Origin: Caenorhabditis elegans
Taxonomy: Eukaryota > Nematoda > Chromadorea > Rhabditida > Rhabditidae
Assembly (NCBI RefSeq): GCF_000002985.6
Contig: NC_003280.10
Span: 2,356,001-2,420,000 of the forward strand
Reading direction: 5' to 3'
Length of the DNA: 64,000 bases
The position numbers and the translations under genes were made by a program. Shown here piece by piece: positions 1 to 64,000 of this stretch (positions within the stretch are counted from its first letter, which is position 1; each line of letters opens with the position of its first letter). Below the pieces are notes generated by a model. That model searched no databases. It saw nothing but the letters and a program-made list of their open reading frames with translations, and was not told where the DNA came from.

Positions 1-1007
1 GCATGTTTTTTAAAACGTCCCTCCTAGTTTCGACTGTAAGATTCGACGGAATTCTGCACCAACGACGCCAGTTTCCGATTCAATCCGGTTCTAAGATTAT
101 TGGTACTTGCTTCGAGTAATTTTAGTCTCAAAAGACAAAAAGTGCAACTGATAATATTAAAAATCCTGTTCTCTCTTTGCTGACACAAGAAAAACTGAAG
201 AATTATTTTTCTGGTAGCCTTTGGATCAAAACTACACCTAGTTAGTTATCAGGGTGGGCCAGTGGTTGATCAGCTTTTTGGAAATTGGAAAATTCATTGT
301 TTAGGGTTCTGTCTTATAGCCTCTAATTATATTGGCTTTTATTAAACAGTATCTTAAATGGAAGATTGTAAATTCAAGAGATCTATCAGTGATAATGATT
401 TTCTCAACAAAAAAAATTGCCGACTTTTTTCCATTAGCCGCACAGCCGTGACAATGAAAACCAACCAAACGTCAAACACCAAGTAAACGTTGTGAAAAAC
501 CAAGAAAACCTAGCTACCGAGCCTTCCGGCTACATCACCGAAGAACGTACCCCCGTAACCATCTACCGCATAATTCTCCGACCAGCTAGGATCACATTCA
601 ATGGGGATAGAGTAGTTACAGATAACGTTCAAGGAACTAGTGATGCTGTTGAAATGGAGTCATGGACATTGAATAAGAGCCCTACTATTGATGGATCTTT
701 TGTTCAACAAGGAGCTTTTCATTGATATATTCGTTTTTAATAAAACATTCTGAAAACTTCAGTTTTTTTTTGTGTAGTGTGTGAACTTAAAATTTTTAGA
801 TTTACAAATTTGGCAAAGTCTCGACTACAAGTACATCATTTTTCTACCTACATTTTATCTTATTAATTTTTTTTTCAAGCGTATACTCCTGGATCAACAA
901 AAAGTATTGATCGCTGCAATTTTTCTTGAAATATCTACGTGGTTTAGTTTTCTGAGCTCTTATCAATTTGAATTCTAAGAGGTCAATATAATTATCATAT
1001 TATGTAC
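1..1007. other. Intergenic stretch, partly duplicated
   Basis: No convincing gene was found. The first 250 bases resemble 2360-2620 (shared 'accaacgacgcca' and 'cggttct' blocks), so this looks like the tail of another duplicated unit. An open frame at 492-725 has no ATG near its start and no recognised family. It is followed by an AATAAA at about 739, so it could be the last exon of a gene whose 5' part lies outside the window, but I cannot support that. Confidence 0.3.
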
Positions 1008-1063
1008 ATGCAAATGTATGCTAATCTCCGGCCACTGTGGAATGATAATCACTTGCTATAAAA
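1008..1063 (+). promoter_or_regulatory. Class A promoter block of D1
   Basis: The block holds an octamer-like ATGCAAAT, 'GCTAAT', 'GCCACTGTGGA', a GATA-type TGATAATC and a TATA-like CTATAAAA. It ends about 30 bases before the D1 ATG at 1095. The same order of elements precedes class A leaders at 10.8 kb (minus), 18.8 kb (plus) and, more diverged, 21.9 and 35.0 kb (minus). Conservation at dispersed sites supports a core promoter. Function is inferred. Confidence 0.55.
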
Positions 1064-1094
1064 GCCCAGCCCAGATCCCAGAGGAACAAGGACG

Positions 1095-2278
1095 ATGTAC
1101 TTCAAAATGCACTTTTTCATGTTTATGACTCTGTGTTTGTTCGGCCATGCCCGTGCCGAATGTCCAATCGACACGTTTACACAGGAAACAACTTCCAGTT
1201 CTGCTAAGGTATGATTTTTGACCGAAGATTTCAACAAAAAGAAAAAAAATCACATTTTTAGGTCTGTCTGGAGACCTACACTCCAGAGTGTGGAAATTTG
1301 ACATCACTTTTCATCAGTAGGTTTTTTTTATAACAAACTAAATCACTGATCGAATAATCACTTTTTTCTGGCACACCACCTAACTTCAGAACCTGATAAG
1401 ATACAAATGTAAAATCTAGTTAAAATTAAAATAATCTTTGTTTGGAAAACCCAAACTAAAAAAAACGTTTTTTTCGCTCGTTTCAAAAATCAGAAATCCG
1501 CAAAATAGAACAATTCGAACAGCTAAAAATTTCAATTTTTTGGAAAAACGGAAAAACGGAACATTTTCATTTTTTCAATTTTTAAAACAAGATTGAGAAT
1601 CCACCGTCACAAACCATTCGATTTTAGTCTAACAGCGTTGTTGTTATTTCGTATGCATTTCAGATGAACAAGACATAGAAACCTTTGAACAAGATGGATG
1701 TACTGTGTTAAAATGTCCTGCAGGCGAAAGACCGTGGTTTATGTCATCGTTCGAAAACAGTGAATTTCCAAAACCTACTGCTGAAAAGCCAAGTAATAAT
1801 AACGCCATTGTGAGTGATCTTTTCATAACTGCACGCTTTTTTAAATTTAGTACAAATAATATATCTACAGGACATCAACGCACCACGTTCAACAGAACAT
1901 GTGGAACAAACGTTTAGTCAATTTGGAATTGAATGTGATGGCGATAAGTGGAAGGCCACCAAATATCCATTGGGAATTCATTATCTGACTACAGATTATG
2001 AAACAATTAATCTTGGCATTGATGGCTTATATGACGGAATGAAATCTGAAGTAATTAACATGGCCTGGTGAGTGTCCTCAGCAGGATATCTTAAAATCTT
2101 AACGAAAAATCAAAAATGTGAAATGAAATCTGCAACTTTTAAAAACCTTGAAAACTCTTGAAAAAAACTTGTACGATACGCCCCGTAACATAAAGTTTGA
2201 TCGAGATTTAATGGTTTTTATGTGTAATTCTAACAAAATGCAGTTTTCAGTATTGGCTCAGATCTACCAGGAGAATAA
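1095..2278 (+). CDS. D1: DUF281-like secreted protein, class A leader
   Basis: Small secreted Cys-rich protein of unknown function. Exons: 1095-1208, 1262-1316, 1664-1809, 1871-2067, 2251-2278. Exon 1 encodes a signal peptide (MYFKMHFFMFMTLCLFG) then AECPIDT and a Thr/Ser stretch. Exon 2 has the Cys pair of 'VCLETYTPECG'. Exon 3 has 'EQDGCTVLKCPAG', ending before a GTGAGT donor. Exon 4 carries the family core 'FGIECDGDKWKATKYPLGI'. The last exon completes a split Cys codon and ends CIGSDLPGE. All introns are GT-AG and phases agree. I believe this is Pfam DUF281, from memory. The leader differs from the CMRTVPP leader of most neighbours while the downstream exons are alike. No breaks were seen. 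Confidence 0.72.
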
Positions 2279-2749
2279 ATATCCCTTTAAACTGAACAAT
2301 GATAAATCAATGTTGTTTCATAATAAAACATGCTTTTTTGAAACGTTCTTATTATTTCCGATTGCAATTATCGACAGGTTTCACGACCAACGACGCCAAT
2401 TTTAGATTCGATACGGTTCTTTTAACTACGTTTGGCTAAAACTAATAAAAAATACAATTGATACTTACCTCAGCATTCTGATCCTTTTCACTCTTTCCGC
2501 TTAGTAAAGATTATATATTAATTTTAAAACTAATTTTGATGAGAAAATATTGTTTCAATTAGTTCCTGGTCAATAATCCTTTGGTTTTTGTCAGTTGATA
2601 GCCTGTTCAGAAGAGTAATAGAATGTTTTGAATAAATGTTTTAAAAACTGAAATTTTGAAACAATTTTTTTAGAATTCGAAGAATGTTTATTTAAATAAA
2701 AAACACTAAAAATCAAATATCTTGCTCCCTGTCGGCAATCCAATTCAAA
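2279..2749. other. Intergenic between convergent D1 and D2
   Basis: AT-rich DNA with no gene. It contains the second copy of the sequence at 1-250 and polyadenylation-like AATAAA signals serving D1 (plus, about 2630) and D2 (minus). Confidence 0.4.
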
Positions 2750-3821
2750 TCAATTGCTGAAAAAATTCTCATACAGTAACAACACTCTTTACAAGACACC
2801 TTACCAGGACATATACCCCGCATTAGTCTTCTTCCCATTGAATGAACCATCCGCTCCGTGAGTTTCCTTTGTGATAACATCGATAATTCCATTCGGATAC
2901 TTTGTGATCTTCCACGTTTTGTCTTCACAAATGATTCCAAAGTGGTCCATCACACTGGCACCACCATACTGTGCCAATGACGCCGGAGGATTAATTAGCT
3001 ATAAAAACGGTATTGTTGAGAACTTTTGAAGAGTTCTTTGAACACTCACAAATACTTCCAGTGATGGATCTAGAGGTAGGATCTCACTATCTTCGTAGAA
3101 AGCTAGTATGCGAGGTAGTTTATTTGCAGGGCATGATGGAACAGAGCAACCATCTTGTTCAATAATCTCCACTGTGTCTGTAAGCTCCTAGATTATTAGA
3201 AATTGTGTTACAACAAGCAAAGGCTTACCTTCGAGGTACGGGGTCCAATCTGGACACATGGACCCTTTGCAAACTTTTTCTGAAACCCCGTTCTTTTTTT
3301 AATAATATTTTCATTTTACAAATTTACCTGTCTCGGTAGAAGTCTCCATCGCAAGTGTCGTCATCATTTCCTAAAATAAAGAGATAGGGGCGGGCGTGGG
3401 TAACTTATGTGATTGGTCAGCGCTACAGAAGTGATCTAATGCTAGTTGTTCGGTATTTTCTGGTATATTTGACTATGTTGAACAGTTTTATAAAATAAAA
3501 AGAAGGACTTCATATGATTTTGGCGTACTTTCGAGATTTTGAAAAATACAGCTTTTGGTTAAATTCTGCATTTCTTAAAAATAAACTTCCGTACGAGCTA
3601 TTGTATATTTTTCAGTATTTTCTGGAATATTTGACTATCTTGAACAGAGAAAAATTAAAGCCTTCATATGTTTAATCAATAACTCATACCTCTGGAACAT
3701 CAGTCTCCTCGTAGGGTAATGTGCTTGAAATATACACCTCATCTGGTGGAATTGTTTTCATGCAGCCTTCTGTTATAACCATCAGACTAAGAAAAATTAA
3801 ATACAATGCTAGATTATTCAT
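2750..3821 (-). CDS. D2: DUF281-like secreted protein, class B leader
   Basis: Exons on the minus strand: 3821-3690, 3370-3328, 3279-3229, 3177-3050, 2998-2805, 2757-2750. Exon 1 gives a signal peptide ending VITEG, then CMKTIPPDEVYISST. Exon 2 is the short 'EMMTTLAMET' exon, exon 3 'KVCKGSMCPDW', exon 4 'IIEQDGCSVPSCPANKLP', exon 5 'FGIICEDKTWKITKYPNGI' and 'DGSFNGKK'. The tiny last exon supplies the final Cys-Asn. All junctions are GT-AG with compatible phases. It is a near-copy of D3. Intron 1 (3371-3689) holds just over one copy of the repeat that is expanded in D3. Confidence 0.75.
3372..3688. repeat. Single-copy form of the 163-bp intronic repeat
   Basis: Intron 1 of D2 carries about 1.3 units ('ttttctggtatatttgacta', 'cttccgtacgagcta') of the repeat that is tandemly amplified at 5684-7592 in the same intron of D3. 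It marks the state before amplification. Confidence 0.7.
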
Positions 3822-4838
3822 AGCTCGGAAGCAACACAAATGATTGATGAGGCAACCCTGGTGATTTTTATATTCTTGCATCAGTTTCCCCGGAGATATC
3901 TCGAAATTCCGGTTAGCGAAATCTATTGTTCCCCCGTTACTTCCTTGTCCGCATAAATTTCAAAACTTGGAAACGTATTTGGACGCTATGATCCTTTTTG
4001 AGATATGGGGAAGAAGTAGGCTAAAATTGATAGTTAGGAATGAAGGTTAGTTCTCAGATGAATCCCTGAAATGAATTTGAGCTGTGGAATTAGGAATGAG
4101 TAAATGATATTTATTTATGTCTGATTCTGCGAAGATGGACGGATGAGACATCTAGACCAAAGTCGAGAGAAAGAAGAAGGAACCAAACCTAGAATAAATG
4201 AGTGATCTGCGAAGAAAACCTCCCAGCTAGATTTGAATGCGTCGCGATAAATTATAGAAGCATGGGCAGACAAATAAGGTCCTTGTGAACCTGTATTGGA
4301 AACGGTAGATATGTAGATAAAAAAAAGATAGAAGCACAGATGAACGTTAACAGTGTTGTGATCTCAAGTACGGCCGTTGGACCCATCGACCTACAGTCGG
4401 CAAATTCTACAGTAATCCTGCCAGTAGAGTAAAACGTCTTGGGAGACGTGGGTGACCTATTGGGTCTTTGATGATGCTTTCACGTTTACCATAAGACCCC
4501 GAAATTTTTCGGTAATAATGAAGTCTGATGTCAGACTACAAACTGCAAAGTTATTGACGCGCAGGGGTTACCGAAACTAGACAACATATGCATATACTTT
4601 GCTGTGGTATGTATATCTAGCTTTATCCCCATCTGTTCTTATCTTATCACGTCTTCTTTCTTTTCCCTCCGTGTATTGTTTCATTGGTCGGCTGTATACA
4701 TCTGCCTACCTGCGGAAAATCTTTGAAAGATTTACATACAGTGGTGGCCAAAAGTATATGCAAAAGTATATAATTTTTATTCAAATAAAGAAAACTAAGA
4801 ATCAAATATCTTGCTCCCTGTCGGCAATCCAAGTCAAA
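3822..4838. other. Upstream region of D2 with tandem GATA site
   Basis: No gene seen. A double GATA motif 'cttatcttatca' lies near 4638-4649, about 820 bases upstream of the D2 start. The block 4600-4740 is duplicated at 9268-9400 upstream of D3. At about 4738 a 'tacagtggtggcc' stretch resembles one end of a Tc1-type element, but no partner end was found. Confidence 0.4.
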
Positions 4839-7773
4839 TCAAGTGCTGAAACAATTCTCATTCAGTAACAAAACTCTGTACTAGACATCTTACCATCCCA
4901 TAATTCCCACTTTAGTCTTCTTCCCGTCAAATGAACCATCTGCACCGTGAGTTGCTCCCGTGGTAAAATCCATAATTCCATTCGGATACTTTGTGATCTT
5001 CCACGTTTTGTCTTCACAAATGATTCCAAAGTGGTCCATCACACTGGCACCATCATACTGTACCAATGACGTCGGAGGGTTGAGTTGCTATAAAAACGGT
5101 ATTGTTCGGAACTTTTGAAGAGATCGTTGAAGACTCACAAATACTTCCAGTGATGGATCTACAGCTAGGATCTCACTCTCAGCGTAGAGAGCTTGACCTA
5201 AAGGAAGTTTGTTTGCAGGGCATGATGGAACAGAGCAGCCATCTTGTTCAATAATCTCCATTGGGTCTGTGAGCTCGTGGATTATGAGAAATTGTTCTAC
5301 AACAAGCAAAGGCTTACCTTCGATGTACGGGGTCCACGCTGGACACATGGACTCTTCGCAAACTTTTTCTGAAACCTGTTCATTTTTAGAGAATATTTTT
5401 AATTGACAAATTTACCGGTCTCGGTTGATGTCTCCATCGCAAGTGTCGTCATCATTTCCTAAAATAAAGAGATAGGGGCGGGCGTGGGCAACTTATCTGA
5501 TTGGTCAGCGCTACAGAGTGATAAAATGCAGGCCAGTGTTGAAAAGTTCATAGCTTGAAGTATTCAGGCAAAAAAATTTGCAACTAAAAACACTGGCATC
5601 TCAGAACCAAGCACAGTAGTGTATAATTTTTAGTTGATTTTCGAAAAGAACATAGTAGAAAACCTTTAGATGCCTCTAACAATAAAAAAGAACCACTTCA
5701 TATGATTTTGACGTACTTTTAGAAAAAAGCTTTTGGTCAATTTCTGAATTTTTGAAAATAATCTTCCGTACGAGCTACTATCAAAATTTATGAATCGATC
5801 CTTCGATTTTGCAAAAATCTTTGCCGCACAGAAAGTTGGGCGGAGCGTCCTTTCGCAACACTGCCGCGCGGGGTTTGCCCCCGGCCCTTTTCCGCTGCTT
5901 TTCTTGTTGATTTTTTCAATAAAGTTTCGATTTTTCTTTTTTTTTTTCAAATTGGATAACATTTTCATTCGAAAAAAAAAGAAAAATCGAAAATTTATTG
6001 AAAAAATCAACAAGAAAAGCAGCGGAAAATGGCCGGGGGCAAACCCCGCGCGGCAGTGTTGCGAAAGGACGCTCCTCCCAACTTTCTGTGCGGCAAAGAT
6101 TTTTGCAAAATCGAAGGATCGATTCATAAATTTTGATAGTAGCACAATTTGTTTGGTATTTTCTGGTACATTTGACTATGCTGAACAGTTTTATAAAATA
6201 AAAAAGAATGACTTCATATAATTTTGAGGTACTTTTGAATTTTTGAATATATCAGCTTTTGGTTAAATTCTGCATTTTTTAAAAATAAACTTCCGTACGA
6301 GCTAGCACCTTTTTTTAAGTATTTTCTGGTACATTTGACTATGCTGAACAGTTTTATAAAATAAAAAAGAATGACTTCATATAATTTTGAGGTACTTTTG
6401 AATTTTTGAAAATAACAGCTTTTGGTTAAATTCTGCATTTTTTAAAAATAAACTTCCGTACGAGCTAGCACCTTTTTTTAAGTATTTTCTGGTACATTTG
6501 ACTATGTTGAACAGTTTTATAAAATAAAAAAAAATGACTTCATATGATTTTGAGGTACTTTTGAATTTTTGAAAATAAGAGCTTGTGGTTAAATTCTGCA
6601 TTTTTTAAAAATAAACTTCCGTACGAGCTATTGTATATTTTTTGGTATTTTCTGGTACATTTGACTATGATGAACAGTTTTATGAAATAAAAAAGAATGA
6701 CTTCATATGATTTTGAGGTACTTTTGAATTTTTGAAAATAAGAGCTTTTGGTTAAATTCTGCATTTTTTAAAAATAAACTTCCGTACGAGCTAGCACCTT
6801 TTTTTAAGTATTTTCTGGTACATTTGACTATGCTGAACAGTTTTATAAAATAAAAAAGAATGACTTCATATAATTTTGAGGTACTTTTGAATTTTTGAAA
6901 AATACAGCTTTTGGTTAAATTCTGCATTTTTTAAAAATAAACTTCCGTACGAGCTAGCACCTTTTTTTAAGTATTTTCTGGTACATTTGACTATGCTGAA
7001 CAGTTTTATAAAATAAAAAAAAATGACTTCATATGATTTTGACGTACTTTTGAATTTTTGAAAATAAGAGCTTTTGGTTAAATTCTGCATTTTTTAAAAA
7101 TAAACTTCCGTACGAGCTAGCACCTTTTTTTAAGTATTTTCTGGTACATTTGACTATGCTGAACAGTTTTATAAAATAAAAAAGAATGACTTCATATGAT
7201 TTTGACGTACTTTTGAATTTTTGAAAATAACAGCTTTTGGTTAAATTCAGCATTTTTTTTAATAAACTTCCGTACGAGCTATTGTATATTTTTTGGTATT
7301 TTCTGGTACATTTGACTATGATGAACAGTTTTATGAAATAAAAAAGAATCGCTTCATATGATTTTTCAGTACTTTTGAATTTTTGAATATATCAGCTTTT
7401 GGTTAAATTCTGCATTTTTTTTAAATAAACTTTGGTACGAGCTAGCATTCTTTGTTTAGTATTTTCTGGTATATTTGACTATGTTGAACAGTTTTATAAA
7501 ATAAAAAAGAATGACTTCATATAATTTTGAGGTACTTTTGAATTTTTGAAAAATACAGCTTTTGGTTAAATTCTGTAAACTTCCGTACGAGCTACGGTAT
7601 AACAATGTCTGTGTTTTTTTCAATCAATCAAAAATTCAAACCTCTGGAACATCAGTCTCCTCGTAGGGTAATGTGCTGGAAATATACACCTCATCTGGTG
7701 GGATTGTTTTCATGCAGCCCTCTGTTATAACCATCAGACTAAGAACAATTGAAAACAGTGCTATAATATTCAT
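4839..7773 (-). CDS. D3: DUF281-like secreted protein with expanded intron
   Basis: Exons (minus): 7773-7642, 5458-5416, 5368-5318, 5266-5139, about 5087-4893, 4846-4839. The protein closely follows D2: leader 'SLMVITEG' then CMKTIPPDEVYISST; 'KVCEESMCPAWTPYIEG'; 'IIEQDGCSVPSCPANKLP'; 'FGIICEDKTWKITKYPNGI'; 'DGSFDGKK'; terminal Cys-Thr. Phases agree throughout. Its intron 1 is about 2.2 kb against 0.3 kb in D2. It is filled by a 163-bp tandem array that is itself interrupted by a palindromic element. Whether transcription through the array is efficient is unknown. The start is the only Met before the hydrophobic stretch. Confidence 0.75.
5684..7592. repeat. 163-bp tandem repeat array in D3 intron 1
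   Basis: About nine to ten near-identical 163-bp units, each with 'catttgactatg', 'cttcatatgattttga' and 'cttccgtacgagcta'. The period is visible as identical segments at regular 163-base steps. Near-identity suggests recent amplification. Open frames of 74 codons recur at the same step on the minus strand and are by-products of the repeat. The array is broken near its 5' end by the palindrome at 5778-6139. Confidence 0.9.
5778..6139. mobile_element. Palindromic foldback MITE, TA target
   Basis: Two arms of about 165 bases begin CTATCAAAATTTATGAATCG and are inverted copies around a short A/T-rich centre. The element is flanked by TA on both sides ('gcTA' and 'TAgc'), as expected for a Tc1/mariner-type target duplication. 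It sits inside one unit of the 163-bp array. It encodes nothing; open frames on both strands are mirror images. Confidence 0.85.
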
Positions 7774-8338
7774 AGTTCGGAACCAGCAACAAAAATAAAT
7801 GACAAGACAGCCCTTCTGATTTTTATAATCTCACATCAGTTTCCCCGGAGATATCTCGAAATTCCGGTTAGCGAAATCTATTGTTCTTGCCTCTGTACTT
7901 CCTTGTTCGGATTTAATTTGGAAATGTATCTGATCCTTTTCGAGATTTTAAGAAGAAGTAGGCTGAAATTGTTAATTCTCAGATGAAGCAATAAAACTAA
8001 ATAATTAAAATATCATCTTTTGTTTCTAATATGGTGAACTCTACGTACAAAAATGTTCCTATAAGATTTTAAATAAATTTGACATTTAATTCTATATCAA
8101 TTCTGCCAAAACGTCAAAAAAAATTTTTTGTAAAAAAGTACAGTCATATGCACACAAGAAATTAATTGAAGATTAAAACGGCTGTATCGCGAACAGAATG
8201 TTAATTCTGGGTACAAAATAGCACCTGTAATATTTTAAATAAAATTGACACTTATTTCTATATCAATTCTGCCAAAAAGTCAATAAATTTTTTTTGTAAA
8301 AATGGAAAACATCTGCACATACTTTGTTGTAGTACATA
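7774..8338. other. Upstream region of D3
   Basis: AT-rich sequence with two diverged copies of a short block ('caattctgccaaaa', 'taaatttgacatttaa' type) at 8090 and 8260. No gene. The proximal 130 bases match the region upstream of D2 ('cagtttccccggagatatct'). Confidence 0.4.
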
Positions 8339-9268
8339 CAGTCACGGTCATAAAAGTATGGAAAGACGCTATTTGCGTCAATTATGATCATTAATGAAAC
8401 CGTCATAACTCGAAAACTAAAAGATATTTTAAAAAGCTGTCAACTAGCAAAATGTTGTCCATGATCTGCTCTGTAATTTTTTGTAAAATATTTTTTACAA
8501 ACATTTCTATGAAAAAAGTTACAGCGGCAGACATCTGACAGGTCAGTTTTTAACATCCAATCAGAAATCGGCTGAAATTCATCGATATTATTTTTTCACA
8601 GAAAAGGTGTTAATAGCAAAATAATCTACATTACATTCTCTAATGTTTGCTATCAAAACTTTTGCTCTCATGCAGGCAGTACAGAAGTTATAAAAGCTTA
8701 AACATGTGTCTTATTAGACATGGTTAAGCCCATTAGCTCAAAACTCTGGTATAATTTTTTCCAACATAAGGTTTGAACATATTTTTTGGACATGTGTATG
8801 TTTTCAATAAATTACAACAACATTATTTTAACAGAAAGACAGTGTTCACAAATATTGAAACACCATTTTCCATAAGTATGCTCAACAATGGCCGAAAACG
8901 TGCATGTTTAAACTTTTATAACTTCTGTACTGCCGGCGTGAGAGCAAAAGTTTTGATAGCAAACATTAGAGAATGTAATGTAGATTATTTTGCTATTAAC
9001 ACCTTTTCTGTGAAAAAAAAATCGATGAATTTCAGCCGGTTTCTGATTGGATGTTAAAAACTGACCCGTCAGATGTCTGCCGCTGTAACGCTTTTTAAAA
9101 AAAATTGTTTTGGAAACAATTTATGAATAATAACAAAGCAGATCATGGACAACAATTTGCTAGTTGACAGCTTTTTGTAATATCTTTTAGTTTTCGAGTT
9201 ACGACGGTTTCATTAATGATCATAATTTACGCAAATAGCGTTTTTCCATACTTTTATGACCGTGACTG
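8339..9268. mobile_element. 930-bp palindromic element, TA target
   Basis: The ends are CAGTCACGGTCATAAAAGTA and its exact inverse, flanked by TA. Inner sequence continues as an imperfect inverted repeat almost to the centre ('gatcatggacaa', 'ctagttgacagct' on both arms). The structure fits a non-autonomous Tc1/mariner-related foldback. A 94-codon frame inside it has no family signature. The flanking 9268-9400 matches 4600-4740, which lacks the element. Confidence 0.85.
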
Positions 9269-9668
9269 TATATCTAGCTTTATCCCAATCTGTTCTCATC
9301 TTATCACGTCTTCTTCCTCATTCTCTCGTGTATTGTTTCATTGGTCGGGTGTATACATCTGCCTACCTGCGGAAAATCTTTCAAAGATATATCTGTCAGT
9401 GATACGTTGATCTGACAACGCCTTCTTATGATGTTTAATCAGCAAGCACTTTATTAGTCACGTGGTGTCAGGCAGTCTTATTATGGCTTGATCTAGAAAA
9501 AATGGGGGAATTTTTCCCTTAGAACCATTTCCCGCATTTTTCGGAGATCAAACCAAAATGGGCAGTTTTACAAGATTTTTATCACATCTTCATTAAAAAA
9601 AATCAATTTTCTGTTAACATTATAATATTCATGCATTTATTTTTTTGCCCAATCAATAATTCATTGCA
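9269..9668. other. Intergenic with duplicated GATA block and MITE fragment
   Basis: 9269-9400 duplicates 4600-4740, including 'catcttatcacg'. 9455-9565 is a short inverted-repeat fragment ('cacgtggtgtca', 'cccgcatttttcggagatc') of a family also present at 34.69 and 35.39 kb. No gene. Confidence 0.45.
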
Positions 9669-10720
9669 TCAATAACTGAAATATGGTGATTAAAATAGTT
9701 TAACTGACTTCAAAGTGTACATATACTCACCAATTCATGGTGAAAATTTCAGTTTTATATCCGTTCAATGAGCCATTTGTGTAACTAGGTGGATCTTTGT
9801 TGAATGTAATTCCATTTGGATATTTGGTAAGTTTCCAAACACCGTCATCACATATGATCCCAAAGTACTCAGATAGGCTGGCACCACCCATTTCTTCCAG
9901 TGAGGTTGGAGGACTGATCTCCTACAACTAGGTTTATTATCACTATTAATAGTTAACCACATACCAGTGCATTCTGAGGAATCAAGTTACCAGGTGGAGG
10001 GATTTCGCTGTATTGAAATTGACTGAAGAACGATGGATATGTATTTTCGGGGCAGGTTAGCATGAAGCATCCGTCTTTCTCAATGTATTCCGCAGGAGCT
10101 GGAAAAATTTGGCTACCGTAGATTCTCTATTAGTGCTGCATCTCCAGTAGTACTGCAGTCTCTAATAGTGCTGCACCCCATTTTCTATTGAAAGAGCCAC
10201 TCAATAGTTTTTACATTTTGGGGAGAGTTTTTGTATATTTTTGATGATTTCTTGTTTATTTACATACATAATTGAATTATTGGGTCAGTTTTGTTACAAA
10301 AGTTGACAATTTTAATGAATTTCTGATTAAAAGATGAGCTTTTGTGACTAAAAACTAGTGATCTCTAATTGAAAAAAGATGTTCGAAAATTAGTACTGCA
10401 GTCTCTAATAGTGCTGCATTAAAAAAGGGTCTGGAAATTAGTGCTGCATGCAGCACTAATAGAGAATATACGGTATATTGGAATCATCTAAAATCTGCGG
10501 CCGACTAAGAAAAACTCACAAACGGTCCATTCTTTGAAATCTTCGCACGTTGAAGGGTTGGGGTCCCGACATAACTAAACGTTATCATCATTCCATGAAA
10601 AGTACTATCCAAACTCACCTCAGGAGCACTTGAAGTGGTTTCCTGTGGCAGCGTGTCAATAAGACATTCGGCATTGACATAGCCAAACAGACAGATAAGT
10701 ATGAACATGAAGGGATACAT
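9669..10720 (-). CDS. D4: DUF281-like secreted protein, class A leader
   Basis: Exons (minus): 10720-10619, 10574-10520, 10098-9965, 9921-9731, 9675-9669. Signal peptide MYPFMFILICLFGYVNA then ECLIDTLPQETTSS. Exon 2 'LCRDPNPSTCED'. Exon 3 'YIEKDGCFMLTCPENTYPS' and 'SEIPPPGN'. Exon 4 'EYFGIICDDGVWKLTKYPNGI' and 'NGSLNGYK' (Tyr-Lys instead of Lys-Lys). The last exon gives Cys-Tyr. Phases agree at every GT-AG junction. Intron 2 contains a palindromic MITE. The upstream block at 10759-10813 is the class A promoter. No damage seen. Confidence 0.75.
10114..10475. mobile_element. Palindromic MITE in D4 intron 2
   Basis: Inverted ends 'taccgtagattctctattag' and the matching right end, each followed inward by 'tgctgca' repeats. 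About 360 bases, non-coding, inside intron 2 of D4 and removed by splicing. 'agtgctgca' and 'agtactgcag' recur internally. Confidence 0.75.
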
Positions 10721-10758
10721 TTTTGGGATCCTTGTTCTTTTGCGAGGTGATACAGTCT

Positions 10759-10813
10759 TTTATAAAAAGTGATTAGCAATCCACAGTGGCAGAAAATTAG
10801 CATACATTTGCAT
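10759..10813 (-). promoter_or_regulatory. Class A promoter block of D4
   Basis: Read on the minus strand: ATGCAAAT, 'GTATGCTAAT', 'GCCACTGTGGA', 'GCTAATCACTT', TATAAAA. It matches the D1 block at 1008-1063 base for base over most of its length and lies about 40 bases before the D4 ATG. Confidence 0.55.
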
Positions 10814-11501
10814 TTCGTATGGTCTTCTAAAATGCTAATTGACTTCAGAATTAACGGTTCAAAAATTAATATCGGAAATGAGCGCGATTAAAAAGTTTAT
10901 CATGTGATTCTCCCTATAAGTTTAATGGGGAAGATCTAGTTCAAACCCTCCAAGTCTCACCAGCTACCACAGAGAAGATTTTTAACCACAGTTTAAGATT
11001 GTGAGTAGTCCCAATGGGGTGCTCCGATGCACCATGTTAGTGTTAAGTGTTTTCCATATAACCTGTATTTTCTCGGGGAAACCGACTCTAATTTTTCAGT
11101 TTCTAGGCGAAAATCTAAGCTTTTTATAATTTCTCCGCATCCTTTGACAAAATAATTTGGTTTTTTTATCTCCACGTTAAAAAACATTCAAATTAATTTC
11201 ATTTGAAAATATTGCAAGGAATAATAGGCCCGTGTAGCCACGGACCGTTGACGTGGAAACAAAAAATGAAAAACAAATATCGAAAAATCGATATCCAAAA
11301 TTGATTTATTTCGTAATTTACATACACACGTAGGAGGCTGCTGAGTACAGCTATTTATTAAGGATATCTTTCAAGGTACGTTTTTTAATAATTTTCACAT
11401 TGCCCGACACTTGCCGGCTCCCGCGGCGCATTTTTTGTTAACAGGGGTTGAAAACTGATCTTTGCTTTTAGCCGTTTTAACTTCAATTTTCCTTCTTACA
11501 G
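10814..11501. other. Intergenic, no gene seen
   Basis: AT-rich upstream DNA between divergent D4 and the 11.5-kb gene. No repeat structure beyond short homopolymers was recognised. The last bases ('ccttcttacag' before the ATG at 11502) form a splice or trans-splice acceptor. Confidence 0.35.
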
Positions 11502-12188
11502 ATGCCAAGAAATGTCGGAAATCCTAACTGGATGACTCAGTACCAAAAAGGGCAACAGACAAGAGGTCAGGCATTATGTGTTGGGTGGAGAGAAGGCAGA
11601 TGGGTGCGAGGAGCTAGGGTAAGCATTATAATCATTTATATATTAAACATAAGTTATAGTATCTGTGACGTCACACCTAACAGCAAAATTCAATTTTTTA
11701 GCAAATTTTAGTGGAATAATAGAAATTTCAAGTGAAAAAAATTATTCCACGAAATTCAGATGTTTTGAACAAAAATCGAAATTTCTTGATTATCTATTTT
11801 TTGTGAACTCTCCGTGAACCTTCGGAACTACTCGAAAATTGCCCAATTATTTTTATAAATTAGTCTTGACGAAATGGAAACTGCAAATTTTCAAACAGAA
11901 TATAAATATTCAAACTAACTTTAAAACTTATTGAATTGTATTTTTACCAGTAAGCTGGACTTTACCATTTTCTAGGAGGACCGCGAGCCGCCACCACCCC
12001 CGAGACGGCCAAGAACCAGGCTCCAAGTCAGAGTGGATCGTGAAGCCGCGGAGGCTAGGATGAGAAGTCGAAGCCGTAGCCAAAACCTCGACCCAGGGCC
12101 AACCATCGAACCATCGACTTTCTCGGACTCCACCACGTCGCCGATCCGAGGATCGCAGGTAGCAGTTTCTGAACAAAAAAAATCATAA
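11502..12188 (+). CDS. Arg/Pro-rich exons upstream of the PDZ exons
   Basis: Two clear exons: 11502-11621 (MPRNVGNPNWMTQY..., Trp-rich, ending GAR at a GTAAGC donor) and 11976-12158 (after 'tctag'). The second encodes EDREPPPPPRRPRTR and a Ser-Arg stretch ending IRGSQ before a GTAGCA donor. Only one frame of exon 2 is open, so the exon phase is fixed. Joining it to the next acceptor at 12205 puts the PDZ exons out of frame. Reading on without splicing ends at the stop at 12186-12188. So this is either the first gene of a tightly packed pair, the 5' part of the PDZ gene with an unrecognised junction, or a damaged gene. No domain was recognised. Confidence 0.5.
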
Positions 12189-12248
12189 ATTGTGTTGTTT
12201 TTCAGTGCCGAAAGAGCTCGAGGATCTCCGACGAACGATAATATTCAG

Positions 12249-12708
12249 ATGGATCGTCAAAGCCATATCCTTTCTGTTGGATTGAAGAAGGTATTCATTA
12301 TCACTTCTATTATACTCCTACAGATTTATCTTCAGGCCTCAAACGGAGAGTTTGGGCTTCAAGTTATGGACGGAATTCGTGGACCTGTCATCAGTTTCGT
12401 CAGTCCGGGATCCGCCTCTGCTCACATCTTCCGAGCTGGCGACGTGATTATGGCGGTCAACGATAGACAGGTTACTGATATGGTAAGATTGAAATTATTT
12501 GGACTAAAGAATCTTAAGTGATTGTTTTTTTTTTCTGGAAAACACTTCGAAAAACACTAAAGCTACCAGAAAATGCTCTACAGCTTTATCACTTGTCTAA
12601 TTTTGTAATTTTTTGCAGAAAACGGTGCAAGATTCCTTTGAAGCCGCTGGGAACGTCGTTTGGATTGAGTTTTATCGTCCTGCTGGAATTACACAATTGA
12701 ATCTCTGA
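12249..12708 (+). CDS. Single PDZ-domain protein (or C-terminal part of one)
   Basis: Exons 12249-12290, 12336-12482, 12619-12708 give 92 residues. The PDZ fold is readable: 'ILSVGLKK', the ligand loop 'EFGLQV', 'PVISFVSPGSASA', 'FRAGDVIMAVND', and the helix 'TVQDSFEAAGN' before 'VVWIEFYRP'. PDZ domains bind C-terminal peptides and scaffold proteins. The ATG at 12249 is the first in frame after the acceptor at 12205. If the messenger is trans-spliced there, this would be a complete small protein. If joined to the upstream exons, the phase conflict needs explaining. AATAAA-like signal follows at about 12728. Confidence 0.65.
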
Positions 12709-13291
12709 GTTGATACCCTGATAACTGAATAAATTATCGACTTGAACTGGGTACATTTTTAGAGCTTATAGTGTACCAACACACTTCTTTCAAGTGACGT
12801 CTCTTGCAGATTTGACGGCCTCTTTATTCCGCTCTAATTTCTGGTTTCAATTAACTGGAAATGTACAATTCGCACCAATTTTAGTCTGAAATTCATCAAT
12901 TTTCAACGTATTTCGCAGAGATTTCACAGCTTTGTACACAGAATGTGATTTCATTTCATTTTTTCGCCAGTTTTAGAACTTTGAATATTTGATAATTTAT
13001 TCATAATTCGCAAAAAAACATTACTCACCAGATTGCAACTAACCGCGTGCATACATCCATCAGTCTCCTCAAAAATAAGATCATTAAGTCAAATTCCATT
13101 CTCTTTCTTCCCTTTCTATAAAATCGTGATTACATATCAAGAATGCGACTAAACAAGGAAGTTAAAAGTGCACCAGACAAGCCGATTTTGCGCAACAGGA
13201 TTCGCAACCTGCATCCGAAGATATGAAAAGCAACTATAAAAGATTGGAATGATCTATGTATACGACACTTTCTGTCTCTTTTTATTTTAAA
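12709..13291. other. Intergenic, upstream of D5
   Basis: No gene. Sequence around 13140-13180 ('caagaatgcgactaaacaag', 'gaagttaaaagtgcac') recurs at about 15210-15255, probably part of a duplicated upstream region. Confidence 0.35.
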
Positions 13292-14137
13292 ATGAATATT
13301 TTTTGGTCATTTATCGTGATTGCACTTGTGATGGGCTTCACTGAGAGTTGTATGCGAACGGTTCCGCCGGATGATGCCTATATTCCTGTCACGTCGGCTC
13401 CTGGAGAAACTGAGATGCCTGGGGTAATGGTTTTTCATTTCATAAAATCTAAATTTCCATGTAAATTTTAAACCTTCTAGGAAATGCTGACGACAATTGC
13501 AATGGAAGTCACAACAGGTTAGTTCTAGTAATACTACGATCTAACTTTTATATTATTTTCAGAAAAAGTCTGTGAAGCCACCTCAACTGCGACATGTCCA
13601 GATTTGGCGAATTTTTTTATCTGTAAGCCCACCTTCTCACAGAAATCGCCAGCACGACCCTAAGCCTGAACCCAAGCTAAGTCTATATATTAGCGTTTTT
13701 CAGCGCCAACGGAGATCATCCAGCAAGATGGATGCCCTTATTTGAAGTGTCAGGGAAGCAAATTGCCAACTCCTTTGTCGGCGTACGATGTTACCGAAAT
13801 TCCACCACCTGATGCATCGTACGAAACAACTGCGTTTGTGAGTGATATATTTATGTATCTCCGAGCAAAACAAAAAGTCAATTTACAGAACATCAATCCT
13901 CCAACGACAGATGCAGAGCTAGGTGGCAGTTTTATCAATTATTTTGGAATTATTTGTGATGGTACTGACTGGAAGATCACGAAGTACCCAAATGGAATTG
14001 CATATCAGGTCGCTGGCAATTTCGTTACTGTCGGTGACGATGGGTCCTTTGACGGGAAAAAGACTATGCTTGGGGCGATACAATGGTAAGGTTTCAGGTC
14101 GAACTGTTCTGACGGTAATTCTTGTTTCAGCTTGTGA
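13292..14137 (+). CDS. D5: DUF281-like secreted protein, class B leader
   Basis: Exons 13292-13423, 13481-13517, 13563-13622, 13704-13837, 13889-14085, 14131-14137; all GT-AG with matching phases. Signal peptide (MNIFWSFIVIALVMGFTES), then CMRTVPPDDAYIPVTSAP, 'EMLTTIAME', 'EKVCEATSTATCPDLANFF', 'IIQQDGCPYLKCQG', 'EIPPPDASYETTAF', 'PPTTDAELGGSFINYFG', 'ICDGTDWKITKYPNGI' and 'DGSFDGKK'. The tiny last exon gives Cys-Leu. Three in-frame Mets begin the frame; the one at 13292 gives a normal signal peptide. This intact copy is a good reference for the family layout. Function unknown; secretion inferred. Confidence 0.78.
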
Positions 14138-16389
14138 TCGATTGCATTGATTTATTGAAAGATACTACATACTTCGGTTTGATAACTTATTGCTCATTAT
14201 TTACTGTTTAATAAAAACTAGCAGTTATCGTTTTTGTTTTTCTTTGATTGGTTGCCATGAATTCATCTGTTAGCCTTTTGTCAAAAAAAAAAACGAAAAA
14301 GAAAAAAATTGATTCCAATTTTTCTGAATAAGTTAATTTTGTTGTTTTCCGTATTTAAAATAACATTTTCAAAAAATTGCAGTAAACTTTGCGTTTTTCA
14401 GTTGAAAACAGTAGTTCTACAAATGCAAACTGTTATAGTATCTCACAGAAAACATAAAATATTGTTTTGAGAAAATACCAAAAACATTGTCATAGATTTA
14501 ACTGTTCTGGTGCTAAAATTACGTCAGTGTTACTAAATGTACCCATTTTCAGCCCGTGGTCACTCTGTCAATTTTGTCCTTTCGTAACTGGGGATTTTGT
14601 CTAAACGCACTCATAATAATCCAAAACAACCAAATATCATAATAAAAAACTCCAAAAATTTTTTTAGATTTTTGATAATTTCCGTTTAAAGTTTTGGCAA
14701 ATTGCCAAAATTTTGAAAAATACGAGCTTTTGAGGAAATTTAAGGAAATGTCGCATGTTTCGACCCCTACAATGTTTTAATACAAATAATTTAAACAAAA
14801 TTAAAACATAAAAATTATGAAAAAAATGTTTTTTTTTGGTCGACTTCCAAAATTATGAGTGACAAAAACTGACTATTGAGTTATTGCCACTTTTTGACAG
14901 TTAATAAAAAATTTTCAAAATTTTTTTGCAAAGTTTTATCATGATATTTGGTTATTTTATGACCAAAGAAGTGGTTTTTAATAATTTCCCCACTGGCGCT
15001 ACTTCACCTTTAATTGAAGTTTTTAAAGTATCCTATAAAAAACAATATTGAAATCTATGAGTGTGTCTTTTTCAATGGGTTTCAGATGGACTAAATCCTT
15101 TTTGAAAAAATGAATAATTAAGTTTCCACATAAAATCAAATGTCCATAAAACTAGATCAACAAGCCAATTTTCCAATAGATCAATTTCAATTTCACAAAA
15201 ACTTGATTATCATTCAAGAATGCGGCAAACAAGGAAGTTAAAAGTACACACTGTGGAGTGTAAGCCTGATCAGTTTCAAAATTTTTTAATATATTTTTGG
15301 TTTTTGACATTTTTTCAACATAGTTATGTTTTTTTTTTTTGAGATATAACAGTTTGCATATTTAAAACTACTGTTTTCAATTGAAAAACGCAAAGTTTAC
15401 TTCCAAGAATCGTAAATTTTAATGTTACATTTGAAATGGAAAATGGCACCATCAACTCATTTTTTCAAGATTCATCAAAATGAGAATTTTATTTTTTTCA
15501 AAATTTTTTTTGCCGAAAATTGACTAAAAAACTTTTTTGTCGCAATTTGTTCACGCGTGTCAAATTAAATTATTTAACATATTTATGATAAATCGCTCAC
15601 AAAATTTCTGCTAAATAAAATAAAAACTATATTCACATATCTGTTTGGTTGCACCAAAAAAGGGGTTCTACTATGTTCGTTCATAAAATTAACTAGAAAA
15701 ATACTTAAAGGTGGAGTAGCACCAGTGGGCATTTTGCATAGATGCGCTCATAATGATCCAAAACGACCAGATATCATAATAAAACACTCCAAAAAATGTT
15801 AGATTTTTCATAATTTCCGGTCAAAGTTTTGGAAAATTGCCAAAATTTTTAAATATACGAGCTTTTGAGGAAATTTAGAGAAATTTCGCATGTTTCGACC
15901 CCTACAATGTATTAATACAAATAATTTAAACAAAATTAAAACATAAAAAAAGTTAGAAAAAATTGTTTTTTTGGTCGACTTCAAAAATTATGAGTGGCAA
16001 AAACTGAGTAATTGCCACTGTTTGACAGTTAATAAAAAACTTTCAAAAATTTTTTGGAAAGTTTTATCATGATATTTGGTCATTTTGGGACCAAAGGAGT
16101 GGTTTTGAACAATCATCTCACTGGTGTTATTCCAACAATTTATATAAGTATTATACCTCCTTGAACCATAGTGCAATGAGACTAGATACGTGGTGTCATT
16201 TGAAAATCATGTTTCATATCTCCGCGATTCCGTGATTTGTTTCCAACTTGATGGACAGAGATTATGAGAAGTGTTGCTGCTTCCCGTTTTTATCTACTCC
16301 CTTTTTCTCATTTTTAATTTAATCAAAATTTCAGTCCCCCCCTCCCTCCCCGCTTCACTACTTAAGCCTGAATAATCACCTAGATTATT
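14138..16389. repeat. Repeat-rich intergenic region (two TTTAAA-type palindrome remnants)
   Basis: 14586-15015 and 15705-16137 are diverged copies of the element best preserved at 44264-44684 ('ggtggagtagcgccagtggg' ends, 'catgatatttggtcattttg' inside). The 14.6-kb copy lacks its left end. 15330-15690 and 14370-14460 share 'aaaacgcaaagtttac' and 'taacagtttgcatat' in inverse orientation, a second dispersed repeat. No gene. Confidence 0.6.
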
Positions 16390-18320
16390 ATGTTTAAAAT
16401 GAATTTTCCTACTATTTGGCTAGTGATATTATTCTCAGTGGTAGATGGCTGCATGCGAACCATACCACCGGATGAAGCTTATATATCTAGCACACTGGCT
16501 CCTGAGGAAAGTTCTAGTACAATGGATCCCGATGATACGGTTACGGCAGAGGTATTTTTAAACAAACATAGTGTGTTGTGAATTTGAATTCCCGCCAAAA
16601 TATTTCACAAAGAATTTGATTTCCGCTTCCTCAACTACTCTCACATAGTATAATCCTCCAACTTTCAGGAAACAATGACAACACCTTCAATGGATGTCTG
16701 TTACAGTGATGTTGGAACCAAATATGCAAATTGGAATTCAATTGTTTTATGTAATAGCTGATCAATTTTGGAAAACTTCTGATTTAAATTCATAAGTTAG
16801 GCTTAGGCTTAGGCTTGGCGTCAGTGGCGAGCGTTAGCTTAGGCTTAAGGCTTATTTAAGCTTAAGCCGCGCCATACCGCCGGTGTGTCATAAGGATTAC
16901 CAATATTTTATTCCAGTTGGGAATCTTAGTTTGTTTCGGCCCGTAGGCTTGTTGGATTGGGGATTTCCTATGATTTATCTAGATTTTGAATTGAATTCTG
17001 AAATTTGTCGTAAGATCCGGCGTTTTAGCCAAACATGGTGCATCGACTAGCATTTTGTTTTAAAGGTGGAGTAGAGTCAAAAAAAATTTTTTTTGCTTTA
17101 AATGACAGAAAATGGACCCTAATAACCGAATATAACGGTAAAAAAATTTTAAAAAAATTTCTAATTTTTTAATGATTTTTTCAATTTTGAGAAAATCAAA
17201 GAAACGGCTGACGAAATTTGAATTGCCGCGCAAACGAATGACGTCATTTTTTATATTTTCGCGTTTTCTGGCTAAATTCGTCGATTTTTCTCGATTTTTT
17301 CTTCTATATTTGATTTGAAACATTGTTTGTCAATTATGTAACCACTTTTCCGTAAAAAAAAAACTTGAAAACCCTATGGAAAATGTCAGAAATGTCAAAA
17401 TTGGCCTAAAATCCGCAATTTAATATTTGTTATTAATTTTTTTTCGAAATAACTATTTTAAATAATTGACAAACAATGTTTCAAATCAAATATAGAGAAA
17501 AAATCGAGAAAAATCGACGAATTTAGCCAGAAAACGCGACAATATCCAAAATGACGTCATTCATTTGTGATTTTCTCAAAATTGAAAAAATCATAAAAAA
17601 TTTAGAAAATTTTTTAAAATTTTTTTACAGTTATATTCGGTTATTAGGGTCCATTTTCTGTCATTTAAAGCAAAAAAAAATTTTTAACTCTACTCCACCT
17701 TTAAATTAGAGCATCATCACTAACTTTTTCAATGTTTTGATATTTTTACAACTTTAGACGAAGTACAAACTGTTGACCAAGATGGCTGCACTGTATTAAA
17801 ATGTCCCGCAGGCAAAACTCCAGCTGTCTCTTCTCTTTATGATAAAAGTGAAATACCAGCGCCTATTGATGCTGATGCCGATTATATGACGTTTGTAGGT
17901 AAACTCTTTTTCAATCTGAATGCTTAAAATTATTTTAGGGAAGTATAAATAAAGATTCAATGGCCGACATCAACGGAGACATGATTTTTGAATATTTTGG
18001 AGCAATGTGTGAAGGCGGTGAATTAATATACACAAATTATCCTGATGGAATAGCGTATGTCAAAGATGGAAACATGGCATATACTGGCCCAGATGCATCG
18101 TATAACGGAAAGAAGTCTAAAGTGACTACGATCTATTGGTGGGTCATAAATTTTAAAGTTTCTAGGAAAATTTCAAGTTAGATGTGAGAATAAGGTTTTT
18201 TTTAACCGCGAAAACAATTAGAATAAAATTTTTGTTTAAAACTGGAAAGTCTTTAAGTTAGTTTCACAACTCTTATCTCATTTTTGTTGTATTTATTGTT
18301 TCAGCACTGATCAAGTGTAA
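16390..18320 (+). CDS. D6: DUF281-like secreted protein, class B leader, fused exons
   Basis: Exons 16390-16551, 16669-16750, 17758-17894, 17939-18138, 18305-18320. Leader MFKMNFPTIWLVILFSVVDG then CMRTIPPDEAYISSTLAP and an acidic Thr/Ser stalk. The second exon fuses what are two exons elsewhere: 'ETMTTPSMDVCYSDVG' continues without an intron, and the usual second Cys (CPDL) is missing. Then 'TVDQDGCTVLKCPAGK', 'SEIPAPIDADAD', 'EYFGAMCEGGELIYTNYPDG' and 'DASYNGKK'. The last exon gives CTDQV. The long intron 2 carries a TTTAAA palindrome. Loss of one Cys would change disulphide pairing. Confidence 0.7.
16797..16866. repeat. Short TTAGGC-type repeat in D6 intron
   Basis: Several (GGCTTA) units ('ttaggcttaggcttagg') with degenerate continuation. 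TTAGGC is the nematode telomere unit. A longer stretch lies at 33.85-34.12 kb. Confidence 0.6.
17061..17704. mobile_element. Palindromic TTTAAA-flanked element in D6 intron 2
   Basis: The ends 'taaaggtggagtagagt' and its inverse 'actctactccaccttta' are joined by long imperfect inverted arms ('gaaaatggaccctaataacc' appears inverted at the right). Flanks are TTTAAA. It resembles the palindromic elements called PALTTTAAA in C. elegans (name from memory). Non-coding. Confidence 0.8.
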
Positions 18321-18749
18321 ATTGGATGAGGATTGAATTAACAATTGATACATCGTATTTCTCATTTGAATAAAACGATTTGATTTAAAAAAAAATAGCA
18401 TTGATTTTTACACATTCGCGGAATACAATAATCGACACCCCAAGGGTTGAATATGACCGAGAAATGATACTCAAGACGTAAGAAGTTGAGGAGGATGTAT
18501 AATAAAAATATCACACAAACCAGACAAGTTTGGGCAAGAAATAGCTTGAAAGGGATCTAATTTAGACGTGTCAAGAACGGTTTTTGGCTGACTTTCTCGA
18601 AAACGTTATGGCGGTTCAAAGTTTTTATCTGGATAATGTCTTATTTCTACTGATATACTTCTTGAAATATCTGAACTATCTGGTTTAATTTTCTAAACTC
18701 TTATCAGTTAGAATTCTAAGAGACCAGTGTAATTATCATATAATGTACC

Positions 18750-18815
18750 TGCAAATGGATGCAAAATGGATGCTAATTTCCGGCCACTGTGGAATGATAA
18801 TCACTTTCTATAAAA
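18750..18815 (+). promoter_or_regulatory. Class A promoter block of D7 first leader
   Basis: Contains 'GCAAATGGATGC', 'GCTAATTTCCGGCCACTGTG', TGATAATC, TATAAAA, as at 1008-1063. It lies 32 bases before the ATG at 18847. Confidence 0.55.
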
Positions 18816-18846
18816 ATTCTGCCAATATCCCAGAAGAACAAGGGCG

Positions 18847-20331
18847 ATGTACTTCAAAATGTACTTTTTCATGTTTATGACTCTGTGTTTGTTTGGCCAC
18901 GTGGAAGCCAAATGTATTGCCAACACACCATCAACTGTGAGTTTAATGATTTCATAAAAATGTTATTTTAGAACTAACTTCTTAATAAGTATTTTCAAAT
19001 ATGTACGCCTAGTTTTGACGAATGCATAGTTCGACTAAATTGACTAATTTGCTCTTTTTACTTTCGCCATTCCCTTCTCGAAAGTCGATTCGTATTCATT
19101 AGCCCATCCGTCTTTATGACATAATTTATTCCTTTTCCAAACCCAAGACCGCTTTATCGAGGTGTTATTCGGGCTTTTATTACTTCTTTTAATGCTTTAC
19201 GCATAGGAATAGGAATGGATTAGTAGTTAAAATCATTATATCAAAGTTTTCCTCCCTACTTCTCGTTTTATTATGAATACTGTAACGTCATGTTCCCTTC
19301 TGTTATGCTTGATGGTAATAACAGAAAGTTGCATGCGAACAGTTCCACCGGATGAAGCCTATATTCCTGTCACCATGGCTCCTGATGTATGTGATTTTTT
19401 TCTGAATTTAAACTGCTATGGAAGCGCTTCCAATATTCCAATTTTCTTAAAGAATTGTCATTCGGAAATCTGTTAAAAAATCAGTTTTAAAAAAAATCAA
19501 GTATTTAGGAATGCCTGGACATCAAAACTTCGCCGTGTGGAGATTTGGAATCGTTGTTTGAAAGTAAGTCCATTATCCATTTTCGATTTTCTCTCTCCAT
19601 TATCGTTTTCTCTCTCACACCCGTGGAGCACGTTGAGAAAGACGGCTGCGAAGTGTTAACTTGTCCCGATAACCAAGTGTTTCTTGCACTCTCTTCTTTT
19701 GATAAAAGTGAAGTACCACGGCCATCTGAAGTGCCGGAAACCCAATCATTTGTGAGTGAAAGGATAATATCTTTCATCGGAAAAGTATGAAACAATTTAT
19801 AGCAAATCACCTCAAAATTGACGGGAACCGATGGTGAGAGTATAACTGACCTTTTGGGAATCATTTGTGATGGCGATAAATGGATGATCACGAAATATCC
19901 AATTGGATTTGCTGCACCTCCTGCTGGTTTAATTGGTGCAGATGGTTCGATGGATGGGAAAAAATCTGAAGTTTTAAAGTTGGCGTGGTAAGTGGGGGCC
20001 TATTTAAAAATTATGATTGTTACTGAGAATTTCAAAAGATTGAAGTAAACTTAGCGTTTTATTCAGTTGAAAACAGTAGTTGTACATATGCAAACTGTTT
20101 TGTCTTGAAGAAAAAAACAAAAAAAATTGTAAAATTGTGTTACAAACCTTGAGGTTTGTCTACACTTTGCAGTGAGTTGTTGGGGATTAGCTTGATTTAG
20201 AATTAGCTAGATATAGATATTAGCTAGATTTAGGAATCTATAAAAAGTAAACTACACACTGTTATTATGTGGACTTTCAAGTTATTTCCATAGTATTTTT
20301 TTTTTGTTTCAGTGCTGATATTTCCGGATAG
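18847..20331 (+). CDS. D7: DUF281-like gene with two alternative leader exons
   Basis: Two candidate first exons precede one set of downstream exons. 18847-18936 is a class A leader (MYFKMYFFMFMTLCLFG, then KCIANTPST). 19273-19386 is a class B leader (VITES then CMRTVPPDEAYIPVTMAPD). Both end in phase 0 at GT donors, so each can join 19509-19563 ('ECLDIKTSPCGDLESLFE'). Next come about 19620-19751 ('VEKDGCEVLTCPDN', 'SEVPRPSE'), 19803-19987 ('LGIICDGDKWMITKYPIG', 'DGSMDGKK') and 20313-20331 (CADIS-Gly). The intron after 19563 has no AG acceptor in the needed phase. It is open in frame and may be retained. So D7 is either a dual-promoter gene or a slightly damaged one. Confidence 0.6.
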
Positions 20332-21145
20332 GTCTATGGATGGAGAACAAGTTACTGGATTATTCATTTACATTATTCTTGTTCTGCGAATAAACAATTT
20401 TTGAAACATGTATAATTTTGTGTACAGACCAAAAATGAATATATGTTAAAAAATAAGTTAGCAAAAAGTGATGTCAATTTGCATTCCCGGGTGAAACGGT
20501 ACAACTCACAATTAGAACAATACATAAATGTATTGAAAAGCATTCCAAATTTTCATCTCGTGATACATGAGCAGTGTTCTAGAGAACACAAAAATATAAG
20601 AGTTGAATTTTTTCCCCCGTTTCAGCGACTTTTTATTTATTTCCTTTGTCTTATACAATACTTTCCAGCATGAATTTTTCATACTGCAGACGGGATCATT
20701 TATCGTTTTATGACTTGCCTAAAACGCGGATCAAGCTGGCTCTAAAAATAGTGGCTCATAAATTATTTAAGATCTACTAATTTAATTTGAGTCTAGTTTG
20801 CCACCTCATGAATTGGAGGAAGAATGCGAAGTTACATTTGTAAATGATATTTATATCGTATTTCTCCTTTGATTAAAACAATTTATTTTGAATAAAGAGT
20901 ATTAGTTCTTACACAATACAGGAATGCAATAATCGACTTTTTATTTGCCATGTGTCGCTGGCTGATAGTGCAATTAGCAATAGTTAAAAAAAAAACCACC
21001 GCGCCCGCAATCTTGCCTGGTGCTATGGGTACATTGGCCCTACTGAAAACTTCTGGGCAATTGTGCAAACCTTACGTTAAAACTTTATTCAAATTTTCAA
21101 AACAAATATATATCCCGTTCTTCTCCCATTCTGCAATCCAATGCA
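20332..21145. other. Intergenic between convergent D7 and D8
   Basis: No gene recognised. AATAAA signals near 20389. An open frame at 20443-20673 has no family features. Confidence 0.35.
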
Positions 21146-21879
21146 TCAAATGCTGAAAATGTTATCGGTAAAAGATTTATTTAATTAGTACTTAGTACTC
21201 ACCAAGATATCTGAAGCACATCAGTTTTCTTCCCGTCCAATGAACCATCCGCGAAACTCGGTGGAGCTAGGGTATATGTAATTCCATTTGGATATTTTGT
21301 GGCCTTCCACACGTCGTCATCACAAATGATTCCAAAGTGCTTAGCTAGGCTGGCACCACCCATTTCTTCCAGTGAGTTTGGAGGGCTGATTTCCTACAAC
21401 TTGAAATATTGATTTTTTCAAATACCACATAAATAGAACCTACAAAAGCAGTTAAATAGGAAAAACCATTTGGTGGTGTTATTTCACTAAATTGAAATTG
21501 AGCCTTTATAAATGGCAAAGTGTTATTAGAACAAGTTAATACAAGGCAACCGTTCTGTACGACATACTCCGCAGGTGCTGAAATTGTTTTTTAAAGATGT
21601 ATTATGAACTGTTTCAGATGGGTTTACAAAAAGAAAACTTACTAAGAAAGTAGGAAAGCAAGTCCCCGCACGTTGAAGGTTCAGGGTCTCGGCAAACCTG
21701 AAAATTTAATTTTTTTTTTAACGGACTAATGTGAGAATACTAAAAACTAATAGAAAGTGAGACACAACTCTCAAAAAATCATCAAACTTACAACACTTGC
21801 AGTGGTTTCTTGGGAGAACGTGTCGATTGGACATTCCATGGACAAAAAGGTAAAGAGTTATAAACACAAAGAGATGCAT
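21146..21879 (-). pseudogene. D8: DUF281-like class A gene, leader frameshifted
   Basis: Exons (minus): 21879-21792, 21697-21643, 21577-21444, 21393-21203, 21152-21146. Downstream exons are intact: 'VCRDPEPSTCGD', 'YVVQNGCLVLTCSNN', 'SEITPPNG', 'KHFGIICDDDVWKATKYPNG', 'DGSLDGKK', final Cys-Ile. The leader exon starts MHLFVFITLYLFVHG, but the ECPIDTFSQETT part is in another frame. Aligned with D1, eight bases are missing between the signal peptide and the Cys. An in-frame ATG directly before ECPIDT would give a protein without a signal peptide. Either a recent pseudogene or a non-secreted variant. Confidence 0.6.
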
Positions 21880-22383
21880 TTCTGGGTGCCTTGTTCCTCT
21901 GGGATGTGGGCAGATCTTTTGTAACAAGTCGATCCAGCGAGGCAGAAATTAACATACATTTGCATTTTTTTAAATGATTATATTGATCGGCTAACTTGCT
22001 AATTGATATGAGTTCAGGAAATTGCAAAAACTGGGACAAAAAATTAATGTTCAAAATGTTGAGCAGTTATTTTTTTTCGAAATTTTTATTAAAAACTGTA
22101 AAAACTACATTCTTCTAGTGATACCTGTATCAGGACAATGATACATTTTTGGGTAGTGCTATCATCTGGAGATGCTTATCATATCAGTTGATCTTTTACA
22201 CTTCCTTGTTCGGTTGCATCTAGTTGCATTTTCCAGAATCTGTTTTGCAAGGCAAAGCCCACTAACATGCAGTGACTAAAACAAAACAAGCAAAGCCAAT
22301 AAATCAAACAAAAATGTTTGGGGAAAAGCTACGAACAACTCTCATCGCAGAGCCTGTAACTGGTCAAAAATAGAATTTTGCTC

Positions 22384-23000
22384 CCATATCGCAGGTGTCT
22401 TCTTATCGCCTACGCTGTAGCCTGATCACCAATGATCCTCACTTTTGCTATGGCCTTATCACCCATCCAGTTCCTTATCACTGTGCTCACCAACGTCCGC
22501 GTTCCCTATCATCAGCTCCTTTTATCACTACAGCGTTGTACCTGATAAGCTTTTAATGTTGCTCGCAGGCTGTCCAACTTGCTTATCTCTAGAGCTTATT
22601 TTGCTCTCGAGACCCCGACTGCTCTTTCTGTTTGTGATGCTATCTCCCAAGACCCTTATCGTCCTTTTCAGGCGTCGCTGCGTCTAAACCATATTGCTTG
22701 CGTTTTAGGCACCCGCTCTGTCCAAAGTTATAAGCCATACCCTTATCAACAGCAACGCTCTATCACCATTATCGCACGGGCTCTTTATCACCAACACTTT
22801 TTATTGTTTTAACTCTCCAATCACCCACAAAACCTTATCAGGTTGTCTTCTATTGTCCTCTTCTCTTTTATCACCATGTTACAGTACTACTTGCCATATC
22901 AGCTGGCAATTTACCGCCCTCAAACCTTATCAGCTCGTCCCCTAATTTTATCAATTACTTCTTCTATCAGTAGACTCTTCCTACTCCGCAATCATTTTCG
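22384..23000. promoter_or_regulatory. Dense cluster of GATA-type (TTATC) sites
   Basis: Over about 600 bases the sequence is C/T-rich with roughly 18 TATC/GATA motifs, many as CCTTATCA, CTTATC or TTTATCACC, at irregular 20-45-base steps. No coding family was recognised in the open frames there. It lies between D8 and D9, about 0.5 kb upstream of D8. It could be a GATA-bound regulatory region or a decayed short tandem repeat. Regulatory role is inference only. Confidence 0.35.
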
Positions 23001-23334
23001 AAAAAGGAAGACCATTAAATCGAGTTGTCAATTTTCTCTTCATAAAATTGAGATTATCATCCACGAATATGGCAAATAAAAAAGTTATTATGAAACGATA
23101 GAAGGTGAAATATCTTTGTCACTATTTAGCCCTGAATAATACAATGAAAACAGTAAAAGTTTGACAAACATCCTCATTGAACTTGTTAATATGACTTTAT
23201 TTTTTTTAATTCAAAAGTACAAGAAAAATATGTATAAGTATAACATCTTGTTTTTTTTAAGTACAATCCAACATTTTTTTTGAAAAAAAACAGAGAATAC
23301 CCCGACAGAATCCGTTCAGTACCAACTTTCTCAA

Positions 23335-23575
23335 AACTACAGTTTTCCTACAGTCACTTGACAGTACAGTCTCATTACAGAACCACTACAGTATCCCCTA
23401 ACCAGCTCAAACCTATTATCTCTTCAACTTCTCAAATAACAGTTTTCCTCAAATTATGTACAGTAATCTTACAAAGAATACTTTAGACTAAACTTTTAAA
23501 AAAAACTACAGTAGCCCTACAGTAATCCTACAATACTCCTACAGTACTCCTACAGTACTACCACAGCTACGCGTA
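23335..23575. repeat. Degenerate CTACAGTA-type repeat
   Basis: Recurrent 'ctacagta' and 'cctacagtactcc' units, densest at 23505-23575. Shorter runs occur near 27185, 29255 and 43355. Non-coding. Confidence 0.6.
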
Positions 23576-23594
23576 GATCTAACAAAAACCATAC

Positions 23595-24277
23595 CATGTG
23601 ACCACTAGCAAAGTCGACTTCTTCCCAGTCAACGAACCATCTTCACCCATAATCGTGTCCGAATCGTTTACATGGATGCCATCCGGATATTTTGTAAACT
23701 TCCACACACCACCATCACAAATTTTACCATAATAGTCAATTACACTTCCAGATATTGTAGATGGAGGTATGACGTTCTATAATTTGATTGTTCCTTAAAT
23801 AAGAGCTTCCATGGGAGGCAGGCGCGGTTTTAGGGCCTGACGCCGCGGCCGACACTTTTCGGGCTCCCATCCAGGAGACCCGGCTCGCGGCGGGAGGCAA
23901 GCAGGCGGTTTGGCGCCTGCATGGAAGTCCTACTTTGAATAAGAAACATATCACTCACAAATGGGTTAACAACATCCATTGGGTAGAACGGTTCGATTTC
24001 ACTTGCAGGGAACGTGGCTACCAAATATGGTACTGCATTTCCCGGGCAAGTTATGTCTTGACAACCATCTATTTCGACAATCTGTGGTGTGGCTGGAATT
24101 TTGAAGATAAAATGAATTCCAAAAAAAAAACTCACCATCAAACATAGTTTCCAATTTGGGACACGCGTCCGAACTGGCTTCGCACACTTTTTCTGAAAAT
24201 TGCTGAAATTTTTGGAAAAAAACGAGTAAAAATATGTAACCAGTAGTTGATTCCATAACTATTGTAGTCATCATTTC
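23595..24277 (-). CDS. D9: DUF281-like gene, leader and last exon not found
   Basis: Exons (minus): 24277-24241, about 24192-24135, 24092-23959, 23776-23595. They encode 'EMMTTIVMESTT', 'EKVCEASSDACPKL', 'IVEIDGCQDITCPGNAVP', 'SEIEPFYPMD', 'DYYGKICDGGVWKFTKYPDG' and 'DGSLTGKK', with consistent phases. No CMRTVPP or ECPID leader could be found in the 1.1 kb upstream. No tiny Cys exon was found downstream, where CTACAGTA repeats begin. Without a leader the product would not be secreted. Possibly a 5'-truncated pseudogene. Confidence 0.55.
23805..23935. mobile_element. GC-rich foldback insert in D9 intron
   Basis: 'gcttccatgggaggcaggcg' on the left and 'ggcgcctgcatggaagtcc' on the right are imperfect inverted ends around a GC-rich core containing 'gccgacacttttcggg'. 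The same core motif recurs at 56.08 kb. Base composition is strikingly unlike the surroundings. Confidence 0.55.
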
Positions 24278-25948
24278 CTAAATAAAACTGTTTAAAGTGG
24301 CGATGGGCGTGGCTAGCATTGCTGATTGGTCAGCCTTACTGTAGAGGGTGGGCGGCCATAATCATTGACAAAAATGGGATTTTACTGTATTTTTTCAGCT
24401 TTTGAAAAAAATCTATTCAACTGCTTCAAATTCGTAATATAATGCTAACAAAGCTCAAGGGCTCCAGTGTTGTTTTTAGCTTCTAGAGGGTCTCCGTAAT
24501 TTATATAACTAATAAATTCAATATAGGAATGGGTAAATGGGTACATTTGTTAAAACTGACGTAACTTTATAACCTGATTAGCTACAAAAACGTCAAATAT
24601 ATTTTCTGAAAGTTGAATTTATGGTGATTTTTTTGGTAATTTTTCAAACAAAAACCCCATGTTTTCTATAAGATATAACAGTTTGAATATGTAAAACTAG
24701 TGTTTTCAACTGAAAAACGGAAAGTTTACTTCAATCTTTTTAAATTTTCAGCAAGAATCGTAAGCTTTAATATTATTATTAATATGGAAAAAAATATTGT
24801 TAACTTATTTTATAAAGTTTCATCAGAATTGGAATCAAACTTTTTTGAGAAAATTGGCCAAAAAATTGTTTCGTCCAGATTTGTTCAAACTTGCCGAATT
24901 AATTTATTTAACGTTCTTGCAACAAGTTACTCACAAAAACTTTGTTAAAAACTTGCTATTTGATTAAAAAATCCTAATAGAAATCAAAGAAATTCAGTAT
25001 TAAATCAAAAAGTATTGACAAAATTTACAATAAAAAATTCTAAATAAAACATATATTCGCAGATTTTTTAAAGTGCACCAAAAAAGGTTTTCTACTATGT
25101 TTTTTTCAAAAAATTAAGAAAAAAAATAGTTTACTGTGTTCGTTTCATAGATTAAAGTCAGGTACCCATTTACAACCCGTGATGGAGCCTATACTTCTCC
25201 CAGCTCCACGGTTGTATGGAAAAGTTGTCAACTGATAAAATATTTGTGAGATGTTTTTCTATAGTTTGCAGTTTGTTAATTACTTATATGTTCAAAACAA
25301 AATGGGATATGAGCTGTTATATTAGTTTCTCTAGTTGGTCAAGTTGATCTTCTCTGTACTCTTATCTTATCATTAGTCTCGTTCCGTCAGTGTCTTGTTT
25401 CACCAGTCTGTCTGCGGAGAAGTCTGGTCAATTTAGTTTGACGATTTCTCGGCTTTCGTGATCACTTAAACTCTTTTTCAAAGCTGTTAATATTACTCAT
25501 ATAAATTTATAAGTTAGTGTTTCATCAGCTTACTTCCCATTCTTACCATTTCTCAAAAAATATTTCTGGTTGAACAGTCAATAGATCCTTTTTTTTTGTT
25601 GGTAGTGAAACTTTTGAACTCTCCTATTTAGCTTATGTTAAATCTATTTTTAAAAAAGGCACACATTCATATTGATTAATTTTTTGTTAGATTTTGAGGA
25701 GACGTTGGACCAGTCTCCGATTTGGTTCTTTGCTATATTTTTCTCTTCTCCAAATGCATAGTAGAAACCTGATCCTGTGTACGGCCAGAGTTCGATTAAT
25801 GTCTGGCCAATCTTCCCTACTTTTGTATGGTGACAGAAAAAAACATTAATTATCTTAATACTTGATACTTGGTAAAACACAAAACTTTATTCCAAAAACC
25901 TTAATAAATCATCAATATACATATGTGTTCATCGTACAATCCGAAAAA
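24278..25948. other. Intergenic with dispersed repeat and GATA site
   Basis: 24520-25165 is a copy of a dispersed AT-rich repeat ('gataactgttt'-type, 'aaaacggaaagtttacttca') also present at 57.2 and 59.7-60.2 kb. A double GATA motif 'cttatcttatca' lies near 25370. 25650-25880 (minus) holds a short frame duplicated at 27955-28170. Confidence 0.5.
25650..25870 (-). other. Duplicated short reading frame, copy 1
   Basis: The minus frame contains 'KIGQTLIELWPYTGSG' and 'YAFGEEKNIAKNQIGDWSNV'. A second copy is at 27955-28170. The copies differ at some amino-acid positions but share the same stop. Each lies just 3' of a DUF281-like gene (D10, D11). No start signal or family was recognised. It may be a relic exon or just duplicated non-coding DNA. 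Confidence 0.3.
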
Positions 25949-27434
25949 TCACTCGCAATCTACTTGGTTTAGAGCCGATTTCTTCCCACTATAGGATCCA
26001 TCTGCTCCGTAAGTACCAGAACCGGAAAAAGTGCCAATTCCAATTGGATACTCTGTGGCCGTTAACTTGTTATTCTCACACACAAGTCCAAAGTATCCAT
26101 TTAACTTCTCAACAATTTCTCCCGGTGTAACTGGGCTGTTAATAAACTATAAAAGTTTTTTTCTTGTTTTTGAAAAACTGTATAAAGATGCCACTCACAA
26201 AATCATCACCTACGTACCTGGAGTAGGTGGTGGTATTTCACTGTCATCAAATGAAGCACCAAGAAATGGAACAAATCCATATGCACACGATAGTTCAATG
26301 CAGCCTTCCGTGTCAGTTGTGATGATCACGTTAGCTGTAATTCCAGAAATTCAGGACGGCAATTTTGAGATTTGCCGCACGCCTCTGTTCTGAACCTTCA
26401 TAGAAACTGCCCTCATGAGGTTCTTCGGCAATTATTGGTTACAAATCAGAGGTGTGCGGCAAATTTGCCGAATTTGCCGAGCACGGCAAATTTCAAAAAA
26501 GTAGGTTTGCCGAATTTGCCGAGCTCGGCAAATTTTGAAACTGGCCGCACACATCAAAAATTTGACAGTACAATTTTGACCAAAACTATTGATTTTTTTC
26601 CCAAAAATTTTTGAAAAATGACACAATATTGAGTTATTTTAATCTTTAAGCAGACACTACACGGAACTTATTCTGAAACCAGATGTGTGTTAAAAATTTA
26701 GTAGTTTTGGTGCTCCAAAAACATCAAAAAATATCAAATTTTTCGGAGTTAGTTAAGCACTGCAAATTTGCCGAATTTGCCGTGCTCGGCAAATTTTGAG
26801 ATTTGCCGCACACCCCTGCTACAAATTTCAAAGAACGAGGGGCTGACTTACCTGAAAGCACTGACGCCAAATCTGGGCACGTGGCTTCACTAATTTTGCA
26901 TAGTTGTTCTGAAACCAGCTGGAATTTTGAGAGATTTGTCAATTGTAGGATTACCTGTTACGGTTGATGGTTCCATTGCAGGCGTTGTCATCATCGTTAC
27001 CTTAAAGTACAGTGTTCGAATCTACTTGTAGATATTATCAATTTATATAGGTATACCTCCTAGAAAAACTAGGCCTAATACATAAATTTTTGAAGTCTTT
27101 AATTATGTACTATGCTGTTAAAGTAAAATAGAATTGTTTTCCCTTACCAGCCGTGGACTAAGAGCTTAAAACTAATTTTCTTAAACTACAGTAACCCTAC
27201 AGTACTACATGTGAGTCCATAGTGGACTTTTACCTCAGTTACACTTGTTTCCTCGGCGGCATTTGTGGTAGAAGGAGCCATCGGAGCCTCTGTGCTTTCA
27301 CCAGGAGCCATTGTACTTTCCACAGGAGCCAATGTACTCGGTATATAGACATCATCCGGCGGAACCATTCGCATACAGCATTCAGTTACTACCATCAAAC
27401 ATAGAGTAGTTAGAAATAAAATTAAAATATTCAT
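25949..27434 (-). pseudogene. D10: DUF281-like class B gene with 1-bp deletion
   Basis: Exons (minus): 27434-27234, 27000-26955, 26908-26852, 26334-26199, 26146-25949. Leader ends VVTEC then CMRMVPPDDVYIPST and repeated 'APxEST' units. Then 'VTMMTTPAMEPS', 'QLCKISEATCPDLASV', 'TTDTEGCIELSCAYG', 'SEIPPPTPG', 'GYFGLVCENNKLTATEYPIG', 'DGSYSGKK' and 'VDCE' with no final intron. Compared with D11, one base is missing in exon 4 after PTPG, giving a stop. The change also creates a GTACGT donor-like site, but using it does not restore the frame. Intron 3 holds a hAT-like MITE. Otherwise intact, so the loss looks recent. Confidence 0.65.
26447..26818. mobile_element. hAT-like MITE in D10 intron 3
   Basis: Ends CAGAGGTGTGCGGCAAAT and the inverse of CAGGGGTGTGCGGCAAATCT, flanked by 8-base repeats ttacaaat/ctacaaat (7 of 8 match). 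'aatttgccgaatttgccg' repeats lie near both ends. The 8-base target duplication and CAGNG start suggest a hAT-type non-autonomous element. A related end is at 26365-26392. Confidence 0.7.
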
Positions 27435-27499
27435 TTTTAAGTAGAAATATATTGGATCAGAAGTTTGATAGCAAAAAAGACAATAATGAGGATATAGTC

Positions 27500-27840
27500 A
27501 GACTGATCACTTCTTCGGAGATAAATCCAGTTACGTAAGAATTGAAATCAATGTTTATCGGAGGCAGGCACCTGTCTATCCAAACTTGGACGATATTCTA
27601 GTTTTAGTTTGGATTCGGAGTGATCTCTTTTTTGAGAGTTTTTGGAACATTTTTGGAAAAAGGCTTTAGCCATGTTAAAAACTTACCTGGGCATGCATAC
27701 TTTCGGGCAGTGCCTCATCTAACTAGTTGAGACTAGGTGATCGTTTTCTATTGTTGGTCAAGTTGATCTTCTCTGTACTTATCTCTGTATCTTATCATAA
27801 TTCTTGTTCTCCAGTTTCTTGTTTCGACAGTCTGTCTGTG
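27500..27840 (-). promoter_or_regulatory. Class B upstream region of D10 with GATA sites
   Basis: Contains 'gactgatcacttcttcgg', 'ggcacctgtctatcc' (E-box CACCTG beside TATC) and 'gtatcttatcataattc'. The same ordered blocks occur upstream of D11, D15, D16, D19 and D20. Conservation may reflect shared ancestry as much as function. Confidence 0.45.
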
Positions 27841-27954
27841 GAGAAGTCTGGTCATTTTAGTTTGGCGATATCTCGGCCCATAATATTTTGTGATCCGTTT
27901 TTTTTTACAGTGAGAATTTTGAACTCTCCTATTTAGCTTATGTTAAATCTATTT

Positions 27955-28170
27955 TTAAAAAAGGCACACATTCATATTGATTGATTTTTTGTTAGATTTT
28001 GAGGAGACGTTGGACCAGTCTCCGATTTGGTTCTTTGCTATATTTTTCTCTTCTCCAAATGCATAGTCGAAGCCTGATCCTGTGTACGGCCAGAGTCCGA
28101 TCAATGTTTCTCCAATCTTCACTATCTTTGTGTGGTGCCAGAAAATTATTCTTGGTGAAACTAAAAACTT
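27955..28170 (-). other. Duplicated short reading frame, copy 2
   Basis: Partner of 25650-25870: 'KIGETLIGLWPYTGSG' and 'YAFGEEKNIAKNQIGDWSNV', ending at the same stop. It lies between D10 and D11, directly 3' of D11. Confidence 0.3.
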
Positions 28171-28225
28171 TATTCTTAACAATAATAAATCATCAATATT
28201 TATGTTCATCATACAATCCGAAAAA

Positions 28226-29595
28226 TCACTCGCACTGTACAATGTTTAGAGCCGATTTCTTCCCGTTATATGACCCATCCGCTCCAAAAATACCACTGCC
28301 GGTATAAGTGTCAATTCCAAGTGGATACTTCGTTGCCTTCAACTTATTATTCTCACACACGAGTCCATAATATCCACTTAATCCACCGACAACTTCTTGA
28401 GGCGGTAATGGGACTCTAATCGACTATAAAAGCTAATTGTTTTTTGAAAAACTGTATAAAGATACCACTCACAAAATCATCACCTACGTCACCTGGAGTA
28501 GGTGGTGGTATTTCACTGTTATCAAATGAAGCAGTAAGAGATGGATCATTTCCAGGTACACACGATAATTCAATGCATCCGTCCGTGTCAGTTGTCATGG
28601 CTACTTGACCTGAAATTCCAGTTGAAGTTGTATATCAGAAGTTTCACGAATGAATACCCCCTCCATTTTTAGTTATTTTTTATTAGTATTGTTTGTTTTC
28701 TAGATTTTGTTTTCTCTTTTCCTCACCCGCCCAGCCATCGCCTAAACCTAAGCCTAAGCCTGCGGAAAATTTGCCAAGCTTGCCGAATTTACCGAGCTTG
28801 GCAAGTTTGGAGAAAAGAGATTTGTTGAATTTGCCGAGCTCGACAAATTTTGAGATTTGCCGCACGTCCCTGTTACAAATTTCAAAGAATCTCGGGCTGG
28901 CTTACCTGAGATCACTGACGCCAAATCTGGGCACGTGGCTGCACTAATTTTGCATAGTTGTTCTGAAACCAGCTGGAATTTTGAGAGATTTGTCAATTGT
29001 AGGATTACCTGTTACGGTTGATGATTCCATTGCGGGTGTTGTCATCATCGTTACCTTAAAGTACAGTGTTCGAATCTACTTGTAGATATTATCAATTTAT
29101 ATAGGTATACCTCCTAGAAAAACTAGGCCTAATACATAAATTTTTGAAGTCTTTAATTATGTACTATACTGTTAAAGTAAAAGAGAATTGTTTTCCCTTA
29201 CCAGCCGTGGACTAAGAGCTAAGAGCTTAAAACTAATTTTCTTAAACTACAGTAACCCTACAGTACTACAGTACTCCCTACACTGACGCCAACTAATAAT
29301 GGTGGCTACTAACCATGGACAAACAGAATAAAGATTAAAGTTAAATATTTCAATAATTATCATTATATTCTTCGTTTATTAAATTAATATGTATTAAAAA
29401 TACCTCAGGCGCCTCGGTTTCCGCTGAGGTATAAATACCCCCAGGAGTCATTGTGCTCACCCCAGGAGCCATAGTACTTTCCACAGGTGCCAATGTGCTC
29501 GGAATATAGACATCATCTGGCGGAACCATTCGCATACAACATTCAGTTCCTACCATCAAACATTGAATAGTTAGAAATAAGGTTAAAAAATTCAT
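28226..29595 (-). CDS. D11: DUF281-like secreted protein, class B leader
   Basis: Exons (minus): 29595-29404, 29054-29009, 28962-28906, 28609-28473, 28423-28226. Leader ends MVGTEC then CMRMVPPDDVYIPST and a Thr/Pro stalk. Then 'VTMMTTPAMESS', 'QLCKISAATCPDLASV', 'TTDTDGCIELSCVPG', 'SEIPPPTPGDVGDDF', 'GYYGLVCENNKLKATKYPLG', 'DGSYNGKK' and 'QCE' stop. The usual last intron is absent and the Cys codon is uninterrupted, as in D10. Phases agree. This is the intact sister of D10; together with its flanks it is a tandem duplicate. The stalk has fewer 'MAPG' units than D15 and D16. Confidence 0.75.
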
Positions 29596-30165
29596 TTTTA
29601 AGTAGAAATATATTTGATCAGAAGCTTAATGGCAGCGAAAAAAAAATAATGGAGGTAGGTGGAGTGAGACTGATCTCTTCTTCATCCTCGGAGATAAATC
29701 CAGTTACGTAAGAATTGGAATCAATTTTTATCGGCGATACCTGTCTATCCCATTCTTGAACGATATTCAAGTTTCTCAATGATCTCTTTTTATTTTTCTT
29801 TCAAAAATGTTTCAATAGAGCCTTACGCTAATTTTTGACAAACCAATTATATGTTTCATTATTGATATCATTGTAGTTAAAATTGTATTTATAAAAAACT
29901 AGGCGGCACCAACAAATAATTGTTTAACTATTTTAAGTTCACCTGGTTTCCAAGAAGGTCTATGTTAATTGAAACATCTTCAAAAAAATGAGTAGGTATA
30001 TTAGTTGCTATAGCGTTCATCAAGTTTGGTAAATGATCACATAGTCTGTATCTTATTATTATTCTTGTTCTCTCCGTTTCTTGTTCCAACAGTCCGGAAA
30101 AGTCTGGTAAATTTAGTTTGGTTCTAAAGTTTGCGTGTTCATATTTTGAAGTATTCTATCATTAC
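29596..30165. other. Upstream region of D11
   Basis: Holds the class B blocks ('gagactgatctcttcttc', 'acctgtctatcc') and 'gtatcttattattattcttg' near 30050. No gene. Confidence 0.4.
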
Positions 30166-30167
30166 TT

Positions 30168-32066
30168 ATCATTACTTATATATAAAAAAATAGTGTGGGT
30201 CTGTCCATAGTTTGTAGTCTATGTAGTCTTTGTAGTCTGTGACGTCACCCCTAAAGTCACTGAGAGTTGTGGGCGGGGCCAGTCACCCTTCGTGGCGAGA
30301 CCCATCGTTGCGAGACCCTTCGTGGCGAGACCCATCGTGGCGAGACCCATCGTGGCGAGACCCATCGTGGCGAGACCCATACATTTTGGCGGGAATTTAA
30401 ATTTTCTTTAAAATTTTTTGGCGGGAATTCAAATTTTCTGTGAAAAATTTTGGCGGGAATTCAAATTTTCTGAAAAATTTTTGGCGGGAATTCAAATTTT
30501 CAGTGAAAAATTATGGCGGGAAATTCAAATTTTTAGAGAAATTTTGTCGGAGTAGTCAAATTTAACTTTGTTTGACAGAAAAAAAAAGTATGAAGGGGAA
30601 GATAGTTTGAACCACAGAAGGTTCACACCAAATTCCCGCACACAACCAATGCGACATACCGGCACATTTGTTTAGAATTTAATAAACCTATAGAAGAGGA
30701 AAACTTCATGCAATAAACTTCGAGAATCTTCTAGAAATTTCGAAAAACTTCTAGATATCTCGGATTACGTAACACTTGACGACGTCACACATGATGAGGA
30801 CATTAAGTAAACGTCACAGGCTGAACCCAATATAATTTTCAGAAAATTCTGGAACCTTCTAGAATTTTGGAGAAACTTCCAGAAAATTCTGATGACGTCA
30901 CAATCACTGGCGTAACAAAAAATAAGTCACAGATTATGACGTCACATATGATGACACCTATATAGTCTCACATTCGGAAAAAAAATAGGTGATGACGCCA
31001 AATATATCAGCGTCACAGAATGTGACGTCATAGGCTCCGCCCATTACAGTAAAAGAAACTTCTGGAATCTTCCAGAAGTTGCAGAAAAAGAAGAGAATGT
31101 TCCAATAACGTCACAAAAGATGACGTCACTGATAAAGACATCACAGGAACTACCCATTAATATAATCAAGAAGATTCTACAACCATCTAGAAACTTCTGG
31201 TTTTTTCAATGTAGTGTGCAAAATTTAAATTTTGACTATTTCATTGTGCAATTTTTAATTTATATTATTACAAGTTTAAACTATATTAAATCTGTCCTTC
31301 TAAAACCCAATTCGTTTCAAGACCCAAAACTTCTAGAATCTTCCAAAAAAATCATTAACTATATATAAAAAAATAGTGTGGGTCTGTCCATAGTTTGTAG
31401 TCTATGTAGTCTTTGTAGTCTGTGACGTCACACCTAAATGCCACTGAAAATTGTGGGCGGGGTCCTGCGCCCTTCGTGTCGAGACCCATCATGGTGAGAC
31501 CATCGTGTCGAGACCCCTAATTTTTGGCGGGAATTCAAATTTTTTGTGAAAATATTTGGCGGGAATTCAAATTTTTTGTGAAAGAAATTTTCCAGAACTT
31601 TCTGAAAAAAATTGAGAAAATTCTGAAAATTTCAATTTCGTGGAAAAATTCAGAAAAACTCCGCAAAGTTCTAGAACCTTTCAGAAAGTTCAAAAAAACT
31701 TCAAGTTTTGATACTCCTGGAATATTCTGAAGTTTCAAAAATTAAAAAAAAGATCAAAAATTGTTAGAATTTCCAGTAAAACGCTCGCCAAAAACTTTCG
31801 GAGAGGACCGGAAAAGGGTCATATGATTTTACGAACGTGTTGAAAATTATACGTTCAAGTAATTTAGAAATAGCTCCATGAAACTTGAGGTTTTAGAGTT
31901 GTAATTGCTTAAAACTTAGTTATATAATATTTATGTTGCTCGAAAACTTCCGGAAAACAGAGAAAAAAGCTTCCATCTGCAGAGAAAGGCTCAGAAATTT
32001 CAGAATTTGATTTTAGTTTTGAGAACGCCAGTCGGAGCACGCGCTTCAGCGCGTGCGAACGGCTGG
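30168..32066. mobile_element. Helitron-like non-autonomous element(s), nested
   Basis: Two left-end copies ('tcattacttatatataaaaa' near 30168 and 'tcattaactatatataaaaa' near 31350) each lead into 'tagtgtgggtctgtccatag'. A right end near 32020-32066 has a hairpin (GCACGCGC, loop, GCGCGTGC) followed by CTGG before T. TC at the 5' end, a 3' hairpin and a CTRR end are Helitron hallmarks. Inside are 'cccatcgtggcgagac' and 'ggcgggaattcaaatttt' tandem repeats and many TGACGTCA palindromes. No Rep/helicase is encoded. Exact left boundary uncertain. Confidence 0.6.
30289..30550. repeat. Two short tandem repeats inside the Helitron-like element
   Basis: About six units of 'cgtggcgagacccat' at 30289-30383, then about five units of 'tttggcgggaattcaaattt' at 30385-30545. 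Related, shorter runs appear after the second left end at 31480-31580. Confidence 0.8.
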
Positions 32067-32362
32067 TAAACTTATAAATAAATGTTTATTTTCCATTTTG
32101 ATAATTAAACATAAATATTGTTACTACATAGAATAGTAGTAAAAAGTAAATAGAATTGCATTGCTATGCTGATCTGGAAGTCGTCTACACTGTCTTCTGG
32201 CGATCCCACTGGGCTTTACTTCAGGCCCACTTCGAGCCAAGGACTGGTTGCGGATTGGCTCGCTTCTAGACTACTAGCAAAAAACACTTTATTCCGAAAA
32301 CTTAATGGATCATCAATTAACAGAAAATGTTTTTCTTCGCACAATACAACAACATTCAGGCT

Positions 32363-32450
32363 TCAGTCGCAATCTAGCTCGTTTAGAGCCGATTTCTTCC
32401 CACTATATGACCCATCTTGACCGGTCGTTTGTCCCGAAGCATAACTGTAA
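32363..32450 (-). pseudogene. D12r: relic of a DUF281-like last exon
   Basis: The minus strand reads 'GQDGSYSGKKSALNELDCD' stop, matching the D10/D11 terminal exon. Upstream exons are not found; a TTTAAA palindrome follows directly at 32458. A truncated gene fragment next to the Helitron-like element. Confidence 0.65.
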
Positions 32451-32457
32451 CGACGGC

Positions 32458-33061
32458 TTAAAGGTGGGGTACCGAAATTTGAGACTTTGCGTTTTTAGAC
32501 CCAAAATGGTCTAAAACTACCGAATTTCGTAATGAGACGTTCTGAAAATTTTTCAAAAAAAAGTTATGGCCTCTCAAAGTTTTGGAAAAAACGGCCTATT
32601 TTTAGCTAAAAACTCAAATTTTGGCAACTTATCGGTGTCGCAGCGGTCGGAACTTAATTTTTATTTCATTATCATCCTTTAAAGCATGTTTTGGCATTTT
32701 ATTACGTGTTGTTTCGTTGATTGAGACGCTTTTTGGGCCAATGGGGACGGAAAATTGTGTCATAATTGCGTCCCCATTGGCCAAAAAAACATCTCAATCA
32801 ACGAAATAACACGTAATAAAATGCCAAAATATGCGTTAAAGGATGATAATCAAATAAAAATTAAGTTCCAACCGCTGCGACACCGATAAGTTGCCAAAAT
32901 TTGAGATTTTAGCTGAAAATAGGCCGTTTTTTCCAAAATTTCGAGAGGCCATAACTTTTTTTTGAAAAATTTTCAGAACGTCTCATTACGAAATTCGGTA
33001 GTTTTGGATCATTTTGGGTCTAAAAAAGCAAAGTCTCAAATTTCGGTGCCCCACCTTTAAA
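32458..33061. mobile_element. Palindromic TTTAAA-flanked element
   Basis: Ends 'ttaaaggtggggtaccgaaa' and the inverse 'tttcggtgccccacctttaa'. Both arms contain 'gtccccattggccaaaa' and 'acaccgataagttgcca' in inverse orientation around a short centre. Flanks are TTTAA. Non-coding. Confidence 0.85.
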
Positions 33062-33545
33062 TTGTCAGGCCCGCTGTTGGGTCGCTTCTAGCTGGTGGGC
33101 AGCCATTCGTCCGCCGATTGGCCCATCTGCAGTACGACATGCTATTTTACTTCCGGGTTAAGGCTAGGCCTTGGGGTGAATCCCGACTTCATCTGCCACC
33201 CCCGCTGATCTTTAGTCCTCTCACGAATCTCTGCACTTTTATCTTATCATTACGCATTATTCTTGTTTTTCCGTATCTGATCCGTCAGTCCGAATCTTAG
33301 ACCAAATCAAGTCTGTATTTCGTAGATCAAGCTATAATCAACTTTTATTGATGCAGTTCAAAGTGCCTGATTCATCAATTCGGGAGTTCTTTTTTATTTG
33401 ACATCTGTTGTGGACACAAAACTTCATCGGTTAGAAATCGACGGAATCTCTAACCCAATTCATGGATCAGATATGCTAGCGAACACACCAAAATATCAAT
33501 TCGCAAGATTGAAATTTTATTGTCAGAAACATTATCGATTATAAA
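33062..33545. other. Intergenic between D12r and D13
   Basis: No gene. A 'cttttatcttatcattacg' GATA pair lies near 33238, at the position where a lost D12 gene would have had its promoter. Confidence 0.35.
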
Positions 33546-34984
33546 TTACCAATTGCTGAAAAAAAAAAATTTAGTGAGCACTTAATTGAAGTCAACTCGC
33601 CATCTTATTGAGGTGAGAAGCCCTTTTTTCCCGTTCAACGATCCATCTCCGCAAACAGTCTCATTTTTCAAGCCCGGATTAATTCCACGTGGATATTTCG
33701 AGGCCGTCAGCAAATTGTTTTCACATGTGAGTCCATAGTAATCATTTATGGTGCCGCCACCCAAATCTGCCATAGACAATGGAGGTGGGATTAGCTAGAA
33801 AAATTTGATTTCTTAAAAGTTTGATCGACAGTTATGGTTTTGTCTAGAACAAGGCTAGGCTTAGGCTTCGGCTTAAGCTTAGGCTTAGGCTTAGTTGACG
33901 CACTGCACCAAACGTATGCATGCCCAAAAAAGTGTCGACTGCACCATATTCCAGCGAAATGTTGGGCTAATGTTAGGCTTAGTCATAGGCTTGGGATTGA
34001 GATTGAGCTTAGGCTTAGGCTTCTGCTTAGGCGTTGGCTTTGGTTTAGGTTTTAGCTTATGCTTAAGCTTAGGCTTCATCTCAAGCTTAGACTTCGGCTT
34101 AGGCTTAGGCCTAGTCGTGGCGGGGCAGTCCCAAGTTCCAATTGGTACCCAGAAAAAAACCCCCACTAAAACATTAAGAAACTTTAAATCACGACCCAAA
34201 AACTCTAAAAAAAATAGTCTAAAATCGCGTTTTTGGACTCGACGCTAGATAAGTTTGGGCCAATATCGGACACAGCTACCTTGGTGAATTATGTGCTAAC
34301 ACCATAACGCATAAATGACCCATGTAGAAAAATACCACTTACAAAATCTTTTTCACCATTATCAGCTTTTGGCAGTTCGCTTCCTTCATATGATCCAAGA
34401 ACATATGGCAATGTGTTCTCGGGACAGACGAACACATCGCAGCCATCAACCTTTTCGATCGTCATTGGAACTGAAATTTCAAAAGATCTCTGCTGGCCTA
34501 ATATGATTCTGGGGTGATTTTCCGGCTTACGCTGAACCACTTCTTCTTTCAATAGGTCTGGGCACTTCGCCTGACTAACTGGACAATTGTTTTCTGTAGC
34601 TAGCTGAGTAGTTGAGAGAGTAGTCGATTCTGTCACAATTGAAGTCTCAATTGTGGATGTTGCCATCATTTCCTAAAATATTAAAGGACGACTCACGTGG
34701 TGTCAGGCTGTCCCATCATCTTTTGATCTACAGAAAATGCGGGAAATTTTGTCCAAAAAAATGTGACGTCAGCACGTATCTCTTCTCCCGCATTTTTCAA
34801 AGATCTAAGTAGATGAAACCAATATGGGACACTCTGACACAAAGTGAGTACTGGGTTTTTTGCTCAGTATGTGCCCAAATGAACTAATTTCACTCACAGT
34901 TGATGGCAAATTGGCAATACATTTGGCTTCCATGTGGCCAATCAAACACAAAGTTAGAAATACAAAATAAGAAATTTTCGACAT
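33546..34984 (-). CDS. D13: DUF281-like secreted protein, class A leader, GC-AG intron
   Basis: Exons (minus): 34984-34898, 34672-34531, 34470-34343, 33794-33601, 33555-33546. Leader MSKISYFVFLTLCLIGHMEA then KCIANLPST. Exon 2 is a Thr/Ser stalk running into 'NNCPVSQAKCPDLL' without the usual intron. Then 'IEKVDGCDVFVCPENTLP' and 'DYYGLTCENNLLTASKYPRG', 'DGSLNGKK'. The donor after 33601 is GCGAGT. Splicing there restores the standard phase and gives C-Asn-Trp; reading through gives RWRVDFN stop. Class A leader on D15-like downstream exons is a clear leader swap. Intron 4 contains (GGCTTA) repeats. Confidence 0.68.
33850..34125. repeat. Interstitial telomere-like TTAGGC repeat
   Basis: Many perfect and degenerate GGCTTA/TTAGGC units ('taggcttaggcttagttg', 'gcttaggcttctgcttagg') within D13 intron 4. 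TTAGGC is the nematode telomeric unit. Open frames on both strands here are repeat artefacts rich in Leu-Gly or Lys-Pro. Confidence 0.8.
34690..34852. mobile_element. Short inverted-repeat MITE in D13 intron 1
   Basis: 'cacgtggtgtcaggctgtcc' at the left and 'gggacactctgacac' at the right are inverse ends. The middle carries 'tgtgacgtcagcacg' and two 'cccgcattttt'-type stretches. A second copy lies at 35385-35555 and a fragment at 9.46 kb. I recognise this as a common C. elegans repeat, from memory. Confidence 0.65.
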
Positions 34985-35017
34985 CGTTGTTCTTGTTTTT
35001 TGGGATGCTACCAGAGC

Positions 35018-35073
35018 TTTTAAAGCAAGAAATTATCAATCCACACAGGCAGAAAATTTGCATATATTTACAT
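35018..35073 (-). promoter_or_regulatory. Class A promoter block of D13 (diverged)
   Basis: Minus-strand order ATGTAAAT, 'ATGCAAATTTTCTGCC', 'GTGTGGATTGATAAT', TTTAAAAG. It is recognisably the D1/D4 block with substitutions in the octamer and TATA element. Confidence 0.45.
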
Positions 35074-35384
35074 TTTTTCAAATAATAATATGATAATTGT
35101 TGATTCCTTCAAAATGTGGAAAATCGAAAATCTTTGAGGTTTCCCTGAAAAACTTTTTTTGTGGATTTTGAATTCCTTGAAAAGTGTTTTTGTTCATTGT
35201 ATTATTATCATACTTAAGATGGACTCTGACGGGTCTTTCTTATTTTATGTGTTATTCGATTTTCCTCGTTGATCTTCTATGTATTACATTTTGCTACTAT
35301 TTATCAAATTTCGAATAAACAAACAAACATCTTACGGACCCACTTTCAGAAAAGGGTTATCCCTCGGGTTTTTACATGGCTAAC

Positions 35385-35555
35385 GGTTTGATCTACAAAA
35401 AATGCGGGATTTTTTGGTCAAAAAAATGTGACGTCAGCACGCTCTTAATCATGCAAATCCTCCAGTTCAGAACTCTGTGTCTCTTTTCCCGCATTTTTTG
35501 TAAATCTACGTAGATCAAACCAAAATGGGACACTCTGGGACACCACGTGCTAAAA
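35385..35555. mobile_element. Second copy of the GTGACGTCAGCAC MITE
   Basis: Contains 'tgtgacgtcagcacgctctt', 'ctcttttcccgcattttttg' and 'gggacaccacgtgc', matching 34690-34852 and with inverse ends. Confidence 0.65.
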
Positions 35556-35644
35556 GGACAGAGCATATTTTCAGAGTGGGTCGACCCCCTCTACCAGTTT
35601 AATGTGCTTAAAAAAATATTTCTCCTTCTCGTTCAGCAAACAGT

Positions 35645-35738
35645 TTAATAATCGCAATCCACTTGACTCAAAATAGATTTCTTCCCGCTATAAGATCCAT
35701 CCGTGCCGTAAACATCGCCTGTTCTCACAGAATAAATT
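35645..35738 (-). pseudogene. D14r: relic of a DUF281-like last exon
   Basis: The minus strand reads 'GTDGSYSGKKSILSQVDCDY' stop. The rest of the gene is missing. The sequence immediately upstream ends in a Helitron-like right terminus ('gccagtcggagcacaacggc' then CTGG-T at 35880-35884), so an insertion or deletion removed the other exons. Confidence 0.6.
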
Positions 35739-35739
35739 T

Positions 35740-35883
35740 TCTAACTTCTGAAAGTAAAAAATCTGAAAAATCTAGAATTTTAGTGAAATTTTGTGAAACT
35801 TGAGAAAAAATGCACCGAAAGCTTAGCACTTTAAGATTTGTTCAAAAAATTTAATTTGGAGCCAGTCGGAGCACAACGGCTGG
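35740..35883. mobile_element. Helitron-like right-end fragment
   Basis: 'gccagtcggagcacaacggctgg' parallels the 32.02-kb terminus, but the hairpin stem has collapsed to a few bases. The body is AT-rich with 'ctagaattttag' as in the larger element. Confidence 0.5.
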
Positions 35884-36001
35884 TTTGACACAATTAAGAA
35901 TTGAAAAAAGATGCATTTTCATTAGGTTAAAACAATTAAAACATTTTAAACAATTATCAATTACAAAGTGTCATCACATCGAGCCATTCATGGTCAAATC
36001 A

Positions 36002-37927
36002 TCAGCTGCTGAAACATATAAATTTGAGAATATACTTAGTTCTTCTGTCGACTTTTTCAAAATCCAGTTTTTTCGTTAATTAGTTTAAGTCTAAAAACAG
36101 TTCTTCATGATTAATATCAGTTGAAACTTTGGGAACCAATTTTTTTGTAATTACACTTGTAATAGTACATATAGGTTTATACTAAAACTCACCATCTCAT
36201 TGTGTCCATAGATGATTTCCCGCTCAATGAACCATCTGTGCCCACAGGCGTGATGCCAACAGAAATTCCACGTGGGTATTTTGAGACGATCAACTTATTG
36301 TTCTCACATGAGATTCCAAAAAAATCATTTACTGTGCCGCCATTTAATTCTGTCAGGGTCACTGGTCTGATGAGTCTCTGAAAACATATTGGCTTATTGA
36401 AAAATTAAAGGTGGAGTAGCGCCAGTGGGGAAATTGCTTTAAAACATGTCTATGGTACCACAATGACCAAATATCATAGTAAAAAAATTTTAAAAAATTT
36501 TCTAAATTTTATATGATTTTTTGAAAATTGAAAAAATCTCGAATTGCATCAAATTCCTATTTGAATTACCGTCAATAGTTCGATGTTCGATGGAGCGCGC
36601 TTGCATTATTTTAGCTTTTATTTATCAATTTTTCTTGTTTTTGATTGATTTTTCATGTTTTTTTGAGTAATTTTACTAGAAATTTAATGAAAAATTTAAG
36701 ATAAATGTAGATTGTTCACTAAAAATAATTGAAAACCGAGAAAGAACGTTTTCCAACAACGTTGAGCCTGAAATAATCTATTTCAAAGATTTAGGCTTTA
36801 GCGCCCGCTTTTTAATAAAACATTTACATTTATCTTGAATTTTTCATTAAATTTCCAGTAAAATTACTCAAAAACATGAAAAATCAATCAAAAATAAGAA
36901 AAATTGATGAATAAAAGTTAAAATAATGCAAGCGCGCTCCATTGAACATCGAACTATTGGCGGTAATTCAAATAGGAATTTTATGCAATTCGAGATTTTT
37001 TCAATTTTCAAAAAATCATATAAAATTTAGAAAATTTTTTAAAAAATTTTTAATATGATATTTGGTCACTGTGGTACCATAGGCATGTTTTCAAGCAATT
37101 TTCCCACTGGCGCTACTCCACCTTTAAGTATTGTGGATTTTTGGCTGGTAAGAAGTTTAATAAATTCATGAAAACAGGCTCAAAGGTTTATTCCAATAGA
37201 GTAACTTTAGATATTTGATTACAGCAAACCGAACCCCACTTACAAATGTATCCTCTCCAGGAGGTATATAAAATCCAGTTAGTTCGGTTCCTACAAGGGA
37301 GCCATAACCATATGGCAACAGGCCAGGGGGGCAAGTAAAAACAGCGCAGCCATCCACCTCTTGGACCATCATTGGAGCTGAAATTTCAAAAGATCTCTGT
37401 TGACGACTCTCTGACGACTCTGACACGAAACCAGTTCTCTAATTAGAACTTTTCTAAGTAATGAAAGAAGTATGCTCACCCACAGCAATTGTTGATAAAT
37501 CGGGACACTTGGTTGTAAATGTTGGGCATGTTTCTTCTGAAACATTTTTGAAATTTGAGAGAATAGTTGATTGAAATCTTACCTGTAGTTGATTCCATTG
37601 CCATTGTTGTCATCATCGTTACCTTAAAGTGAAAGGTTTTAATCTACTTGTAAGTGTTATTAATTCATATAGTTGTACCTCCGGCGCCTCAGTTTCCTCG
37701 GAGGTCTCTGGAGTAGACACACCTCCAGGTGCCATTGTGGTATCTTCGGGAGCCATTGTACTTTTTTCAGGAGCCATTGTGATCTCTCCAGGAGCCAATG
37801 TACTTTTCTCAGGAGCCAATGTACTCGGAATATAGGCATCATCTGGTGGAACCATTCGCATACAACATTCAGTTACTACCAACAAATATGGAATAGTTAG
37901 AAGCAATGTTAAAATATTCATTTTCAA
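36002..37927 (-). CDS. D15: DUF281-like secreted protein, class B leader
   Basis: Exons (minus): 37927-37679 (a second Met at 37921), 37622-37583, 37536-37480, 37377-37244, 36377-36193, 36008-36002. Signal peptide to VVTEC, then CMRMVPPDDAYIPST. The stalk has repeated 'LAPEKST', 'MAPEDTT' units ending ETEAPE. Then 'VTMMTTMAMEST', 'EETCPTFTTKCPDLS', 'MMVQEVDGCAVFTCPPG', 'DFFGISCENNKLIVSKYPRG', 'DGSLSGK' and final Cys-Ser. Phases agree. Intron 4 carries a TTTAAA palindrome. The double Cys at mature residue 1-2 gives eight Cys in all, an even number. Confidence 0.77.
36405..37126. mobile_element. Palindromic TTTAAA-type element in D15 intron 4
   Basis: Ends 'aaaggtggagtagcgccagt' and the inverse 'actggcgctactccaccttt'. 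Long inverted arms share 'gcgcgctccattgaacatcg'-type sequence. Flanked by TTAA. Removed with the intron. Confidence 0.85.
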
Positions 37928-38701
37928 ATAGGCAATCTCAATAGCAAGAGTGAATAATGAGTTACGGTGAGACTGATCACTTTTTTATCTTTGGAGGAGA
38001 ATCCAGTTTTTCAACAACAAAGTCAATTTTTATAGGCGGCACCTGTCTATCCTATGATATTCAAGTTTTTGTCAAAAATCGGAGAATTCCGACAAAGATC
38101 CTTTACTGGGTTCGAATTGACAACTTTTTGATGTGTAATAGTTTTTATGGTAAAATTTTTAATAATTCTACTAATATCTGAACTGCAAGCTGTCAAAGCG
38201 CCAAAGATGTGAGACTAACAAGTTATTCAACGATTACTTCAAAAACTCATACAACAATCAATATCAAACAAAATATAGTAGGAATAACACTTGGAATATT
38301 CATTGTCAATTTAACTTTGTTTAGATTACAAAAAAAAGTTGACGATTGATCACATATATCAATCCTCGAAGATAGATCCACTCACTTTAGAATTGAAATC
38401 AATATTCATCGGAGGCACCTGTCTATCCCAAGCTTGTACGATATTCAAGTTTTCGTTCATAATCTAATGACTTCACGCCATTGATCTGTGTTTATGAGAA
38501 TCAAATCTATGTACTCTTATCTTATCAATTCTGATGTGGCGTCTCATGAAAATCCAGTCACAGATTTAGGTACTATTTTTCTGATCTTTATTAGAAACAA
38601 CAAGAAAAAAGATTCACAGAAGAGCTAGAATTTAACAATTATCAAATATATATACATAAATTATAAATAATAAATTGCAATCACATTCAGCTATTCTATC
38701 G
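37928..38701. promoter_or_regulatory. Duplicated class B upstream blocks
   Basis: Two successive copies of the class B promoter cassette lie between D15 and the D16 terminus. One is at 37970-38055 ('gagactgatcacttttttat', 'acctgtctatcc'). The other is at 38340-38525 ('cacctgtctatccca', 'gtactcttatcttatcaatt'). The distal one has no gene behind it and probably marks a lost copy. Confidence 0.45.
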
Positions 38702-39964
38702 TCAGGTGCTGAAAAATATACATTTGGTATTAATTTTGATCGAATAAACATTTTTATATTTAACCAAACACCCCGTCTGTTTTAATATCAGTTCTGAATA
38801 CTTAACATAGTTAGTAGTTAAAATTGCAAGTTGAAAAATTAAGTTTCAGAAAATGATTCGACATTGATAATTATGGCTTTTGAAATCAATTTTATTTTAC
38901 TTAAACTTATGGAACTCACCATAACATAGCGTCGACGGGTGTTTTTTTCCCGTTCAATGAACCATCTGCGCCTGCAGTCGTGAATCCAACAGCAATTCCA
39001 CGTGGATATATCGAGGCTATCAACTTATTGTTTTCACATGAGAGCCCATAGTAATCATTTACAGTGCCGCCACCTAACTCTTCTATTTCATATGGTCCTC
39101 GGACTACCTGAAAACATATTCTGATTGGATCATTTGATAAAAATTCAAATAATTCATTAAAGCGTGCTCAACTGAAAATTAAAAATTGATTACAGTTGAG
39201 TAACTATTGCAACGAATTACCTACAGAATGATATTAATCGAAAATCCCGTGAGCTACTTTAAAGACTTAACTACAGCAAACTGAAGACCACTTACATAGT
39301 TAGTTACACCAGCAGGTATTGAAAGGCCTGTTATTTCGCTTTCTTCAATTGAACCAAGAGCATATGGAAATAGATCTTCGGGACAAGAGAAAACAGCGCA
39401 GCCATCTACCACTTGGACCATCATACCATCTGAAATTTCAAAAGATCTCCGTTGGCCTATAGAACTTCTCTGGCTAATAAAATGAGTATGCTCACCCCTA
39501 AGCAGTGCTGATAAATCGGGACACTTGGTTGTAAATGTTGGGCATGTTTCTTCTAAAACATCTTTGACATTTGAGATAATAATTGGTTTAAAGCTTACCT
39601 GTCACGGTTGATGATTCCATTGCAATTGTTGTCATCATCGTTACCTTAAAGTTCAAGGTTTTAATCTACTTGTAAGTATTATTAATCCATATAGTTATAC
39701 CTCAGGTGCCTCGGTTTCCTCTGAGGTCTCTGGAGTAGACACACCTCCAGGAGCCATCGTGGTATCTTCGGGAGCCATTGTACCTTCCTCAGGAGTCACT
39801 GTACTTTGCTCAGGAGCCAATGTGATTTCTCCAGGAGCCATTGTGCTTTGCTCAGGAGACAATGTACTCGGAATATAGGCATCATCTGGTGGAACCATTC
39901 GCATACAACATTCAGTTACTACCAGCAAATATGAAACAGTTAGAAACAAAGTCAAAATATTCAT
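38702..39964 (-). CDS. D16: DUF281-like secreted protein, class B leader
   Basis: Exons (minus): 39964-39701, 39644-39599, 39552-39496, 39429-39296, 39107-38920, 38708-38702. Leader to VVTEC, then CMRMVPPDDAYIPST. The longest stalk here has about six 'MAPGEIT/LAPEQST'-type units. Then 'VTMMTTIAMESS', 'EETCPTFTTKCPDLSALL', 'MVQVVDGCAVFSCPEDLFP', 'SEITGLSIPAG', 'DYYGLSCENNKLIASIYPRG', 'DGSLNGKK' and final Cys-Thr. All introns GT-AG, phases consistent. Stalk length varies between copies, as expected for unequal exchange of short repeats. Confidence 0.77.
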
Positions 39965-39999
39965 TTTTTAGACAGAAAATCTCAATGGCAAGACTGATT

Positions 40000-40100
40000 A
40001 ATGAAGATTTCGTGATACTGATCACTTTTTATCTTCGAAGATAAATCCAGTTACGCAACAACGAAGTTCGTCTGAATCGGAGGCACCTGTCTACCCCAAG
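40000..40100 (-). promoter_or_regulatory. Class B promoter cassette of D16
   Basis: 'gatactgatcactttttatc' followed by 'ggcacctgtctaccc'. Further upstream, near 40500, the minus strand has the GATA pair as 'gattagataagaatag'. Confidence 0.45.
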
Positions 40101-40679
40101 ATATTCGGGTTTTAGTGTGGAATCGGAGAAATCGGACAAAGATCCTTTGAAGGGTTCAAATAGACGACTTTCCTAGAAAATGATAGCGTGAGACAAATAA
40201 ATTTTGGTTAAGAACTAATATTGCATGTCGGTTTACATTGACCAGGCCAATAACGTAAATGACTACAGTACCTCAGCCGTACCGCCTCAACCATTCACTA
40301 AGACGAGAAAAAACATGAGGTTCGAACTACACTGTTATGGGATCCATTTTAATTTGAGGAATTTATACCATTCGCGGAGATTTTTGCAATGGAAAACTGC
40401 CATTAGTATTGGATGATTAGCTCGCATGCCATTTCAAATTTCACAGACTTCTCCGACACTAGAATTTGAACTGATGAAACAAGAAACGGAAGAACAAGAA
40501 TAATGATTAGATAAGAATAGATATATCCAAAAGCCCATGAGAGATCAATGAAACCCTACGCTTTGCAGACCATGTTGCGTTTATATCCACTGAATTGGCA
40601 GTACGAAACTTTTCGTAATCAGAATATTTAGTGATCTTCAGAAACATTTTCGATTACACCGGAGGCGATCTCAGTACAC

Positions 40680-41000
40680 TTAACAAATCAAACGCACTGC
40701 TTGAGTTTCCTCAGAAGCCAATGTTCAAGGAATATAAGCTTCATTCGGCAACATCATTCACATGTAGCACTCTGTTATTACTATTCATTTTCAAATCGAA
40801 TCGATTCAGATTGAAAGCTAAATAGCAAAAAACGAATGATGGCGACTAATCACTTGGATGAAGATCCAGTTACTAAAGAATTTAAATCGAGGCACCTGTC
40901 TATCCCAATCTTGTACAATATTCTAGTTTTCACTGCGGATTTTGAATCAATGATCTGTTTTTTATGAGAATCAACCCTCTCTTCTCTTATCTTATCAATT
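40680..41000 (-). pseudogene. D17r: decayed leader exon with its promoter
   Basis: On the minus strand 40690-40800 aligns with class B exon 1 ('gaagcttatattcc', 'acattggcttctgaggaaa'), but the signal peptide and CMR motif are destroyed. Behind it (40860-40995) sit the promoter blocks 'ggcacctgtctatccca' and 'ctcttatcttatcaattc'. A dead gene copy whose other exons are gone. Confidence 0.5.
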
Positions 41001-41200
41001 CTGTTGCGGCGTCTCATTGGATGAAAAGCCAGCTGCGCAAGAACAAAATACAAACAAATATACTACTGTAAAAATCCCTGTAGGGTATCTAGTCTTTGCA
41101 AAACCGCCGATAATAGAATCATATAAAAACTTTTATTATAATAAGTGAAAATTTTCAAAAATTGCACAGTTATCAGGTATCAAAAAACTCCCGTTTTATG

Positions 41201-41940
41201 TCATTGACATGACATATAGTCGACAGGTGCTTTTTTTCCGTTCAATGAACCATCTGCGCCTTCAATTGAATCAACGTCAATCCCTTGTGGATATTTCGAT
41301 GTCATCAACATATTGTTTTCACATAAGAGCCCAAAGTAATCATTTACGATGCCATCATTTAAATCTGCCGCTGACAATGGAGGTACGATTGACTGGAAAC
41401 TTGTACTTATTAGAAGGCATATATGTAGCTGTGATTTTTGCGTGGGAATTTAGTTCAAATCTTTTTAATTCATGAAAACTTTCTCAACTACAAATCTCAA
41501 GATTGATTACAGCACACCAAATACCACCTACAAATCGAGCATATCCAGGAGGTGCTGGAACATCTGTTAGTTCACTTCCTGCAAATACACCAGTAGCAAC
41601 TGGCAGTTCGTTTGCGGCGCAAGAAAACATTAAGCAGCCGTCCACATCTTCAATCATCATTGGAGCTGAAATTTTGGTAGACGGGATTTTTTCAAGTATT
41701 CAAATATGGTCTTGACGTGATTATAATGTTATTTCTCTTGACATGAAACGAGTTCACTAGTTAGAACTGTTCTGACTAATAAAATAAGTTGGCTCACGTT
41801 CAACCGTTATTGATAAATCTGGACACGTGTTTGTCATAGTTCGGCATACTTCTTCTGAAACATCTTAAGAATTTCAGAGAATAATCGGTTGAAAGCTTGC
41901 CTGTTGTTGATTCCATTGCAATTGTTGTCATCATCGTTAC
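41201..41940 (-). CDS. D18: DUF281-like exons without a leader
   Basis: Exons (minus): 41940-41901, 41854-41798, 41665-41532, 41392-41201. They encode 'VTMMTTIAMEST', 'EEVCRTMTNTCPDLS', 'MMIEDVDGCLMFSCAANELP', 'SELTDVPAPPG', 'DYFGLLCENNMLMTSKYPQG', 'DGSLNGKK' and SCQ stop; the last intron is absent. The first donor is GCAAGC (GC-AG). No leader precedes the set: the sequence immediately upstream is the 3' end of D19, with about 20 bases between them. It could be a leaderless remnant, or a second exon cassette reached by splicing from the D19 leader. Confidence 0.6.
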
Positions 41941-41961
41941 CTTAAAGTTCAAGGTTTTAAT

Positions 41962-42984
41962 TTACAAAATATCATCACATTGAGCCATTCTGTTTGAACC
42001 ATCAGTTGCTGAAACATATAAATTTGGTAATTCAGAACGAGAACCAATTTTCTTGTTATTACACATATACTAGTACATATACGTAGGTGTAGTAGTGTAA
42101 AAGTACTTACCATACAAAGTTGCGATGGGTCCTTTTTTCCCATTCAATGAGCCATCATCGCCCACAAGCGAGAAACCAATAAAAATTCCACGTGGATATT
42201 TCGAGGCCGTCAACTTATTGTTTTCACATAAAAGTCCATAGTAATCATTTATAGTTATGCCATTTAAATCATCCGATGACAATGGTGCTCGAATTGCCTG
42301 GAACTTTTCATTCGAGAATAGAACAACAGTACCACTTACAAATTTAGCTACTCCAGGTATTGCGACATCTGTTAGTTCGCTTCCATCAAATGAACCAGTA
42401 CCATATGGCAATGTGCCTACAGGGCAAGATAAAACAACGCAGCCATCCACCACTTCGACCATCATTGGCGCTGAAATCAGAAAAAAAAACGTTTAGCGTG
42501 CTTTCTCACGTGAGTCGTACGACTCTGACTTGAAAATAGTTCATTGATTTGAACTTTTCTGAAAAATAAAACAAGTATGCTCACCCTCAACCACTGTTGT
42601 TAAATCTGGGCACTTGGTTGTAGATGTTGGGCATACTTCTTCTGAAACATCTTAATAGTTTAAGAAAATAATCGGTTGAAAGCTTGCCTGTTGTTGATTC
42701 CATTGCAATTGTTGTCATCATCGTTACCTTAAAGTTCAAGGTTTTAATCTACTTGTAAGTATTATTAATCCATATAGTTATACCTCAGGCGCCTCGGTTT
42801 CCTCGGAGGTCTCTGGAGTAGACACACTTCCAGGAGCCATTGTGATCTCTCCAGGAGCCAGTGTGCTCTCTTCCGGAGCCAATGTACTTGGAATATATAC
42901 ATCATCTGGTGGAACCATTCGCATACAACATTCAGACACTACCAGAAAATATGGAATAGTTAGAAACAAAGTCAAAATATTCAT
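41962..42984 (-). CDS. D19: DUF281-like secreted protein, class B leader, altered C-terminus
   Basis: Exons (minus): 42984-42784, 42727-42688, 42641-42585, 42470-42340, 42297-42111, then from 42008. Leader to VVSEC, then CMRMVPPDDVYIPST. 'VTMMTTIAMEST' ends at a GC donor (GCAAGC). Then 'EEVCPTSTTKCPDLTTV', 'MMVEVVDGCVVLSCPVG', 'SELTDVAIPG', 'DYYGLLCENNKLTASKYPRG', 'DGSLNGKK'. The fifth exon is one base short of the usual phase. The last exon is therefore read as ATDGSNRMAQC... to a stop at 41962, instead of the usual Cys-Asn stop. A Cys is still present near the end. Function may survive. Confidence 0.65.
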
Positions 42985-43019
42985 TTTTTGATAGAAAACC
43001 TCAATGGCAGGAATGAATA

Positions 43020-44263
43020 AGATATGGTGATACTGATCACTTTTTATCTTTGGATAAGAATCCAGTTACGCAACAACGAAACTCGTCTGAATCGGCGGCA
43101 CCTGTCTATCCTACGATATTCAAGTTTTTATGTGAAATCGGAGAAATCGGACAAAGATCCTTTGATAGGTTCAAAATTTTGGATTTGTATTGGTTTTTTA
43201 TGGCAACACATTTTTCAATAACTCTACTAATATCTAAAAAACAAGCTGCCAAATTAAAGATGTGAGACCAATAATTTGTTCAACGATTAGTTCATGAGCC
43301 AAAATTGCACTGTGCTTTGTACCGAGAAAAGATACATTAAATAACTACAACATTCTTACAGTACCCCTACCGTATCCCTATACTAACGACAAACTTACCC
43401 AAACCAGACCATAGAATTAAAACTACATACACAAGCTCTCAGTAATGCGGTGTATAGTATTGATAGTTGGCAAAACTCACATAAACTTCTCCACTACAGA
43501 CATTTGAACTGATGAAACAAGAAACAGAAGAACAGGAATAATAAATAGATAAGGATAGATATATCCGAAAGTTTACTAGAGATCAGCAACAAATTTGGCG
43601 AGTCTGGGGCGCAATAGTGGCAACTAACGGGAAAATTTAGTGCAGAATTCTTAAATTAAAAACTCCATTTGTTAAAGTAAATTTTGTTAAAGTAATCAGA
43701 GACCAACTTATAATATTCATTTTCGAATAAAGTCAATTGAAAGATCAAAATCTTAAAATCCATTCTTGTACAATTATCCCATTCTTGTACAATTTTTTTT
43801 CGGGTAGAAACCATCAATCGAATCTAGTCTATATCTAAATGAGAAAGATTCGAACGCAAAGAATAATAATACAAAAATCCTATCGGAAGTCTCTGTACTC
43901 TTATCTTATCATATCTATTGTGGCTTCACATTCGTGGGGAAGCCCACTAGCTTATCAGTCTTGTCTGGCGCAATCTTGCTACAAAATACGAAAAAGCATT
44001 GACATTTGGACTTCTGTGATCTTATTGGATTCTCTAGTCTTATCTTATCATGTTTCAATTTCGCGTTTTGCGGTTTCCTCTTACATAAATTTCGTTCTGA
44101 TCCGCAACGTTTTCCGCGGAAAACTTTTTTGGGACAAGGGAAAGTCTAATTGCATGTACGTAGTTTGATAGAACGAAGATTAAAAATTGTAATCTGTAGT
44201 TTGGGTTCTTAAAAGTTCTGAGACCCATGTTTGTCCAATGTACTATATTATATTCCAAATGCA
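43020..44263. promoter_or_regulatory. Divergent upstream region of D19 and D20
   Basis: 43032-43115 holds the class B cassette for D19 ('gatactgatcactttttatc', 'ggcacctgtctatccta'). GATA pairs occur near 43543 ('tagataaggatag'), 43890 ('ctcttatcttatcatat') and 44040 ('agtcttatcttatcatg'). The D20 side mirrors this at 44985-45072. No gene. Confidence 0.45.
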
Positions 44264-44684
44264 TTTAAAGGTGGAGTAGCGCCAGTGGGGATTTTGTCTA
44301 AATGTACTCAAAATGATCCAAAACAACCGAATATCATAATAAAACACTCCAAAAAATTTTAGATTTTTCACAATTTCCGGTCAAAGTTTTGGCAAATTGC
44401 CAAAATTTTGAAAAATACTAGCTTTTGAGGAAATTTAAAGAAATGTCGCATGTTTTAATACAAATAATTTAAACAAAATTAAAACATAAAAAATGTCGAA
44501 GAAAAATGTTTTTCGGTCGACTTCCAAAATTATGAGTGGCAAAAACTGAGTAATTGCCACTTTTTTACAGTAAATAAAAAACTTTCAAAACATTTCTGAA
44601 AAGTTTTATCATGATATTTGGTCATTTTGGCACCAAAGGAGTGGTTTTTAACAATTTCCCCACTGGCGCTACTCCACCTTTAAA
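44264..44684. mobile_element. Palindromic TTTAAA element (best-preserved short form)
   Basis: 'tttaaaggtggagtagcgcc' and its exact inverse at the right end, with shorter imperfect inner arms. Flanked by TTTAAA. Related copies at 14.6, 15.7, 17.1, 32.5 and 36.4 kb. Confidence 0.85.
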
Positions 44685-44984
44685 TCCAAAATTCAAGACA
44701 AGATTTTTAAGTCGAACATTTTCAATCCATTATCGCCAGACAATATATTTATTTACTTAAACAACAGGAACAAATAAAAATCAGAAATTTATTCAAAACA
44801 AACAATATTAGAAAAATTACCAATCAAAAGATAAATTCCAAAATTATTTGCATAGCTCAAGTTTTAGCCTAAGCCTAAGCAACTTATAGCTCCTCCTAGT
44901 AAATCAAGAAGTCATCTATTTGAACCTATCAAAGGATCTTTGTCCGAAAATTCTTTGATTCCACACAAAAACTTGAATATCGTG

Positions 44985-45072
44985 GGATAGACAGGTGCCG
45001 CCGATTCAGACTAATGATATTGCGTAACAGGATTTTTGTCCAAAGATAAAAAAGGTGATCAGTATCACGATA
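44985..45072 (+). promoter_or_regulatory. Class B promoter cassette of D20
   Basis: Inverse copy of the D19 cassette: 'gggatagacaggtgcc' and 'aggtgatcagtatcac'. It lies within 130 bases of the D20 leader. Confidence 0.45.
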
Positions 45073-46439
45073 TCTTCATTATTTATTCTTGGCATTGAGA
45101 TTTTCTATTTGAAAATGAATATTTAAACTCTTTTTCTAACTATTCCATATTTGTTGGTAGTAACTGAATGTTGTATGCGAATGGTTCCACCAGATGATGT
45201 CTATATTCCGATTACATTGGCTCCTGAAGAAAGTACAATGGCTCCTAGAGAAACCACGATGGCTTCTGGAGAGAACACAGAGGCTCCTGAAATGAGCACA
45301 ATGGCTCCTGGAGATATGTCTACACCAGAGACCTCCGAGGAAACCGAGGCGCCTGAGGTATAACTATATGGATTAATAATACTTATAAGTAGACTAAAAC
45401 CATAAAATTTAAGGTAACAATGATGGCAATGATGCTGGCCAAAAAAATATCCACTTTTAGTTATTATTTTAATGATTTCGCTATTTTTTCAAATAAGTCT
45501 AACTCCAAAACTAGAAATGCTATCGAAAAACTTTTAACTGGTGAAGTATAGCCCGTGATCAGGTCTATATGTTTTTACTTGTTTAAATAATTCACTAAAA
45601 TAATGACAAGTAATAAAGCGGCCGACATCTCGTGAGTCCATTTTTGATGATGATTACTAAAACAACTGTAACTCAAGGGTCATATTTTTAATGGAAGGTT
45701 TGAGAAAGAAATACAATGTTTATATAATTTTTCATTGTTTGCACATATTAACTTTGTCCTGAAACCTTCAACAAAAAAGATAAGAGAGTCCAAAGAGGAA
45801 TTGCATAGTGTCATTTCGAGCACATTTCTCATAAACAGTGGATTATTTGTCCTGAATTATATTTTTGGTTAATATATAGTTCAAATAATATAACATTTAG
45901 TTAGTTCTTCACAAAAATTGACAAAAAAAAATTTTTCAACCCGCGAAACCTGATTTTTGAATATAGCGCCTAAACAGTGTTTTGTGAGACATTAGTTTCA
46001 GCTCACATATATTTTTTATTGAAGGTTTCAGGACAAAGTTAATATGTGCAAACAACGAAAAATTATATAAATATTGTATTTCTTTCTTAAACCTTCCATT
46101 AAAAATATGACCCTTGAGTTACAGTTTTTTTTCCTTTTTTTTGGGGATGATAAAATTCGAAAATGTTACAGACACCGAGGAGCTACGCTTCCCTCATCCT
46201 CCTTGGATAAGTCGGTAACTGCTTGGACTGGGGAGTGGGAGGGGGAGGGGGAGGTTCAATTCTCCCAAAATGCCAATTTTTTTTTTGCAAAAAAGTGCAT
46301 ATAGTATGTAAAAAAATTAATTGAAGACCAAAACGCCTGTAACGGGGCCAAAATCGAATTTCTTGACCCAGAAACGTACCCATAATACTAAAAAAAATTA
46401 GAAACCCATTTTCATAGAAACTCTCCCAAAATTCCAAAA

Positions 46440-46660
46440 TTTTTTTTTTGCAAATATATATCCATATAGCAAATATAGCAAATATAATAAATATAGCAAA
46501 TATATGGCCGGGGGGTGGGAGGGGGGAGGGGATGAGTTCAACTCTCCACCACGGGAAAATTTTTTGTGAATATATATGTATATATATATATATATATTAT
46601 ATATGTATATATATATATATATTATATATGTATATATATAATATATATATATGTATGTAA
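46440..46660. repeat. AT microsatellites within the Tc1-related element
   Basis: 'atagcaaatat' units at 46465-46503, then (ta)n with 'tgtatatatatat' interruptions at 46560-46655. A shorter (ta)n copy is at 47125-47162. Confidence 0.85.
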
Positions 46661-47480
46661 AAAAATTAATTGAAGATAAAAACGCCTCTAGCGGGGCCAA
46701 AATCGAATTTCTAAACCCAGAATCGTGCCCATAATTTTTTTAAAAAAATTATCTAACGCTCCCGATAAGAATAATGCAAAAAATAAATTAAAGTCAAAAT
46801 CGCCTCTAGCGGGGCCAAAATCGAATTTCTAAACCCAGAATCGTGCCCATAATTTTTTTAAAAAAATTATCTAACGCTCCCGATAAGAATAATGCAAAAA
46901 ATAAATTAAAGTCAAAATCGCCTCTAGCGGGGCCAAAATCGAATTTCTAAACCCAGAATCGTGCCCATAATTTTTTTAAAAAAATTATCTAACGCTCCCG
47001 ATAAGAATAATGCCGAAAATCGGAAATTTTTTTTTTGCAAAAAAGTGCAGTCATATGTATGCAAAAAATAAATTAAAGTCAAAATCGATGAGTTCAACTC
47101 TCCACCACGGGAAAATTTTTTGTGAATATATATGTATATATATATAATATATATATATGTATGTAAAAAAATTAATTGAAGATAAAAACGCCTGTAACGG
47201 GGCCAAAATCGATGCAAAAAAGTGCAGTCATATGTATGCAAAAAATAAATTAAAGTCAAAATCGCCTCTAGCGGGGCCAAAATCGAATTTCTAAACCCAG
47301 AATCGTGCCCATAATTTTTTTTTAAAAATTATCTAACGCTCCCGATAAGAATAATGCCGAAAATCGGAATTTTTTTTTTTTGCAAAAAAGTGCAGTGCAG
47401 TATGTGCAGTATGTAAAAAATTTAATTGAAGACCAAAACAACTGTAACGGGGCCAAAATCGAATTTCTTGACCCAGAAAC
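46660..47480. repeat. 118-bp tandem satellite within the Tc1-related element
   Basis: Units of about 118 bases containing 'ctagcggggccaaaatcgaa' and 'aacgctcccgataagaataa'. Three consecutive copies lie at 46680-47010, with further partial copies to about 47480. Confidence 0.8.
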
Positions 47481-48837
47481 GTACCCATAATACTAAAAAA
47501 AAATTAGAAACCCATTTTCATAGAAACTCTCCCAAAATTCCAAAATTTTTATTTTTGTTTTTTTGTGCCTGTATATACCTGTTGAAATTGGAATTCGACA
47601 CAAAAAGCTCTGTAACGGGGCCAAACTTGAATTTCTTTACCCAGGAACGTACCCATAATACTAAAAAAATATTAGAAACCCATTTTCATAGAAACCTTTT
47701 TTTTCCTTTTTTTTTTGGGATGAAAAAATTCGCAAAAAAAATTTCCCCGTGTTGGAGAGTTGAACTCATTAAGAGGTTCCCGCCAGTAAACATCATCAAA
47801 AATGGACTCACGAGATGTCGGCCGCTTTATTACTTGCCATGATTTCAGTTTATTATTTAAACATGAAAAAACGTATAGAACTGATAACGGGCTATTCTTT
47901 ACCAGTTGAAAGTTTTTCGATAACATTTCTAGTTTTGGAGTTATACTTATTTGAAAAAATAGAGAAATCATCAAAAAACTAAAAGTGGATATCTTTTTGG
48001 CCAGCACTGTAGATCAAAACCCTATATTTTAAGGTAACAATGATGACAACACTTGCAATGGAATCAACAACCATGGCATGTAAGCTTTCAACCGCCTGTG
48101 CTCCTAAATTTCCAGCTAATTTCAGGAGAAGTATGCCCAACATCTACAACCAAGTGTCCAGATTTATCAACAGTGGTTAAGGGTGAGCATACTTGTTTTA
48201 TTAGTCAATTTCATATCAGAGTCGTGAAAAAAAAACACTAAAATCACTAGGTCAAAAAAGGATCTTTTCGACTTTCAGCTCCAATGATGGTCGGAGAGAT
48301 GGGTGGATGCGCTGTTTTCTCTTGTCCCCCTGGCTTGTTGCCGTTTATTATTGGCGTTTTTGAAGAAAGCGAACTGACAGACGTTGCAGTACCTGGAGTA
48401 CCTACATTTGTAAGTGGTTCTGAAAAAAAACACAATTGTATCTCATCTAATAAATACATGTTTCCAGGGAGCCCAGCCACCATCGTCGGTAGCAGATTTG
48501 GGTGTCCGGACAGTAATTGATTACTTTGGTCTCTTTTGTGAAAACAATAAATTGATGGCCTCGATATATCCACGTGGAATTGCTATTGGTTTCTCTCTTG
48601 TGGGTGCAGATGGTTCATTAAACGGGAAAAAAGCACCTGCCACCTCTATGCTATGGTAAGTTTTAGTCTACACATTTATTGTTCACTAAACCTATATGTA
48701 CTAGTACAAGTGTATGTACTATTCCAAAAAGTCATACATTTTCCATTTCAATAACTTATGAAAAAATGTATACTCGACTTTTGAACACGACGGCAGAAGA
48801 ATAAAAAAACACCAAATTAATATGTTTCAGCACCTGA

Positions 48838-49256
48838 TGATTGGATGGCTCAATGTGATGACATTTTGTAATTGATTTTTTTTTTCAACTTGATACAATT
48901 TTTCTATAAATCGTTTTTCCGTTCATTCAAAAGCACGGTTTTTGTTATCCCACTGGCCACTTGAGCAAGTTGAAATTTAAAAATATTTATGGTAATAGTT
49001 ATGAGCAAGTTTATGAGCACGAACTAAAATTACTCCAAAACTATGAGCAGCTCAGTTGCCTGCTCACGGATATTGCGGAGCCAATAATTTCATCTCAAGG
49101 GACCTACCCCGTTATATATTTTTTCATCCGATATATAAGCTTTGTACTTCTCAGAATTGTAGGTTGAAATGGCGAATCTGAAAGGCAACCGTTTATAGTA
49201 ATGATAAAAAAATGTCAACAACAGTATCAGATCAGTTTCACGAGAATTTAAAACAG
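48838..49256. other. Intergenic between D20 and the F-box cluster
   Basis: No gene. AT-rich, with 'atgagcaagtttatgagcac' style short repeats around 48960-49060. Confidence 0.35.
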
Positions 49257-50421
49257 CTAAGTTCTAGCTTTTCTTTGAATACGTGCAAACATAAAGTTTT
49301 TACGCTCTTGGTAATATCTGATTTGAAGATCCTCCTCAACATCAGTGTAAGGGAAAAACCAAATATTAGGTTGTCCAGTCGAAAGATCGGAAATTCTGCG
49401 GAACGGATCTCCCAAGAAAGTATCATCGAATATGGATTCATTAATATCACTGTTCACAAACTCGGCTTTAAATTGACGGAATGTTTGAGATAAGAGGAAT
49501 GTCTGAAATTTTTGTGTCTTTTTTACAGTAAATAATGCGAAATATTCTAAATAAGTCCAACAGAAACATTTTATAGTTTTTTTTTTCAATATAAACTCAC
49601 ATCTTTCAAATATACAACATCTCCCAATGATATCGAGTCCAGTACTATGTCGACTTTTGTAAAATGAACTAAATCCACAACATCGCATTTCACCACAAGC
49701 GAGTGGATATGCAATTTTTCTGCGTTTTTCCAATGTTTCATGCTGGATAGTGTTTTAATGCTCCGCACGTCTCTTGTCGGCGTGCCGTCCGAAAATGCAA
49801 AGTTAATAGCTTTCAGTGAAACGGGGCCCAAGTATTGGAGTATTTGCGTCACCGTTTCTGGATCACTAGTCGTCATATTTAACTTTTCAACCAAAAGCAA
49901 TTGATTTAGTGAAGAAAACGTTTCTTTGAATAATTCAACATATGGATTTTCGTTCAGATTTATGAGCTCTTTTCTGTCTTCAATAAATTTTAAAGAGAGA
50001 TCGCTTAGCGCATTTTTCTGGTTCTTGAATATATGGAACATGTCGTTCGAATAGTTACTTTTGTTCAAATTAAAAGTATCTTCTGGTTTTTCATAATAGT
50101 TCAATATCTCTGTATCATCTGTATCGGATATGCGAACAGATCTGTATCCAATCCCACGGCCGAAAATTTCGACTGCTACCACTTTGGGGTCAGGCTTGAG
50201 AACTTCGATGAGTTGGCGAATTAAACTTTACCAAAAAACTTTACCGATAACTTGTCTACAACAAAAGACTTTTCTCTTGAAAAAATGAAATTACAAATCT
50301 ACAAATCTTTAAAGTTGAGATATTCCGTAATTTTTCCCATAATTAAAATGTTATGAAGCCATTCAGTTGAAGACTGTGATAGGGATAGTTTTGAAAGTTG
50401 TTGGTCTGCTTCGAGAACTTT
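49257..50421 (-). pseudogene. F5: F-box + FTH gene copy, in-frame stop in F-box
   Basis: Paralogue of F3. Exons (minus): from 50421 ('KVLEADQQLSKLSLSQSS' and F-box start 'ILIMGKITEYLNFKDL'), then from about 50258 through 49602 ('VLKPDPKVVAVEIFG' and the FTH core 'MKHWKNAEKLHI', 'DLVHFTKVDIVLDS'), then about 49501-49257 ('FRQFKAEFVNSDIN', 'IWFFPYTDVEEDLQI'). At the start of exon 2 the frame has TAA where F3 reads Ser-Arg-Ala-Ile-Arg. No first exon like METLLKK was found. The FTH region remains open, so decay is recent or the gene uses another start. Confidence 0.65.
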
Positions 50422-50757
50422 CTGAAAAAATCCACGAATAAGAGGAAAACCAATATTAAATTTAAACTTTTAAACATTTTCCGTAAACTAAAGCACCGTA
50501 ATGATCTCTATAAAATCAAAAAATTGATGAAGGACTGGAGCGTTTAAAAAGTTTCAAAGAATCGCAAAATGTTTAGTTTATAAATTTTAAATTTTTTAAG
50601 ATAACATTCATCCAAATTTTGAGCAAAAAAACATGGATTAATCAAAATGCATATTTTTTCGCAGACCGCAAAAAATTCGCCATTTTGCTGTTTCATTTAC
50701 TGTCAATTAAATTTTACCTACCTTAAGTTATTTTCTAATCTGAGGAGAGTATAAAAT

Positions 50758-51681
50758 ATCCGGTTGAATAATTTTTATTTCTTTTGATTCCTTGCATAGT
50801 AAAAACTCCCGTTTATCCTTGATCAGGCGAACCGAAAATCCGAACTTTTCAGATTATTTTTTACCAATTAACTTGTCCAATAGTTCTTCCGTCACATCGG
50901 CTTCCAAGTGTTCGTAGTTTAAGCTAAAACTACAAAACTTAGGGGCATGGAAGTCAAGCTGCAAGAAATATGGAAAAATAACAAACATAGAAATTCCACC
51001 AAAGCTCACCTTTATAAGCTTTTGTATGTCAAGTGCTGATATTTTTCAAACTTTTATGTCCACATCCTCACAATGACTAAAGTGTTCGAACGGTATTGAA
51101 ACGTTGAAATCTTTAAGATTGATGTCTTTCGCACTTTTCCATTGATCCATTTTCACTATATCACCAAACCCAACAATTTCTAGTTGGTTTTCTTCTTTAC
51201 GATATGTGATGTACAAATCTTTCAATGTATTTGAGTCAAAGCATTGTAAGATGTCACGGAGCTTGGAAACGTGGTCGATATTCAAAGAGAGAGTGTTAAC
51301 AGGAATTCTCTTTTGTTGTTTTTTGAAACAACTTTTGAACTGCTTGTAGACACAATCTGCAGCTTCAACGTTTTCGCGACAGACCTCATAGTAACGAACT
51401 GCAATGAATAGATTTTCTGCGAAATTCGCATTCATAAAAATATGTTCCAAATCTTCGCACATTGCATCAATATATTCTTTTCCTTGAACCAGCAACTTGC
51501 TGCATGTTGTCCGTCGAACTTTTGTATTTAGTCCTTTATGTTCATATACAACCATAAAATCAGGATGGCCTTCAAATTTAAGCATGAGAAATCCGAATTC
51601 TTTCTGGCAGCTGAGGCTCACAGATAACTCTTTCAAAATCCAATCGTTTGTGGCTTGACACAGTTTATTCGTATATGACAT
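50758..51681 (-). pseudogene. F4: FTH-only gene copy, interrupted by stops
   Basis: Paralogue of F2. The first exon reads MSYTNKLCQATNDWILKELS and runs 211 codons through 'KLRDILQCFDSNTLKDLYI', 'MDQWKSAKDINLKDF' and 'PFEHFSHCEDVDIKV'. There a TGA replaces the TGG (Trp) of F2. Beyond it the frame continues ('KISALDIQKLIK', GTGAGC donor) into a second exon ('LDFHAPKF', 'EELLDKLIGKK'). That exon has TAA in frame, after which 'KDKREFLLCKESKEI' still aligns with F2. Two stops against F2 make this a probable pseudogene. No F-box. Confidence 0.7.
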
Positions 51682-52155
51682 TCGCTGAAATTCAAATCAG
51701 TTGAATTCAAAAATAGAAATAACTAGGGGTTTTTTGAATGTTTAATTTCGCAGAGTTCGCAGAGTAATTATGTACATCAATTTAAAACTTCCAATATAAA
51801 AATTTAATAAAATAGCCACATTCAAACAAATCGACGCAAATTGAGAAAAAAGCAACACTGGCAACTCAGACACTCTAAAGTTAGTATCTCGTTATTATTC
51901 AATTATTTTTAAAATTTAAAACCCAGAAAGTATCAAAGTTGGTAGAAGAACTAATTACAAATGTGCAGTTGCCTATGATGCCAGAGTCTTATCAGTTTTT
52001 GTTACTCTAAACGTTCAAGTCTTATGAAAATGTGTGCTATTTCATTTTTTTTTCAAAAACAATTCAAAGTTTGCTTCGTTTTCGAAAGAAGAAAGAGTTG
52101 AAAACGACGAAACTATAATACGTGCACGAGCTGTAAAATGACACTTCTGGATGTA
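51682..52155. other. Intergenic upstream of F4
   Basis: AT-rich, no gene. Ends at the TA target of the mariner-like element. Confidence 0.35.
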
Positions 52156-53440
52156 CAGGGTGGCGCACAATTACCCGCACAAAAGTTTGCAGCGGCACCA
52201 CGTATGCAGGGACGAAAAATTGCAGATGGGCCATACAAATATTTGATCATTATCCTGTTTTCCACTATTTCGTCAATTTTCAGCTCAATCCGTCCTGTTT
52301 CAGCCGAATGGTACCACCAAGTCCGAATGGTGTTTCAATTTCGCGTTCATTCGTGACTGGAGTTCGCCCAATGGAGATCGCTAGACGTCTCCGACTTCTA
52401 AGACGAACCGTCAATGATATAATTTCTTGTTACAAGGACCTTGTAGCACTTTGCAATTGTGCTGGAAGAGGATGTACTGTAACGGTGACAACTCCACAGC
52501 GAGTTACAAAAGCCATGGCAAGAATTCGGAGAAACTCAGATCGGAGCATCAGAAAAATGTCAGAGGACATGAAAATCAGTCGCCGTTCAATGGGACGAAT
52601 AGTAAAAGACCAGTTAAAATTGGATATTTCTTGTGGGAGAAAGACGGCGATTCTCTCAGTAGCCACCGTCAAGAAAAGACTGGAAAGATCGAAAATTCTC
52701 CTCCGCCGTACGCGCACTGATGAAAATTTAGTGACTGTTTTTCCGACGAAAAATTTTTTATGAAGCAAGCGGAGTTCAACTCCCAAAATTATTGAGTGCT
52801 AGCTTAGACATCTGGAGAAGCTTTGGACAAGCGTAGAATAATTTTCCGCTTCTCACCCAGCATCTGTGATGCTTTTTGGAGCAGTTGTCGCAACTGGCAA
52901 ATCTCCCTTGTTTTTGTCTATATAGGAGTGAAAATCAACATGAACCAGTGAGTTTTGATAGTTTGGAGAAGAGTTTGATCCCATGGACATCATCTCACTT
53001 TAATGGAGCTCATTGAGTATAACAGCAAGACGGCACACCGCCAATCTCACTCAAAGCTGATGCGAGACCCATTTTACTGCGTTCATTCTTAAGAATAACT
53101 GGCACCGTCATGCTGGACCTGAACTTATTGGATTATTCCAATTGAGGGGTTTTGTAGGCAAAGGTCCATACCAAACCTCACTTAAGTATCGAGGCTCTGC
53201 AGAAGATCTTGCTCGAGGAATGAGGCGATTTGTTGGAGGAGTACCTGCGTACAGTCATCGATGACTACCCGCGACTTCATCGAGCTGCTAAGGCTAAAAA
53301 AGGAGGTCGCATGGAGCATGACTAATCAAGTTATGTTGTTTTGAATGTGAATAAACTTTTTGTTGAGTTTCATGTTTTCTGACGCCTGGTGTTAAAGTTA
53401 CACTACTATATTTTTGTGCGGGTAATTGTGCGCCACCCTG
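52156..53440 (+). mobile_element. Mariner/Tc1-like transposon with decayed transposase
   Basis: Perfect 29-base inverted ends (52156-52184 and 53412-53440) starting CAGGGTGGCGCACAATTACC, flanked by TA on both sides (52154-52155, 53441-53442). The interior encodes a transposase in pieces. 52308-52763 carries the N-terminal helix-turn-helix part ('MEIARRLRLLRRTVNDII', 'SRRSMGRIVKDQLKLDI'). Later segments in shifted frames match the catalytic core ('SVMLFGAVVATGKSPLF', 'QQDGTPPISLKA', 'MLDLNLLDYS') and a Lys-rich tail near 53320. Frameshifts and stops make it inactive. Intact ends mean it could still be moved in trans. Confidence 0.85.
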
Positions 53441-53711
53441 TAATATCTGAACGAGCACGGAAAATTGTTTCTAAAGTGGTTTGTCGTTTTGAGCATTCTC
53501 AAGGTGTTTCGACCCAGCACTCTGGAAACGTTTTTATAATTTTAGCTTTCAATTATGGTTTTGTATGTAACATTTGTATTGCAAAATGTGATTGGTTTTC
53601 TTACTCAGCTAAAATTGGAAAGGAATTTCCTTCTCAGCAGACGTTTATTTGGGGGCATGAATAGTGACAGAAAATATACATATTAAATCCAGTTTTTTTT
53701 TACAATGAGTT

Positions 53712-54963
53712 TTACAAGAATCTGTGGAAAAAGTGCTGAAATCTAGTTTCTCTTGGAATACGAGTGAACATAAATTGTTTACGCTCTTGGTAATATCTGA
53801 TTTGAAGATCCTCGTCAACATCAGCGTAGGAGAAAAACCAAATATTAGGTAGCCCTGACGAAGGATCGGAGACTCTGCGGGAGGGATCTCCCAAGAAAGT
53901 ATCAACAAATATGGTCTCATTGATATCACTGTTCACAAACTGGGCTTTGAATTGGCAGAATGTTGGAGACGAGAGGAATGTCTGAAAATTTTTTAAATTT
54001 TTTTCAGACTAATGTTTTTTTTTAATATAAACTCACATCTTTCAAGTATACAACATTTTGCAATAACATTGAGTCCAATATAATGTCAACTTCTGAAAAA
54101 TGAATCAAGACCTCTACATCGCATTTCACGACTGTATTGTTGATAGTCAATTCCTTTGCATTCTTCCAATGTTCCATATTGCATAAATTAATTTTATTAT
54201 CAAGCTCAATTTGTTTCCATGGTCTGTTCACGTATTCAGATCCAAATTCAATTTTTCTCAGTGAAACTGGATCCATGTATGTGAGTAGTTGCCCCACGAT
54301 TTCTGGATTCCTTAAATTCACTGTAAATTTTTCAACAGAAAACAATCGATCCAGTGGCAAAACAAATTCTTCGAAACACTCAATATATAAGTGTTCACTC
54401 TCCTTCTCGAACTCGTCTACATATTCTAGTTCAAGCTCGGTGAGAGCAGTTTTTTGATTCTTCAAAATGAGGAGCATGTCGTTCGAGAAGTTGGAAATAT
54501 CCAATTTATTAGTTTGGTCTGATTTATTACTTCCACTGTAGCCGAATAATTTGCTATCATCCTTGCCGAATATTTCAACACTTCTTGTTCCGAGCCCATA
54601 ATAAATGGTCACTGCCACGACTTTGGGGTCAGGCTTGAGAATATCAATGCACTGACGGATTGCACGAGAAACTTTACGAAGGACTTGCCTAAAACAACAT
54701 GATTTTTACAACAATTTAGTGAAAATGACTTACAAGTGTTTGTAATCAAGGTATTGAGTAACTTTCCCCATAATCACACAAATATGAAGCCATTCAGTGG
54801 GACCCTGTGATGTGGAAAGTTTTGAAAGTTGACGTCCGGCTGCGATGGCTTCCTGAAAATTTGTTCAACAGTTTCAACAACTTTGTCAAAGATAGATTCC
54901 CCAATTTGTCGATTAAAAAATTACATTTTGGCACAATTTTACCTTTTTAAGTAGGGTCTCCAT
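53712..54963 (-). CDS. F3: F-box protein with FTH domain (FBXA type)
   Basis: Exons (minus): 54963-54943, 54852-54734, 54688-54037, 53981-53712; 353 residues, all phases consistent. The N-terminal METLLKK exon is followed by 'WLHICVIMGKVTQYL' and 'QVLRKVSRAIRQCID', an F-box of the FBXA type, expected to bind an SKP1-related protein in an SCF ubiquitin ligase. The C-terminal two thirds is an FTH (FOG-2 homology) domain: 'LLTYMDPVSLRKIEFG', 'MEHWKNAKELTI', 'VLIHFSEVDIILDS', then 'FKAQFVNSDIN' and 'IWFFSYADVDEDLQIRYY'. FTH is the presumed substrate-binding part. The start codon lies in the 8-base target duplication of a hAT-like element, which now forms its immediate upstream DNA. Confidence 0.82.
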
Positions 54964-55316
54964 CAGGGTTGTGCGGCAACCGGCAACCAAGTTGCGGGTT
55001 GCCGAAAATTTTTGGGTTCGGCAACTTCGGCAACTGTCAATATCAATGTGAAGCATTTTGTAGCTCAGAAAAAAAGCATTCCGAGAGCCTTAAGAATGCT
55101 AAAATTTCACTGTAAACGAAAAAAACGACCATACTTTTTTTTTTCCAAAACGCTAAAAAATATAATTTCAACAAAAAAACTTTGAAACCGGTTGCCAGTT
55201 GCCGAAAAGTTGCCGGCATTTCGGCAACCAGAAGTTGCCGGTTGCCGAATTTTTTTTGGGTTCGGCAACTTCGGCAATTGCCGATTTCCGAAAATCTCGG
55301 TTGCCGCACAGCCCTG
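54964..55316. mobile_element. hAT-like MITE directly upstream of F3
   Basis: Ends CAGGGTTGTGCGGCAACC and the inverse of CAGGGCTGTGCGGCAACC (17 of 18 match), flanked by identical 8-base duplications gtctccat (54956-54963 and 55317-55324). The interior repeats 'ggttgccg' and 'cggcaacttcggcaa' in both orientations. Non-coding; frames inside are artefacts. Related in end sequence to the element at 26447-26818. Confidence 0.88.
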
Positions 55317-55386
55317 GTCTCCATGTAGGTGCCAGGGCGCCTACCGCGCCCGCCTTGCGTCTGCCTCAACAAAGTGTCATTGATTT

Positions 55387-56741
55387 CTAGCCACAATGCA
55401 GAAATGAGGCGAGAGGCGGATTAAAGCTAACCTTACGACTGTTTCTTTGATCTGAGAACCCATAGTCCGGATGAGCAATGTAGAACTGATTAGCCAAGGT
55501 GCATTGACGAAACTCCCGATTGTTATTAATTGATCGAACTCTCCTGTTGTCATATGTCCCGCCAAATAACGTTTTCAATAGTTTTTTGGTAACGTCCAAA
55601 GATTTGTAGTGCACGATGATCCTCCTAAATTCTGGGGCATTGAAGTCAACCTGCAATCCCATTTAAAGAAAACAGTTAAAACAGGAGTTATACAAAGCTC
55701 ACCTCAATAAGTTTATGTATATCATCAGCTGATATTTTCCAAACTTCTACGTACGCACTCTCACAATGACTAAAATGCTCAAACGGTATGGAAACAAAGA
55801 AGTTTCTCAGATTGATCTCTTTTGCATTTTTCCATTGATCCATCTCCACTATATCACCAAACTCAATAATTTCAGGTTTATGTTTATTTGTGTCCATATT
55901 AATGTTCAATTCTGTCAATGTAGTCGGGTCAAAGCATTGTAAGACATCACGGAGCTTGGAAATATTATCGATCTTCAAACGTCTTTGTTATAGGGCTCAC
56001 AGCTGAGTGAGGCGCAAAATACGGGAGGGTGGTTATTTGGAATTTCTTGGTGTTCACACCACATAGTACAAAAGATGGGTGGGCCGACACTTTTCGGGTT
56101 CCACGCCGCACTAATTTCACGCTCTCACCCCACTATCCACCATGGTCATCTGTATAGTGCCTTGCGGAACCCCAAAAGTGTCTGCCGCTGCCAAACAATT
56201 ACCTGGATATTTCACTGCGGCGCTGTAGGTGCTGGAGCTGAGCCCCAGCCCAAAAAGGGGCTCAGCTCTAGCTTTTTGTTTTGTGCGTAAGCGTTACGCG
56301 CAGTCTATTTATTTACTTCACCTTCAAAAATAGAGTATAAACAGGAACTCCTTTTTGTTGTTTTTGCCACAAACTTTTGATCTGCTCGTGAACGCGGTCT
56401 GCAGCTTCCACGTTATCACGATTAGTGTCGGCATATAACAACGAAAATGATAGATCTTCCGCAAGTGTCGCATTTGTTAAGATGTGATTAATGTCTTCGC
56501 ACATTACATCAACAAAATCTTTCTCTTGAACATGCAACTTGTTGTATTCAGTCCTATAAACATTTGTGTCTGCTCCGTCATATTCGTACTTTACGTCAAA
56601 AGCAGATTTGTCTTCAAATATCAGCGTAAGTTCTCCTTTGTCCCTTATTTGGGAAACCACTCCATGACAGCTGATGCGGACATCCAACTTAGTTAAAATC
56701 CATTCATTTGTGGCTTGACATAAATTATATGCATATGACAT
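55387..56741 (-). CDS. F2: FTH-domain protein without F-box
   Basis: Exons (minus): 56741-56322, 55972-55703, 55650-55387. MSYAYNLCQATNEWILTKLD begins an FTH-type region continuing through 'VMCEDINHILTNATLAEDL', 'IDNISKLRDVLQCFDPTTL', 'MDQWKNAKEINL', 'PFEHFSHCESAYVEVWKIS', then 'VDFNAPEFRRIIVHYKS' and 'NNREFRQCTLANQFYIAH'. The last exon may end at 55387 or splice at a GTTAGC near 55431. No F-box precedes the ATG; an upstream exon cannot be excluded. The 349-base interval between exons 1 and 2 is absent from paralogue F4, where the coding sequence is continuous, so it is an inserted sequence acting as an intron. Confidence 0.7.
55973..56321. mobile_element. Insertion behaving as a new intron in F2
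   Basis: GC-richer DNA absent from F4. It is bordered by TTTGAAG on both sides, consistent with a 7-base target duplication. On the minus strand it starts GTGAAG and ends TTTGAAG, so it can be spliced exactly to restore the ancestral codons (FLK-IDN, as in F4 SLN-IDH). It contains 'gccgacacttttcggg', shared with the foldback at 23.8 kb, and a short 'gctgagcccc...ggggctcagc' hairpin. Confidence 0.6.
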
Positions 56742-58215
56742 TATCTTCTAAATGAAAGGTTGTTTGATTAAAATCAAAAAGGGAAAAGAAAATAAATAGA
56801 ATAATGTTCTCCGGGGTAAACATTCAAAAAAAATAGCATATAAAACACGTAAAATTACAAAAAAAATTAAAAAAACTATAAGTACTAAAATAAGAGTGAG
56901 CACAAATTGATTGTTCTTATCAGTTCTTATCAATACGTTTCTAGAAGGTATGCATTTCGAAATTAGGCATCTTTAAGAGTGAGCAAGATTTTTTATGTCG
57001 TTTTTTTTCTCCCAATCCATGCAATTTAGTGTTTTATGATAAATTTAAAATTTTAAATAAACACATCAATTTTTTAAGATGAATGAAAATATTCAGGAGA
57101 AGATATTAGGGATAGAAAATTTTGGATATCAGTTCCTGGGTTTTACTTAAAAAAAAATAGAAACTGATAGAACTGACTTTGAGAATGAAGGAGCTGGCTC
57201 ACGGGTACAAGGGTATCTCCAGTCAAAACTGACGTAACTTAATCATATTTTTTGAAAGAAACATTTATGGAAAGGTTTTTGGAATTTTTTCAAAAAAAAA
57301 AATATTCCACGTTTACTGTTTTCAACTGAAAAACGCTTACTTCAATCTTTTGAAATTCTCAGTGAGGATAGTAAGTTTTAATCCCATTTTTATTTTGGAA
57401 AATAACAGAATTAACTTACTTTTTCAAATCCCAAATGTACAGTTTTTTTTTGATAGTTCGTTCCAATTTGTGCGCATTAGAGATCTTTGTATTACCAAGT
57501 TTTTAAAACTATTTTGAAAAAAAATTGGGCCATTTTCCAAAATGTAGACCATAATTCAAATTTCGGCCAAAAGCCCGAACACGTATAAAAGCGTAGGACA
57601 ACAGTTAAGCCTGTTTCAAGCCCAATAATACAGGTTGAAGGCCCAAGGCCCTAACATGCGTAAACGCGTTAGACAACTGTTAAACCTGACAACTGTTAAT
57701 ATGAGATAAACTACAAGGGATCATAACTCAATCAGTTTTGGTTGTAACGATCCTTTTTTACGATCAGGCCAGAGCCTATGACAATTTCACACATGGTTCC
57801 AATTACTCTGAGTAATCTCAAACAATTAAAGAAGTCTTTAAAAATGGTCCAATTTACTCCAATCGTTCCGAAAATTTCCCAAATTTCCCAGCTTGGAAAC
57901 TTGGAAACAGCAGCTTTTCCAATTATGCATTTTTCGAAAAGTGTTGGACCAGATTTTTTTGATCTTAGAATATGAATAAAAGCATGCTGGATTGAGGATA
58001 ATCACCCCAGCGCTCAATCTAATCTTCCAGAATTTCTATGAGGAGCTGGTGAAACATCTCGCAGATACCTCTTTTGATGTATGTGATATTATGAGATTTT
58101 TTTGAATAAAACAATAAAAGTAAAGTGTTTTTTTATTGTTAACACGCCGTTCACAAAATGAGAATTCCAAGTTCTGACTACATTTTTCCAACAAACCCCT
58201 ATTTATTCAACAATT
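56742..58215. other. Intergenic between F1 and F2 with dispersed repeat
   Basis: 57195-57520 is a partial copy of the dispersed repeat also at 24.5 and 59.7 kb ('aaaactgacgtaactt', 'actgttttcaactgaaaaac'). The remainder is AT-rich. An open plus frame at 57778-57975 has no family features. Confidence 0.45.
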
Positions 58216-59475
58216 TCAATTTACAATGCAACAAGAAAACATATGAACTGCAAAATGAAGTTTGAACTTATTGCTACCATGTGACCATAAATTGTCGCCT
58301 TCAGTGAAGTCTGGCTGGAAAACTTTTGCAATTTTTATTGGGTTTGAATTATACCCTTCGAAGTAGATACTGCATTCTCGAAATGTACTTCTCTTCAGAA
58401 GATCCTAAAATTCAATGTACGTATTGCTAACAGGTATAGTTATACTCACATCTCTGATCTTAACTGCATCCCGTACTGTAAACTTGTTCGCTGTAATAAG
58501 AATTTTCTCAAAGTGAAACAGGTGCTCAATCTCTTTAATGTCAAATGCACAGCCCCAGAATGTGAAGCTTTTTGCATTTTTCCATTGGTCCAAGCTTCTG
58601 ATTTTCTCAAATCCATTGTTTGATTCCACAAAGAATATTTCGAGATCTTCAAGCACTTGGTCGTCAAAGTACTGGAGTAGTTTAAAAATTCCGTTGATTG
58701 AAAAATCATAAAGCCGTAAGCTTTTAATGTGAACTGGCTTGTTGGTTCTCAAGGCTTCTTCAAAAAAGGAATTTTCTAGTATGTCACGATTATTATAAAG
58801 CGATAGTTCGGTTATTGCATGCTTCAATAAGCCCTCCAAATCTTTGAAGGCTATTCTCGTAAAATTTTCTCCTGGGATAGCCTTCTCTAGTCCATTGTAG
58901 GCTACAATTGTGTCAACGGGCTTTTCAGGAGTATACTTGATCTCTTCAATTCCGTTCAAGTGCATTCGAACCTCATCTTTCCAGTTTTGAAATCTGATGG
59001 AATTTAATGGAAGTCCCAGCTTATCCACAGCTGATCTCAAGCCTCGGCACACTTTTCGGGAAGCTAGTCTGGAATTTTTTGAATTTTTTAATGGCGACAA
59101 CAAAAAAAACTTGAAAAAAAATAATTAAAATAGCTAGAAATTTTTTTTTGTGAAATTTCAAGAACCTTGTGAAAATTTTGCAAATTTGTACGGAAGTATT
59201 CCAGATTTTGCTCATTTTTCAAAATTTTTTGAAGCTTTTGTACAAAATCGTAAAAATTTGGTAAAAACGGGTGAGGTAACGTCACAAACTATATACTACA
59301 AAATCATATTTTATACCTTTTTTTAGAAAAAAGTATTTATCAAACATTTAGAAAAAGTAACTCACAGATCCGTAACCCCAAGTTTTTCCAAAACTTGTTC
59401 AGCGACTTGCAAAGGCAAATTGAGCAAAGTTGGAGCTACAATTTGCATTTCCGAAAACAATTCTTCAACGTTCAT
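58216..59475 (-). CDS. F1: F-box protein with FTH domain (FBXA type)
   Basis: Exons (minus): 59475-59366, 59068-58450, 58404-58216; 305 residues. Exon 1 encodes MNVEELFSEMQIVAPTLLNL and 'PLQVAEQVLEKLGVTDL'. The split Leu codon continues in exon 2 as 'LASRKVCRGLRSAVDKLG', completing an F-box. The FTH domain follows: 'LLQYFDDQVLEDLEIF', 'SLDQWKNAKSFTFW', 'EHLFHFEKILITANKFTV'. Exon 3 has 'FRECSIYFEGYNSNPIKIA' and 'VFQPDF', as in the FBXA C-terminus. Likely substrate adaptor of an SCF-type ubiquitin ligase; substrate unknown. The protein is clearly diverged from F2-F5, so it is an older branch of the cluster. The 297-base intron 1 has no features. Confidence 0.82.
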
Positions 59476-60462
59476 CTGAATTTATACATAAAATTAACCT
59501 CTTTTTTTATAGTAATATGGAGAAAAGTTATAAAAGTACGCAGGATGGCGAGAAGAGTTCAAAAACTCAACAAGTGTAAACACTGTGACGACAAAATGCA
59601 CATCATTTTCATAGTTTGTACATTTTCTGAACAGACGGTTTTTTTTATCAGTTTTTGATCTCTGCGTGTCTAAATCTATGGGTTCTCTAATATTCTGCAA
59701 TGCATCATAAAATGGAGGGCGGTTGGTAAATACCTCTGGTCAAAACTGAAGTGAATTTAGAACCTTGTTAGCTACAAAATTGTCAAATATATTTTCTGAA
59801 GGATAATATTATGGAATTTTTTGGTATTTTTTTCAACAAAAAATTCCACGTCTTTTTCGAGAGTTTTAATAAGTTTTAATGTCAGCTTTTATATGGAAAA
59901 TAACAAAATTAACGGATTTTACAAAGTTTCATCAAAAGAAAAGCCAAATTTTTTTTAGAAAATTGACAAAAAAAATTTCTCCTGCGAACTTGTTCAAAAA
60001 GTCAAAATAGTTTATTTAACGTACTTGCAACAAATTACTCACAGAAATTGTGCTAAAAGTGTGCAATATGATTAGAAAAACCAAAAAGAATTCAAAGAAA
60101 TTCAGTATTAAATCAAAAAGTTTTGACGAAATTTAAAATTAAAAAAAAATCAATATTGGGAGATTTTTTTAAGTGCATCAAAAAAAGTTATCTACTATGT
60201 TCCTTTAAAAAAATATTTTTTATATGTTTTGTAGATTACTGGGGGTTTAAAAGACTATGAAAGGGCCGGGAAAAAGATTTTAGAACTAATTTGGTCACAG
60301 CAAAGAAAAAATGCATTTTATAATTAGTTGTATTGTATTATACATACATACATAAATATTGCGCCACGTGATTGCAGACAAAGATCAACCCAAACAGCAA
60401 GCTGGATTTTCTACACGGTGCTGAAATTGGAAGGGAATTTTGTTGTCATGGAAACTGAAAAT
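59476..60462. repeat. Intergenic with dispersed AT-rich repeat
   Basis: 59725-60240 matches 24520-25165 over most of its length ('acttgcaacaaattactcac', 'ttcagtattaaatcaaaaag'). No gene in the remainder; the frame at 59395-59658 is mostly a shadow of F1 exon 1. Confidence 0.55.
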
Positions 60463-61971
60463 TCAAAATTGAAACAAAACATTAATCCATACAGCTATCT
60501 TACGTAAAGCCATTTTGTCTATCTCCGGAAAAGTGAGTGCAACATCTAAAACGGCAGGTTTTACAACTGCACATTCCGTTCCCGAATCGGTTAAGGATCT
60601 TGTCGCAAGCTCTACGTCGTCCATTTCCATCGACAACTTCAACTCGGCAATTTTTAAATTCTGATGTTTAAGGATTTCTGATAGTTCTGCCACAAGCAAC
60701 GCATTCTTTGAAACGTTCATGTCTGCGATGGTGTGTAATTTTCCGATCGCCTCGTTTTCCAAAGCATTTATAGTTTCTCGTATTGAAGCATAGTAGGAGA
60801 CTATCTGTAAAGCTGTGTGTAATTTTTTTTTAATTTATATTATGAGTGCTAAGGAATACCTCGAAAAATTCAAAAATTGGGAAGTGTTCCTATAGCAGCG
60901 TACTGTGGGGGAAAGTTTCAAGCAGTTATATTGGAAAATCCGGGCAATTAAATTTTTTTTGTCTACAGTCCTCACCTACCGAATCCTTTCTCTCTTGAAA
61001 TTCCCTCCCATCCTTCAAATTTGAGAGTTGGGCTCTGAATTTATTTTTTTTTGGTTAATAATTTTTTCACATTTTCCAACTTTCCTACCTGCCAACAGCT
61101 TTAATACTCTTGTCAGTTTTACTAACTTGCTCCTCCAATTTTGAGAGCTGGCAGCTCAGTTGTTGTCTTAACTTTGCGATTTCCAACGGTGGAACTCGTA
61201 AAGTTTTCTTTAAAAATTTGTTCAACAGTTGAGAACAACTTTGTTATCAACTTACCTGATCAATTGCTTGCAGTAATGCAAAGTTTTTGGGAAGACTTGC
61301 CACACTGCTCACATTGGTTTCATTCCGGCAAAATGGACATAAGATAACACAGTTTTTGGCCAGCTTTGATGCACAGCTTTGACAAATTGAGTGGCCACAC
61401 TCTGTACAAAAAATTGTATTGCCGCACTTTAGAGGCATCAAAACTCACGAAGAATCCTAGGAATCTGGTTATCAACAACACTTGAAAACTCCAAGGTACA
61501 TATTTCGCACTCGATGTTTGATTTTGAATCTGTATTGTCAACGAAAGTAACCACAAGCCTATTGTAGGTAAGCTCGTCTGGTTTGACATTTTTCCAAACT
61601 GATTCCAAATCAGAAACATCAATGGAAGGCGCGACGCACGATTGAACCAGAAACTTGTGCTGCTTAGCATCAGGTGGAACTTTTTCCAAAGGTTGGAGCA
61701 TCACTTCAATTTGTTTCGAGTCCCCAATGTTTAGAATTCCTTTAAAAATGAAACAATGGCCGTCCGGTAACCGTGTCATTCATTTTTCTTCAAAATACTC
61801 ACCTCTGTTTGGACGAACACAATAACTATTTGGAACCGTTGTTTTTACTAGAAAACACACTGGGCTTTGTGATATATTTGTGAGCGTCATGTAAGTAGTG
61901 ATCACGTGATCGAATGGACCACTGAAGACGAGCTCTGGAGGCACTTCTAGAAGACTCTTTTTTTCAGGCAT
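60463..61971 (-). CDS. VAP-type MSP domain fused to RING finger and coiled coil (putative E3 ligase)
   Basis: Seven exons (minus): 61971-61803, 61739-61449, 61401-61256, 61207-61089, 61034-60980, 60889-60860, 60804-60463; every junction is in phase. Residues about 8-130 form an MSP domain close to VAP proteins: 'CFLVKTTVPNSYCVRPNRG', 'MLQPLEKVPPDAKQHKFL', 'SVWKNVKPDELTYNRLVV'. The Lys positions used by VAPs to bind FFAT motifs are kept. A C3HC4 RING follows: CEIC, CGH, CQSC, CPFC, then 'SLPKNFALLQAI'. The C-terminal third is Leu/Glu-rich ('ETINALENEAIGKLHTIAD', 'AELKLSMEMDDVELA'), predicted coiled coil as in TRIM/RBCC proteins. Ubiquitin-ligase activity and FFAT binding are inferred from the domains. 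Confidence 0.78.
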
Positions 61972-62510
61972 TGTTTATCTGTAATATTAGTTAAATGCAA
62001 AGAGAAGAGTATGTAAAGTAAAAGCCTAACTCAAGTAATTTTAGAAATATTTACCAGAAATTTTATGACATTTAACAGGCAGCAACTTTCGAAAGAAAAC
62101 TGTTATCAATTTGGGTGTTACTCTTATCTAAGACTTAGGAACAATTTCTTTTCATGTGTTACTTGTTTTTTTCATAATGTGTAGAATAGAAATATTGTTG
62201 AAAAAGGTCCTCATATAGAGTTTTTGTGGTATCATCTCATCGCTGTTAACTGTCAAAGTGATCCTATATTCAAATACATTTTCAGGCATCGTTTTTTTAT
62301 TTAAAAAATATTTATTTTAATTAAAAATTAAATTTATAAAATTGAAAAAAAAATTAATTGAGAGACAAACGTGAAAAAAATCCACGTTTCAAAAGAAAAC
62401 GAAAAGGGGGAGGAAGTGAAATTCAAAAATATTCATTACCATCTTCATGTCGCTGATGAAATCATCAGAATCGTGGTTCTTTCGACACGTGGATTTGCAA
62501 ACAGTGAGTT
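61972..62510. other. Intergenic, divergent spacer
   Basis: AT-rich with no gene. A CTTATC GATA-type site lies near 62123, about 150 bases upstream of the RING gene start. Confidence 0.35.
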
Positions 62511-62534
62511 TTGGATAAATCGATAAATCGATGG

Positions 62535-63005
62535 CCGAACTTTTCAAGACCATGCAGCAATATTCTTTCAGAAGCAAATGGTTTTCTACACGTGAGAGAA
62601 TGCGTTGGAAAGGACGATTTGAAGTGATGCACACATATGCAAGCCACAGTACACGGAATCACTGGCATCACGTCACCCAATGCATCAGGATTTGATCTAC
62701 TTCCCGTGGCGCCCAGAGGACTTGTCTTTCTGCCAGTGATCCCAGGAACCCAGAGGTATGTTTCTGGCCCAGCAACGCAGAATTCACTGAACAAAAACCA
62801 TTTTCAGGGTGCTGTCAACATGGCATACTACGCGAACAAGGACTATGGCATGTCCCTTCCACGTGAATCCGTTGAGATGAAGGCTGGAGATTTTGTGTTC
62901 TACCATCCGTGCTTGTTCCACGGATCCGGTGCCAGTCGATCCGATGGGTTCTCGTGTCACGACGAAATACACGCCCGCGCGCGCATTTTCAATATCTTGG
63001 AGTAA
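62535..63005 (+). pseudogene. Phytanoyl-CoA hydroxylase (PhyH) pseudogene
   Basis: Readable PhyH pieces in different frames: 'VRECV GKDDLK' then a stop; 'KPQYTESLASRHPMHQDLIY' with the iron-binding His-x-Asp (HQD); 'FPWRPEDL'; after a gap 'VIPGTQR'; after an intron-like stretch 'GAVNMAYYANKDYGMSL'; 'KAGDFVFYHPCLFHGSGASR' with the second iron-ligand His; and a scrambled 'SCHDEIHARA' tail. PhyH alpha-hydroxylates phytanoyl-CoA in peroxisomes. About 20 residues normally between 'RPxDL' and 'PGTH' are missing, at least two frameshifts and a stop are present, and the N-terminus is absent. The 3' half keeps an open frame (to 63005). Confidence 0.8.
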
Positions 63006-63488
63006 CTTTCCGTTAGAGCGCGTTTTCCTTTTCAGAAAGGCTGCCAGCGAGCATGTGCTATGTGAAACATTATTTTAAAAGTTTGTGGTTTATAGATTAT
63101 AGATCATTCTCAGTTTTCTCGTGAAAAATCTAAAAATTTACGGTTGGCTTGATTGCTTAGAAAGCCCCATGCAACAGTAGTGTAAGTAGCTGAGCCTGAC
63201 CAAGTTCCTTGATGGCTAAACAAGGTCTACGCAGAGTTGTGGTAGGGGTGTACCTAACTACTCAACTTTAAAGACCCATATCAAATCGATTTCCGTGACT
63301 TTGTTGTACCAAAAAATTCGGATATACCCCGTCGTTCATTTTAATTATCAAAATAAAAGGTGATGGAAGATAATGAGATACGCCTGCCTTGCCGAATAAG
63401 ACCAGCTGCTAGATAATCCTATAATGGGACACATCTGGTTGAATCGAACCGGCTTGCTCAATTCTCTCCATATTCTTTATTATCAAAA
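63006..63488. other. Intergenic, no feature seen
   Basis: No gene or repeat recognised. The last 120 bases are the probable promoter of the DUF3557 gene. Confidence 0.35.
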
Positions 63489-64000
63489 ATGAATAGCTCG
63501 AAACCATTGTCATATCCAAGCATTGGGAGCATTCTTCAGCACCTGAAGCCTGATAAAAAGTTAGTTTTTTATTTTTATTTTACTAATGTTTAAACAAGCT
63601 TTTTTTCTAGATTCCAACTCTCCCAGCAGTGCCGGACAATCACTTCTATTGACAAATCAAGACCTTTATATTTGAAATCTTTAAAGTTAAATGAGAACAG
63701 CATCAAATTGAATGGCACCACCTATGAATTGAATGTGATCGAGAATTCGCTTAAGCCACGAGCATTTCCATATGATGTGAATAGCCAAGGATCTATAGAT
63801 TTGGAAATGGTAGTGCCAGACCAGGAACAAGAACAGGAGATCTTGGTCGATGACAGAACCGACAATCCAACATCATACAATGAGCAAAGGATTTCTCGAG
63901 CTGATTTGAAAAATGCTCCCAGCTCCAGTTATACTCATTACATCCGGTTTTCCGTTGGAAATCACTCTGAGCAATTACAATACAATGAGCGGAAGCTTCA
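63489..64000 (+). CDS. DUF3557 family protein, 5' part (continues past window)
   Basis: Exon 1 63489-63559, donor GTTAGT; exon 2 from 63611 (after 'tttttctag') is open to the window end. The protein begins MNSSKPLSYPSIGSILQHLK, then 'DKKFQLSQQCRTITSIDKS', 'PLYLKSLKLNENSIKLNG', 'TYELNVIEN', a Gln/Glu/Asp-rich insert and 'YIRFSVGNHSEQLQY'. This pattern (PLSY...VL..L.P..R, IR..D...PL, then a repeated 'YI.L.VG...E...Y' block) is typical of the large nematode-specific DUF3557 family, whose N-terminus resembles an F-box. Function unknown. Truncated only by the window edge. Confidence 0.8.

Follow-up and report, generated by a model that had tools for sequence, protein, structure and literature searches.

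The window, a stretch of 64,000 nucleotides of chromosome II of Caenorhabditis elegans (C2:2356001-2420000), carries a minus-strand gene which joins a VAP-like MSP domain to a C3HC4 RING and a long helical region. The gene occupies positions 61971-60411 and consists of seven exons. All six introns are of the GT-AG type, and the frame is open throughout. The simplest model specifies a protein of 378 amino acids; placing intron 5 by homology, at alternative sites which match those of the paralogs of the RING half, removes four residues and gives 374. An initial annotation had ended the coding region at 60463; it extends instead to 60411, the last exon being the short one at 60454-60411. The features are listed in Table 1.

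The same annotation had described the two domains as being fused in frame, and this is borne out. The places at which it had looked for the join (61448/61402 and 61255/61207) are incorrect, as these introns fall within the RING and after the RING, respectively. The join itself (ca. 61527-61516) sits within one open exon, which means that the fusion is visible in the DNA. Because the MSP domain ends and the RING starts within exon 2, separate MSP and RING transcripts, the result which had been named as fatal to the fusion, are very unlikely. An arrangement of two separate genes was rejected, both domains being borne by exon 2 in one stop-free frame. As C. elegans is a reference genome, a WormBase gene model with automatic domain labels probably already exists for this gene.

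Ten frames were covered by a scan of the window for neighbouring genes (Table 1). The four stretches with an FTH domain are typical of nematode F-box genes. The frame with similarity to phytanoyl-CoA dioxygenase adjoins the fusion gene on the opposite strand, and that with weak paired-box and helix-turn-helix matches may be a transposase remnant.

Table 1. Exons and domains of the MSP-RING fusion gene, and neighbouring features of the window
Feature	Position in window	Strand	Remarks
Exon 1	61803..61971	-	start codon and N-terminal half of MSP; phase-1 donor, codon as in VAP gene
Exon 2	61449..61739	-	C-terminal half of MSP, fusion point, first RING Cys pair; one open frame
MSP domain, residues 10-109	61944-61803 + 61739-61582	-	split by intron 1; PF00635; re-found at the same places in genome search
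Fusion point, ~codons 128-131	61516..61527	-	VAP-gene homology stops, TRIM-like homology starts
C3HC4 RING, residues 133-182	61512-61449 + 61401-61316	-	split by intron 2
Exon 3	61256..61401	-	second half of RING and the stretch after it
Exon 4	61089..61207	-	short linker and start of helical region; paralogs' B-box (~45 residues) absent at ~61187/61186
Exon 5	60980..61034	-	helical region; donor placed by homology to paralogs
Exon 6	60504..60804	-	long helix (residues ~262-333) and C-terminal tail
Exon 7	60411..60454	-	final 14 residues and stop
PDZ-domain frame	12189-12518	+	PF00595, 1.3e-6
TRA-1-regulated family frames	34292-34672; 42073-42492	-	PF02343, E 2.5e-6 and 5.7e-20
FTH-domain stretches (four)	49589-50227; 51049-51696; 54025-54705; 58408-59124	-	PF01827, E 1.6e-18 to 2.9e-32
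Paired-box and HTH frame	52137-52760	+	PF00292 and PF13384, both under cut-off
Phytanoyl-CoA dioxygenase-like frame	62628-63002	+	PF05721, 1.2e-10

The MSP half and its source

The Pfam MSP model matches with an E value of 1.4e-28 (99 bits against a cut-off of 25.9), and a phmmer search of PDB sequences matched the MSP half to human VAPA (1.3e-30). The NCBIfam scan of the protein gave a single, weak and meaningless match. When the complete genome (100,286,401 bases in 7 contigs) was searched, the nearest MSP relative proved to be the VAP gene at C1:5.869 Mb, which we take to be vpr-1. The two share 87 of 131 residues (66%) and, at the DNA level, 76% identity over 202 bases and 72% over 194 bases, the homology stopping at about codon 131. 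The VAP gene was modelled as four exons specifying 245 amino acids with a C-terminal anchor. Its first intron and intron 1 of the fusion interrupt the same codon in the same phase; a common intron fits the capture of a DNA copy together with its intron rather than of a processed transcript. The second-nearest match is a VAP-like MSP gene on C5 (ca. C5:8739446-8741214) in which the domain is spread over two exons, with 52% and about 30% identity to the two halves of the fusion MSP; none of the RING matches listed lies within 10 kb of it.

The absence of a C-terminal membrane anchor had been noted from the start and was confirmed: the best 19-residue hydropathy value is 1.12 compared with 2.69 for the VAP gene, and falls short of the C-terminal ER membrane anchor of the VAP family. 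The best reading is that the protein is soluble. The fusion resembles VAPA, VAPB and VPR-1 in its VAP-type MSP domain and most of the FFAT-contact residues, shares its first intron with the VAP gene of this genome, and differs from the VAP proteins by the missing anchor, the RING continuation and the changes K50L, M96L and K125R.

The RING half and the missing B-box

The RING was recognized less readily than the MSP domain. The two best Pfam RING models (residues 133-179; 9e-6 and 1.5e-5) lie approximately 2 bits under their cut-offs, and in the scan of the fusion protein no RING model exceeded its own cut-off. All eight zinc ligands of the C3HC4 pattern can be made out by eye, and the arginine which follows them presumably occupies the usual linchpin place. 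In phmmer searches of PDB sequences the whole protein matched TRIM23 and TRIM32 over its RING half (1.3e-10), while the RING half alone was most similar to TRIM23 (7.5e-11).

A genome search with the RING half gave at least 51 exon matches, the best 12 of which, self excluded, are all located at C2:2.31-2.34 Mb. This is a clustered, multi-copy TRIM-like family some 80 kb from the fusion gene; the cluster at C2:2.29-2.34 Mb presumably comprises ZK1240, F43C11, B0281 and other TRIM-like names. Three paralogs (A, B and C) were assembled from it. The N terminus of paralog A is MSKVIECEIC, against DSKSNIECEIC at the corresponding place in the fusion, which puts the join at about the old start codon. 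Introns 2-6 of the fusion have phases 1,0,2,0,1; the phases of paralog A, as modelled, are 1,0,0,2,0,1, with an extra intron inside its B-box; once this intron is set aside all five phases agree, a match which is partly guided because the exon limits of the paralogs, like those of the VAP gene, were placed by similarity and include some weak donors. In PMC3503706 most of these genes are termed TRIM-like, and B0281.8 (TRIM-21) is listed beside the ZK1240 genes. K09F6.7 appears in one published TRIM gene list.

The fusion lacks a Cys/His-containing block of about 45 residues which paralogs A, B and C have in common. The designation of this block in paralogs B and C as a B-box relies upon its Cys/His pattern by eye and upon the literature (PMC2533329, PMC9388098), as a Pfam scan of the two at 0.05 yielded no match to a B-box model. 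The fusion had been described as a RING with a TRIM-like coiled coil. The RING and a long helix are indeed there, but without the B-box that its paralogs have the fusion does not qualify as a tripartite TRIM. Compared with the TRIM-like genes of C. elegans, the fusion shares the RING, the long helical region and the intron phases; it differs in lacking the B-box, in having an MSP domain in front, and in lying ca. 80 kb outside the cluster.

Exon 6 was folded alone, and the best of the five models shows a single helix of 72 residues, with pLDDT values of ca. 90-96 over the first 60 residues; this prediction was made from one sequence, and the five models have mean pLDDT values of 79.2, 72.0, 60.3, 56.0 and 39.8 (pTM 0.39). 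A test of hydropathy periodicity gave no significant sign of a coiled coil (970 of 2000 shuffles scored as high), and for this reason the dimerization that we propose below is argued from the family.

Occurrence of the MSP-RING combination

Genome-wide, at least 125 MSP matches were compared with at least 56 to zf-RING_2, at least 57 to zf-RING_5 and at least 51 to the RING half. Among the matches listed, MSP and RING lie within 10 kb of each other only in the fusion gene and in one pair on C4 (MSP 5457348-5457657, RING 5451262-5451432, same strand). The latter was considered as a second fusion and rejected: the two are about 6 kb apart, a stop ends the MSP frame, repeats and other open frames intervene, and they look like separate genes. 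The gene described here is the sole MSP-RING pairing that we found in the C. elegans genome among the matches listed, a comparison in which an intron-split RING of another type near an MSP domain could be missed because both Pfam RING searches omit the fusion's own split RING. A pattern scan of bacterial and archaeal contigs, a collection which says nothing on nematodes, gave 43 matches, none of which was confirmed.

In full-text searches of the open-licence literature none of the matches listed described an MSP-RING fusion in its title or at the start of its abstract, and the word MSP does not occur in the main text of two surveys of TRIM genes which list those of the worm. The parts and their families are known; judged from these titles and abstracts, the combination appears to be new.

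The FFAT groove and its possible partners

The residues of the VAP groove which contact FFAT motifs are given in PMC7610837 as K50, V51, K52, T53, T54, V61, R62, N64, K94, F95, M96 and K125. Nine of the twelve are identical in the fusion (V51, K52, T53, T54, V61, R62, N64, K94 and F95); M96L and K125R are conservative replacements, bringing to eleven those which are identical or conservatively changed, and K50 has become leucine. The initial annotation would have been contradicted by loss of the contacts: this has not occurred over most of the groove, K50 being the exception. The VAP gene at C1:5.869 Mb retains all twelve. At position R127 the fusion has valine and the VAP gene methionine.

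In PMC7610837 mutation of K50 is described as blocking the binding of phospho-FFAT motifs and not that of the ORP1L FFAT. Loss of phospho-FFAT binding is therefore predicted for the fusion, and from K50L we infer that it would bind conventional rather than phospho-FFAT motifs.

We suggest, giving the proposal slightly better than an even chance, that the gene specifies a soluble chimeric E3 ligase which employs a captured VAP groove to pick FFAT-type partners. The chimera would have arisen when copied exons 1 and 2 of the VAP gene became attached to one of the TRIM-like RING genes, at about its start codon. If the gene is expressed, the groove of its soluble product would take FFAT-type peptides, the RING would bring in an E2 enzyme, the long helix would pair two chains, and proteins with FFAT motifs would be ubiquitinated. 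Ligase activity has a precedent in the TRIM-like family: for TRIM-21 (B0281.8), ubiquitination of CED-1 together with UBC-21 has been reported (PMC9388098).

The groove might instead have shifted to new partners which lack FFAT motifs, such as sperm MSP or a receptor. The fusion departs from the VAPA contacts at three positions and the VAP gene at none, and there is a report that the MSP domain of VPR-1 is secreted and serves as a signal (PMC3764199). Against this, two of the three changes are conservative, and the contacts have not changed significantly more often than the remaining sites (3 of 12 versus 5 of 47; Fisher p=0.34). We regard such a shift as improbable; sperm-MSP-related partners, which the initial annotation had offered beside FFAT proteins, gained no support in this analysis.

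A second alternative is that the protein is an integrated-decoy restriction factor, analogous to TRIMCyp, in which the VAP domain would bait FFAT mimics of pathogens and the RING would mark them for destruction. Viruses and bacteria exploit VAP, in some cases through FFAT mimicry (PMC9213790). According to PMC5513711, norovirus NS1 still bound VAPA when either K50 or M96 was changed, and both are among the three positions altered in the fusion; binding did not survive the change of K125 to Glu or Ala, and the fusion has Arg at K125. RCS-1, a RING protein termed a TRIM23 homolog, belongs to a ligase of the intracellular pathogen response of C. elegans (PMC12656827), and this ligase is pathogen-induced in the worm (PMC12656827, PMC11238739). 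In addition, the RING half derives from a clustered multi-copy family, and the fusion gene adjoins FTH-domain genes of the F-box type. A precedent among soluble forms of VAP is the antiviral VAPC, an anchorless splice form of VAPB which blocks HCV NS5B (PMC9213790). It is a weak one because PMC9213790 and PMC7610837 describe it as lacking structure and failing to bind FFAT motifs. Also against a decoy, every pairwise dN/dS value is under 1 and gives no hint of positive selection.

In TRIMCyp a gene fusion has coupled a bait domain from the host, cyclophilin, to a TRIM-type ligase, much as proposed for the MSP-RING gene; the TRIMCyp bait is C-terminal, the B-box is kept and the gene arose by retrotransposition, whereas the bait of the MSP-RING fusion would be N-terminal and have been captured with its intron. 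RCS-1 of the CUL-6 ligase shares with the fusion a tie to TRIM23, which is named as the human homolog of the former and is the best PDB match of the RING of the latter. It works in a cullin complex, unlike the arrangement proposed for the fusion, and we know of no MSP domain in RCS-1 or the CUL-6 ligase. Nor do we know of any nematode pathogen which uses FFAT mimicry. That the fusion is a nematode counterpart of TRIMCyp directed at the FFAT mimics of intracellular pathogens, with K50L sparing the phospho-regulated FFAT partners of the host, is a speculation to which we attach little probability. No earlier decoy with VAP as bait is known to us and, if the reading were true, this would to our knowledge be the first.

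Selection and age

Returning to the proposed FFAT-selecting ligase, we compared each half with its relatives. For the MSP half versus the VAP gene pairwise dN/dS is 0.31 (NG86), 0.39 (YN00) and 0.34 (ML). For the RING half the corresponding values are 0.21, 0.42 and 0.22 against paralog B, and 0.24, 0.31 and 0.20 against paralog C; such pairwise figures blend in older history and are compatible with recent decay. The RING half may be less constrained than the paralogs, since dN/dS between B and C (0.11, NG86) is lower than that of the fusion to either. With VAPA as outgroup, 8 amino-acid changes were assigned to the fusion branch, 8 to the VAP branch, and 25 were unresolved; the captured MSP domain is therefore changing no faster than its source gene. 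The dS of the MSP half, ca. 0.7-0.8 and uncalibrated, suggests that the fusion is a moderately old event.

These values bear on two further possibilities. A soluble MSP domain could act as a dominant-negative mimic, competing with ER-anchored VAP for FFAT partners, the RING being of little importance. The lack of an anchor and the mostly intact groove would be in keeping with this, but the RING half has dN/dS values of 0.20-0.42 by three methods and, by eye, has kept all its zinc ligands, and we think it an unlikely explanation. That the gene is a dying or unexpressed chimera is very improbable: the RING scores slightly under cut-off and dN/dS exceeds that between two paralogs, but seven open exons, GT-AG introns, dN/dS of 0.2-0.4 and equal numbers of changes on the two branches all speak against it.

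Implications

If the fusion works as the FFAT-selecting ligase proposed here, it would be a natural ligase whose choice of targets is set by one well-understood peptide groove. Its substrates would as a result be predictable from FFAT motifs, and the prediction testable in a standard laboratory animal. It would also tie the biology of ER contact sites to ubiquitin tagging, and would be a clear example of a multi-copy ligase family acquiring exons by capture.
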